From NCBI RefSeq assembly GCF_964204645.1, contig NC_134030.1, positions 2,891,855 to 2,955,854 of the forward strand: a DNA stretch of 64,000 nucleotides, read 5' to 3'. The notes beneath the pieces are model-generated. The model did no database searches, had not been told where the DNA came from, and saw nothing but the letters and a program-made list of their open reading frames with translations. The position numbers were made by a program, and so were the translations under genes. Shown here one piece after another: positions 1-64,000 of this stretch. The DNA is from Tubulanus polymorphus (lineage: Eukaryota > Nemertea > Palaeonemertea > Tubulaniformes > Tubulanidae). Each line of letters starts with the position of its first letter. The first letter of the stretch is position 1.

Positions 1-205
1 ATTCTTACAGTACTATAGTAAAGGATCCCTATTGGGATAAAGTCGAAGCGTCAAAAATAAATCATTAGCCAAAGCAAGCGTTTTGGGACTCGTCTTTCTT
101 TCTGAATGAATATAGCGTTAGATTTTGAAATTTCAAGATTAAAATGAGTGTATATCAATGACCACACGAAATGGATTATATTAATTGTTTTGTTCCGGTG
201 AACAG

Positions 206-1481
206 GTGAATTTGTGGCGTAAAAAGTCCGACGAAGAATCGCTTAAATTCGCCATCGCTTCGCAAGTTTACAACTCGTCCGAACAAACTTACGAGAAAAT
301 AGAAGAGGAAATGTATCATCTCGTGGCAGAAAACAGAGCTTTAAAAAAATCTCTATCGACGGTAAGTTTCAACAATTCAAATGTAAAGATTTTTTAAGGC
401 GAGAAGATACAAAATATCCGTGTATAAATGATGATGGCCAATAGTAGTCGAAACGTTGCTCGAAATATAATCATTTTAATATAAAACTTGTTCATTTTTG
501 GCTGAATCTATTATGGGATTTCTCTCGCTAAATATTTTTACCTACAACAGGGAGTGTATACAATCGGGTTTTTTGTGTGTTTTTTTACAGAAGGATATGA
601 CGATCCAATCGTTACAGTTACACGTTGTAACTGCTCAGGATAAATTACTGAAATTAGTCGAGTTGGATGAACGAGAAACTAATGAAAAACGCGATAGCGG
701 TTTCGAGGTGGATACTTCCGGTTCGTCGACACACGAAAACGATTCCGGTCACGCCGGATCTCTGACGGTAACGTCGTTCGACGTCACTAAAATAAACGGC
801 ACGTTAGCCGAGCTCAACGACAGTTTCATCAGCGAAGTCGACACGGACATTGCCGAACCGTTTCGAGCACGAATAATGACGAGACAGATGAGTAGAAATA
901 GCGTCTATAGTTGCGGTTCGGAACGATACAGCGAGATAGCGCGCGAACTAGAGACAGTCGGTTCCATAACTCATAAACTACGCACGACAATACATTCCGA
1001 GTTGAGCTGTTGTCAGCAGAGAAAATCACACATTTACGATATGATCAGCTCCAGACAGGATATCGTCGGTTCTATAGCGGATAATTTTCAACTCGGGGAT
1101 GATTATGACACGCATTCGTTCATAAGTTCGTACCTAAGACGCGCCGCTACGCTGTCGTTATTTAGCTACAGTACGCAAGGTCGTTCGGATGATAACGTCT
1201 CGCAGTATTCCACCGCTCACAGCTCCATCAGCCGCATTTCACGACATTCCGGATACTGTACCTCGTGCGACAGCCTGAACGCGATAGGCAACGATAAGTT
1301 CTACCCGTCTTCGCCGAAATTCAAACGACATAGACGGCGCCACGGTCGCAGGCGTTCGAGGCGTAGCCGTTGGAAGCAGGAACCACGTGATAAAGTTTAC
1401 ACGATTCAAGAGCCGAGAGAACCGATGAAAAACGTTACTAATCTGGCCGTTAGGCGGGAAATCATCAGTACATTCGTCTAA
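206..1481 (+). CDS. 3' end of an unrecognised coiled-coil, serine-rich protein gene (partial)
   Basis: Two coding exons are visible: 206-361 (52 codons, preceded by an AG acceptor and followed by GTAAGT at 362) and 591-1481 (preceded by a T-rich tract and ACAG; stop TAG-type end at 1479-1481). Both junctions are phase 0. The first exon and the start of the second form a short coiled coil rich in E, K and L. After that the protein is serine-rich and probably disordered, with repeated S-x-S patches, and ends in a very basic stretch of Arg and His around 1323-1375. An AATAAA lies at 1565-1570, about 85 bases past the stop. The 5' part lies outside the window, so the length and start are unknown. 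I do not recognise the family; a RASSF9/10-like scaffold tail is one weak idea, not a claim. Confidence 0.72.
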
Positions 1482-1747
1482 AACCGACATCTACCGTGTA
1501 ATAAATCGTCGATTCTACGATATGTTTCTTTGTAACACTGAATATGTGCTCGTTTCTTTTCCGTAATAAAAACTATACGTAAATTTGATTTATTGATTTT
1601 ACGAGATTTATTTTCTATGAATATAAATATTGGCATTGGATTCTTTCGGGTACAAAAAACTTCATTTCACAAAAGACGGAAATGATCTCATCTCATCACA
1701 TGGCGTGTAAACGCGTGTCATGGCTAACGTGGGTCGGACTAAAGCCT

Positions 1748-1788
1748 CGGACACACTGGGCACTGGACGAAATCACCCAGTGTGTCCG
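1748..1788. repeat. Short perfect inverted repeat (hairpin)
   Basis: CGGACACACTGGG at 1748-1760 is exactly mirrored by CCCAGTGTGTCCG at 1776-1788, with a 15-base loop. It lies in the spacer between the coiled-coil gene and the GT31 gene. The rest of 1571-2127 shows no gene; a reverse-strand AATAAA at 1793-1798 could serve the GT31 transcript. Confidence 0.6.
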
Positions 1789-2127
1789 GGCCTTTATTGA
1801 TAGTCATCAATTATGGCATATTTCATCGAGATCTGTTACGACATTCATTACTTATTATCTAATGACTTAACTGTGATCGTCGGGGATTCCACCTGTGGCA
1901 AGCGATATTCCGCCAGGTGTCCTAGTCAACAGTAAGACTTCTCTACTACGTTTCTTAATTTAATAGACTAATTTCAGGCTAAACGTAATAAAAATAGAAC
2001 TAATTCTTAATGAAAGGTATGTCCTACGCTCTCAGGCGCCATCTAGCGGCGGGATTGCCAGTTGTATCGAATCGTCATTAGTTTGACGAGGAAGAAGTCA
2101 TGGTTACTACCTATTATTAAATCCACG

Positions 2128-3338
2128 TCATACCGAGGTCGTATTCCTACCGAAAACGTGATGTTTGCGTCGATCGAATAGTGTTCGTAATGTGTTAATC
2201 ATCATAGCTAAACATCTCAATTTAGACACGAATTTCAACGCTAACGCGCATGTTATGATAACTAAAACAACGATTACAAATAAACTCCACGAATATCGAC
2301 TTTCGGGAACTTTCTTGGTATCGATGATTTTAGTGGCTGGGCGAGTACGACAATCCAGTGACGTATTGTGCATTTCTGTCCACAGACTACGGAAGGTTTT
2401 GTCCGGAATTTCGGCGTAGGTGATAATTTTGCGCCACAAACACGGATGTGGAACCGCGTGCGAGTGGAACTGCTCGCTGCCGACTAGATTAGCGTTTATC
2501 TGTAGTCGAACGATTCCCGTCACGAAAACGTCTTCCATCGGAAAGTACGGTAAACTTTTCGCCGTCGAAAATAGTTCCTCGGTGATGTCATTCGAAAACG
2601 TATAACCGTTTCCGGCGCAATAATCCGGATATATATCCGCGCTGAATTCCCGTTTCGAAATGTACCATTTACTGTTGACGTCGCGAACGACCGGGTTGTT
2701 GTGAATACGATGACACAAGAAAAATCGTTTGGTCGCGCGGGACGTTTCGTTAAACGCGCGTAAAAGATTGGGTACATTTACGAATACGTCATCGTCGACT
2801 TTCATGACGTATTTCGCAGATTTCGCGCGCGTCATTACCCAGCGTAGGAACGCCACCGATTTTTCTGTCAATCGCGTATATTTGTCCAACATATCCATCT
2901 GTATGATATCCCGATGGACGGTAATCTCACTGGATATCGACCGCGTTATATCGATTTTATTCGTCTTTCCTAATAAAAACACTAATTTCACTTTAGATCT
3001 ATACGGTCGCTGTTCGAGGTACGTCGCCCACGTTTCTCTTACGAGTTTCCTTTTCGCGAAATTCCCCGGCGCCGAGAACACAACAATAATCAAATCCAAA
3101 TCGTCTTCGTTCATGTCTTTAGTAATCGACATATTGAATAGTTGAGGCGGCGGATTGGCCGTGTTGATTTCGTACGGGTTTGACTTTGATTCGTTTAATG
3201 ATATGACGCTGATTTCGTTTGTGCGATAAACCGTTATATTGCTTCTGGTAGATATGTTAAATGCAATCATTAAACAGGTTAAAAATGCAAAAACGACCAG
3301 CAAAGCTCTTCGACGAAACAGAAACTTCGAGGCCCGAA
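2128..3338 (-). CDS. Beta-1,3-galactosyltransferase-like glycosyltransferase (GT31 family)
   Basis: This is a Golgi type II membrane enzyme predicted to transfer a hexose from a UDP-sugar in a beta-1,3 linkage. Numbering from the first residue shown at 3303, a hydrophobic anchor spans about residues 1-18, followed by a stem and a catalytic domain with the GT31 signatures: KLVRETW near 86-92, the DxD metal/UDP motif as VDDDVFVN at 169-176, YPDYCAGNGY at 225-234, and the MEDV motif at 256-259. Several N-x-S/T sites are present. No ATG opens the frame: the codon at 3303 is TTG, and the frame continues upstream to an acceptor (TTTTCAG) ending at 3339, so at least one 5' exon is missing from my model. 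An unusual feature is a second hydrophobic segment near residues 338-358 followed by a basic tail; most B3GALT enzymes end with the catalytic domain. Family certain, substrate unknown. Confidence 0.86.
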
Positions 3339-5369
3339 CTGAAAATAGAAGATATAAAGTTAATTGCTGCCTAAGAATTATTCAGTTTTCTGTTTCTCTC
3401 AAGGGTCCCCATTTTACTGTAACCTCTCAATAGGGTTTACAATTATTCAACAAATAATCAGAATCAGAATCGATTTCGGATATTCATTGTCAATAAGTAA
3501 CATATGCGGCATATTATTCAGTAGGCTGTCTGGTTTTGTGGTTTCACGCGGGTCTGATATTTTCATGTTGGCGCCCATCCGACTAGAAAATCTAACCATT
3601 TCATATTCTGATAAATGTATGTTTACCGGTGATTTCAGAGAAGAATAGACGGATCCTCATGAGTATTAACCTACCCCAAACTGCCGTGCTTAACCTCTCC
3701 ATATAACGACAAGCGATGCGACGCATTTTAGTATACGTGGACTTACTGTCCCAGCGACAAGCATATGTTCACCGGGCGACGTAGGCTGTTTGCTTATCGC
3801 GTCGTACATTGTACCGGCTAAACATACGCAACGTATATTTGACCACGGACGTATAAACTAGTTCACGATATGACGGGCGATGCCCTTTATTCATTAAGCC
3901 CAACGTCCACCTCGTAAACAGGATACAGACATGTTTCCCTCACGTGCGTTTACGAGATTTCGGGGAAAACAACGTTTACGAGATCAAACACGTTTGATTC
4001 CGCGTGTTCATGTGCGTGTTGTGCGTTGGGCTTTTGGACGAGTGTAGTTTTCAGTTGCCGTTTGAGAATACATTAGTTATCCCGGATCGCAAACTCTATA
4101 TCGACCGCACGCTATTATCAGGTTTACAGGATAAGATAGAGCGTATTTTCGTCGTAACGAACGCTTATTCCTGAATCGGCAGTACCAATCGAATCCGAAA
4201 GAGATTTGCCGAGTGCGATCAAAGAACTGAAATATTTCGACGAGTAAATTTTTGATTCCCACGGCTGCGAAATCAGAACTTTCACGAGAAAATCAGAAAT
4301 TACTTTTCTTGCGTGTTGTAAATGTTTTGTGCGCAGGTTTACATTACGTGTAGGTAATAATTACATACACGCGTCCAAGATACTTTTGAATCGTATAATC
4401 AAGAGATTTGTTATATCTTTAATACTTACGGGTCTCTCGTGTCCACACTGCCATCTTTATCTTGACACTATCCTGTAGACCTATCACTTATGTATATACC
4501 GTCATTCGGTCATTTATTATATGGAACGGCTATAGTAGTGACCAAAATGCTCATGTGTGTGCACACTTTTCACTTGTGCTGACGAGTGGTTCCCGTCTGG
4601 ACAGGCCGAAAATCCACAAAGAATCGTCCGGTAATAACAGGGCCATACGCTACCTTGATTTCGTGACGGTTTAAGAAACGTTAATTCGTCAAACAGTGAC
4701 GTTGCTCACGACAAATAGAGGAACAGTCCTTGTAGCGACACAAAAAGGCACTTTTTGAAATTCCATAAAAAATTCTTGTTTAAATTTCATTTCATTTCAT
4801 TTTTGTTGTTCCACAAAAACATGTTTTGCACAGAACATTCATACATTTCATTTTAACAGTGGATAGTATTGTACAGCGAAGCAAATCGTTGACAAGTTTA
4901 CGTAAAGAGACACATATACATGTACGCTGGATAAATATTACGGGGCCTCGTTTACGCACCCCCAACTAATTTACAAAAGTTACTCAGTTTTACCGCCAGC
5001 TTGTGCGTATTGAAAAGTTCCCCCAGGTTTTCTATTGTTGGTACCCCCCCCCCCCCCAATAGTAACGCGAGAAAAGGCGCGCTCTTTCATTCGCATATAC
5101 AGGGCATTCTAAAATGGCATGTCTTTCATCCCCCAGGGTTTGGGTGTTACACTTCATACATCATAGGGTTCCTTCATCCAGATATGCTCGGTAAATTGCG
5201 TTGTACATTCTACTAGACAAAGTGGATCCATTCTTCATCACCAGACCTGCCCAAAATTTAACCATACGTGCCTTAATTTCTTCTTCTAGAGGGGGGCTCC
5301 TATTATCTAAACTCTTTATTATTTACACGTAGGGCTAGGGGCTTGTTACATTACTCGACGGAATTTCTT
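3339..5369. other. Spacer or 5' intron region of the GT31 gene; no coding exon recognised
   Basis: The first exon of the GT31 gene should lie on the minus strand somewhere here or beyond, but I could not identify it. The stretch holds short open frames without family features, a C-tract at 5047-5057, and at 3846-3860 the motif GGACGTATAAACTAG, which recurs in the hairpin at 50825-50868. Confidence 0.4.
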
Positions 5370-6090
5370 TCACAAATGATTCGCCTGCGATTGAATTCGA
5401 GAGACCAAGATTGATAAATTCGGTGCGAACACTGATCTAATGAGTCCAATTCTTTTCGCCGAATCTACTCGGTTGAGGTGAAACACAGCGGTTAAAATTT
5501 GACAATCGTCGATAAAAATCTGGCACATTAGGCTATAAGAATTGATTGCTTGTTTCTTATTTCCGTTGAGCTTAAACGTTGACCCGGCCGGCCGCCTATC
5601 TATACCCTGTACATTACTTGCTAACAATGACAGACCTGGAAGCTTTAGAAATAAACTGATTACACAACTTAATTGCAACGAGAGAAATCCCACAATAACG
5701 AAACCAAGATTGAGAAATTCTATATCAGAATGATTATATTTGAGGAGCGACGTTTCGGCTGACAACTGTTAGCCATCATCGGGCGTACTGAGAACAAAAT
5801 CATATAACAGGATTGAAGAACAATTTTACGATCCGTGAGAAACATGATAGGCCGGGAAGACACACAATATCCGTGTATGATAACGAGAGATATCCCACAA
5901 TAACGAAGCCAGGATTGAAAAATTCTATAAACGTAACCCAGCCGATTAAGGTATCATTTTTAGCCATATGCTTGGTGTATTGATTCGGCGAACATCGATT
6001 GGCCGCCCGAAATCCACTAAGACTGTTACAAGCCTTCATCTTCAGACGTGATACTAAATCCAAGACAAGGAAGTAAAACAACAGGCGGCT
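5370..6090 (-). mobile_element. Dispersed repeat with a snapback-type end
   Basis: Segments of this stretch recur elsewhere. The GACCCGGCCGGCCGC block at 5581-5595 and its following sequence match 34651-34830, and the block at about 5715-5790, containing GAGGAGCGACGTTTCGGCT, matches both arms of the inverted repeat at 30015-30155. An open frame across part of it has no protein features. I read it as a degraded transposable element, possibly of the Penelope-like class because of the arm shared with the snapback. Confidence 0.5.
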
Positions 6091-6229
6091 CCAGAATAAA
6101 TAGTTTATTAGTCAAAAATGATTCTATCAACAAGCATTGAACAATCGTAAAACAATCGCCCCATCAGCGGCTCTAATTCTCCATATCAATCAATTTAACA
6201 CTTGAATTAATTAATTAAAACAAAATGAA

Positions 6230-6327
6230 CTGGGCCTAGTTTCACAAAAACAGATTTAATGTCTTCGTTTATTCAGTTTAACTAAAATGGATTTGGGAGT
6301 TAAACCTGTTTTGTGGAACTGGGCCCG
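6230..6327. mobile_element. Short hairpin element with GGGCC-CAGTT-type ends
   Basis: The sequence begins ACTGGGCCTAGTTTCACAAA and ends with its approximate reverse complement (TTTTGTGGAACTGGGCCC). The same terminal motif recurs at 9257-9366, 23394-23503, 31831-31914 and 46748-46853, each about 85-110 bp. This fits a small non-autonomous foldback or MITE family present throughout the window. Confidence 0.55.
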
Positions 6328-6714
6328 ACGTCGTTGTCGCCGTTATAAGTCACATGACATTCTATGAAGTCTATCACATATTATTCAGTTGGATTATCAT
6401 TTATTTACAAACTTCATATTTACACATACATTAAAATAGCACCTTTTTACGAGTCGAAATAAAACAACATTAGAGAGAAAGAGGGATAAAATTCTATGAG
6501 TTATTTGCCTCGGATTTTAATGACAAAATCTACAGAAACCGTTATTACTTAAAAAATCATCAATCAAAGCTCAACATCCACTGATCTAGCGCGTGTTCGC
6601 TTGACGGCCAAAATGACGTCGTATTTCCTTAACCAATGCATAGAATCAATTTGAAACTGGGGCCAGTTTTCGCTGAGCAAAAAATGCGTCAATCTTCTCT
6701 CTTACGATGAATTT

Positions 6715-8504
6715 TTAAAAACTGGCAGTACTATTAAGGCACAGTAAAGGCTGGTTCTCGTGTGCGGTTTCTAACCGGGAGATTTTGCAACATATTTGTC
6801 CAGCTCGGAGGTCAGTCGCTAACTGGAAACAATCGCTTGTGAAATCCAGCCTGAAGGCAAAGTAATATGTAAGTGCATAGAGTCGTCGCTGAAAGGATCT
6901 GAACAAATGGAAATAATATATAAACCGCGAACATATCACATACATGTAGATGAATAACCGAATGATTCAACTTTCATAAACGCACGTAAACAGATAACTC
7001 TTCGGTTTAATCAGTTGCATGTTTACTCTATGAATGAAGCGGATGAATAGATGACTATTATCTGAACGATCCAGTAATCTCAAACACGCGGTCATGTTTA
7101 TTCAACTAACAATAGCGAATTCAATTCAAATTTTCGTCTTCGAAATTAAATATTTACAGTTGCTTGTTAAAGCATAATGTCGTATATGTATAATGAATGG
7201 TACAGTAGACTCGTCCTCATTACTAGGTGACGGACAAATCAGTGACTTTCAACAACATCTACCGATATTTGGCCGAGTCTACTGCACGTAAAAGCACCTT
7301 GGATACATCATATTGATTCTTCTGTACAACTTACGGACATCTTACGGTTAAGATTAATGCACCGTATAAATCTAATAAATACCATAGTAACACTGCAGTT
7401 TAATTCCTTAGGTTATCTTGTAGTTTCAATAGCCTTTGTGCTCCTGCTGCCTACGCCCACCCTTCGGACAAATACACAAAACAATTCGTTCGGTCCCCAT
7501 ATTCTTGATGATGATCATCAGGGGTGGGTACAGACAGCAGGTTGCCTGAGGGGTGCAGGATACAGACAGCAGATTGCCTGAGGGATGCAGGATACAGACA
7601 GCAGATTGACAGTTGCCAAATTAAAATCCTTCAGATGATTCGAATTTCGAGGTTAGCATCATCTATTGCTTTGATGAGAAAGAAATAATGTACAACAGTT
7701 ACATAAGCAAACTTTCATTAGCTGCTGTTCTGTTCTTTCACTTGTAACTTGTATGTCAGATTATTGGATGTAAACCTACAAAATAAAGGAAAATATTAAG
7801 ACGACGGATGTAAGATTTCAGACTTTAAATGTAATCGCGAAGTTTTATTTACCTGGAGCTGGTATTGTTGAATAGTAGCGTGTATATACCGTGTTGCCTC
7901 GCGACTAGTTCACCTTGGACAGCTTGTTTGTGTGAATTACATTTACAAGTCGGGACTAAAACCTGTGCGTTTTGCGCTGATGTTGATTCATCTGATCGGT
8001 ACGTGACGCTAAACGGAACGCTCTACCGATAAAAACAAACACAATTAACTAAATAACAGGGTCAATTCATCAAAGACTGTCTAAATATCACGGACCCGAG
8101 CCAGTAGCTTTTAAGGAGTTATTCACTGATAAACACTGTTTAACAGTAAACAACCTTTCAGAGAGTTAACACGGTGTCAAAACGTTGAAGACTGACCTTA
8201 AGTTGGATCGGCTAAAGAACCAAAATTAGCTTACACCAATCTAGCTGTTAGATTGGTTATAGAACCAATAAGACTGGTCTTAAAATCGAAGTTTTGACTA
8301 TGCAACTGACCCTAGGTAAATGGTTATAAACGTGGCAGGGAATCGTATTTTACCTTTGGTTCAGTTTTGAATTGCCAGCACAGTTTTGTTCCGATATCTT
8401 TAATCAAGACGGTAACTGCATACATTTTTCCAGGTGATATGGTCACCGTACATTCAGTCGGTTCTGTAATCTCTAATGCTGTTTGTATACCATTAGTCTC
8501 AATA
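6715..8504 (-). CDS. FYCO1: FYCO1 exons 25-27: GOLD domain and C terminus
   Basis: Exon 25 (8354-8504) and exon 26 (7853-8022) encode the beta-sandwich GOLD domain: CWQFKTEPK joins [11 protein letters not shown], then [14 protein letters not shown] and [13 protein letters not shown], which parallel vertebrate FYCO1 closely. Exon 27 starts at 6898 in the right phase and gives the RRLYALT strand expected after the asparagine-threonine turn, then a tail of about 50 residues with no vertebrate match. That last exon is my least secure call in the domain; a different terminal exon is possible. Confidence 0.75.
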
Positions 8505-11500
8505 CTGAAAATCCAGATTCGATTCATTCATGATTTTAAGTTAAGACTTTCAATGAAATAGTCGACTTTTGGCAGAGAGTTGAATAATCGATAAACCACA
8601 ACAAAATCACAACAAAATTCATCCTTATATATTACAACACGATTGATCTCACCGAGTCACTTCGTATTCATCAGGTATAACAAAATATATATGAAATATA
8701 TATATAATAGAAAATGTTCAGTAGGGCGTATAAGCCCACAGCAGAAATATACAACTATTTAGAATATGAAGATCTACACAGATTAATACTAGGTGTGACA
8801 GCATTTCAGAATATATAAGGCACCACTAGCGCAATAAATGTTTAGTTAAGGTTGGCATGATTTTATGAGTATGCCCTCAAATGATTGAGCATTCCTAATC
8901 ACTATTTCTGGTCCAATATAGAACAGAACGACGGGTTGATTGTAATTAATATAACATTGTCTCCATAGAATGAGCGCTCACCAATACTGACCTATCACTA
9001 CTTGAACTCGTCGCAGGATTATTACCAGACATCGACAGCGAACGAGCGATCTCCTCTTCGCTGATCAGATGAAACGCGTCGTCGTCGTCGTCGATACCAT
9101 TGTTGCCGTCGTCCGTCGTAACACCGCTGATAATATCGTCGTCGGTGACAACTGCGTGAGACGTTAAATCATCGGTCGTCGAGTGGAAATCACTAGAATT
9201 AACAATGAGTTCGAAAAAAATAAACAACTATATCGGATAGATAGTGGATATCACCAGGGCCCAGTTTCACAAACAGGTTTAACTCTTAAATCGATTTAAT
9301 TTCTTCGTTAATTCAGTTTATCTTAAATCGATTTAGGCCTTAATCCTTTTCGTGAAACTGGGCCCAGGGTCCCTACAGATCAGTCATTCCTGGATATAAG
9401 GATTTTTTTAAATATAGGGTATAAAATATATTTCAAGGAAGCGTCTGAATCCCTTTTATATCCAAATTTCAGTAGACTCCTCATCGGTACTGTTTGTCAT
9501 GGTAACTCAGTTATTCAGTGGTTTTATAAGTGAATTTTTATCCTTGTCGCTACTAAACTCTGTTTCTAATTCAGAAGATACCTAATAGGTAACAAATAGA
9601 TCCTGGTTCCAACTGTTACGATATACACATAGTCTAATGTACAACTACTTAAGTATCTAATTGCCTATTTCTGAGTTTGAAAAGAGTTTCTGACTTTTTG
9701 CTCAAATAAAAGGAGTTTCAAGCACCTTCAAAAGCACTTTCTGTTCATAAAGTTTTTAAGGAAACAAGGAGTCATGTTGACCCTGTGCTCCTGATTTTAC
9801 CTGTTATTTGTGGCGGTTAGTTTCCCAGTTTTATATTCGTCGGTTGCGTTAGTAGGCACTGGCGAGTATGGAATGTCGGAAGTATCGGTAAAAATATCTG
9901 GCGAATCGGGAATATTCAAACCTAATGACGGAGGTGACGGATTCAGAGAACTACGACTTGTGTCTATATCTGAAAAATGATGATAATGTATGCAAAAATA
10001 TGTTAATATATGCACAAAAATATGTTAATTTATTCATAAATGTAGTCAAATTCATCATTTACCGGTGTTATCGATGCTAGTATCATTAGAGATAACACTA
10101 TTCCACGTTTCACGACGTAAGTTCGGTATTTGTACGCTCATTTCTTCATCCAGGTCGATATCGTTCGTTAGATTGCCTTCTTTTTCGACTTCGCGTTCGA
10201 TGAAACATTTGTTACAAACTCGCGATTTTTTACTGACGAAACGAGAAAAAGAAGCTTTTAAAACTTCGAGCGATTCGATTGAAATCTTCGCGCATCTAAT
10301 CATGATTGACCACACTCAAACGTGGTGAACGGGTAATAAGATAAAAACCCACTATCTACAGATTAAAAGAATTTAAAAAACAAGAATTTATTTATTCAAT
10401 CTAAAATATATAGAATATACAACGTTTCGATCTCACCCTAGAGTCCCACACGTGACGATGATCTCTATGGTGAGATCGAAACATCGTGTATTCTATATAT
10501 TTTAGATTGAATAAATAAATTCTTGTTTTTAAATTCTTTTAATCCGTAGATAGTGGGTTTCTATCTTATGATTGAGATGTATTCATACCTGCTATGAGTC
10601 GTAAGTATCCAGTTATTGCTGCAGTTGTGACAGAATATTCGACCGCACAAACGACAGTGATGTTTTCGCACCATGAATGAAAACTCAGCGCGACAACCGA
10701 GACAACATTCAGCGTCTAAATCTGCCATCCACGTTTCCGCCGCTTTAATCCTCTGTTGATATTCCAATTTATCCGTCTTCTTCCACAGCGAGTCTTTTTC
10801 TCTATAAAAGTAAACAGGAATCGGAAGCTTTTAAAACTAAACATCGTACGGGATTTTCATCGGTTTCAACCGATTTATCAACTTGAACTTGAACTTATAT
10901 TCATTGCGCCGTGTATAACATTTATACATAGGATAAGACATGCAATAAATTTACAGGACAAAACATTAAAGAATGGCATTAAATAGAGAATACATAATAC
11001 ATAGTATCAACACTTACTTCATGAGTTTGATAAGTTTTTTCTTTAGTTCGACAGTATCGTTCACTAACATTGCCAATTCGTCTTCTTTCTTCTTCATCAA
11101 ATCGTTAAAATGACTCGTTAAACTGACTATTTCATTCTGAAAAACATCAATCGCAAACCTGTCCAAACTATTTTAACTCTCAGATCGGGCGACCTCACTA
11201 CGTTACGTACCTGTTGTTTTTTAGCAGTAGTCTTTTCCTCCTCATATAATTTCGTTGTCTGAAAAAGATGTAGATTTTTGGATGCATAAATCAAACATAA
11301 TAACGACGTATGGTGACAATTATTGTGGCTGGAATGGTCAGTATTGTAACCAGTATTGTGGTCAGTTGAACCGACCTTTTTCAATGTTTCATTCAGCTGT
11401 TTGATGTTGTTTTCTCGTTCTAACGACTCAAGTTTCAATTCGTTGATCTCCTGCCATTGTTTCTCTTGTTCGATGTCGCGTTCGTCTTTGATTTCCTGCA

Positions 11501-14500
11501 TTTCCAACTCGAGCGTTTCGATCAAAGTTTCCTGGTCGTTCATTTGATCGACCATTTTTGCCAGGTCGAATCCTTGAACGGCGAAACCCTGAAAAATCCA
11601 GGAGATTAATAGCAGCAGTAGACACAAAAACCGACGATCATTAATAATAATAATAATAAAAAGTTCTTTGAAAGCGCTTTTCCGCAGTATCCCACGCTCA
11701 AAGCGCTATCTCCTGGAAATACTGCAAAAACAGATATGTCTTTAGAGCGTTGCGAAAAGATCCTTCGTCAATTAGATCAACACAGATGTTTCTAACGTGT
11801 TGGCAGAATACTTCTAGCCATATTCAGAGTACTTATTTGAATGTTGCGTAATGTATATATCATATTCAGTTTAAACGCTCTGAAGATGATTACCTTCCCC
11901 ATAGGATAGAACGACAACATACAGGTTTTGTTGTTCATCTTATGATTGAAGGTTTTACCCTCAGAACGAGAAGCTGGATCAAAGAATTGCTCGAGAAATA
12001 TTGAAAACGAATAAAAAACTGGCTCAGATGAATAACTAACTAACCTTTAAAGCTGTTTCGTGATGTAATTTTTCAGCTTCTAATCGATACTGCATTTTAG
12101 CCCTGTCATCGTTAATCGTAGCCGTAAGTTGTTCTATTTCTTCTTCCGCCGAAGTCAGATTCTCGTCGGCGAGCGACAGCTCTTCTCGTAATTTCGCACA
12201 TGTTTCGCAACGACTACACGGATCAGTCTCATCCTGTAATAAACATCAACGTTGAAGAGATCATTATCTCAGAGATCGAACGCGGCTCATTAATAACTCA
12301 AACTTACATGGTTCGCTTGTTGACCATTATCAGCAGCATCTGCCCAACTATCCTCATCACTTGATCTACGCTGTTCAACCTGCACAAAAATCAACACTAA
12401 ATCATTCCTTCGGTACGTTCTGTGTGATGAGATGTTGTTAATGTATTCAGGGTTTTCAACCTTTATCGTTTAAGGAGAAACCTTCTTAACGAGTCATTTG
12501 GAGTGTTTTTGTTGTTGTAACATAGAATACGTCTTCAGTTTATTATACGTTAAGAATTTCAATAATCAATATTTCAGGGTTATATTTAGATCAGAGAATC
12601 CAAAATACCCTGATTTTCCCCAATCCTTGAATTTCCCTTGATTTTCAAGAACATCAGAATTCCCTAATTTTCCCTGATCTGTAAGAAAGAACCCTGTGAA
12701 CTGAATTATTTCAATGATATTGATTGACTAATTGATCGATAGATTACCGGTTTAGATTCTGATTCACTCTTTTCGACCGATCCCGACTGATAATTCTCCG
12801 ATTCGTGAATCACCAGCGGTAACGTCGATTCTTCGGCGACCTGGTTCTCCGACGATTCGCGTTCGATCTTCGCGATGTAGTCGGCGTTCATCTGCGCGAG
12901 ACGTTCGACCTCGCGCTCGAGTTCTCGGTGATCCTCACGCAGTTCCTCGTATTCTCGTTGTACGTCCCTTAACGCGGCGCATTCAACCTTCAATGAATCA
13001 ATGAATTTCTCAATCAGGGTTTCCAGTGGTAAGTCCAGGGTAAAAAGAAGTACTAAGAAGGACTTGTTCGGCAATTTTAACCCCAAAAGGAAGGACATTT
13101 TTGCTCGGAAAGAAGTAATTTCCAGTTTAATGAGGCCGATAAGGGAGCATTACGCAATGCCTTTGCCGGAATACTATAGTCATGTAGACCAGTCATACAT
13201 TTCAGGGTAATTCCATAGCTCTTTCCTGTATATTCAATCTTACTGATAATTGAATTACCAGGTCAAAACGTAATTAGTAAAGTCAAAAAATACCTTCAAT
13301 TCATCGATGTAACTGTAACAGTTTTTCAGTTTATTTTCGGCGACTGATTTCGATTTTTCGACGATTGTTAGCGTATCCTGGACGATGTCTAATTCTTCCT
13401 CTTTCTCGACCCAGCGTTGTTTATATTCGTCTCCGCTCGCTTTCAACAATTCTGTTTCGTCGCGTGATTCACGCAGTTGAGTTTTCATCGTTTCGAGTTC
13501 GGCGCCGATCAACTCTTTATCGCGAATCAGGTTTTCTAATTGCCGATTCATATCGTGGATATTCGAGTCGTTTTGAGCGCTAGATTCTTGAGAACCTTGT
13601 TGTAAAGTTTCCGTAGTAATCACAGCCTCGACTATCGTACTTTTCTCTGAATTGGTCGATTCAGTTTTTTCGACTGATTCTGCTTTATCTAGACGGACGG
13701 CGTCTTCACGAGATAACCGCGTAGAGCATCGATTACAAACCGAGTCGCCGATCAGCCGGTCGTAACTGGCTCTTTCACGCTCGAAATCCGACTTCAGAAT
13801 TTCGATCTTCTCCTCGAACGCGACGACCAACGATTTCTCGAGTAAATCCTGATCTTGTTCGAGACTCTTTTTCTCTTCGATGATTGCCTCGATGCGGTTC
13901 CTCATTCGCACGTTCTCGTCGTTGATGTGCTCTTTCTCGGCGAGCAGACGCTCGTTGTCTTGTTGCAAACTCTCGAAGCTCGTCGACATCACCGTCACGC
14001 GATCTTCGAACGATCGGATCTGCGTTTCAAATCGGCGACTGCTTTCGTTCGCCGTCTCGACCAGGTCCTGTAGCAGCTTCATTTCATTGTTCAATCGTTT
14101 ATTGGTGACGTCCATCAACGCGAGGCGTTTCTCGCGACCTCCAAGTTCGGTCTCGAGTTCGACCATCAACACGCGCAGTTTTTCGATTTGTTCGAGTTTT
14201 TCGTTGATTTCCGCGCGTAATCGATCCATATCTTTCTGTAAACACTGATTACTGTCCGTAAATCCATCAACCGTATCTTTTAACCCAGTCATAGTAGACT
14301 CCATATCATTCACCTGAATATAATCAACATCAAGACAGATTAGTTGAAGATTCGCATTTCATAATTTCTGTTCGTAACTCAGTATTCCTGAAGATGACTA
14401 TTAGAATATTGTCGAAACATTAAATGAACTACTTGCTCAAGGAATCAGACTTAATATCATCTTTCCATTATTATTGTGGGATATAGCGTTTTATCAATGC

Positions 14501-17500
14501 TTATTTTACGTGACAGGGTTCATAACAATCTACAATCTCATTCAATTGTGTTTAATATTTGAGGGTTTCAAGGATGAACTGTGCAAGTAAACGATGAATT
14601 GAATGCTGACCTTTTCTTCTAATAGTTGAATTTCTAGATCTTTTTGTTTTATAGTATTCCGTAGCTCAACAGATTTATCCATTTCCTCGTCGACTAAAAC
14701 CTGACGTAGTTCTAACTTACGAGACAAATCAGCCTCGGCCTGCTCCAGTTTACTGACCATCGTTTTCAGGTCGGCATTCTCCAATTGGCTCATCTACAAC
14801 GACATGATAAGAATTCAAACATCAACCGAGGCACTGAGGGTCCTGATATTCTCTCGACGAGGAGGAGAAGTTTGTACCTGTAGTTCTGATTGTATAGTCT
14901 CGTAATCCTGCTCTATAGAATTCAAGCGGGTTTTTAATTCGATATTTTGCGCGTCCGAGTGTCGTAGTTTACTCGACTGTAGCTGACGATCTTTGACGAT
15001 ATTCTCTATTTTATCAGCTACCGTTTCACTTATATTCGCAAATTCCTGAATAAATACAAGAACAGTAAATCAACCAGTGATCCCTATATGCTGGAATTCT
15101 AAAGGGGCTGCATTTATTGTTAAGTGTATGACATTGTGGCTGCTGAAGTATGCTTTCAAGGCTTGTTTAAAGCAAATTTTGGTGTAACCTTCTATTTTTC
15201 ATGTTAGCTTTAATATATTTCAAAGCAACTATCAGCATTGATAGAATATCGACATTCACTCAGCTAGGGGCAACAGATATTCTATAAGGAATGGCTGAGT
15301 TTTAGCTGGGTGGATGTAAAAATGAAATGGGTCTCTAAAATCTGTTGTGAAAACCACTGTATAGACGTGTATTACCACGAGATCAACAGCACATTTCTTT
15401 AATCATATTTACCGATATGGCTGCAGGTTTTATATCATTGCGATCTAGGGCTTCGAGAACAGTTTGTAACGCTTTCAATTTACTGCTGACGTCTTCATTT
15501 TCGTTCGTTAATGAATCTATTTTCACATTCAGCTGTTGAATTCGTACAGACTTCTCCTGAGATGAGGCTGAAATATTTAATGTGTAGTAAACTGTAGCCA
15601 TTAATGAGCCAAATTCAAAGACTGAACAACTCCTTTCGAAGACCAGGGTCCCTACAACATGCCTGGATATACAGGGAAAAAATCTTTAATTAGGCATCCT
15701 AATAAGAAACCATTAATTCAGTGGTTTTAAAAGTAATTTTTATCCTTTACACTAACTGAACTCGGATTGATATTTGGTACCGCCTACACTTTACAAAAAA
15801 ATCCTGTTTCCAACTGTACCAAATTAGGCATAGTCTGATGTACAACTTCTGAAGTACCTAATCGTCTATTTCTCAAAATCGAAGGAGTTTTAAGGGAGTT
15901 TCTGATGTTTCTGACATCCTCAAATTAAAGGAGTTTCAAGCACAGTTAAGAACATTTTCTGTTTAGGAACATCTTTAAGGAACTGAGGAGTTTAAGGAAC
16001 CTGAATACCGTACCTTCTAATGTGGATAGTTTATGTTGTACTTGTACAACTTGTTTTTGTAAATGTTTCACGGATGAATTCGACTCTGTTTCATCATTGT
16101 CTCCGGTACAAACTAACTGCATCGTTTCAGCGAAACGTTTCTGATCTTCTTCCATCAATTTCACTCGACTTTGTAACATGTGACTCTCTCGTTCGATCTG
16201 CATTTAGAATCGTTTCAAATGTTTCAGTTAAAACACAACATATATCTGAATATCTGACTAAAAGACTAAGGAAACTGCTCATCACAGGGGCAGATTCAGG
16301 GTGACTTGCGAGACTTGTACCAGTCCACCAAATTACAAGTTATTTGTATAGCACAGTGAAACGAAGTTCAAAATGTGCTCCTCCAAATAAAAGGTTGAAA
16401 TGAGCACAGAACAATTTGGTTTGGTTTTTATTAATGTTTAGAACTGAGTGAGTGACATATTTAACACATTACACGGAGAATCAACGTACTTATTGAATAT
16501 TCCAAGGTCTAGAAGCAATCTGTGAAAATCTGGCTCTCTCGCCAAAATTGGGTAGGCGAAATTATAACATATTCACATTACCTGTATGTTCTTCTCTTCA
16601 AGATTTTTCATTTCACTGTGCTGTTTTTGATTGTCTATTTCCATGTTGCTGATGATGTCCTGTTGTTCTCTTCTTTCTAGTTCCATCTCTTGTAGTCGTT
16701 GATTGTAAAGATCTTTCTCTCTTTCGACCGAGTCTTCGCGATGTTGTAACTCGCGTCGTAACTGTTCGATTTCCGACTTGATTTCGACGTTCAACGCGAC
16801 CGATTCTTTCAGCCGATGTTTCAGCTCCGATTCTTTCTCGGCCTTCAACGATTCGACGTTCTCGAGACTTTTGCACAATTCGAGAACTTCGTTTTTCAGT
16901 TTTTCGATAATGTCGTCTTTCTCGGCGAGGTTTTTCGCGCGATTCGTTAATTTCCGATTCAAATCGTGATTCTGCAGTTTTAGTTCGTCGACGGACACTA
17001 GAAACTCGCGTTGTTTTACATCGAATTCTCGATCGTTCTCCGCGAGCGAATTTTTCAAACGTAAAATCTCATTCTCAGCTACCTCCTGTGATTCTTTCAG
17101 TCGTTTACGATCGGATTCTAATTCAGCAGATTTTTTCCTATTTTCCGCGCTCTCATTCGCGATACTTCGCTTCTCTTCATCTGACCTCTCAACTCTCTCT
17201 CGCATGTCTTTAATCTCACTCTTAAGCCGCTCGTTCTCCTGATTGGAGGAGTTCAGTTGTTTTTCCGTATTCGTCAAATCGTCCGAGGTCTGTCTCAGTA
17301 AACTCACCGAATTCAGCTGCACGTTCGCGCCAGCTTCTTTATCGCTGACTAACTCCTCGATTCGTTTCATCAATTCGTTATTCTTACCGCTCGAAACCGA
17401 CAACTTTTCTTCGACGTCCGCGAAAAGCCGAGATTTTTCCGCATTTTCGTTCTGCAGTTTACTGATTTCTTCATTCAGTAATTTGATTTCTAAACTTTGT

Positions 17501-20291
17501 TCGAGGTTTTCGCTCTTTAAAGCGTGAATATTCTGTTCCCACTGCTCCTCTTTTTGTTTCCATTTCATCTCCTGTAAATAAATAAGATGTTGCCCTTCGT
17601 TATTTGAATCAATAAGAAATAAAAAATCCTATTAAGAAAATCATATACATGCTTTTATACAATAAACAGCGTTTGTCAATCTGCTGCCCCTGAGTTGACG
17701 ATGAATTCACTGAATTTAACTCACATTTTGCTGTATGTTTATATTTTGTTGTTGAAATTGACAATCGGATTGAGACAGTTTCTCCTCTAATTCACTGATT
17801 TTCGTTTTCCAATCGCTCTGTCGTAATTCCAACGATTCGAGCTTCACTTTCAAACTCACTTTCTCGTTTTCATTCCTAAAACAAACAACAATGAGAACTC
17901 TGCAGTTAATCAAAAATTAACCACTTGTGGCATGCGAGGATCCACCAGGTGCGAAAAGAGGTAGGACACAGTATTCAATCAAAATGTCCCCATTACTTTC
18001 TCAAATTCAATGAACAGGGAATGAAAATCATGCCATATACGAATCATGAAGATCAATCCGGGTATATCATCAGAGATATAATTTGTCTAATTTTTGATTA
18101 AGTTGTCCTGTTGTTACACAGATTTGTATAGCTGGAGGCGCCTCTCCCCTCGTGGGTTTCTAACTCTTACCCGATTTGTTGCGCAGTGTTTTGTTCATTC
18201 AGCAGTTGATTTTTGAGTTGCGATTCTTTCAGTTCGGTCGACAGTGCGTTCTTCTCATTCGTCAAATCTTGAACTTTTTCCTCCAATGCGGATATTTCTA
18301 ATTCCCCGCGACTTATATCTAGCTGCAGCTGATTGTCGCATTCGTCTTCAAACGCCGGCAAAAGGCTCGTTGATTCTTTACGTGGAGTAAGATCCTTCGA
18401 ATTGAGAAGATAATTGGTTTGACAACGATATGATTAAAATTCACAACAGACGTGCACAGATTTAAAAAGTTTGAAAAACCAAGAATCATTGAGATCATTG
18501 TTTGATTTGACGGTACTGTAATTATTTCTGACACCAGATATTTCTTACGAACCTGCAGACTAGCTAAACTGTTCATACTTGACGTTCGGCTGGGTGGGGA
18601 CCACGCGTTTGAGGCACCAAATGTTTTTCTATGAAAAAATGAACATCAACAACACTTATTCGACTATAGGGAGTTATACGGATGAGGATTATCTGTAAAA
18701 TCTAACTACATAATATTTCTTTTATACACTGTTATATGTAATGTATCAGATAATGTGTAAAAAGGGCAAAGGACAAGCCTCAGGGCTGTACTCCAGTGGA
18801 CACCCATTGACCTAAGAAAGATGATTTACAAAAAGATGATGATGGCGATGACGATATAATCTAAACTATTTCTACCTTGCGAATGTTGGCCACGCGTTGT
18901 CAAGATCATATCCTCTTGGAGATAAATCAAATTGTACATCATTCAGGTCGTATAAAGCGTTGACCAGCGTCGACCACTGCCTTTTCATCATCCACATTGA
19001 TTTTGACGTGAACCAAATGCTAAACAGGTAATAATGAAATACGAGACTTAATACGATTTCTGATTAACATGTACATATTTAGTCGGTCTTTCAGGATTTA
19101 TGACATTTTAATAATAGTTCAGACTCGATACTGAACAATAAGGACCAGTATCGGGTAGGTTCTGATTCCTTACCTGGTAGTTCTAGGATCCATTACGCAA
19201 TGTTGCAGTGTATCGGCCAGTCTATGATGCATAAGAGCGAACCTTATGAAAGCTCTACCTCTTCCTAGAGACGTTTTTAGCTGAAATCAAGAATAATAGT
19301 TAATATACAGGGATTGAAAGATTCTCCGTTATAATTGGATTCTAGAGGCTGATTGTTGACTTTGAAACCCGAACAACTGGCTCCATGTGTTTGTCTTGAG
19401 TTTGTTTAATCAGTCAAAAGTGAAAAGATCGTTGGTTTGAAGCTCCTGAAAGTTGCGTTAAAACCGTTTTTCTTACTTCGTTAATCGATTTCACAAATTT
19501 AATGCCATCATTGAGTCCTTTAGCGTTTTGCAAACAATCACAGAAATAATTCCAATAATCCTTGCGAGCTCCGAGGAAAGTTGTATGCACTGTGAATAAA
19601 CATCACAATTATTTACATCGCAATCATTCAGCTACAATTTTCATATAATTCCGAGAATTTTTGTACCTTTTTGTTCGGACTGAAGCAAGAATTCGAGTTT
19701 AGCGCAGAATCTTTGTAAAGTCTGACTGTCATCGTTTATAGGAATCTGATTTTCCTGAAAGTCCTCATGTATTTCTCGAATGCATTCTAAAATATAGACA
19801 TAATGACCTTACGTTGTTAGTTGGGTAGGGTCAGTATTACTTAGGCCTACAACAAACAATCATTCAGAAAATGCCTTAACCAAAATATCCCATAGTACTT
19901 ATAGAATCAAACCCCCTGCCCTGATTAGTGATTTTCTGAGGCTGAGTTCTTTTTGGAAATTTTGAATTTTTGAAATTAATCATTAAATATTTAATATAGT
20001 AGGATTAAATGAATGCTTGTAGCCTAGAATGGTTCTGATAAGAGGGCTGACTAGGGTTTTTAACGTAGATAGTAAAGGTTAATGTCTATTTCAATTTGAC
20101 TTGAGAGCACATCGGGTGGCCTCACACAGTCTTCATTCAGATTCATTACATTCATTCCTCTTCGTTCGGACTATGATTTTTATCTACAAAAAGTTAGTGT
20201 ATCTACCAATTGTATCTTGTAGAATCTTCGATGGTTTAGCCTGAGTAGAGAGGAGTGGATTATCCATCGTAACCTGCGGCTGAGTAGCCAT
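6715..20291 (-). CDS. FYCO1: FYVE and coiled-coil domain protein 1 orthologue (RUN-coiled coil-FYVE-LIR-GOLD)
   Basis: FYCO1 is an autophagy and late-endosome adaptor that binds RAB7, PI3P and LC3/GABARAP and couples vesicles to kinesin transport. I trace 27 exons, all joining in phase: 20207-20291, 19667-19786, 19477-19589, 19174-19280, 18876-19019, 18553-18628, 18171-18394, 17725-17875, 16582-17571, 16009-16197, 15413-15556, 14878-15045, 14611-14793, 13294-14313, 12748-about 12987 or 13008, 12308-12379, 12045-12233, 11376-11588, 11211-11258, 11018-11136, 10589-10801, 10063-10232, 9801-9969, 8992-9192, 8354-8504, 7853-8022, 6715-6898. The sum is about 1950 residues, against about 1480 in human, the excess being coiled coil. 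The start is the ATG at 20291, preceded by an AG acceptor of a likely 5' UTR exon. Least certain are the acceptor near 13000, the GTCAGT donor at 8990-8991, the donor at 16007-16008 and the last exon. Confidence 0.93.
7530..7608 (+). repeat. 32-bp minisatellite in FYCO1 intron 26
   Basis: ACAGACAGCAG starts at 7530, 7562 and 7594, giving about 2.5 copies of a 32-bp unit with few mismatches. Otherwise the 950-bp intron (6899-7852) shows nothing I can name. Confidence 0.75.
8992..9192 (-). CDS. FYCO1: FYCO1 exon 24: acidic LC3-interacting region (LIR)
   Basis: A run of aspartates leads into [10 protein letters not shown], a canonical LIR core F-x-x-I (codons at 9063-9074) with an acidic C-terminal extension, as in vertebrate FYCO1, where F-x-x-I is likewise followed by an acidic EE stretch. 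The exon begins after TTCTAG at 9193-9194. The donor that keeps phase with the next exon is GTCAGT at 8991 downward, which is weak; the stronger-looking GTGAGC ten bases on would force a stop. Confidence 0.85.
9257..9366. mobile_element. Hairpin element with GGGCCCAGTTTCAC ends, in FYCO1 intron 23
   Basis: GGGCCCAGTTTCAC opens the element and GTGAAACTGGGCCC closes it, an exact 14-bp terminal inverted repeat. Inside is a near-palindrome with two copies of AAATCGATTTA. Same family as the copy at 6230-6327. It adds about 110 bp to the intron between exons 23 and 24. Confidence 0.72.
9367..9790. repeat. Diverged interspersed repeat, copy 1 (FYCO1 intron 23)
   Basis: This stretch can be aligned with 15646-16005 in intron 10, for example through AGGGTCCCTACA, CCTGGATATA, TTCAGTGGTTTTA, TCTATTTCT and GGAGTTTCAAGCAC in the same order. 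The two copies are clearly diverged with small indels, so this is an old dispersed repeat of about 400 bp. I see no coding capacity or termini. Confidence 0.6.
10063..10801 (-). CDS. FYCO1: FYCO1 exons 21-22: FYVE zinc finger
   Basis: Exon 21 (10589-10801) encodes the pre-FYVE segment and most of the finger: cysteine pairs CLGC, the basic signature [13 protein letters not shown] for PI3P binding, and HNC. Exon 22 (10063-10232) completes it with the last pair, RVCNKCF. The intron within the finger (10233-10588) contains a 258-bp snapback insertion. The join is AG|T and restores Ser before KKSRVC. All eight zinc ligands are present. Confidence 0.93.
10310..10567. mobile_element. Snapback (foldback) element in the FYVE intron of FYCO1
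   Basis: Two arms of about 108 bp (10334-10443 and 10461-10568) are near-perfect reverse complements around an 18-base loop. The left side has an extra unpaired tail (CACACTCAAACGTGGTGAAC, 10311-10330). The 8-bp word ATGATTGA flanks the whole at 10302-10309 and 10568-10575, a likely target duplication. The same element, in the opposite orientation, lies at 20471-20728. The arms read ACGTTTCGATCTCACC, a type of sequence seen at ends of Penelope-like elements; the class assignment is inference. Confidence 0.75.
14385..14430 (+). repeat. Short CTGAAGATGA...GTCGAAAC motif, likely element end
   Basis: In intron 13 of FYCO1, CCTGAAGATGACTATTAG is followed by GTCGAAACATTAAATGAAC. Nearly the same pair of motifs appears on the minus strand at 56120-56170. 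This arrangement resembles the terminal motif of Penelope-like elements. Only a fragment is visible. Confidence 0.4.
15646..16005. repeat. Diverged interspersed repeat, copy 2 (FYCO1 intron 10)
   Basis: Partner of the repeat at 9367-9790, in the same orientation, filling most of the intron between exons 10 and 11. Confidence 0.6.
18553..19786 (-). CDS. FYCO1: FYCO1 exons 2-6: RUN domain and conserved linker
   Basis: Exons 2-5 give the RUN domain, roughly residues 30-190. Visible landmarks are [11 protein letters not shown], the KDYWNYFC block, [29 protein letters not shown], and [21 protein letters not shown]. Exon 6 carries the conserved linker [18 protein letters not shown]. All of these line up with the vertebrate FYCO1 order. 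In FYCO1, RAB7 contact maps to the coiled coil near the FYVE finger, and the RUN domain's partner is less clear; that is family knowledge, not seen here. Confidence 0.92.
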
Positions 20292-20470
20292 CACCAACGC
20301 CTGATTTAATGATTAGTATTCCTATTTCTTCAAAACAAACATTTTGGATTTCTCATGACTTCCGCGTTTGTATACCGCAGAAACATGGGCGCAGTAGACT
20401 CAGTGAAGCGCGTTGTGCATGCCATTCTAAAGCGCAAATTTTCGCTGGAACGAAAACAGAGACAGGAACA

Positions 20471-20728
20471 ATAAGATAAAATCCCACTATTTACAGATTA
20501 AAAGAATTTAAAAACCAGAATTTATTTATTAAATCTAAAAAATCTAAAAGACACGACGTTTCGATCTCACCCTAGAGATCATCGTCTAGGGTGAGATCGA
20601 AACGTCGTGTCTTTTAAATATTTTAGATTTAATGAATAAATTCTGGTTTTTAAATTCTTTTAATCTGTATATAGTGGGATTTTATCTTATTATCCGTTCA
20701 CCACGTTTGAGTGTGGTCATCGTTCTAT
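20471..20728. mobile_element. Snapback element upstream of FYCO1, with 12-bp target duplication
   Basis: Arms at about 20470-20576 and 20585-20691 (107 bp each) are near-perfect reverse complements with an 8-base loop. To the right is the one-sided tail (complement of CACACTCAAACGTGGTGAAC). AGAGACAGGAAC occurs just before (20458-20469) and just after (20729-20740) the insertion, a clear 12-bp target-site duplication. It lies about 180 bp upstream of the FYCO1 start codon, in the promoter or first intron. Confidence 0.8.
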
Positions 20729-21559
20729 AGAGACAGGAACGATAAAGCGAATCGCTGAAATTGTAGTCGAACTTATCCACATTCGTGCTTGTTGCTTAAG
20801 TCAATGGGGCTGCGGTTTATTACCATATAGGAATTTGTGCATCGTTTAAAGAGATTCGGGTGTTTTGTTATTCATTCATGTTTCTTCTCACAATACGCCA
20901 CACATTTCCTCGGTTAATTGGTAAATTGATTCGGCGCTATTTTCATTTTTACTCCCAAATTCGCAAATAACTGCTAGATGATTACTCTTGCTTGATACAT
21001 TTTTCTTGATTTGTATTTAAATATTAAAGATCTTTTATGCTACGTTGCTGTTTTCTTTCTCAGGGTTGGCTTCTTTATTGTCTTAGACACTTAAGTGACA
21101 CGCTCATCTTTGAATAATGATATATGTGACGGTTGTTTGATTTCATCTCAGTCTTTGATCATTCTCTTCAGAGTGTAAAGAACCAATTCATGTGATTATT
21201 CCTGGATATGCAGTAGTTCAAATACGAATACAACTTGTGGAAAAAAACCTGTGGAACATGTTGATTCATACAATTTAAGTAGAAAAATGATATTGACAAT
21301 AAAATTCAGAATGAAACATTTTTTTGCTGTTCTTTTGAGTTTGTGATTCGTACGATGTATGCTAACTTTCACCAACGATTTTGAACCTTTCACAAAAAAT
21401 CTACATTCACAAGGAAATTAACAATGGAAAAATCAATTGTTTATTCAAACGAGGTTTACATGATGTACAGTCTTGTTACAAATTTGATGATTTAAAGATT
21501 TTCTAAGAGACTTTTGTCACTGTTTTTCCGACACTTGTTTCGATCTACAGTTCCATGCC

Positions 21560-23723
21560 TCACAGCAGTCCGTACATTCTCAATTTCGCGTTTAATTGCT
21601 GGAGAAAAATGAAATATTTACATGCATTTTGACTTATTAACAAGAACTCTATGAAGTTTAGTACACGTACCGCCATCGTGATATTCACTGGGGCTTCATG
21701 GCAGAATGGTTCAACGTCTTTCTGGTCTACGTCAAGTTTTTCGACGTCGAGGTAGATACTTGCTTTCTTGAATTTACCGCGAACTGAAAAAAATTCGTTC
21801 AATCATTTTATTGAACAGCAGTTGACGAGCGCAATATTCGATGAGTTTTAAGCACGTTCGTTACTAGAACAAGGCTGAATGCAAACCGAAAACAATTGCA
21901 AACGTTTTCAAAACTAAATCTTTAAGATGAGAGATCATTGGGGCCCAGTTTACCGAAAAGAGTGTCATAATTTCACAATGCTACCGGAATTCAGGGAAGT
22001 TTTAAGTCGTCTGTAAAATCGACCCCTGATTATATTGATATATGGTAGATGGTCGTTGTAAACAGCCAAAAAATAGATAAAGTAATCCCACGAATAGAAT
22101 TTGATGCAATAGATTTCTATAATCTACTGTGCGAGTCAAACAGCCAAAATGATGTTATTTTGTTCAATTTCTATCACATACCATATTGTGGGAAATCCTT
22201 TTATTCGTCTTGTGGTTTCGTCTTTAATAGGTAAAGGTATTAAGTTACGTTTCTATAATTTACACGCGCGTTAAGAGTGATTATTTGAAAAATATTGTAT
22301 ATTCAGGTGTAATTACGGCTTGGGGGAGCGGATATCTCAACAGCAACTCGTTTCAATTCACACGTATCAGAGTTATATCTGAAATTTACTCCCACTAGAT
22401 GACGATTATAACCATCATAGGTTGTGCTGCCGCCGACATTCGTCTTTCGTAAATCTTTTTCTATAAAGCAAAAGCACAATACCTATTCGAGATTGATCTA
22501 TTTGAAAGGTTTTTTCATTTTCTCGAAGTCAGACTTACTCATTTCGCATCTGTATTTCATTTCAAATTCAGTTTCCCTTTTAATAGCGAAAAGTACTTCC
22601 CATGGCAATACGGAATTGACACATTTTCGCTCCGTCTTGGCGTTGATAGATCCCTTGAGAATAAAAGTTACGATATGAAATATCTGCTATTTCATAAAAA
22701 TCCAAACAACAGAAGTCTTGGGCCGCAAATTCTATATAATTTATATAATTCTTATATAATCATATAAAGTATGTATTTGCAGGGCAGATCCTGAGAGGCA
22801 TACTTTGACAGAAAAACAAAGAAATCAAATTGAATTTAAAAGGGCAAGTTCCGCACAGCGCGAGCGCCAAGCCAAACAGGAGTCAGGAGAATCAATAAAT
22901 TCCAGTGTATTTCCATACAACCACTAGGTACTTGAGAGATTTTAAAGAATATACAATATGAATCTTGTGCTGCGGACTGCTGTTTCATTATTTGTGGGTG
23001 GAAAAATTGCCCTGAAAAAAGCCATCGTATTTTAAAAAGGGCACAGGCGTGGGGAGCGTGTGCTCATTATGCCCCTGTCTGGATCCGCCCTTGGTTTGTA
23101 TAGCCAAGCACCAGATACGAGCGCAGAAAAACTGTTTCGGCATGCGAATTTGAGATCATTTCAATCTTTGATACTAAAGGTAACAAAGTCACATTTGAAT
23201 ATAGTTCTTACATTTTTTAAATTCACCAGTAAATCAAGAAGTTCAAACGTTCCAGTATGCCCAGGAATGTAGCTTGAAGACACGCTTATTCGAATTCGCT
23301 TTACAGCAAAATCAACGAACAATCTATTCATAAACAATGAATGGAAAATCAAAACGGGCAAAAAGACTATAAGTCCAACAATTTTAAACAATATGAGCCC
23401 GGTTCAACAGTTGTGAGTTAAGAGTTAATTCTCAGTTGAAGTTAGTTCATTTTCAATGTTTTAACTTTTGATTCGAATTGAACTCAGAACTGTGGAACTG
23501 GGTAATATACGTACTTTCCATGGAAATAGAAATTCTTCATTTGTGGGTGTGGTATACCGGTGATAGCAGCGAGGTATGAACCAGTGAATTTATGAGGGAT
23601 ACATCCGCATTCAGAGTTCTGTTTGGCAACTTCGACACTTCGTTTTATCAGCGTTTCGATGTCGAACGCCGCACACGACAGAGTCAAAAACAACACGGCA
23701 GCTAAATACTTCAACATCGTCAT
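21560..23723 (-). CDS. Secreted protein of unknown function, copy A (243 aa, six exons)
   Basis: Exons 23515-23723, 23212-23323, 22539-22653, 22317-22460, 21671-21783 and 21560-21598 all join in phase to give 243 residues, and a reverse-strand AATAAA lies 115 bases past the stop (21440-21445). An N-terminal signal peptide (residues 1-19, ending LTLSCAA) predicts secretion. The mature chain starts FDIETLIKRSVEVAKQNS, with CGCIPHKFTGSY near residue 40 and few further cysteines (KCVNSV, YRCEM, DTCELKR, PFCHEAP). The even cysteines suggest disulfides. The C-x-P-x-x-F-x-G start followed by DFAVKRIRISV loosely recalls ependymin-related proteins, common in molluscs, but the C-terminal half does not match that family as I know it. 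Its partner is copy B at 26528-28308. Function unknown. Confidence 0.75.
23394..23503. mobile_element. Hairpin element with CCCGGTTCAACAG...CTGTGGAACTGGG ends
   Basis: Member of the 85-110-bp hairpin family (see 6230-6327), here inserted in intron 1 of secreted gene copy A. Copy B lacks it at the matching place: the exon 2 acceptor and exon 1 donor are only 79 bases apart (28021-28099), against 190 in copy A. The insertion is therefore younger than the gene duplication. Confidence 0.65.
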
Positions 23724-23910
23724 CAACTGATGATCTGAAAAATAATTCTGGAAAATATATGCGATAGGCCTATAATTGCAATTCAAAATGATAACTATAA
23801 CTCTTTCTTTTCTATATGTCCAGCCTCATTATTCTGAACAACTTCTCCTTTTCTACTCCCTCTTTTTCTAAAACCTTCCTACATGTATTTGTTTTTGCTT
23901 TCCAAGTGTT

Positions 23911-24175
23911 GCGTGCAGGTCCTTCATTCCAACTGTTCACATATTGTGACGTTGTTTCACGTCACAATATTCCACCGACCCATGTATGGAGCATGCGTGC
24001 AGGTTCTTCATTCCACATGTCCTGGCGTTCACATATTGTGACGTTGTCTCACGTCACAACATTCCACCGACCCATGTATGGAGCATGCGTGCAGGTTCTT
24101 TATTCCACATGTCCTGGCGTTCACATATTGTGACGTTGTCTCACGTCACAACATTCCACCGAACCATGGAGCGCG
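23911..24175. repeat. 92-bp tandem repeat with TGACGT palindromes
   Basis: The word GCGTGCAGG recurs at 23911, 23995 and 24087; the last two units are 92 bp and the first is 84 because of a short deletion. Each unit contains ATTGTGACGTTGTCTCACGTCACAA, in which TGTGACGT and ACGTCACA are mirrored around a short centre, so each has two CRE-like half sites. It lies 5' of the copy A start codon (intron of the 5' UTR or promoter) and has no counterpart before copy B. Confidence 0.8.
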
Positions 24176-24309
24176 TTCGTACCTACATACGTCACAATTA
24201 TCTAAATATGAGTTTTGTATCAGCTAGAGCTCAAGGCCGCACCACATATAGGTTCCTCTACGTAGATACGTACGTTACAATCAAGCAAGTTTGTTTGCTT
24301 TAAACTTCA

Positions 24310-25380
24310 ATATGTGACGACGCAGATCCATGTAGGTAGTCCGACAGCACACGGCCATGAACTCGAGCTATTGTTCATATTTTCCTACTGCCGATGAACT
24401 AATGCCCATTAGTTACGTATGAAATACATGTTCTGAAAACATCTTTTATAAAAGGTTTGCAAACATTACATTCTATACAGCCATTTATAACAACTAGATA
24501 CATAAACTCAATATAAAGTCAAAAATATTGTATGAATTTAATACAGTTACTTACTTTCGCTCCTGGAAATAAAAGCCGAGACCCTCACGGTCTGTGTCTG
24601 TTCATATCTGTTTATACAGGCTACGTCGACCTTTGATGGGGAAAAATTATCGCTTTGCTAAATTATTCCTTAAACACCGTGTAGCCAATTTTGCGCGGGG
24701 AAAATTACCAAAATTACGAATTGCGGGGGTGCGACGATTTGATTAGATTGGTCAATTAGTCTGTGACTGCGGACATTGTTATTTGTTCGATAAATATCCA
24801 ACTTCATATCACTGCTTATATCATTATCGCTTATTATATCAAAAAGTACATTTTTTTAATGATACGACACAGATACATAATACTGTGTGGTGGATACCTG
24901 AAGATAATTCAAGTAACGTCAAACACATAGCATATTAAAGGTATCGGTAGTTAGGAGCATTTCCACATAGATATATGATATACATCTCATACATCTATGT
25001 GTATAAACTTCGGTTCAATTGCCCATTTTCCAATCGAAAAACTTATGTTAAACAAGTGTTTATGGTTCGTAAGGAAAGCTGAAAAAATGTATGAGCTACT
25101 AATACTGGAGGTTAAGTGAATTAATTTTTCTTCATTCGGGCTTCCAGTAATTTCTCGCTATAGAAATTAGCATCAAGCCAGAAAATGCAGGGCAGATTGA
25201 GGTAATATGGTGATTGACATTCACCAGTCTCGAGAGACTATGGATATTGCGTTTGGTTCTGCGCGCAGCTACGAGAGTGACTGTCCCTACCACACTTTGA
25301 GCAGTCGAAACGCGTGTCGCTGTTCATAGTTTAGTGCTAATCAGCTACTGCTAGATGTATAAACTCAGGGTGAATCAGAA
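24310..25380. other. Duplicated promoter block and spacer; no gene
   Basis: The stretch 24540-24780 (TTACTTTCGCTCCTGGAA, then CACGGTCTGTGTCTGTTCA and a GTCGAC block) is repeated at 28510-28740 in front of copy B, so it probably holds the promoter and first non-coding exon of the secreted gene. The rest (24800-25380) shows no reading frame. At 25220-25370 a GC-richer segment (CAGTCTCGAGAGACTATGG) has the look of an old SINE fragment; I cannot name it. Confidence 0.5.
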
Positions 25381-25790
25381 TATCCGCATTGGAGGTAAAA
25401 GTTCAAGATTTGACGGATGAAAAGAAAGCATTGGCAACTGAACTGAAAGAATCGCGACTCAAAAATCAACTGCTGTATGAACAAAACACTGCACAACAAA
25501 TCGGGTAAGAGTTAAAAACCTACCAGGGGAGAGGCGCCTCCAGCTAAACAAATCTGTGTAACAACAGGACAACTTCATCAAACATTTTAGAAATTATATC
25601 TCTGATGAAATCAGATTGATCGTCGTGATTCGTATGGCATGATCATTATTCCTGATTCACTCCTGAAATCATATATCGTGTCCTACGTACTTCCTATACG
25701 CAACTGGTGGATCTTCGCATGCCGCAGTCACAATCTGATTGTCAATTTCAACAATAAGATGAACATACAACAAAATGCGACCATCGTTTT
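25381..25790 (+). pseudogene. FYCO1: Inverted, truncated copy of FYCO1 exon 7-intron 7-exon 8
   Basis: 25385-25507 matches the 3' part of FYCO1 exon 7, including the GTAAGAG donor after AACAAATCGG. The match continues through intron 7 (GAGAGGCGCCTCCAGCTA, AACAACAGGACAACTT) and ends in the tail of exon 8 (CAATTTCAACAATAAGATG, matching complement around 17725-17765). It is on the plus strand, whereas FYCO1 is on the minus strand. The 5' part of exon 8 and its acceptor are missing: sequence jumps from a point in intron 7 (near 25725) to late exon 8. Intron retention shows a DNA-level duplication, not a retrocopy. No product is expected. Confidence 0.88.
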
Positions 25791-26527
25791 AAGGGATTCT
25801 ATTTTGTTCATGTACTGTGTTCTCACCCAGTTCAATCATAGATCGGTAGATTGGTATAAACGTAGTTCTGATATATTTTCGTTTTGAATTATATCTTCGC
25901 AAAGAGAGTGAGGGAGTGATGTCGAAAACAACCACGTTTGAAGTTCATCACTCGTAAAACATCTTTCTTCTAATGAATTAATTTCATCTGTAGTTTGTAG
26001 ATCACCAGCAAATCGTGGAAAACAAATCCAAAACATGTATGTTTATTGTATAACCGGTAAATCTCTCGAATCAACAAATCTTCTAATTTAGATATTCAAG
26101 ATTTGTCTTTATGATTACATGCGATTTTCTTCCTTGGAGGTTGGTATTTATTGACCTAGACACGTAGTGCTCATTCTCTGAGTGCTAGTTTGCAGGGTTG
26201 ATATCTTTCTTTTTCATTCTCTTCCAGACGGATGTAGAGACTTTTAACGTTTGTGATGGGTCCTGGATATGCAGTGTCATTAATACGAATACAACTTATG
26301 ATTCGTACAACGTTTTGAAAATTTTCACCAACGATTTGAAACCTTTTACAAAAAAACCATATTCACAAGGAACTTACTACCGCAAATTAACAATGAAAAA
26401 ATCGATCATTTATTTATACTAGTTTTACACGTACACTCGTATTACAGATTTGATGGTTTACAGATTTTCTATGAGAATTTTTGTCACTGTTTTTCCGACA
26501 TCTGTTTCGATCACACAGTTCCATGCT

Positions 26528-28308
26528 TCACTGAAGTCCATACATTTTGCCCATTGCGTTCAGTTGCTGCAGACAAAACGATAGATAAAAACCAACAATT
26601 AAAACAATATTTTAAAATTTCAGCACATATTTAGAAATATTTACATGCATTTTTACTTATTAATCAGATATCTATGAAGTATATAAGTATACGTACCGCC
26701 ATCGTGATATGCACTGGGGCTTCATTGCAGAATGGTTCCACGTCTTTCTGGTCTACGTCAAGTTTTTCGACGTTGAGGATGAAACTTACTTTCTTGAATT
26801 TACGACGAGCTGAAAAAATGTGATCACTCATCAAAAAATATTCTAACTAAACTAAATAATTAAGATGAAAGATAATTGGGGCTCATTTAACAAGAATGAG
26901 TGTCATAATCTCACAATACTGATGGAATTTACGGTTTAATTTAATTTAGTTTTTAGCCGTCTGTAAAATCGAACCCTGATTATAGTCCGATAGCCGTTGT
27001 AAACGGCCAAAACATGTAGTTTTGTTTTAATAGACCATCAATTTCTATCACATTCAATTTTATTGTTGGAAATCCTTTTCAGTTTTTCGACTGAAACGAA
27101 AGTTTAACGCCAAATCGTTGTGGTTTCATCTTTTATAAACTTTTGAAATTATTTTTTATTCTATCATTGACACGCCGCTAAGAAATTTGTAAATAAATAC
27201 AATCGTATAAGATGTATAAGTAACGATGTTATATGATATATAGGTAATTACCGCTTGGAGGAGCGGTCATATCAACAGCAACTTGTTTCAATTCACAAGT
27301 AGCAGAGTTATATCTGAAATTTACTCCCGTCGGATAGAAATAACCATAGTAGGTTGTGCTACCGCCGATTGTCTTTTCGCGCAAAGCATTTTCTAGAAAA
27401 GAAAAACAATATTAAAGCATTCGATTATGATCGATTTAAAAGAGTTTTTCATCGATTCAAAGTCATAAACTTACTCAATGCGCATCTTTCTTTTTCAGTA
27501 AAAGCGGCTTCTCTGCTCATCTTATGAAGTAATTCCGACGGCAATACGGCATTAATACATTTTCTCTTTAAAGCAGTCTTGGCGTTGATAGCTCCCTTGA
27601 GAATAAAAGAATTTCATATGAAATATTTGTCATTTTATAACAATCCAAGCACTAGCTAAAAGCTCAGAGAACTGTTACTTGAAGCATGCGAATTTAATTT
27701 GATGCTAAGGTGAATTGATGCATTTTTTCTTTAAAACTATCTTGCAGTTTATCGTTCCTTTATAATTGTAGAAAAGAATTGTATATAAATTATTTGTAGT
27801 TTCAACAGAATTAGAGCTCATAAAGATGTTTCGAGCATTCGAATTTGATATCATTTCTGTGATACTAAGGTATTATATCATATCTTATATCTTCATCAAA
27901 GGTCTTACGGTCTTTCCATTCCACAGTACATCAAGAATTTCAAGGGTTCCAGAATGTCCAGGAATATTGCTGGAAGCCATGCTTATTCGACCTTGTTTAG
28001 CAGCAAAATCGATGATCAACCTATTCATAAACAATAAATGGAAAATCAAAACGTGCAAAACGACTTTTAGTCCAATACTTTTTAACAATATGTACGTACT
28101 TTCCGTGGAAATTGAAATTCTTCAGTCGTGGATGCGGTATACCCGTAATAGCAGCGTGGTATGAGCCAGTGAATTTATGAGGTATACATCCGCATTCAGA
28201 GTTCCGTTTGGCGACTTCGACACTTCGTTTTATCAGCGTTTCGATGTCGAACGCCGCACACGACAGAGTCAAAAACAACACGGCAGCTAAATACTTCAAC
28301 ATCGTCAT
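26528..28308 (-). CDS. Secreted protein of unknown function, copy B (244 aa, six exons)
   Basis: Exons 28100-28308, 27909-28020, 27475-27595, 27252-27392, 26697-26809 and 26528-26566 join in phase to 244 residues; a reverse-strand AATAAA at 26409-26414 lies at the same distance from the stop as in copy A. The signal-peptide exon is almost identical to copy A (only a few changes in the first 65 residues), whereas exons 2-4 differ at many positions: KQGRISMASSNIPGHSGTLE against KRIRISVSSSYIPGHTGTFE, and exon 3 is largely rewritten with two extra codons. Exon 5 is again similar (VEKLDVDQKDVEPFC). The alternation of conserved and fast-evolving exons suggests selection on the middle of the protein or patchy gene conversion. 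Function unknown; see copy A for a tentative family. Confidence 0.77.
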
Positions 28309-28699
28309 CAACTGATGATCTGAAAAATAATTCTGGAAAATATATGCGATAGGCTTATTACAATCCCCTTGAGGCAAAGTTGGTTACGTTTCAAATAAAT
28401 CTTATAGAAATAGGTTTTATATACAGGTTAACAGAAACAACATTTCATGCAGCTATTTCATAAAAATGAGATAACTTCATTAAGTTAGAAAAAAGGTACG
28501 AATCTAATATAGTAACTTACTTTCGCTCCTGGAAGTAATAACTGAGTCTCACGGTCTGTGTCTGTTCACATCTGTTTATATACGTAGGCTCCGTCGACTG
28601 TTGATGGGGGCAAATTATCGTTTTGTTAAATTAGACCTTAAACACCGTGCAGCCAATTTCGCGTTGGGGGATAATAACTGGAGTCGCGGGCACGGCGAT

Positions 28700-30475
28700 T
28701 TGATTAGATTGGTCAATTATTCTGTGGACCATGTTGTTTTGTGCGAAAAATATCCATGTTACTTTGTAACCGCATGGGCGATTGAGAGCTGAATATTATT
28801 TGTATTACGCAGATTATTGTAATTACTGCCAAACACACAAAACTAAATGCGTGTTTTCAGAAGCTGTAATTATAGATGATTGCTGAAGTTCATAGTTCAG
28901 CTTCGTATTTACTGATGTCCAATATTTCATACTGATTGCAAACAAAATACTTCAATCTATACAATTAGAATAACCACAATCTGACGTGTAGAATAGAGTA
29001 CAAATTGTATAAACAGTAAATAAAAAAACACGTCGGCGTTTTCAATTTTTATCAGAGACAAATTGCGACTAGTACTGATATCAAATCCTGCTTTGGGATT
29101 TCACTTACCAAAAAGCAGGAACGGATCTCGGGAAATGAAAGGCGGGGCTAAAAGAAAAGGTAGGATGTTCCTTGGATAGAACAGCTATAACGAAGGCTGT
29201 CGTGAGTGGGGTTACATCATCAGGATTAGATTTTCTTTTCAAGAAGAAATACGTCTGAAAAGATGCGATTCTGAAGGACATAATCATCTGAAGATTACTA
29301 CCCAAGAAATACATACAACCTTCAATGACAACACTCCATATAACATAAAATCTCACAATACATATTTTTATAGCCATCTCCGGGAAGATGACTATAACTA
29401 TGTGACTCTAATGTGTTCGATCTATTATATTGCATAAATGACGTAATATTTAAACCTGATACTCGTACCAACAATTAAAACCATTTTCCGTAGAGACAAG
29501 TGTAGTAAAAATGAAAAAATAACACCCATATACTGAAATACACGCAAAGAAAACAGCGCCGAATCTCGGAATGACAATACACGCACTGCAGTTAAAGTGC
29601 CATAGGAAAAAAACTAGGCAAGATATCTTAAAATTTCAAAGTTCACCTGAAAGGGGGCATTTATGCGCACAGTTCTTGAAATGCTTGGATTTTGTAGAAA
29701 ATCATTTCTGAAAATAACGAACTTCAAAGTTCAGTACCCTTGATTTTTATGCGCACGGCAAAAACTGACCGCCAATTTTTATATCGCTCTCATGTCGCAT
29801 TGTTGCAAATTTGAGAAATGATTTTTACATAACTGAAAACTAGAGATTCACGCGGTTTGAATGTTGCTGAAACTGTCAAAATCCATCCATGGACAGATGA
29901 AATATGATACAACACACATCACGGATAGTTTTTAAAAAATAGAAAAAACCCAACAATACGGGACAAAAGTACCCTAACAAAATGGCGGCTAGCAACTGTA
30001 AAATGGTTTATTGAAAAATTCTATATCAGAATGATTGTATTTGAGGAGCGACGTTTCGGCTAATAACTGCCATCATCAGGCGTACTGCCCGATGATGGCT
30101 AACAGTTGTTAGCCGAAGCGTCGCTCCTCAAATACAATCATTCTGATATAGAATTTTTTTTTTTGGCTTTGTGATTGTGGGATTTCTCTCGTCATCTTCA
30201 TACGCGGATATTGTGTATCTTCTCGTCTAATATGTGGCTGGCTATATTGAACGATTTTCAAAACTGTCTGGTGCAAATATCTGCATTTATTTGCAGAACG
30301 AAGCAGTGAATGTTGTCGGCTCATCGGAGTTCAATGTTTTAATCATATTTCACTTAAACTCTACTGAATGATTTAGCAAATAAACGCAATAATCAATTAA
30401 TAATCTACACAGTGAAGGGGTAGAAACGTCTCGCAGTACCTCTTTATCCTGTAGTCGGACAGTAATTCTTCAACG
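28700..30475. other. Spacer between the secreted pair and the five-gene family
   Basis: I see no supported gene. Open frames here (for example on the minus strand at 29105-29377) lack domains and splice context. The snapback repeat at 30015-30155 is the only structure. Confidence 0.45.
30015..30155. mobile_element. Second snapback family, with hammerhead-like core
   Basis: Arms of about 64 bp (AAATTCTATATCAGAATGAT..., starting near 30015) face each other around the loop AGGCGTACTGCCC. A solo arm is present at about 5715-5790. On the minus strand the left arm reads CTGATGATGGC, a short spacer, then GCCGAAAC: the CUGAUGA and GAAA boxes of a hammerhead ribozyme flanking a GGC/GCC stem. There is one extra U after CUGAUGA, and the right arm has CCGATGA and GAAGC instead, so activity is doubtful. 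Confidence 0.6.
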
Positions 30476-32632
30476 ATGCAGTCTAGCTTTAAACGATATA
30501 TCTCGTTGTTTTTAAAGTCGCTGTTATTTGGCGGTAAGTACTTAAATATTCCGCGAATTGATAATACATTAATTGTTAAAAAAAATATTTTCAAGGGAGG
30601 AAAGGAATGAATTTGAATTTTCTAACTTATTCAAAAATTTCCATCGGCGGATCTTTTGGAAATATCTGCTAAATCCAATGAAATTCACTGAAAAATCCTT
30701 CTATTTTCCTGATTCACAAATCGATAGATGCGACAGCCTGGTCAGACTGGTTATACTGGTTAGACTGGCCGACGATCAATCTAATTCAATAAAGAGGTTC
30801 CCAGTTTCTAGGCGCCATTTTGTGGCGGTCCCTCGAGGTCCCTATTGTTGCGATAATTTGCGCTCATTTTTGAATCATAAGTTTTGATTGAATATCATAT
30901 AGCTCTGCAGTCCCTTGCTTGATCAACTTAATTTATAGACCGTTTTAAAGGAAATGAAATGCAGATATTTGCCGGTGATGCTTGGATTTTTTGAACGCAA
31001 CAATTAAGAGCAGTGATGTCAATGATTACGTTATCCAGAATAAATTTATTGATCCTGATCTTGGTATCATATTATCTTATTATGTTATTAAGTTTCGATA
31101 ATATTAGGCGATATAGAAGTTTACTTTTCATCGAGGCATCAAAAAACTTTCAAGCTAAAGTTATTCTTGTTTAGGGATTCTCGGTAGAAACGCTGTTTGT
31201 CCGTCGAATATAAACACGAGTGGTTCCGACAACACCGCAGCAATTCACGATACGAGACCTTACAAATGTCGGCGTTTGATTTTCCCGAATAACCAGTTCG
31301 CTTGCGACGGTGAAATCACTATGTGGCAATATGCGATCTATGAAGCAAATAATCCGGTGAATCTGTACGGGAGCGTGTGGAGAAAATTAACAGATAATTT
31401 ATACAAACACATAGGAAGCAATCATTTACCGGGTAGAACAGTAACGGGTCAGGTGAACTTTACTGTGCCTAAAACTGATCGTATTCAATTTCTGACCGGA
31501 GATGTTTTAGGATTTCATTGCGAATCACATCCCGTTAATTCATTCTTGAGGTTAACATCACGTTCCTCGCCATTACCCGGTGATCGCGATGCACTGGGCT
31601 ATTCGCTGATATTCCATAGATCATACGTATTCAACGGTGATGAAAATCGTTTCAGCATCACCGTCACTGAACCTGCCCCGAGCAGACGATATCGATATTT
31701 CAATATACGAGCATATGTCAAAGGTAAGTAGATTCAGGCTCGGGTACCCGAAGGTGGTTAAACACGTAACCGTTTGGTAAATCAATAACCAACGGTTAAC
31801 CACTTAAAGAAATAATCCTATCAAGCAGGACCCAGTCCCACAGTTCTGAGCTAGATTTCATTTTACTACGTTAAAAATGAGCTGATTTTAACTCAATCTA
31901 ATTGTGGAACTGGATATAAAACTCCCGAATTAAGTTAAAGAAATAGAAATTGCAGAATAGTTTGTTTTCTTTGAAGAGTATTAACATTTTGCAGATTCGG
32001 TTATAGAGCGCTGCTGAAATCAATCATTATAGAAAAGTTTCATATCAAAATTTGCCGGAAACATTTACATTTCAGCTAAAAATGAAGCATTTTTGTAGTA
32101 TTTAGTTGTTGTTGCTGTTGCTTTGTAACGTAATAATCAGTAAGAATCCGTAATTGCTATCGATTATAAAAATGGTAAGTATTAACTTTTCAATTTCAAT
32201 TAGATATTTAAAAGCAGTGATTGGTCAGACTTCGCACTACAACTATAAACAGTGACTTCTAGATGAAGATTGATACCTGTAGGTAGTCATCCCTCGGTTC
32301 AGAGGCGATGGTGCTGTACGTTCAATTTTATATCTTAAGATTCGTGCGTTTACATAGCGAAAAAAGATGTGAGAACTGGTGGTACATTGAACGTTAACTT
32401 TATTTCAATTATACTAGCTTTATCTGGTGAATTCGCATCGGTTGAAGCCAATATATGCGCACTCGGCCGCCGATCGGATAACTACATCTGTACTTTCGAT
32501 TTCCGGTTTCAAAATCAAACCAACTGTTTCGCTCCCAACAGGGTCAATCCCTACTTAAGATCAATTGCGAAAGCTAGTATTTCGGATAGAAATAAAGTTG
32601 ATGTTCAAAGTATTATCTTTCATCGCGTTTAA
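30476..32632 (+). CDS. Secreted single-domain protein, family member 1 (273 aa)
   Basis: Three exons in phase: 30476-30533 (signal peptide, GTAAGT donor), 31175-31723 (the domain) and 32418-32632 (C-terminal exon ending TAA). The domain starts with a Cys (VCPSN) and carries the family core: FPNNQFACDGEITMWQY, YGSVWRKLTDN, HIGSNHLPG, and the closing VPKTDRIQFLTGDVLGFHC. I cannot match it to a named family with certainty; similar W-x-Y...GDVxGF architecture is found in extracellular proteins of molluscs as I recall, which is not proof. The third exon adds about 70 residues with three cysteines and several N-glycosylation sites, and is not seen in the other members. Predicted to be secreted; role unknown. 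Confidence 0.78.
31831..31914. mobile_element. Hairpin element (CCCAGTCCCACAG...ATTGTGGAACTGG)
   Basis: Another member of the short hairpin family, in intron 2 of secreted family member 1. A degraded copy may lie at 32838-32912 (AACTACAGTTGAG ... TGTGGAACTG). Confidence 0.5.
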
Positions 32633-33294
32633 AAAAAACTTAAGGTGTAGCCCCGCAACAAACTGTTGCATTCACTTTTCGTCCATTGGCTGTCCTTAAC
32701 ATCCAGTTATTTTTGGAAGTTTTGAAGACGCTTTAATAGAGCGTGGCATAGTGTCCCTGGACCACTAGTTGTTCTAATAGTTACTAAACATGTTTATCAT
32801 TGGGATTATTTGATGATTAATGATTTAATTAACCACCGGAAACTACAGTTGAGAATTAGAGTTAACTTCGAGTTAAATCATAACTTGCAGAGCAGTGTGG
32901 AACTGATTAACGACTCCTTCCTCTCATACAGCTAAAACAACGAGTGAAACGAGCTGAAACTTATACATTGCTAAACTTGTCTGTCAAGCGACGAATGTAT
33001 CAATTTATATTTATCCTTATTGAAAATGATGATTATCTAATTTGCGCCTGGTTTGAATTGGAATCCATTGCCGCAAATCGCTACTAAATGATTCAACAGA
33101 TGAAAATACACCACGAACAATTCATTCGTTCGAAATCAATCGTTTCAAATGAGTTGAATGACGACGATAAGGATGTAATACCTTTGCCGCTATCGAAATA
33201 TCAAAAACCTGCTGAACGAATTAATGAGATAAAACAGAATAGTCACAGAAGTTTGAACCACTCGTCCTGAGATCGGGCTATCATTTCGTCAACG

Positions 33295-34263
33295 ATGCGT
33301 CTTGGTTTTATACGAAATATCCCGTGGCTGTTTTTTGTGTCTCTGGTGATATTCGAAGGTACGTGAAATAAATCAAAACTAGTCAATGCGGTTACTTTGA
33401 AATGATTGGAAATTTTCCCCCTTCCCGCCATTTGTAATTTTGTAAATTTGAATGTGTGAATGTGTGCATGCTCGATGAGTATACGTGTTGTGACCGCGTG
33501 TGAGGGATGGATGTCTCATACCCGACAAGCAACCTTGCTTTAAATGAGCACCTACCACTGATATTGGAACATCCTTTATAAATATAAAATTTGTTACAAT
33601 TACTTGTGGAAATAAAATATTATTATTATATAAGTTATGTATTACTTTCATATACGAATTTCAAATGAGATACAACGTTATATGACCGATATCTTCATTT
33701 CTCAGAGGTTTTTGGCAGTGGAAATGATGTTTGTCCCTTGAATATTGACCTGAGTGGTACCGACAACATCGGACTAGAGCAGAGATACTACTCGTGCCGT
33801 ATTCTGATTTTTCCGAATAACCAGTTCACTTGCGACGGTGAAATAACTATGTGGCAATATGCGATCTATGAAGCAGAGAATCCGGTGAATCTGTACGGGA
33901 GCGTGTGGAGAAAATTAACAGATAATTCATTCAAACACATCGGAAGCAATCATTTACCGGGTAGAAATGTAACGGCGGGTCAGGTGAACTTTACTGTGCC
34001 TAAAACTGATCGTATTCAATTTCTGACCGGAGATGTTTTAGGATTTCATTGTGATTCTTATGACGGAAAATCATTCATTAAATTCAAACGTTCTTCAACA
34101 CCACTACCCGATGATGGGGCTATGGGTTACACGTTGTACTTCAAGGACTCATACCAATTTAGCGTTGATAGCGGAACATTCAAGAGTGGAACTTTATACA
34201 ACTTTTCTGTATCGTCTTCAAAAGGCCGGTACCGATATTTCGACTTTCGGGCATCTATAGTAG
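33295..34263 (+). CDS. Secreted single-domain protein, family member 2 (3' end unresolved)
   Basis: Exon 1 (33295-33358) encodes a signal peptide, MRLGFIRNIPWLFFVSLVIF. Exon 2 (33706-34263) encodes the domain of about 185 residues: NDVCPLNIDLSG, then CRILIFPNNQFTCDGEITMW, and ending RYRYFDFRASIVG before GTAAGT. The last coding exon must start in phase with G|xx. One candidate begins near 34871 and would add about 28 residues, but its acceptor is weak. The upstream 60 bases share AATAGTCACAGAAG with member 3, so the 5' UTR was duplicated too. Confidence 0.75.
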
Positions 34264-34560
34264 GTAAGTCGATATTCTGATAATAGTTTTTCAAGATAAC
34301 TTATAATCTACAAGCGACAGGATTCCATGCACGGTAAGAACATCATTACTTTTCTATCGTTATTCCTAAATATACAAATCAAAACCAAGGCTAAAAATGA
34401 TAAAATGATACCTTGATCTTAAAGTTTTTTGATTTGATTTGAACACTTTATTTTTCAAATATAATTTACAGCATAGTGTACAAAGCATAATACAAAATAC
34501 AGTAAATTAGACGTGGAGGGGCCTGTAGAAACTAAGGAATAGTTTGTATAAAACAGGTCC

Positions 34561-34830
34561 CTCAAAAGAGAAAAGCAAAAAGAAGAAAAAAAAAAAAAAA
34601 AAAGAAAAAAGAAAAAAAAAAAGAAAAAAGAAAAAAAAAGAAAAAAAAGTTGACCCGGCCGGCCGCATATCTACCGTCTACATTACTTTTCTAAAAAAGT
34701 CACGATCAAGCTAACAATAACAGATCCGGCAGCTATAGAAATAAACTGATTACATATTCCATCAGAGTTTACAGAAATGGCCCAGCCGATTAGGAGAAAC
34801 AAGGTATCATTTTATTTTAGCCCAAACTGC
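34561..34830. repeat. A/G-rich low-complexity tract followed by a dispersed repeat
   Basis: 34584-34648 is almost purely A with scattered G. From 34649 on, GTTGACCCGGCCGGCCGC and the next 170 bases repeat the sequence at 5579-5700 and 5935-5960. The A tract at the boundary may be the poly(A) of a retroposed copy on the minus or plus strand; orientation is not certain. Confidence 0.55.
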
Positions 34831-35483
34831 AGAAAAATTTGAGATTAAAAGATGGAAATCTCGCGTGAGGATATTCGTTCAAGACGAAAGATGCAGCAGG
34901 ATCGGATTTGCAGGTATGGAAAGATGATAATGTAATATCGATGGTGGGATGAGATACATTTCACAGCTGTAACACGGGGACAACCAAAACCTTAATCCAG
35001 TTCCGCAAGTGTCTGGTTCACGGAACCCCGCACTGTGCGCACTGCGCGATACCGGTACCGTTGATGCCCAGGGGCCAGGTTTATAGACTGGTATCAACTT
35101 TAACCTGGGGGTTAATTCAATTCATTTTTAATTGAGTTAACCCCTGGCTCAAAGTTACCTCGCGTTCGGGTGAAAATCGTGGTGGAATTCGAGATGTTTA
35201 TATACAAATTGAAATTGAAATTCAATAAAGTGCGGTCTGATAGCGAACGCAATTTGCTATGAATGATTCAACGAATAAATACAAGGAAGATCAATTTGTT
35301 CAATATCTATCGTTTCAAATAAATACGAAATGATACATAAACGGACGGGAAGAATGTTACGCTTGCGCTTAGCTGCAGTCGGTCATCTTCGGAAATCTGA
35401 AATATTCATATCTCGTCGAACATAGCGGAATAGTCACAGAAGTCTGAACCAGTCGTCTTGGTCGGACAGCTATTTCAGCAACG

Positions 35484-36216
35484 ATGCGTCGTGGTTTTAT
35501 TGGAAATATCTCGTGGCCGTTTTTTGTGTTGCTGATGATATTCAAAGGTACGAAATGCGTTAATATGAAGTAGTTGAAAAATATGTATTCGTTTGATATG
35601 AATCTGATTTATATCTACCATATGGAAGTTGATGAAATGAATGATGATGAATGATATTCATATTTCGCAGGGGTTTTTAGCAGTGGAGATGATGATTGCC
35701 CGTTGAATATGGACCTGAGTGGTACCAAAAACACCACCGGACTAGATGAGAAATCGTATGGATGTCAACTATCGATTTTCCCGAATAACCAGTTCACTTG
35801 CGACGGTGAAATCACTATGTGGCAATATACGATCTATGAAGCAGAGAATCCGGTGAAACTGTACGGGAGCGTGTGGAGAAAATTAACAGATAATTCATAC
35901 AAACACATCGGAAGCAATCATTTACCGGGTAGAAATGTAACGGCGGGTCAGGTGAACTTTACTGTGCCTAAAACTGATCGTATTCAATTTCTGACCGGAG
36001 ACGTTTTAGGAATTCATTGTGAGGCTCATGGTGGAAGTACATTCATGAAGTATAAATGTTCTTCAACACCCGATGATGGGGCTATGGGTTTTACGTTACT
36101 CTTCAAGGACTCATACCAATTTAACGGCAGCAGCTTCGACCGAAATTCATACGTGTTTAAGACACCGGCCTTAGTAAGCCGATACAGATATCACAAAATA
36201 CAGGCATCTTTCATAG
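35484..36216 (+). CDS. Secreted single-domain protein, family member 3 (3' end unresolved)
   Basis: Exon 1 (35484-35547) encodes MRRGFIGNISWPFFVLLMIF, a signal peptide one or two changes from that of member 2; exon 2 (35671-36216) encodes the domain. It is the closest relative of member 2, and flanking sequence on both sides is alignable (for example the 3' segments at 34856-34910 and 36440-36520), so 33.1-35.2 kb and 35.2-36.8 kb are a tandem duplicate pair. The final segment (KYKCSSTPDDGAMGFTLLF...) differs from member 2 in several codons and lengths. The terminal coding exon is probably short; one acceptor near 36478 would add only three residues before a stop. Confidence 0.75.
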
Positions 36217-36824
36217 GTAAGTCGAAATTCTGAAATATTATCAATTAATATGAATGAATGAATTCATTTTGCATTTCAACATAAATAGTTTTCAAGATGA
36301 TATATGATATATCTAAAAGCGACTGGATTCGATGAACGGGATGAATAAGTAAGTAGGCAGAAAATGTTTCTATCGTAACTCGTAAACATGAAAAGCGTAA
36401 TTAAACTCCACGGAATGTAAGTTATAAGGTTCACAGGTTGCGCGCGAGTTTTTGGAAATCTCACTCGCGTCAGGAATCCGTTGAAGACGGACGATGCAGT
36501 AAACAAATCACGTTTTGCAGGTAAGAGACATAATACATAGAATAGCCAATTTTGAAATAAAATAACTAGTGCAGTTTCACTGACATTTTGAATTATTTCC
36601 TTCAATCTTATAATCTTCATATAGTATCCCTTTTATACATATTTCAGACTGTTGTTGCTCTCCATCGATTTTGAAGAAATATTATCATGAAATGTCTCGA
36701 TGAGATGCCATATGCGTTTAGCCGTGACACGAGGAAAACTAAAACCTGTTTGGTTGGGTAAAAATCTTGGTGAAATTCGAGGCGTGTCGGTCTACCTCAC
36801 TCGGTATCGCTCGGACTGTAAAAA

Positions 36825-36998
36825 CAGCGAAACCTCGTTACAATGAACTCGGACACAACGATTCATCGGATATAACAAATATGGAATTTCGAAAATGAGA
36901 AAATTAATTGATTGATTTCACACTGGATATAACGAACTATCGGTAATAACGAACAGATTTTCTGGTCCCATGAAGTTCGTTGTAACGAGGTCCCACTG
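36825..36998. mobile_element. Pogo/Tigger-type MITE (174 bp)
   Basis: The left end CAGCGAAACCTCGTTACAA and the right end (complement of CAGTGGGACCTCGTTACAA) are inverted, differ at two or three sites, and continue with TAACGAAC-type repeats, typical of pogo/Tigger elements. A TA follows the right end; the left TA is not intact. There is no transposase, so it is non-autonomous. Confidence 0.7.
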
Positions 36999-38119
36999 TA
37001 TTTCACATGTTTTTTCCCAAATGTGATCCATCTCGTTTTTGAAACGACTAATGGATATTTCCCAAGGGACGCATTCGTTACAGGTCGATTAATATTTTGA
37101 CGCCTATCGACACGATTTCCATGATGAATATCATATTACGTTACAGTCTAAATCATTTTCATTGCGCAACTATATGAATGATTGATATCAGTAATTGCTT
37201 CATGACAGAGCTTAATTGTTTTAACAATAAATTCGCTATTTTAATCATGGAAATATTTTTTGTCGATTTTTCGCGTATCGGATTAGAATGGGGTACGCGC
37301 AGTGCTACTGTGGCAATCGAGGATTCCACTCACGGCAGGCGAGGATCCGCCAGGTTCGCTAGTAGATAGTTGGTCGTCCGCATTCGATTTCCTTTTACGT
37401 TTCAGTTGAATCTGAATGAACTTTTCTCTTAAATGAATCAATTATTTATGAAAACTAAACCGATATCTGAGTAGGAGGATGAAAGTATTGTATATCTAGT
37501 GAGTCCTGTGATAATATATGGATTCAGGAGTCTAAAAATCAAGTTCAAAGTTCATTGAAAATGAACTTATTTTGACAACGAGCAACCTACTGCTTGTCGC
37601 GCCATCTAACGGGGTAGCTTGTTTAGCGGGTACCCCATTGTTACTTATTTTGATAACATCTGCAACAATCAACTTTGTAACGATGCAGGTTTTCCACGGA
37701 CGGGCCAACATTTCATCATACTGAATACGGTTTTGATGGAAATGTATTTTGCTGGGTAGAAAGATTTGAGTGTTGAGATATGTATACCTACCAGACGTGT
37801 CACATAAGACAAAACTAAAGGAAATTGGAGCAAGCATTAAACTGAAACAATCTTTTTGAATCTACCCTAGTAATGATAATACCCTACCTTTAACCTCATC
37901 TTACCTTCATTTTCGTGGTACACATGCACATCAGGTATAAGGTTTCTTTTTGTTCTAAATACTCACTAACCGTAATATACGATTACTCACGACTTGTAAC
38001 ATCAATAAATGTGAATTGGACATATTTTAAGATAGAATATTGAATCGATAAAAATTGAACTTTGAGATTTATTTGTCCTCGGATGATGAGTTGGGCAATT
38101 AAAGATGTCACCAACCTAC
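36999..38119. other. Spacer or 3' part of family member 4; no exon recognised
   Basis: Member 4 (minus strand) ends exon 2 at 38120 with a GTAGGT donor, so its terminal exon should lie in this stretch. I could not choose among short candidates. 37321-37360 carries GCGAGGATCCGCCAGG, a short word also found at 17930-17950. Confidence 0.35.
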
Positions 38120-38819
38120 CTTTTAAACTAATTGTCCGCAATCGAAAATATCGATACCGGTTTATTGAATTAGATTCTTTAAAAATGTATGATTTTCGGT
38201 CGAATGCGCTGTCGAATTGGTACAGTTCCTTGAATCTCTCCGTGTAGCCCGATTCTTTGCGATCACCGGATAATGGCGAGGAACCAGATGTAAACTTCAT
38301 GAATGTATTGCCACCATGAGCCTCACAATGAATTCCTAAAACATCTCCACTCAAATACCGAATACGATCAGTTTTAGGCACAGTAAAGTTCACCTGACCC
38401 GTTACATTTCTACCCGGTAAATGATTGCTTCCGATGTGTTTGTATAAATTATCTGTTAATTTTCTCCACACGCTCCCGTACAGTTTCACCGGATTCTCTG
38501 CTTCATAGATCGTATATTGCCACATAGTTATTTCACCGTCGCAAGTGAAATGGTTATTCGGAAATATCAGTATATGACATCCGTAATATTTCTTCTCTTG
38601 TGCCGCGGAGTAGCCACCAAGGTCAACATTCGACGGGCAAACATCATCTCCAGCGACAACTCCTGAAAACATCAATATTTCCTCAAAATCATTAGATCCC
38701 AACATAATTGAAAATCGAAGTTCATATCATACTTATTTCCCAATCACTGTTTGTAACTATTTTTACATACCTTCAAATATCAGAAATGCGAGAAGCCACG
38801 ATATTAAAACAAGACGCAT
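38120..38819 (-). CDS. Secreted single-domain protein, family member 4 (inverted; 3' end unresolved)
   Basis: Exon 1 (38771-38819) encodes the short signal peptide MRLVLISWLLAFLIF; exon 2 (38120-38662) starts G|GA and encodes GDDVCPSNVDLGG, then the shared core with the variants FPNNHFTCDGE and DRIRYLSGDVLGIHC. It is the only member on the minus strand. The block from the CDGEITMW codons to VPKTDR is nearly identical in DNA to the plus-strand members, silent sites included, although the parts on either side are quite different. The end RYRYFRLRTISLKG precedes GTAGGT. Confidence 0.77.
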
Positions 38820-38984
38820 CTTTGATGTTAACTGCAGTCCTCTCTGAACAAATGAAGTGACTTCATTTTGACCGTTCTCTAATATCACTGAGCTTTTATA
38901 TTTGCGAATAAATTGACAGTGTGTTGAATCTGCTGAATCATTTAGTAGCGAAGTTCAGTCAATAAAACCTTTTACCTAATTCTA

Positions 38985-39205
38985 CGGAAGCAATAAAGGG
39001 CCTTATTTATGTCGATATATCGCGATATATCGATATATCGACTTTTCGCGAGAAAAATGGTCGAGAAAACGAAATATGTCGTCAAAACGTCACGATATAT
39101 CGACATATTCATGTCGACTTAACGCGATATATCGCGGTATGTCGACATAAATATGGCGACTTGTCGAGTTGGAACGCGACAACTCGAGGCCCTTTATCGC
39201 TTCCG
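38985..39205. mobile_element. TA-flanked MITE with TATCGCGATA palindromes (221 bp)
   Basis: CGGAAGCAATAAAGGGCCT at 38985-39003 is mirrored by AGGCCCTTTATCGCTTCCG at 39187-39205 (one mismatch), and TA precedes and follows the element, fitting a Tc1/mariner-type target duplication. The interior contains several copies of the self-complementary ATATCGCGATAT and repeated TATGTCGACAT-like words, so it can fold almost completely. No coding capacity. It sits 170 bp 5' of family member 4. Confidence 0.8.
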
Positions 39206-39304
39206 TATAATTCAGATATTACATCATATTTTTTGTTTTGATAAACCTGAATCTTTTGAAGGCAGACGATTTGAGAATAGATTAAGCTTTTCCCAAACTA
39301 GATA

Positions 39305-39599
39305 TTAACCCTTTCAGTGCGGACTAATTACTACCCTATAGTGCTGGAGATAATTTGAACATTTTGAAAAATTCCACCCTAGTGTGTTGAATAACGGGAA
39401 TACCACTATAGTGCGTCTACACTGTGGTGCGATGTATCGTTAGTTACTAATATCTCACTATGTTTGACAGGTGCTGCCATTTTTCAAGAGGGATAATTAC
39501 TAATTACTAATGACATCAATACACCATAGTGCGGTGTACAAGCAAATCTATCACTGATTTATACACTGCACTGCAGTGTAGACGCACTGAAAGGGTTAA
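39305..39599. mobile_element. piggyBac-type MITE (TTAA target, 295 bp)
   Basis: TTAACCCTTTCAGTGCG (39305-39321) and its exact reverse complement (39583-39599) bound the element. TTAA at both outer edges and ends reading CCCTTT match piggyBac elements, which insert at TTAA. Internal copies of CACTATAGTGCG and CACCATAGTGCGG form subterminal repeats. No transposase. Confidence 0.85.
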
Positions 39600-39904
39600 G
39601 CAAACAGTGTTGGCGCAACCATAGGTAAATCTAAACAAATATCTTCACTACTAAATGTAAAGAGCCCTATGTCCTTTGTGGATGAGACAATGCAGTTTCA
39701 TCTAATCAGTTTAGACACCACTGCAGATATATCGACGAGCTGTAAATCACAGCCATGGTTAAAATTGAGTAGTTACATTTACGATAAAACGATATTGAAG
39801 TCTAAACTTTTGAAATAAAAACATTCGAGTAAAAATCAATAAAGTACGGACAGGTGAGAATCATACAATGTGCTTATGATTGAGATAGGAAATTTGCCTG
39901 TGGC

Positions 39905-40026
39905 ATCAACGCTCTCTCCCCCAACCCCCCTCTCTCTCTCCCCCTCTCTCTCTCTCTCTCCCTTTCTCTCTCTCTCCCCCTTCCCTCCCCCCTCTCTCTC
40001 TCTCTCTATCCCCCCAACCCCCCCTC
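39905..40026 (+). repeat. CT-rich low-complexity tract
   Basis: Polypyrimidine stretch made of TCTC and CCCC runs, about 120 bp, 370 bp upstream of the GPCR start. Open frames through it are artefacts. Confidence 0.85.
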
Positions 40027-40392
40027 TCTACAAGTCCGATCGAAAAGCGATTAGGATTCTTTCATTCTTCGTCCTATGATTGGGGACAGGTTTTCACATA
40101 ATGATACCATAATAATGATGATAATACAGTGCAGTCAATATTCTAATGGTATTATCAATTTACAAAATCAATTATTTACAATAGTCGCATTTTCAGAGAA
40201 GTTCCATTTAGTGAACTCGGGCGTGAATCACCGAGTTTAGTCCCCGAGGAAATCATTCACAAACGAATAAACGTCGGGTGTGTGTTCTTGGTATCAAAGG
40301 TAAGACCACCGAGCATTTAAAATCGGTGGAATATTTCGAGTTTCAAAACTGTAGGAGCGTCGATAGGTTTCATCAGAGATAGAGAAAACAAA

Positions 40393-41469
40393 ATGATGAA
40401 CGCTTCTTCAAATATCGCCCGATACGTGAATAACTCGTACGTAAAGACTACTACTACGACAGGAGGTGCTGCTGGATTTAGACCGCATCCTCGGTGTAAA
40501 TACATTCACTATTCCGATTATAAACCGTTTCACGTGAATCTCTTTCTGCAAATCACGAATTTCGTCATTTTTAGTATTGCCGTATTCGGCGTTTGCGATA
40601 ATTTGATATCGTTTGTCATACTCAGCAAGGAACGCTCAAGGAACACGAGTATACTATATTTGAGATGTTTGGCCGTTGCTGACATGTTTCAGTGTTTATC
40701 ATATGTTGTTTTTAATTTTCACTACGAGCTCTACAGCCATACTCTGTTACTGGACATGACCGCTGAAATAAACCACGTTATGAAGCGCATGTATTCCTAC
40801 ACTCAAGTAATCAGACCCGTATTTTCAATGATCGGTGATCTGATAACTTTAGTAATCTGCGTAGACAGATACATAGTTGTTTGTTGGCCCTTTAAAGCTG
40901 CTAGAATAATCAGCCTGAAGAAAGGTTACATCTACATGTTTTCTATCATATTAATTTCTGTCGCTGATCAGAGCAAAAACTTCTTTAAATATACTACAAG
41001 GCGTTCACGCAATCCGTGCACTGGATACGAACGGTGGTCTCAAAGACGAACTCCATTTTCTAGAGATACTCATTTGCGATACTACGACGCTTTCGTTCGA
41101 GCTCCAATAATCAACTTCATCCCGACAGTGATAGTGATTATTATAACTATTCGATTAGTTCTCGTTCTGACATCAGCAGAAGCGGCGAGAAAATCAATTT
41201 CCACGAATCAAACTCGTAACGATCGTAGTTTAACTCTGACTTTAGTTGTAATTTCCTGTTTCTTTTTAGTTCGAAAATGTTTTTTTCTATCCGCGGCCGT
41301 CAGGAACTTAATTCTAAACTTAAGTGGTAAATTCGGTAATGACTCGGCCGCGCTCTATTTAAATCCGACTCAACGTATTCTCAATATGGTTATAGCGTCC
41401 GCTAATTTTTTCATATACTGCGCTTCGAGGCGTCAATTTCGTAAACAGTTCAAGACAATTTTCTGCTAA
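40393..41469 (+). CDS. Class A (rhodopsin-like) GPCR, peptide-receptor type, orphan
   Basis: A single-exon receptor of 358 residues. Seven hydrophobic segments can be traced: TM1 about 50-76 with D-N in the GN position, TM2 about 87-106 (LAVAD), TM3 ending in the DRY motif (VDRYIVVCWPF), TM4 about 172-190, TM5 about 222-245 with its proline, TM6 about 270-295, and TM7 ending SANFFIY with an NPxxY variant. The pattern (LAVAD, DRYIVVCWP, NFFIYC) is that of FMRFamide/neuropeptide-like orphan receptors abundant in lophotrochozoans. Oddities: no cysteine at the top of TM3 to pair with the ECL2 cysteine (NPCTGY), no tryptophan in TM4, and no CWxP proline in TM6. It may be a divergent or decaying receptor, though the frame is intact. 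An AATAAA lies at 41720. Confidence 0.82.
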   Translation: MMNASSNIARYVNNSYVKTTTTTGGAAGFRPHPRCKYIHYSDYKPFHVNLFLQITNFVIFSIAVFGVCDNLISFVILSKERSRNTSILYLRCLAVADMFQCLSYVVFNFHYELYSHTLLLDMTAEINHVMKRMYSYTQVIRPVFSMIGDLITLVICVDRYIVVCWPFKAARIISLKKGYIYMFSIILISVADQSKNFFKYTTRRSRNPCTGYERWSQRRTPFSRDTHLRYYDAFVRAPIINFIPTVIVIIITIRLVLVLTSAEAARKSISTNQTRNDRSLTLTLVVISCFFLVRKCFFLSAAVRNLILNLSGKFGNDSAALYLNPTQRILNMVIASANFFIYCASRRQFRKQFKTIFC

Positions 41470-42535
41470 CGACATATCGATTCCAACACGAAATTATGTA
41501 CATAACATATGAAATAAGCCTTGAATCGAAGATAAACCGCACAACGAAAGCGTCACATAATATATCATTTGTAGTTCACACCATGCAGGTGAAATTTCTA
41601 CGGTGACTAAGTACGTTTCATCTTTGAAATCAACATGTTACCGCTTTTTTATTCATCTTAACCTGTATTATCACAGTCTAGGGAAGAAAAATGAGTATTG
41701 ACGTAATTACAAAACAGAAAATAAAAGCATCTGGAAACATTTCAAACTTTATTTACCCATTCTAATTGCATTGGAGCGATCTATTGATAAATTAAGCTAT
41801 TTCTCAAGTTGGATTTTTTAATACATAAAAGTTCCTATGAGGTATTTGTTTTCCCTTTGATCGTTATTGTTAGATATATTTATGAATGAATGAATCTTTT
41901 TTCTTTTTCTAATGTAACACTTTTTTGGGGGTGGTATATCCTACAAGCTATGCTTTTTTATATCTTTCCCTCTGATAAATTATGTCAATTTATACTGAAT
42001 TTGTGCAAAAACATGATAATTTATAAATTGTATATTATTTGTTATAAATTGCTATAATTTTCAGAAAATAAATAAATAATAATAATAATAATAATAATAT
42101 TTGATCCGAAAAATGTCACGCTTTATTTTTTCTGCTTCTAGTGTTTGCTCTTGAAACGTTTTTCAATAATTATCTTCACCCGGTAACTTACTACTGATAT
42201 TTTAAGCCGAGTGTAGGTCGTAGCATAGTGAATACTTCCTGCATTTTCGATCAAATAATATTTTCATATAGATTGGTGCAATGATTGTTCTACTAAAGTA
42301 ACCGTCAAACCAAAATTGGAAACCTATTGCTTGGGTTTTTGTTTCGTTGGTTTTGCAATTGGATTTCGATAGCTCATTTGCTATGTCTCATTTTGTTGCT
42401 ACTAAATCATTCACTAGCTTCTCCTCTCTGCGAACGCTTTCACCAATTTTTTTCACGCATTTGAAATAATAACATATAGCATACAACACAGTCACGTAAA
42501 CCTCTCGAATTGTATAGAAAGTTATTTCCTCAACG
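41470..42535. other. Spacer with AAT microsatellite
   Basis: No gene seen. 42067-42098 is an AAT/ATA repeat. The last 150 bases resemble the 5' flank of the other family members only in the final words before the ATG of member 5 (TCAACGATGC). Confidence 0.45.
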
Positions 42536-44964
42536 ATGCATCTTGGTTTTCGACGAAGAATTAGTTGGTGGCTTCTTGTGTCGCATATATATGAAGGTAT
42601 GTAGTACAAATTACGTATTAAATCTTAAAAGTGCCACCTGTATAATGATGTATACGTAATAGTGCCAGAAATCTCCGGTGCAGAAGGATCAATTTTAATC
42701 TTTATTCATTTCATTGAGATGCAAATGGTCCAATACATTAATATGTAGTGTAAGACCGGTGACATAAAGCCGTTTCACCAGTTCAGGCAGATAAGAGTGC
42801 AAAACCTCAGGAAGATACAGGCACACATTAACAACTAAGTGAATTAAATCGTCCCCGTTAACGCTTATGATGTATCATTATGATTAGAAATCATCTTCCA
42901 AACCAAACGACTCAATTGTCGGGTGTTGCTAGTTGAAATTATATCCAAAAAGCTGATCCGAAAAACTTTTGACTAGGTTGTTTCTGAGGGGTTTATACCG
43001 ACAGGAACTCGACCCGACCTGACGATTTTTAATGATTTCATTGGTCAGAAATGTAAAAATAATGCCAGAGTTTTGCAAGGTCCCTGACAAAACCTTGAAT
43101 TCTAGGTCCGGCCTTAAGTGTATAGTAAACAAAGGGGAACCTCATAATATGTGTAACCGGCTGGTTGTTGTATCGGCAGGTTGGCTGGGGAACTAGCATT
43201 TACACCAAAGGTACAGGATTCCAGCCATCAGGAACAACAAGGCAGTTAGCACGGGACAAAATCGCGTTTGAATCGGAACTGGTTCCGGAAATGACTCACT
43301 GCGCTTTGTTTAAACATTGTTTTGTATCGATTGAGAGGTTTACGTGTGAGCGCACTTTCTAATCCGGCACTGGCCAAATTCAGCTCGGGCCTGATCCGTG
43401 CAAATTTGACCCGGGTCGTTTTCAGTTCGGTCGTTTCTTCATCGACACTATTTTTGCTGGAACATGAAATAACATATACGTAACTAGGGATCTGTAACAA
43501 GCATTGACATCATTATTGGACTGTTGCATGAGTACTTTTTTAGTTTTGAATTCATCAACATCAGCACAAAAAATATGGGGTTTAATATCCTTTAGAACAA
43601 ATGTTCTCAATTTGTATAGATAGCATACGATTTAAGGTCAGGGAAACTCCTCATTCTGTCGTTGTTACGACTGCTAAACTATAATAACTTGCAGTGAAGA
43701 TTTTAATACTTATTATTATAGCCTTTCTATATATATGTTAAATATTTTCTCGTGGAAAATTCTATGAAGTTATTAGATTTTGATCATGACAAATAGACTG
43801 GTAAATGAGTTGAAAATCTGAATATTCTTTTCAGGGAATTTCTCTAGAAATGACGTTTGTCCGTCGAATATAAACCTGGGCTGCACCAACAACTCCGCGG
43901 CGCTAGAGGAGAGAATTTACTACTGTTATCCATTTATTCTGCCGAATAACCAGTTCACTTGCGACGGTGAAATCACTATGTGGCAATATACGATCTATGA
44001 AGCAGAGAATCCGGTGAAACTGTACGGGAGCGTTTGGAGAAAATTAACAGATAATTCATTCAAACACATCGGAAGCAATCATTTACCGGGTAGAAATGTA
44101 ACGGGTCAGGTGAACTTAACTGTGCCTAAAACTGATCGTATTCAATTTCTGACCGGAGACGTTTTAGGGATTCATTGTGAATTTCAATCTTCAAAATCAT
44201 TCATGAAATTTAGATTTGATGATCACGCTGCATTAGGCTATCTGTTAGAGCATAAGGAACCTTTATACCAATTTAACGGTATGCGAAAAAGTTTCAGCCA
44301 GAATCCCCGCAACTTTACGCCAACTCAAGGGAAATTCAGATATCGTTCATTTCAAATAAAGGCATTTTTTAAAGGTAGGTTTGTGAATGAAATTATCAAC
44401 AAAATGAATTTCAGTATTTTCAAAACATAGAATAAATGAATGAAGAAATATTTGTGACACACATCACGTCTGCTAATGCATTATAGATTTTTGTATTGTT
44501 TCTTCCTGTTTTCTGGTTATTCTGCTTAATGTTCAATGCTGGACTAATTGTCTTTTAAAATCAATTTTCATTGTCATTTACGTAAGGTTTCCACGAATGA
44601 TCTAGAATGGTAAGTAACTTTCTATCATACACAAATTCACCAATATTAAGTACGGTTACAAATTAGAACCAGTTCCTCTTTAACAAACCCGTTATTTCGA
44701 AAGGTAGGTAGGATACACAATTTCAAATACCGCGTCAAACTGCTATTGATGGAGAATCAAAAGAATGAACGATTAAAACAACGATTTCAATACAAAGGAA
44801 TTTATTTACAATATTTAGCTCGAGTTTCCCGTAACGTGTAATATCTATACGTCATCTCTTCTTGATCAACGCTTAGTAAAGAAATAAACATCCTATTTTG
44901 AATATGTTTTGTTTTTGTTTATTTTCTTGCAGGAAATCACAACGTCGTAACACGTGTTTATTGA
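42536..44964 (+). CDS. Secreted single-domain protein, family member 5 (210 aa)
   Basis: Three exons in phase: 42536-42596 (signal peptide), 43835-44374 (domain) and 44933-44964 (a strong pyrimidine-rich acceptor, then ten residues and TGA at 44962-44964). The domain opens NDVCPSNINLGC with an extra Cys, continues through FTCDGEITMWQYTIYEAE and LPGRNVTGQVNLTVPKTDR, and closes GDVLGIHCEF. After that the sequence is unlike the other members (SFMKFRFDDHAALGYLLEHK...). Intron 1 is the longest of the family (1238 bp). Its 3' end converges with the acidic-protein gene, whose stop is 200 bp away on the other strand. Confidence 0.8.
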
Positions 44965-45163
44965 CTGTTCTGACGTTCGATGGCTCTGATATTATCGAAA
45001 CATATGTTTTATTTCATGTAAAATCAAGTAGTAAATTGATGAAGAAAGAATGTTTCGAAACCTCTACTTGTGAGTTTTCTCAAAAATCGTTTTCAGCGTT
45101 CTACATCAGCTGACTTTCTGTTAATGATTTCGAACGATTAGAATTAGATTTTCGCCATTCATT

Positions 45164-47883
45164 TTAAGAAACGGCTTGTATGAATTTATCCATTAAATCT
45201 GCTCCGCTATCCGGATCACCTTTCAGATATTTATCCAATTCTTTACTAAATTCCCCGTTTAACAGATTATCCAACTGTTCGGGATTGATTCCTGCGGCGC
45301 TCTGAGCTCCGGCGCCGTCCAGAACATTTTTCAACTGTTCGTCGATCGCTTTTTCGAGATTATCCAGTTTCTCTTTAACGAGTTCGTGTTTTTCTCGAGG
45401 TGTTCTCGGCGTAGTTGCAGCTGCAGTTTTATTACTCGCAGTAGGTGGTTTACTATCGGTCGAAACTGAAGGAGTAGATTCCTCCACGACCGGTGCAACG
45501 ATTTTAGGCGATGATTTATGATCAGGTTCCTTTACCTCGTTTTTCTTCACTTCCTCCTCACTCGGTTGCGGTGAACTGTCTTTCTGTTGTTGTTCATCTT
45601 CTATCCTAATGACAGGTACAGCAGCCGGTTTGATTTCCTCAGTTTTCTCTTCGGTCGTTTCTTTGTGTTTATTATCCGCATCGTCTGCTATAACAGCCGT
45701 CGTTATTTTCTGTTCGTCTGTTTTGATAACCGTTTCTTCGCGAACTAAATCTTCCATTTTTACGCTTTCGTCCGTTTCCTTGATCACGTCGTCATTATTC
45801 GAGTTTTTCTCCGATTGTTCAGACGCCTCTTCAGCAGTTTTAATCACTGATATTGTCTCTGTTGTGGTTGTAATATTTTCGGACGTTGTTACAGTATCTG
45901 AACTTCTGTTCTCGTTATTTTCACCAGTTTCGCCGTTTTCTACATTATTATCACTTTGTTCTAGTTCAGCCTGTTCACTGTCTTCTATTTCAGCAGTTTT
46001 AGTCACCTCATCAGCAGTTTGTTCAGTTGTATCTTTCACCTCAACTCGTTCGCTTTCTTTATCATCACTAACCTCCTCGGCTACAATTTTCTGATTTTCT
46101 TCGTTGTTCTTTGTTTCAACTGTTGTTTCATGTTCTGTAGTTTCGACGGTTGTTGTCGTTATTATGACGTTTTCTTGCTTTTCACTATCAACAGACACCG
46201 TATTTTGATCTACTGCAGCAGTTCCGTCACTTTTCTCTTCGTCAACTACAACGGATTTACTTTCTGTATTTGTGTCGTCTTGCTTTTCCTCCGTTGCGGT
46301 ACTCGTCGTTGCTGCACTTTCTTCGTTACTTTCCGCCATTTTCCGATGTTCTACGACGACATTTTTATTCCGTTGCTGTTGCGCAAGCACGTCCTGTACT
46401 GTCTGGTGTACACTAAGTTTCGTAGAAGGACTGTTATCTGTTTTTGAGGCCGGATCGTCCGCCGAGTTATGATCGATGATCTCTAAACGATTTGAAACTA
46501 CGCGTTTCGTTGAGCCGTCAGCGGCGGTAGTTTTTCGTTCCTGATAAGTCTCAACGGCCGTATCGTCCCGGTTTATCACAATAGTTCGATTTGGAGTAGC
46601 CGCATGGGGCGTCTCGGGTCCGTGGTTGACTATCACAGCTGTGCCGTTTTGATTATATTTCTTATTCTGAAAATGAAAACCAAATCAGTGAATTATCGGG
46701 TTGTATTTAAAGATGAATATCTGTAACTGATAATTCATAAAAAAACGTGGCCGGTTCTACAGTTGTGAGTTAGAGTTATCTCCGAGGTAAGATTAGGTTA
46801 TTTAAAATTTTCCTACATTCAAATCTTAACTCTAAACCGTGGAACTGGGGACCAGGAATACAAAAACTCTTTAGCATACGATTTTTCGACGAAGCGCGTA
46901 TAATGTCAAAGAACAGAAAAAACCATCGTAGAATAATGAAATTATTTCTAATGTGAAATAACACGATACAAAAACTTCCTTAGATTTGGAGCAACTAACA
47001 ATATTTGTTATACATGATATAATTAAAGAAAGACAGTCGTATAATACTTCACCACGCTAACCGACGTTAGGTTTAAATCCTAAAATGTTTGTCCACACAA
47101 AACGTAAAGACATAGCGTTATAAGTGAATCAAAAGCAGAATGATTTAATGTATATTATACACGTAGAAATATCTTAAGTTCGTGGGAAAAATTTCCCGCA
47201 TGAATCTGAACGCTTTTGTGCACGTTTCCAATATTAATTCACGGAGATTTTTTGCCGATATGAATAACACACAGATTTTATAGCCTACGATTAGAAAAAA
47301 TAGCGTCGTTCTAATAATTGAGCACATAAGGAGACATATATTACGCCTACCTGCTGGTAAGATATATACGCGCACTCTATCAGACCTGCTACTGAATGCG
47401 AGCATACGGTACACGACCGGATAATTTGTGCGCAATAAAATTCAGAAAGCACATATCGACTCTCTCCGCGAACATGTTTTACGTTTTAAAATCTATTTTC
47501 GCACGAAAACATGCTTATTATTTCCGATTACGTGAAGAGAATAGCCGATTGTTTTCACGGGGGATGTGTCATCGGGGAAAGTGTTCCGCTATAGAACACA
47601 GTTATACGGTGTTGATCGATACGGCTCCGTCGTCACCGTGTCGTTCATTCAATTGCTAATTATCAATTCATAACCGTAATTTTTTTTACAGCCGTCTTTA
47701 GAAATAGAAATAATGATATTTTATACGGGAGGTGGTGGGGAGTATCTGTAAAACCAGAGGTGAATTTTGGGATGAAGCGATGAATTATTTATAAGTAATC
47801 AAAATAGCTAAATCTTTATATGTTGGTCTCGAGCATTTTTCTTTTAATGCGATTGTAATAATCCCTGGTTTATATATTATATA

Positions 47884-47919
<36 letters not shown>

Positions 47920-48809
47920 TGTATGTATGTATGTATGTATGTATGTATGTATGTATGTATGTATGTATGTATGTATGTATTGCATTGCATTGCATTGCAT
48001 TGCATTGCATTGCATTGCATTGCATTGCATTGCATTGCATTGCATTGCATTGCATTGCATTGCATTGCATTGCATTGCATTGCATTGCATTGCATTGCAT
48101 TGCATTGCATTGCATTGCATTGCATTGCATTGCATTGCATTGCATTGCATTGCATTGCATTGCATTGCATTGCATTGCATTGCATTGCATTGCATTGCAT
48201 TGCATTGTATTGTATGTATATGTTTATGTTTTAATGATATCAAGTAATAATCTAGATCATTTTTTTTTCAATGAAATATTATTCTGGAATTTCCGATTAT
48301 ATTATTTTTACCTCATCGTTAAATCGTTTTTGTCGTATAATATCAGCTAAGGTACGTTTTTCAGCGGTCGGTTCAGGTTTCTGTACGGTCACCGGTCGAC
48401 CTCGAGACTGATGCTTCTTTCTGTGCAGACGAGTTTTAATTTCTTGCCAGTTTCGATTTTTACTGTTTATTTCTTCGGCTTCTCGTTTTCGTTGCTCCTC
48501 GGCGAGTCGAATTTGTTGTTTTTTCGTCAATCGATGTCGTCTGGCGTCGTCGTTGTTGTTCTCGTTCGGCGATCGGTCGCCGTCGATCGAAGGAAGCGCG
48601 TCTTGTTTCGCCGAACGACGCCGACTGCTGCCGCGAGAGGTCGTACTCGGCTGCCGGCCGTTGTTGATTGGCGGAAGACGTTCGGTAGTGTCGTGCGATT
48701 GGATGGCGTTGGTGACGCGATGGAGGTTAACGACTGTATCCCAGCCGGACCTCGACCCGGACGGCGGTAGGCGCATTGTATATCGAGTTCGTGGCTTATC
48801 GTCAGTCAT
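45164..48809 (-). CDS. Highly acidic, Thr/Glu-rich disordered protein (666 aa, unrecognised)
   Basis: Exon 1 (48312-48809) begins with ATG at 48809 and encodes 166 residues: a basic, Ser/Arg-rich start (SRGSSRRRSAKQ), then a charged helix KKQQIRLAEEQRKREAEE, followed by TLADIIRQKRFNDE and a GTAAAA donor. Exon 2 (45164-46666) continues in phase 0 and encodes 500 residues. Its centre (about residues 250-550) is a low-complexity acidic run of E, T, V, N, D and K repeats (TTTTVETTEHETTVETKNNEE) with no fold. The C terminus is better ordered: a helix near EKLDNLEKAIDEQLKNVLDG and a final block LNGEFSKELDKYLKGDPDSGADLMDKFIQAVS, likely the conserved functional end. A 5' UTR exon is implied by TTTCAG directly before the ATG. 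I do not recognise the family; a cytoskeletal or ciliary role is only a guess. Confidence 0.75.
46748..46853. mobile_element. Hairpin element (GGCCGGTTCTACAG...GTGGAACTGGGG)
   Basis: Member of the 85-110-bp hairpin family (compare 23394-23503, which shares ACAGTTGTGAGTTA). It lies at the start of the single intron of the acidic-protein gene. Confidence 0.6.
47883..47980 (+). repeat. (ATGT)n tetranucleotide microsatellite
   Basis: A short (TA)n passes directly into about 22 perfect copies of GTAT/ATGT, ending exactly where the pentanucleotide array begins. In the intron of the acidic-protein gene. Confidence 0.97.
47981..48205 (+). repeat. (TGCAT)45 pentanucleotide satellite
   Basis: Forty-five perfect copies of TGCAT (225 bp) with only the last two units mutated to TGTAT just beyond. 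All six frames are open or repetitive and give artefact proteins. It adjoins the exon 1 donor of the acidic-protein gene (about 100 bp away). Confidence 0.98.
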
Positions 48810-51146
48810 TTTCTGAAAGCAAATGTTTCACAGTGTAAGATGGCGCAGAAAAGTTATTTCCAAATTTCATCTATACCGCACTATTTCATCATCTTCTTTA
48901 AGACCCGTACATTTTGTCGCACAAAAGAGAAAATCCATCTAATTAGGAAACAACAGATTCATTTGCAAAATAAATCTTTTAAAGAAATTATATGCATCTA
49001 ACGAAATACTAGTCATTCTACTGAGGTAACTACATACTTATTTTTCATAATAGAATTATCACACAAATTTGAAGGCGTTTTTACAAAACAAAACCTATTT
49101 AGCATGAGAGGTCGGGACGTTTGCGTTCCTGAGTGGATATTGTACCGAACAAACAAAAAACATTTATTGAGAATCTCCTCTCTGTCGATATTAAATGAGC
49201 TAACCGTAATCACGAATATTGCGGAGACACTTGGCAAGGAAAATATGCCGATAGTTTTTACGGTGGTTTTCATCAATAATTCAAGTGAAACAGAATCGCG
49301 TCATGGACGCACGTCAATCATATACACGACAGAGAAAGAAACAGAAATGACAATACGGTACTGTTGACAATGTTGGCAAATTTAATTAGAATGAAATTGA
49401 CATGCGTGAGGAATTGCGTCTAGAAAAATAGGAAGGCGCGCTCCGAAATAAAAGGAAAGATTTCGGCCCGTATCGAGGAAAGAACCCTCCCGTTTTGCTC
49501 ATTTTTCATTTAAAAGGAAATATTTATTAGAAACATTACACTCACAACTATCAAAACAATAAACAGTGCACTGAATGTATTCATTTATTCAGACTTTCTT
49601 TTTTACCAACGGAAATCGTTCAGAGGCAGTTTACTAACCGAGCAATAAAACTTCCAGACCCCTCATTTTTCAACCAAGTTTCAAACGTAGATTGAACCTA
49701 GTCTAAATTAGACTGGTAATATTCCGCACGCTACCTGAGTATTTCTCTGATGAAGCAACAAAACAAACAAAAGATTTAGAGTCAAAATTACCGGCTTTTA
49801 TGTTTTGACATGAAATGCAAGCTAAATGCAACGGCAGGGGTTCAGAACAACTCTAGATTAGCCCTAGATCTCCCCTAGGGGCTGTTTCCATTGTAGATAT
49901 TTAGACAAATTGGAAAACGAAAAAGAAAAATTATCCGATAAAGGACACAATTCTCATGGATGAATAACGCAATTACGGGTAAGGATGTGAAATAGTTTAT
50001 TTCCCGAGCGCTACGGGTTTGATTGTCACTCGGGGCAACGATCACTTTTTTCTCCATGATAATGACGGCGCGGAGACTGAGCGCGGTGTCGTCTGTCTCC
50101 ACGCGTGTCTTGTGTTTATCTGATCCGGAACTATCAACATTCCGACTAATCAATACCTACAGCATTACGTGAACCCTGGCGATATCCTATCACGAACTTC
50201 AGCCCGAAGGGAGAATTAATTAGCGAGTCATTTGATTGATTTAATGAAAATAGATGTATTGAGATTATTTTCGAAAACGTGGAATCGGAAGTTGATTCAT
50301 CCTTGGATTCAGAGATTGTCTGTAGGTTAGTGAACAGTGCATTGAACAACAAGTCACCGCCCCTGAATTATAAAGCTTACGCATACTTGACTAGGATAGA
50401 ACTGTTACTACAAAACGTTCCTGGTATCGCAAAGCGCTGGTCAAAGTGTCTAGTACGTTGGTACATAGAGCCTTATAGGTCCCAGGTTCGAACCACCGGC
50501 TGGTCTCCGTATTTTACTGACCGCGGTTGCGGAAACAGTTAATTTCTAAAAATCATCGATCTCCAATCCTTCCAATTAATATCTAAGCTATAATCAGACA
50601 TCTTTTTGCCGTTACAGTTAAATAGGAATTCAAGTTTGATGTTTTTATCATAGATGTGTACAAAAACGAATAGATAAAATACACACACTATCTTAAATCA
50701 TATAGTAATAATATATGGCTCATGGGACCTGCCATAATCCCACAATGTTCAATGTATATAATTATATAAACGATTTCGATCTTTCTGTAGTTCGGTAATG
50801 CTTCGTTGTGTTGGTTGGTTTAATCATGGACGTATAAACTAAGATCTAATCTAGTTTATACGTCCATGGTTTAATCATGAGTTTCACCCGGTCCTCTGTC
50901 GGCTAAAGGGCAATAACATACCATGAATGGTAAATGAAGTTACATTTTAATTCGGATACGCACATTAATATAACAATTGCAAGATGACGTTACTGGCTGC
51001 ATTTCCGTTTTAATAATAGGTGAAATGAGGCGGCATTTGGTGCATATTACATTATGTTCGATCTGGTTTCATTATTAGCTGTCGTCAACTGTATTTGAGA
51101 GAGATATTTGCTTTCATTTTCATTCGCTATTCATAATATTTACACG
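48810..51146. other. Gene-poor spacer with a tRNA-like SINE fragment and a foldback
   Basis: No gene is supported. At about 50440-50510 a tRNA-like segment has an exact B box, GGTTCGAACC (50485-50494), and a reasonable A box upstream (TAGTACGTTGG, about 50450), suggesting a tRNA-derived SINE piece. 50825-50868 is an inverted repeat listed separately. Other open frames (for example 49104-49367, plus strand) lack features. Confidence 0.5.
50825..50868. repeat. 17-bp perfect inverted repeat
   Basis: CATGGACGTATAAACTA at 50825-50841 and TAGTTTATACGTCCATG at 50852-50868 are exact reverse complements with a ten-base loop. A partial copy of the arm occurs at 3846-3860, so it is a dispersed hairpin family. 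Confidence 0.75.
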
Positions 51147-51536
51147 CTCCCTCTCCCTCTCCCTCTCCCTCTCCCTCTCCCTCTCCCTCTCCCTCTCCCT
51201 CTCCCTCTCCCTCTCCCTCTCCCTCTCCCTCTCCCTCTCCCTCTCCCTCTCCCTCTCCCTCTCCCTCTCCCTCTCCCTCTCCCTCTCCCTCTCCCTCTCC
51301 CTCTCCCTCTCCCTCTCCCTCTCCCTCTCCCTCTCCCTCTCCCTCTCCCTCTCCCTCTCCCTCTCCCTCTCCCTCTCCCTCTCCCTCTCCCTCTCCCTCT
51401 CCCTCTCCCTCTCCCTCTCCCTCTCCCTCTCCCTCTCCCTCTCCCTCTCCCTCTCCCTCTCCCTCTCCCTCTCCCTCTCCCTCTCCCTCTCCCTCTCCCT
51501 CTCCCTCTCCCTCTCCCTCTCCCTCTCCCTCTCCCT
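51147..51536 (+). repeat. (CTCCCT)65 hexanucleotide satellite
   Basis: Sixty-five perfect copies of CTCCCT (390 bp), no interruption seen. Strand asymmetry is total: one strand only C and T, the other only G and A, so it is a candidate for triplex or G-rich structure. The long open frames through it (Leu-Pro, Arg-Gly, Glu-Arg, Gly-Glu) are artefacts. Confidence 0.98.
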
Positions 51537-51954
51537 GACGATAAATACGAGTACCAAAAGAAAAACAACTTGAAATCTGCTTCAATTTTCCGATAGCGAC
51601 CAGAGAGAGGAAACAATCTCGACCCTGTTATGAAAACTATAATGAAATAATCTCGATTTTTGACGTAGTCTGTAGTCCACCTATACCACATGACGCCATG
51701 CCATGAGGTTTGAACGTCGAAGGAAAGTCAAATAATGCTCGAGTGATTGGGAGTTTATTCAATATTCCGAGTATTTGCGACGCCTTCCTTAAATGAAGGA
51801 AGTTCTCCATAACATCAATAACCAGCGATTTGTTATTGACGCACTTTACTTAGACGGAATTCGCGCATTATCCAAATTGAAATGCCATTGAAATATTCAA
51901 GTCAATGCAATATTGACTATACGCGCCATCACCGTTAGTTTTCAGTTAAAAGTC

Positions 51955-52542
51955 TTAATTATTTAATTCGTACGTATTACAGCGAGGACCAATTCTCTGC
52001 GTAATGTATGTAAGAGCTTCAAGCGATACGGGGTGGCATTTAGGAATATTCAAAATTGAATTGCAGCAGTGAAAACTTGACGGTGTCTCGCATAAATCGA
52101 TATAGAAGTAATTCGTTTCTAAAGTCAGCAAAATATTCCAAGATATCAAACGTAAAAAATTCAACGATTGAAACGCTTATTGGGACCAGAACATTTCATA
52201 TATTTCCTGACGGCTATCATCGGATCAAATGTTGATCAAGTTCGCGAGGAAATGTGTTCTCAATAAGTTTTTCAATTGTTGAACTTGCGCCCTCAATTAT
52301 TTGTGAAAGATTTCACTTCACTTTAATAAATTTTTCTCCATTTTCTCCAATCAAAAAACTAATAACCTTTAAAAAGTAATTGCCTTTTTGAAAATCGTTT
52401 TAAATCGCCAACACGGAAAATACACAAAACTTTGAGCGACTTGAATCTTTCAATAAATTTTCTGAATCTAACAGTACCTCGAAGATCGGATTATTTACTC
52501 ACCTTGAATGCAGACTGTTCCTTGAATGAGATATTTCAACAT
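51955..52542 (-). CDS. Candidate small cysteine-rich protein (67 aa, two exons)
   Basis: Exon 1 (52503-52542) starts ATG and encodes MLKYLIQGTVCIQ, then G|gtgagt. Exon 2 (51955-52118) has the acceptor GACTTTAG and continues in phase as ETNYFYIDLCETPSSFHCC..., ending TAA at 51955. The product would have six cysteines in about 67 residues (IDLC, FHCC, PKC and PRC plus one in the first exon). The N terminus is hydrophobic but short for a signal peptide. The splice sites and phase fit well, yet no second copy or recognised family supports it, so this is a candidate only. Confidence 0.35.
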
Positions 52543-54836
<2,294 letters not shown>

Positions 54837-55021
54837 GTGATAAACCAGACGCGTGGAGACGTCTCTGGAGATCTTACAGGAATGAGATCAATAACCGATG
54901 AATTCTTAAGGAATGCAGTGAAACCCGTTAAAAAAAATAATAGCGCTGAATCAAGCGAAACTGAACGTTTTATAGCTGACGAAATTCTTCCTCAAATAGG
55001 AAACATTATATTAGAAAATGT

Positions 55022-55360
55022 CATCCTCCATCGGCTGGGATTCGAACCTGATGGCATCGAGATTGCCACGGCACGAAACCCTGCCATAATCGACCGTGTG
55101 CGCAGATACATGCGCAGTTCAGATGATGTGATTTTTAGCCAATCAGAAATCCCGTTTTATTTTAGCCTGGGTTTTCCCATTTATAATTCTTCCTTGAAAT
55201 TTGCCTCAACGATTATACAACGAGTAATCTGATTGGTGCCGCCAGTTTTCGTTCGGAAAGCTGCGCATGTAGCTGCGCACCCGGTCTACTGATGCAGGGG
55301 TTCGTGCCGTGGCTGAGTGTAGCGATGCCATCAGGTTCGAGTCCCTGCAGAGGGAGGATG
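55022..55360. mobile_element. Double-headed tRNA-like SINE composite, copy 1
   Basis: The element begins CATCCTCC and ends GGAGGATG. The right half (55240-55360) has an RNA polymerase III promoter: A box TGGCTGAGTGT at 55310-55320 and B box GGTTCGAGTCC at 55334-55344, resembling a Leu/Ser tRNA. The left half is the same kind of unit on the minus strand (GGATTCGAACC at 55039-55049). Both halves share GCGCATGTA, CTGCGCAC and TGATTGG. An open frame across the left half is an artefact. The reverse complement of this whole composite lies at 57511-57850. Confidence 0.8.
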
Positions 55361-56119
55361 GCACGAACCCTGCAACACTAGACCGAATGCGTAGTTAACG
55401 CAGTCTCAAAATTACGTACGAAAACCCGCGGCACCAATATAAAACCAAGCTAAAATTCTTACAGATTTTCCACGTGGAGTCATGTCCTATTGTACTAGTG
55501 GTACTTTCTTCCCTAAACGTATTTTAGATCAAATAGTAAACCCTTTTTTCAGAACACATTTTCATGTGTAAAAATCTATTTGATAAATTTGCAAATTTCT
55601 CACGAATTTCTTCCCTAGGCTTTCAAGGAGCCTGAGTCGTGAGTGACGAGCTTTGCTCCCAGATAATCGTTAAAATTGATAAGCTTTTACAGATACAAGA
55701 ACAAATACTTCATTGTAAGTGTTTGTATGTGCGTAAACATAGTTAATTACATACACAATCATCTGCTATTGTAATTGCAGGTTTATTATGTCCAGTGATT
55801 GGCAACGTGAGCATTAGTTCAGGCGAGTGTATATCACAACTCGTACGGGACAATATTCACGTGTAGGCGCATGCGACAGACTCAAAATTCTCACACTAAC
55901 CGCGGGTGACAATCAGAACAACAACAACCACTCAACAGACGCGGTCAACATATAGGAACATCGTTAAAAGGTAATATTTTAATACATCTTTTCGATTGCT
56001 TTCATTGCGACTTTGAGCATTAGCATAAGATTTAGTATTCTTAGAGATAGCCTGATGTCGATATAGAAAATCTCGCACTACAAATGAAAAGAAAGGTCCT
56101 AATTTTTTTCTTAATCTAT

Positions 56120-56170
56120 TGGATTCAACGTTTCGACTCTATCCTAATAGTCATTTTCAGGCCTCATGAA
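56120..56170 (-). repeat. Likely Penelope-like element end fragment
   Basis: On the minus strand CCTGAAAATGACTATTAG is followed by GAGTCGAAACGTTGAA, nearly the same motif pair as at 14385-14430. It lies in the 5' UTR region of the first TspO-like gene. Confidence 0.4.
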
Positions 56171-56345
56171 GTTACAATACAGGAATACTGAGGTTTAGCT
56201 CTCATTTAAACAATCGATTTAGCTTCATAACTGCTTCATCATTGGGTGTTGAGTCTAGCTCATTCTACTTATTTGTCGATTCGGTTTAACAAGTTTATCA
56301 CGAAATGCAGGAAAAAAATTTGTTTTTCTTTAAAATCAGATAAAA

Positions 56346-57435
56346 ATGGAAACTGAGAAGAAACTATATCGACACAGCGGAGGCCGTGTAACAGTTATAG
56401 TGTTAACTGTTTTAATGTATGGCGTAGCTCTGTTCTTCAACTATTTGGCATCTTCTCCGATGGGTCAAAAACTCGGTAAGCGTTTTTTAATCGATTTGAT
56501 TGTTCTTTTTTCCTCGTATGGAACTTTTTAACTATCTTTCCTTTAAATCAATTTCTTTTCTAATTTCAGGCCTATACGTCAGCAATACAGGAAATGTATC
56601 GGATCGGTTTTACCTAGAGGTCACACCAGCCGGTTGGACATTCACTATCTGGGCGTTTATTTACGTATGGCAAGGGACCTGGCTGTTGTACGGATTCGCT
56701 TCGATTTTCAGGAAACTACCAGACGGTTACATGTACCAAACTCCACCTGTCATCCAACTACCGACCTACATCGTTTACATGTTCAACCTTGGATTCAACA
56801 TAGGCTGGGTGTTTATATTTGATCGTGGATTGATCGTACCCTCGCTCGTTTTTATCGTACTGATTCCGCTGACGCTGATCGCCTGTCTGATCCTCGAGTA
56901 TCGTCGTATCGGACACACTTATCAGACTCTGACAAGTCACGGTAAGAAAGCCGACGTATGGCTGGTTCGACTTTTTGTACATAACGGTCTGGCTTTCTAC
57001 TGCGGTTGGGTGAGCGTCGCTTCTCTACTGAATACAGGCTTCGTACTCGTCTACATCCTAGAAGTTGCCAATGACGTAGCTTCCACTGTCGTACTTGCTC
57101 TTTTAGCCTTCATCTTGGTTTTGTATTTTTGTTTGGACATGTTTTTACTGGACAGATTTACTCGATACCAATTCAGCAACTACATTCCCGTTATAATGGC
57201 GCTAGGGGGCAGCATCGCTAAGAATTACGAACGAGTCGGGCCGTCATCTAGGAATCCGATTTTCACGGTCGTGTTGCTGGCTGTTGCGTTGACGTGTTTT
57301 GTCGTGAAGATGATAGTTTTGATTGTGCGACACGTCAGAGATCCACTCGCTAATGGAGGCAGTGTATCTGATATAAATCCTATTGCTTTAGATGAAAAAT
57401 CACACGCTGAAACAAAACAAGGAATTGCGGCGTGA
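56346..57435 (+). CDS. TspO/MBR-like (tryptophan-rich) multi-pass membrane protein, copy 1
   Basis: Two exons in phase: 56346-56475 (ATG, first hydrophobic segment, GTAAG donor) and 56570-57435 (acceptor TTTCAG, stop TGA at 57433-57435), 331 residues. Hydrophobic segments lie near residues 17-36, 68-90, 105-135, 140-160, 180-205, 210-235 and 280-300. The tryptophan-rich block PAGWTFTIWAFIYVWQGTW near residue 65 and the later VHNGLAFYCGWVSVASLLN resemble TspO/MBR family signatures (P-x-W-x-F-x-x-x-W and the W-x-x-A-x-L-N helix), but the protein is about twice the usual 160-residue TspO length, so it belongs to a longer relative. A ligand such as a tetrapyrrole or sterol is possible by family only. 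The promoter and 5' UTR (55440-56345) are duplicated before copy 2. Confidence 0.7.
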
Positions 57436-57510
57436 ACATGTGGAGCGATCGTAAACAGTTTAATGGTAGCTGAAAAATCGTTTTCCTGACAATTGTTGCA
57501 AACAAAACAC

Positions 57511-57850
57511 ATCCTCCCTCTGCAGGGACTCGAACCTGATGGCATCGCTACACTCAGCCACGGCACGAACCCCTGCATCAGTAGACCGGTTGCGCAGGTA
57601 TATGCGCAGCTTTCCGAACGAAAACTGGCGGCACCAATCAGATTGCTCGTTGTATAAACGTTGAGGCAAATTTCAAGGAAGAACTATAAATGGGAAAACC
57701 CGGGCTAAAATAAAAGGGGATATCTGATTGGCTAAAAATCACATCATCTGAACTGCGCATGTATCTGCGCACACGGTCGATTATGGCAGGGTTTCGTGCC
57801 GTGGCAATCTCGATGCCATCAGCTTCGAATCCCTGCCGGGGTAGGATGAC
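57511..57850. mobile_element. Double-headed tRNA-like SINE composite, copy 2 (inverted)
   Basis: This is the reverse complement of the composite at 55022-55360 with scattered differences, and it begins 75 bp after the TspO-like stop codon. The 7-bp word AAAACAC flanks it at 57504-57510 and 57851-57857, a likely target-site duplication, showing that the whole double-headed unit moved as one. The two copies flank the gene in opposite orientation. Confidence 0.8.
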
Positions 57851-57859
57851 AAAACACAA

Positions 57860-58744
57860 CTTTAAATACAACTTATGGTGGAAAACCAGACACCAGTTAC
57901 CAGACACGACGAAACAGGCCGCCCCGAAGACATTTATTTCAAATTGACATTCTTATTTTTTACGCTGTTCATTCTTTGTTTCTAGATGAAAAACCATTTT
58001 AAAGAGAAATTCATCTACAAGATTACTATAATTTTTCTAATGAATACAAACTATGGAAATGTATTCATGGTATATCGAACGAAAAAAACTATCATGTAAC
58101 TTGTAAGTTAATGGAAATACAATTTTCGAACTTGTAAACGATTCATTACTCTGTAAATAGTAAATAAATGAATATTTTATCCATAGCTTCATAAGTACAT
58201 ATACTTATCTACGCTATCTACGAGGAACCTATTGATATGGTACTTCTAATCAAACCTATCCAATGAATGCCCGTATTTGGGATATAGCTTTCAGTGTTAT
58301 ATACCGCCCGTAGCCGACATTACTAGAGGAATGTTCTCATATTGACTCTCACGCACAAGGGTGCTTGTATTGATGGTTTGAATCTGTAAATGAATAAGTA
58401 TGGGGGCCATCAATAAAACTATATCGAATTGTAATGATAAAAACATTTTTACCTGAATCGAGGCATATATAATGCATGTATCAGCGTATTGACATTATTT
58501 TATTGTTTTCCCGCTTGCACGGCAAGGCCAAATTGGACATATAAAGCCATCGCTAGAACGCAAAAAGCCCGGGACTGTTGCAAAAAAAGACCAGCCACCA
58601 TAACAGACAGACCAAGGAAGGAAAAGACGTGGAAACTGATTGATCAAAAAAGTACAAAAATACCAAAATGAGTCTAGAGCACCAATTGTTTTTAATTACT
58701 TATACAAGGGCAGAGGGAAGGGTTAAAATACACTGAATATAAAT
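57860..58744. other. Spacer; no gene seen
   Basis: AT-rich sequence without supported exons. A 60-codon frame at 58489-58671 (plus strand) is basic and featureless. Confidence 0.4.
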
Positions 58745-59800
58745 TTGAGAAAAAATTCATTTACGAAAATTTATAATTTGTTTTTGGTATCTCACTGTAG
58801 ATCATCGCCAGATGTTTTAACTTTGCATGTAACGCGTTTTTTGAATAACATATCTGTTAACCACACGCGGGCACTCGTCTACAACCATTCTTGTGATGTG
58901 TCACTTCTTCTTCATCCTCGCTTGCCAGGGGTCCAGTGTCACTCCTGAACTTGCTTCCACCAGCCCCCTGGCCTCACGAAGCGTGATTTCATTACTGGCG
59001 CTGTTGCGCATGACGTCATATATCGATTTGCGAAATACTTCCTTGTTCGGTAAAACGTTCGCTGATTGGTCCATTTAACGGGAAAACCAACAGAAGTCTA
59101 CTGTCGGTTTGTTACAAGCGCTGTGATTGGTACGACCGGATTCTGGTCGGCTAGTAACGACTCCAACGACTCGTGAGGTCAAGGGGTTCGGGGAACAGCT
59201 TTAGCGTAGTGGGTTCGAATCCCTTGACGGGTGAAGATGCTTCATCTTCAACATCTGCATTTCAGAATCAAATGTTTCGCCGTGCGCGTTATAGATGCAT
59301 GATAAACATTTGGTGGAAATGAGAGAGCTTCACTAAAAAATAATTTGCCAAAATAAAACTCGGATTTCACTAAATCACGGTATAATATATCTGATAATCT
59401 AGATATCGAATACATTCGTAACGAAATCCTGTATAAGCGAGGCAAGTGTTAAAATCACCAAAGAGAAATATGAGAAAAAACCGATTTACGAAAATTTAGA
59501 ATTAGTGTTCGGTATCTCTCTCCCATCGTCAGGTGTTTTAACGCGTTTTTTGAATAGAATATCTGTCAAACACACGCGGGTGTGACTCGTCTGCAACCAT
59601 TCTCGTGATGTGTCCCCTTTAATCTTCAACGTCTTCATTTCAGAATCAAATGTTTCACCGTGCGCGCGCTACAGATGCACGGTAAACGATTTGAGCTTCC
59701 CTGAAATCAGAATTAAATTTGGATTTTAATGAATCACGGTGTAATATATCTAATTATCTAGATATCGAATACATTCGTAACGAATCCTGTAAAATTAAAA
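58745..59800. repeat. Local tandem duplication upstream of the second GPCR
   Basis: 58750-58912 plus 59240-59450 matches 59465-59800 in order: TTTACGAAAATTTA, AACGCGTTTTTTGAATA, CACACGCGGG, TCTTGTGATGTGTC, then CATTTCAGAATCAAATGTTTC, GAATCACGGT or AAATCACGGT and AGATATCGAATACATTCGT. The first copy is interrupted by the SINE composite. Because it directly precedes the GPCR start, promoter sequence may be duplicated. Confidence 0.8.
58913..59239. mobile_element. Double-headed tRNA-like SINE composite, third example (different subfamily)
   Basis: It starts CATCCTCG and ends GTGAAGATG. The right end carries an exact B box, GGTTCGAATCC (59212-59222), inside GTCAAGGGGTTC...CCCTTGAC; the left end is a degenerate version on the other strand (CTCACGAAGCG against ACTCGTGAGG). 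TGATTGG occurs in both halves. The undisturbed second repeat copy at 59465-59800 shows the empty site; CTTCAT at both edges is a possible target duplication. Confidence 0.7.
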
Positions 59801-59884
59801 ATGAAATTCGATACAGAATATTCGACGAATGTTCGCCGTAGTAACCATTGTTAAAACGAGCTCGTGCGGTATGCTAGTAGCGCG

Positions 59885-60874
59885 ATGGTGTTAGTATTCA
59901 ATAATGATTCTGATGCGTTACAGCAATGGCTCGAATCGGCGTCGGCTCCGGTCGCCGCCGCGTTCGTCGAAAAATACATCCGAAATCCGTCGAATATGGC
60001 AAATTTCTGGCTGTATTTCGGTATATTTACGGTGATATTTCCGTTCGGTTTGGTCGGTAATATTCTCACTCTAATAGTGATGTGTACGCCGACGATGCGA
60101 CGTCGTTCGTACTCTGTTTATTTACTGGTTTTGTCGTTATTCGACCTGACGATGGTCGCGTTTAATTCGATCGGTTGGATCAACATCGTATCGATTCTAG
60201 TCACCGGGCCGATTGCCATCACTTTCCGTACTACGTCCAGTTGTATGGCTATCGAGTTCTTCCACGATTTAGGCATCATGGGCGGCTCGTGGTTTATAGT
60301 GATGATATCGTTTGAGCGGTTACTGATAGTTCATTGGCCGATCAAATCTCGTCTTATTTGCTCAGTGAATTCTGCTAGAATCATAGCCGTTTTTGTGACC
60401 GGTTTCAGCGTGGCTTTTTCCATATGGACAGCGACTCGTGTAGACTACTGGTCGGGGTATAGTTGTTATTTTCCGGAGAAAGACCGCGCTTTGGATCACT
60501 ATTTGTCGGTCATCTTCTATTTCTTTGTACCGGTGCCGTTACTGACGATTTTCAATATTTGTATCGTCACGAAAATATTCAGAAGCAAAAATATGGGAAA
60601 CAGCGAGCGAAAGGATGAAAATATAACCAAAGTGACGATCACGATGATGATAGTTTCAACCGTTTTTCTGATTTGTCTTTTGCCGGTGGCTTTCGTCGTG
60701 TCGTTACTGGTCGCGATACCGCACGATCAGCAAGAACAACTCGGGCTGTCTAACGCGATGCAAGTTTGCGAGATAATTCTAGCCGTTAATTATTGCTGTA
60801 ACTTTTATATCTACACAATTACCGGAGGTGAAATCAGACAGGCTGTCGTAAAATTGATTTGCCCTCGACGATAG
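59885..60874 (+). CDS. Class A (rhodopsin-like) GPCR, peptide-receptor type, orphan
   Basis: A single-exon receptor of 329 residues starting at the ATG at 59885 (the frame upstream opens only with GTG). TM1 about 41-66 with GN; TM2 with LSLFD; TM3 with its Cys and ERL in place of DRY (SFERLLIVHWPI); a matching Cys in ECL2 (GYSCYFPE); TM5 with proline (FVPVPLLTIF); TM6 CLLP replacing CWxP; TM7 NYCCNFYIY replacing NPxxY, followed by a basic end. The key disulfide and TM signatures are intact. The HWPI after ERL and N-F-x-x-Y end are typical of lophotrochozoan neuropeptide-receptor-like orphans. Distinct from the receptor at 40393: little shared sequence outside the motifs. Confidence 0.85.
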   Translation: MVLVFNNDSDALQQWLESASAPVAAAFVEKYIRNPSNMANFWLYFGIFTVIFPFGLVGNILTLIVMCTPTMRRRSYSVYLLVLSLFDLTMVAFNSIGWINIVSILVTGPIAITFRTTSSCMAIEFFHDLGIMGGSWFIVMISFERLLIVHWPIKSRLICSVNSARIIAVFVTGFSVAFSIWTATRVDYWSGYSCYFPEKDRALDHYLSVIFYFFVPVPLLTIFNICIVTKIFRSKNMGNSERKDENITKVTITMMIVSTVFLICLLPVAFVVSLLVAIPHDQQEQLGLSNAMQVCEIILAVNYCCNFYIYTITGGEIRQAVVKLICPRR

Positions 60875-62968
60875 TTTGCGTCAGGAGTGAGGGTAATTTT
60901 ATCAAATTTGCCTTGAACCCCCATTAAAATGTTGAGTATCAATATAGAATTATGGCTTGTGTTATATAATCGAGATTTTTTGATGCAGTAGTTCAATGAC
61001 TTCAAATATGGTAAGGACTAAACGTCCGTGAACAAGTACAAAAACGAGTTTTTACAACTTGAAGAATTTTCCAATACAATTCACTTCACACACGTATTAT
61101 ACAAATACAATCCTGTGAAGTGTTATAACAATATAGATTTCGTGAATAATATCACTGACGGTTTCACACTTGAACGCATGCATATACGTGTCGCGAGGAT
61201 TGCAATATCAGTGTCAAGGTCAAAGAGACGCGCGTGTTAAACGACCTCGGATCTTGACATTCGAGCGCCGTCTGGTGGATGATGTGCGTAGAAAGGTCGT
61301 ATTACATCAGGCCATTGTTAAAAAAAAACAAATAAACGTCTTATCAAATTTATTTAAATTCTTAATCCTTTAGCGATTAGAGATTCAATATTTGTTGTGA
61401 ATCCGAGCAGGAGCCTTTGGGGAACTGTTGTTATTAAAAAAAGAAAAACGGACTATTTTTGCTATACATAGGCCTAATACTAATTTCACTGGCTGTTGTA
61501 GAACTGATCCTTCAGAAGATGCTACGATGGTCATAGAGCAATTGCCCAGTTCAGCAATTGTCGGTTAAGTTTGAAATTTACTAGGCTTTTAGGAAATTTT
61601 ACAAATAATAGAGTCAAATGTTAAGTGAGATCTGGCGTCCAGTAACGGAATATTCGTATCGTCAGAGATTGTTGAGTTTGAGGGGTTAATTCGTTCAGCA
61701 AGTTCCTAGGTTCATGCGGCCAATAAAATGACCTGATTCCGATTTACGAGCGATTTATGATTATCTCCGAAGTTCAGTTTATATAAAACCATTTGTTTTT
61801 TATGTGATATTTTCCTTTTATGAAAGTATTCTAGATTTTAATTTTGTCCTTGGAAATTCTGGCATAAAACGCTCGTACGTGATCGCGCGCTACTACGCAG
61901 TAGAATAGCGAAAAATCACGTTGTGAAAAATCTTTTTAATAACGTGAAAGATGGTAATTAGAAACACGAACATGAACTATGCGAGCATGAAATATCTATT
62001 CAAAGTTCTTCGCACTGATTCTTCACACGGGGTCGTGTCTCCACACGGGGTCGTGTCCTATCGAACTCAGGTGGTATTTCCTTGCGTTTGCGAATATATC
62101 TTGTATTAAATAATGAACGCTATTTTTTAAAACATCCATGTTTAAATCTCTTTGATAAATTTGAGCAAATTGCAGGACGTGCATGTTCTCGTGAATTCCT
62201 TTCTTATTCCGGGCGAAACTCGGGCAGAAATCAAACGCATCTCAACAGTGAATGTTGTAGAACTGTGAACAACTAACTGATTGATAGTTTGTCAAAAGAC
62301 AAATTACCGATCTATTTATTAAACCGTATTTCAACGCCTTCAATTATCGACGAAAGACCATCGCTGGTCATACGTCTAAGTTACTGATTACTGAAAACGT
62401 TCCGAGAGATCTCACGAGTTTCCGGCTTCTACACATCTATGTCCGATTTCTAGCCAAGAACAAATATCTTATTGTATATGTCTGTATGTACGTAAATTAA
62501 TAATACATAATCATCTACTATTGTACTGGTTTATCATGTCCACTGATTGGCAACGTGAGTTCAGTCAAGTGTATATAACAACTCGTACGGGACAATATTC
62601 CCGAGTATATTCCTGTGTATTCACGTGTAGGCGCATGAGACCGACTCGAAATTCTCGATACAACCAACGTATGACATCGTAAGATCACATTAACATCACA
62701 ACAACAGCCACACAGCAAACGTTGTTTAGGATACAGGATATCATTAAAAAAAAACAAGGTAACATTCTTATATGAACATCGTTTGAGCTGCTTCCCTTGC
62801 GGCTGTGACCATATGGATTCGATGTCCAGTGTTCGGAGATTATGATATAATCATTGTTTGTGGAGTTTTGTTCATTTACTTATCGGTAAATCATGTTCAA
62901 ACGACTTTTATGGCAAAATGTACGTGATAATAAATTTTCTGTTTTTTTTAAATCTAACATAGATAAAA
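60875..62968. other. Spacer, ending in the duplicated promoter of the TspO-like gene
   Basis: 61000-61980 has no supported gene. From about 62030 the sequence aligns with 55465-55990, with shared blocks GTGATTGGCAACGTGAG-like (ACTGATTGGCAACGTGAG here), ACAACTCGTACGGGACAATA and TTCACGTGTAGGCGCATG, so the upstream region of the TspO-like gene was duplicated with it. CTCGTACGGGACAATATTC is a good candidate for a conserved control element. Confidence 0.5.
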
Positions 62969-64000
62969 ATGGAAACTGAAAAGAAACTATATCGACACAG
63001 CGGAGGCCATGTAGCAGTTATAGTGTTAACTGATATATCGTTTGGCGTATCTCTGTTCTTCAACTATTTGGCATCTTCTCCGATCGGTCAAAAACTCGGT
63101 AAGCATCAAGAATCGTAATGTAATGTATATTGTTTATTCACCATGAATATGTACAATATACTTCATGATTCACAAAGTTATTTGATTACAAATATGAAAA
63201 GTACATACAGTGGAATCTCAGGTAGTATACGAATCTTGTCGGCAAGCGTGAAATTGTCGTATTAAGCTGGTTTCAGATCATCTTAAATCAACTTGATTGC
63301 AACATTGTGAATATCTTAGCTGAAAATAATCATAATCAACGGGTTTGAAATAAATCGTTTCTAATTTCAGGTTTTTACGTCAGCTCTATAAGTGAAGTAT
63401 CGGATCGGTTTTACCTGGAAATTTCACCAGCCGGTTGGACTTTTACTATCTGGGCGTTTATTTACGTATGGCAAGGGGCCTGGCTGTTGTACGGATTCGC
63501 TTCGATTTTCAGGAAACTACCAGACGGTTACATGTACCAAACTCCACCTGTCATCCAACTACCGACCTACATCGTTTACATGTTCAACCTTGGATTCAAC
63601 ATAGGCTGGGTGTTTCTATTTGATCGTGCACTGATCGTACCCTCGCTCGTGTTTATCGTACTGATTCCGCTGACGCTGATCGCCTGTCTGATCCTCGAGT
63701 ACCGTCGTATCGGACACACTTATCAGACTCTGACAAGTCACGGTAAGCAAGCCGACGTATGGCTGGTTCGACTTTTTGTACATAACGGTTTGGCTTTCTA
63801 CTGCGGTTGGGTGAGCGTCGCTTCTCTACTGAATACAGGCTTCGTACTTGTCTACATCCTAGAGGTTGCCAATGACGTAGCTTCCACTATCGTACTTGCT
63901 CTTTTAGCCTTCATCTTGGTTTTGTATTTTTGTTTGGACATGTTTTTACTGGACAGATTTACTCGATACCAATTCAGCAACTACATTCCCGTTATAATGG
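62969..64000 (+). CDS. TspO/MBR-like membrane protein, copy 2 (runs off the window)
   Basis: Exon 1 (62969-63098) and exon 2 (63371 onward) match copy 1 at 56346-57435 in structure and phase; the 3' part is outside the window. Exon 2 is nearly identical in DNA to copy 1 (differences of a few per hundred bases, mostly silent), exon 1 less so, for example TDISFGVSLFF against TVLMYGVALFF. Intron 1 is longer (272 bp against 94 bp) and not alignable. The acceptor is TTTCAG at 63365-63370. Recent tandem duplication or gene conversion of exon 2 explains the pattern. Confidence 0.78.

Follow-up and report, generated by a model that had tools for sequence, protein, structure and literature searches.

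Partial gene conversion has been described for mammalian TLR1 and TLR6, where identical codons at conserved residues amount to 96.3% inside the tract versus 56.2% and 64.7% outside, and the limits of the tracts are similar across species (PMC2077338). That case comprises two genes of known function, with tracts of 893-1033 bases, in nine species (PMC2077338). Likewise, specific segments have been homogenised within gene pairs in the concerted evolution of BMP8A/B, DDX19A/B and TUBG1/2; the study required similarity to be retained across one intron or more (PMC2720389), whereas the block described here lies within one exon.

We analysed a cluster of five neighbouring genes (members 1 to 5, referred to as m1-m5) at positions 30476-44964 of the window, that is, the whole 64,000-nucleotide stretch C6:2891855-2955854 of a genome of 267.8 Mb in 77 contigs, all of which was searched. 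The best explanation for the pattern found in these genes, which we consider likely, is that the middle of exon 2 has been exchanged by non-crossover interlocus gene conversion among five old tandem paralogues, one of which is inverted. The gene content, with intron-bearing genes and rhodopsin-type receptors, points to an animal. All five genes consist of an ATG-started exon 1 with a GT donor and, after an AG acceptor, an exon 2 whose open frame is entered in the same phase, and the preliminary description of five genes with m4 inverted agrees with these open frames and GT/AG borders. Each exon 1 is short and carries a hydrophobic stretch, exon 2 has about 180 codons, and a short last exon is likely (read by eye for m5). 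The gene models and the hydrophobic N-terminus were judged by eye, without transcripts. The small proteins are probably secreted, a putative assignment based on this N-terminus. The features are as follows.

m1 exon 1: 30476..30533, plus strand; start codon, hydrophobic N-terminus, GT donor; by-eye model
m1 exon 2: 31175..31723, plus strand; homogenised core about 31282-31512
m2 exon 1: 33295..33358, plus strand; by-eye model
m2 exon 2: 33706..34263, plus strand; core about 33810-34043
m3 exon 1: 35484..35547, plus strand; by-eye model
m3 exon 2: 35671..36216, plus strand; core about 35778-36011
m4 exon 1 (inverted gene): 38771..38819, minus strand; by-eye model
m4 exon 2: 38120..38662, minus strand; core about 38334-38564; six private changes at codon columns 106-109
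m5 exon 1: 42536..42596, plus strand; by-eye model
m5 exon 2: 43835..44374, plus strand; core about 43939-44169
m5 proposed short last exon: 44933..44964, plus strand; ends in TGA; in phase; by eye, putative

The core comprises 77-78 codons (about 231 bases). It starts with the F of FPNN (31282 in m1, 33810 in m2, 35778 in m3, 38564 on the minus strand in m4 and 43939 in m5) and ends at GDVLG; the start given for it beforehand was 2-5 bases off. The window also contains a galactosyltransferase gene (2128-3381, minus strand; Pfam PF01762, E 7.9e-46) and, upstream of m1, an inverted repeat at 30014-30158 with 56-base arms that are 96% complementary at a spacing of 33 bases. Inside the cluster, we found a CT-rich repeat at about 39900-40030 and, between m4 and m5, an open reading frame for a rhodopsin/Srw-type receptor (40396-41469, plus strand); a second receptor is located at 59855-60874. 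Downstream of m1, a 97-codon open reading frame at 32339-32632 (plus strand) weakly resembles the m1 flanks and lacks the core. We rejected it as a core-deleted relic because the resemblance is too weak (best shuffle p=0.006 of 10, with seven of the ten above 0.25).

Silent divergence is not uniform along exon 2. By the NG86 method with JC correction, dS across the ten pairs ranges from 0.053 to 0.186 in the core, from 0.427 to 1.059 in the 5′ N-flank and from 0.504 to 1.872 in the 3′ C-flank, the latter compared over 64-70 codons. Core dS is below flank dS in every pair, with Fisher p values per pair between 2.7e-10 and 1.3e-4, calculated from rounded counts with sites treated as independent. 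Pooled dS is 0.101 for the core, 0.631 for the N-flank and 0.844 and 1.265 for the two parts of the C-flank, which places the core about 6 to 13 times below the flanks. Pairwise, the cores differ at 6-17 of 231 aligned bases and are thus near-identical rather than identical. The initial observation of a core alike even at silent positions and in the inverted m4, between diverged ends, was therefore borne out (dS 0.05-0.19 versus 0.43-1.87). A second measure considered only degenerate amino acids that are identical across all five members: a single codon is kept at 55 of 61 such columns in the core versus 5 of 16 in the flanks (1/6 in the N-flank and 4/10 in the C-flank; Fisher p=5e-6). At the 5′ side, identity rises sharply, at codon columns 30 to 45 in all ten pairs. 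Outside exon 2, m2 and m3 align at 76-83% across exon 1 and the DNA upstream of it and look as if they arose by a later duplication, while four of the nine other pairs share just 24-52-base stretches of exon 1 or upstream DNA; introns are mostly not alignable between copies. With the previously given m1 core interval as query, a whole-genome search returned these five places, a count that is a lower bound.

The variants within the core clash with any single tree. The best of the 15 possible trees needs four extra parsimony steps, and simulations without recombination (simple non-codon model, eight settings with 1,000 runs each) gave means of 0.1-0.8 extra steps and reached four in at most 1% of runs (P at most 0.01 in the eight settings); the test draws on only seven informative sites, some of which are amino-acid changes that selection could repeat. 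Private core changes number six in m1, seven in m4 and four in m5, with none in m2 or m3. Six of the seven in m4 fall inside 11 bases, a clustering seen in none of 100,000 random placements in a test made post hoc, after the cluster had been noticed, and resemble what an unconverted island would leave. This cluster adjoins a stretch common to m3 and m4 at codon columns 114-127. In tests of the GENECONV type, performed with our own script and not with the GENECONV program, fragments below 0.05 were found for m2-m3 (p=0.0035), m3-m4 (p=0.0085, the stretch just mentioned), m3-m5 (p=0.0125) and m1-m2 (p=0.032), the other six of the ten pairs lying above 0.05, and only m2-m3 remained after Bonferroni correction. 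The m2-m3 fragment may, as an alternative to conversion, date from the common ancestor of two genes that duplicated recently. Strict longest-run tests gave three of ten pairs below 0.02 and none after correction, and silent-only run tests (19 silent sites, ten pairs) yielded no significant pair.

Taken together, the dS contrast, the one-codon columns and the mosaic variants make gene conversion of the core, as first proposed in the preliminary description, the best-supported reading. The other idea put forward there, that ends were shuffled onto one core, holds at most in part: some pieces are common to particular members (m3-m4 at codon columns 114-127, m2-m3 at 130-156), but the ends are alignable homologues. 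A crossover with the inverted m4 would invert the interval between. Yet m4 has the core in common with the other members, which non-crossover conversion explains better than unequal crossing over does.

In the mechanism that we propose, each exchange would reset the silent sites of the core. Protein constraint on the core would keep the five DNA sequences alike enough to serve as repair templates, and the less constrained ends would have diverged too far for conversion to act on them, so that tracts stop there. Pooled dN/dS is 0.37 for the core versus 0.48-0.62 for the flanks; since the core value is lower by a modest margin only, much of the core identity looks like recent resetting, that is, young sequence.

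We searched domain and structure collections. For the five members, Pfam listed nothing up to an E value of 10. For 22 sequences of the superfamily, Pfam gave weak matches only (best E 0.003, PKD, in 3/22) and NCBIfam none at E 0.01. Sequence searches of the PDB brought nothing below E 0.08. An existing family annotation, named beforehand as a possible counter-argument, was not found, neither Pfam nor NCBIfam giving a match above the curated cut-off. AlphaFold models were poor (mean pLDDT 33.0 and 45.9), with strands and no helix listed, and a Foldseek comparison of the second model (pLDDT 45.9) with the PDB produced nothing at or below E 0.001, the lowest value being 0.13. The names that it returned, TGF-beta propeptide, PNGase F and carbohydrate-binding modules, were not used as fold assignments because the E values are too weak.

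With the m2 core as query, the genome yielded 18 places within an E threshold of 0.01, among them the five members; two further queries added four places each, and a tandem array of seven copies adds seven. By such chained similarity, the domain occurs at about 33 places in the 268 Mb genome, the five members included. The seven-copy array (L020, L027-L031 and L033, at C9:11.68-11.75 Mb) is linked to the core at E 0.03 at best in the m2 search and at 5e-6 in a one-locus search. Within it, L030 and L031 share 98% identity across 9.4 kb; the open frame of L020 bears a long Thr/Pro/Ser repeat. Elsewhere, the open frame of locus L018 also encodes a sushi domain. Two loci 4.2 kb apart, L013 (C3:7377866) and L014 (C3:7382058), have identical 244-codon frames and represent either a recent duplication or an assembly duplicate. 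With regard to four cysteines of the five members, eight of the 22 sequences carry all, six only the first and third, one only the second and fourth and five none, while two do not fit; these sets suggest disulphides 1-3 and 2-4. All seven invariant or near-invariant columns lie within the core, a result favoured by the sampling, as the sequences were found by a core query and several are cut short after the core. As to function, we infer small secreted domains that would bind an extracellular partner and probably contain two disulphides.

The preliminary description likened the family to diversified recognition proteins. On such a reading, selection would push the ends apart and hold the core constant. 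The ends do vary in length and sequence, and between m2 and m3 the values at codon columns 153-180 are pN 0.52 and pS 0.51, compared with 0.09 and 0.23, respectively, at the adjacent columns 130-153. However, flank dN/dS is 0.29-0.89 and below 1 in 20 of 20 pairwise flank comparisons, although single positively selected sites can hide in such averages. A sister array of three tandem paralogues (C9:15.66-15.68 Mb) also speaks against such a role: core pS is 0.17-0.21 and flank pS 0-0.12, and for one of its three pairs the greater likeness of the ends is significant (p=0.002, versus 0.11 and 0.44 for the other two). The superfamily thus does not follow a rule of 'constant core, variable ends', and patchy homogenisation may occur elsewhere in it. 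We regard a recognition role as unlikely. The same holds for a related proposal on this large, putatively extracellular domain family without a Pfam name, in which conversion is itself a device of selection: it would keep a constant scaffold matched between neighbours in direct or inverted orientation, and the ends would evolve as binding surfaces of their own. We doubt it to an equal degree.

Repeated conversion also has to be weighed against a single recent spread of one donor core onto five old genes, now decaying. Such an event would account for the 5′ identity rise within codon columns 30-45 in all pairs, and m2 and m3, free of private core changes, could resemble the donor. It predicts a star tree in which most changes are private, whereas we found clashing shared variants, and the fragment common to m3 and m4 reaches outside the core. 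The two are not cleanly separable from one species, but we judge a single spread somewhat less probable still than the recognition role.

A little less probable again is that the silent sites of the core are held, without conversion, by purifying selection at the nucleotide level (an overlapping frame, RNA structure, splicing signals or codon bias) or by a mutational cold spot. The one codon kept across the five cores at 55 of 61 shared-residue columns is what it would predict, but 3-8 stops interrupt each of the five other frames in all five cores, the RNA fold of the m3 core is ordinary (z-score 0.29), and mosaic variants occur in the core. Moreover, silent codons shared with distant paralogues number 145/379 versus 134 expected, which is near chance, for a sum over 16 of 19 rows that leaves out three repeated loci (L023-L025), in a control whose paralogues are very distant and partly redundant (near-copy rows) and whose usage table comes from the same rows. 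The core pS of 0.17-0.21 in the sister array also argues that the segment is not cold everywhere. A constraint new to this cluster may nonetheless exist, the paralogues being distant. Finally, an assembly artefact of collapsed or chimeric repeats is hardly credible: misassembly does occur where similar copies lie about 2-13 kb from one another, but here 6-17 of 231 bases differ between copies, private variants mark three of the five, most introns cannot be aligned and the frames are intact. The assembly or collapse artefact named beforehand as a counter-result was therefore not borne out, the copies not being identical.

The cluster is a compact case in which, through conversion, one stretch of a protein gives the impression of much stronger conservation than the stretches beside it, and its inverted member provides built-in evidence against crossing over. 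It also warns that paralogues by themselves are not sufficient ground for taking such cores to be functional hot spots. The unnamed domain, with about 33 places in one genome, merits a family model of its own.

Among the described systems, the sea-urchin Sp185/333 (SpTransformer) genes are likewise small and clustered, with repeats in or near the genes (PMC3091723, PMC5103432, PMC5491942). That family has more than 40 genes and is upregulated upon immune challenge (PMC3091723, PMC5103432, PMC5491942), whereas our cluster comprises five genes. In our cluster, amino-acid change does not exceed silent change in the variable parts in any of 20 flank comparisons, taken as averages. In the open-licence PubMed Central literature, we judged no case closer than TLR1/TLR6, either for the domain or as a similar invertebrate example; others may exist. 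As in TLR1/TLR6, we see tandem paralogues with one internal homogenised segment and diverged ends, and conserved residues keep identical codons far more often inside the tract (PMC2077338). Lower silent divergence in the tract, one-codon columns and mosaic variants (seven informative sites) are all found here. Unlike TLR1/TLR6, the cluster has five genes, one of them inverted, a segment of about 231 bases and an unnamed domain, and comes from one genome. Partial interlocus conversion is a process already known from TLR1/TLR6, and the five-gene cluster is a likely further instance of it.
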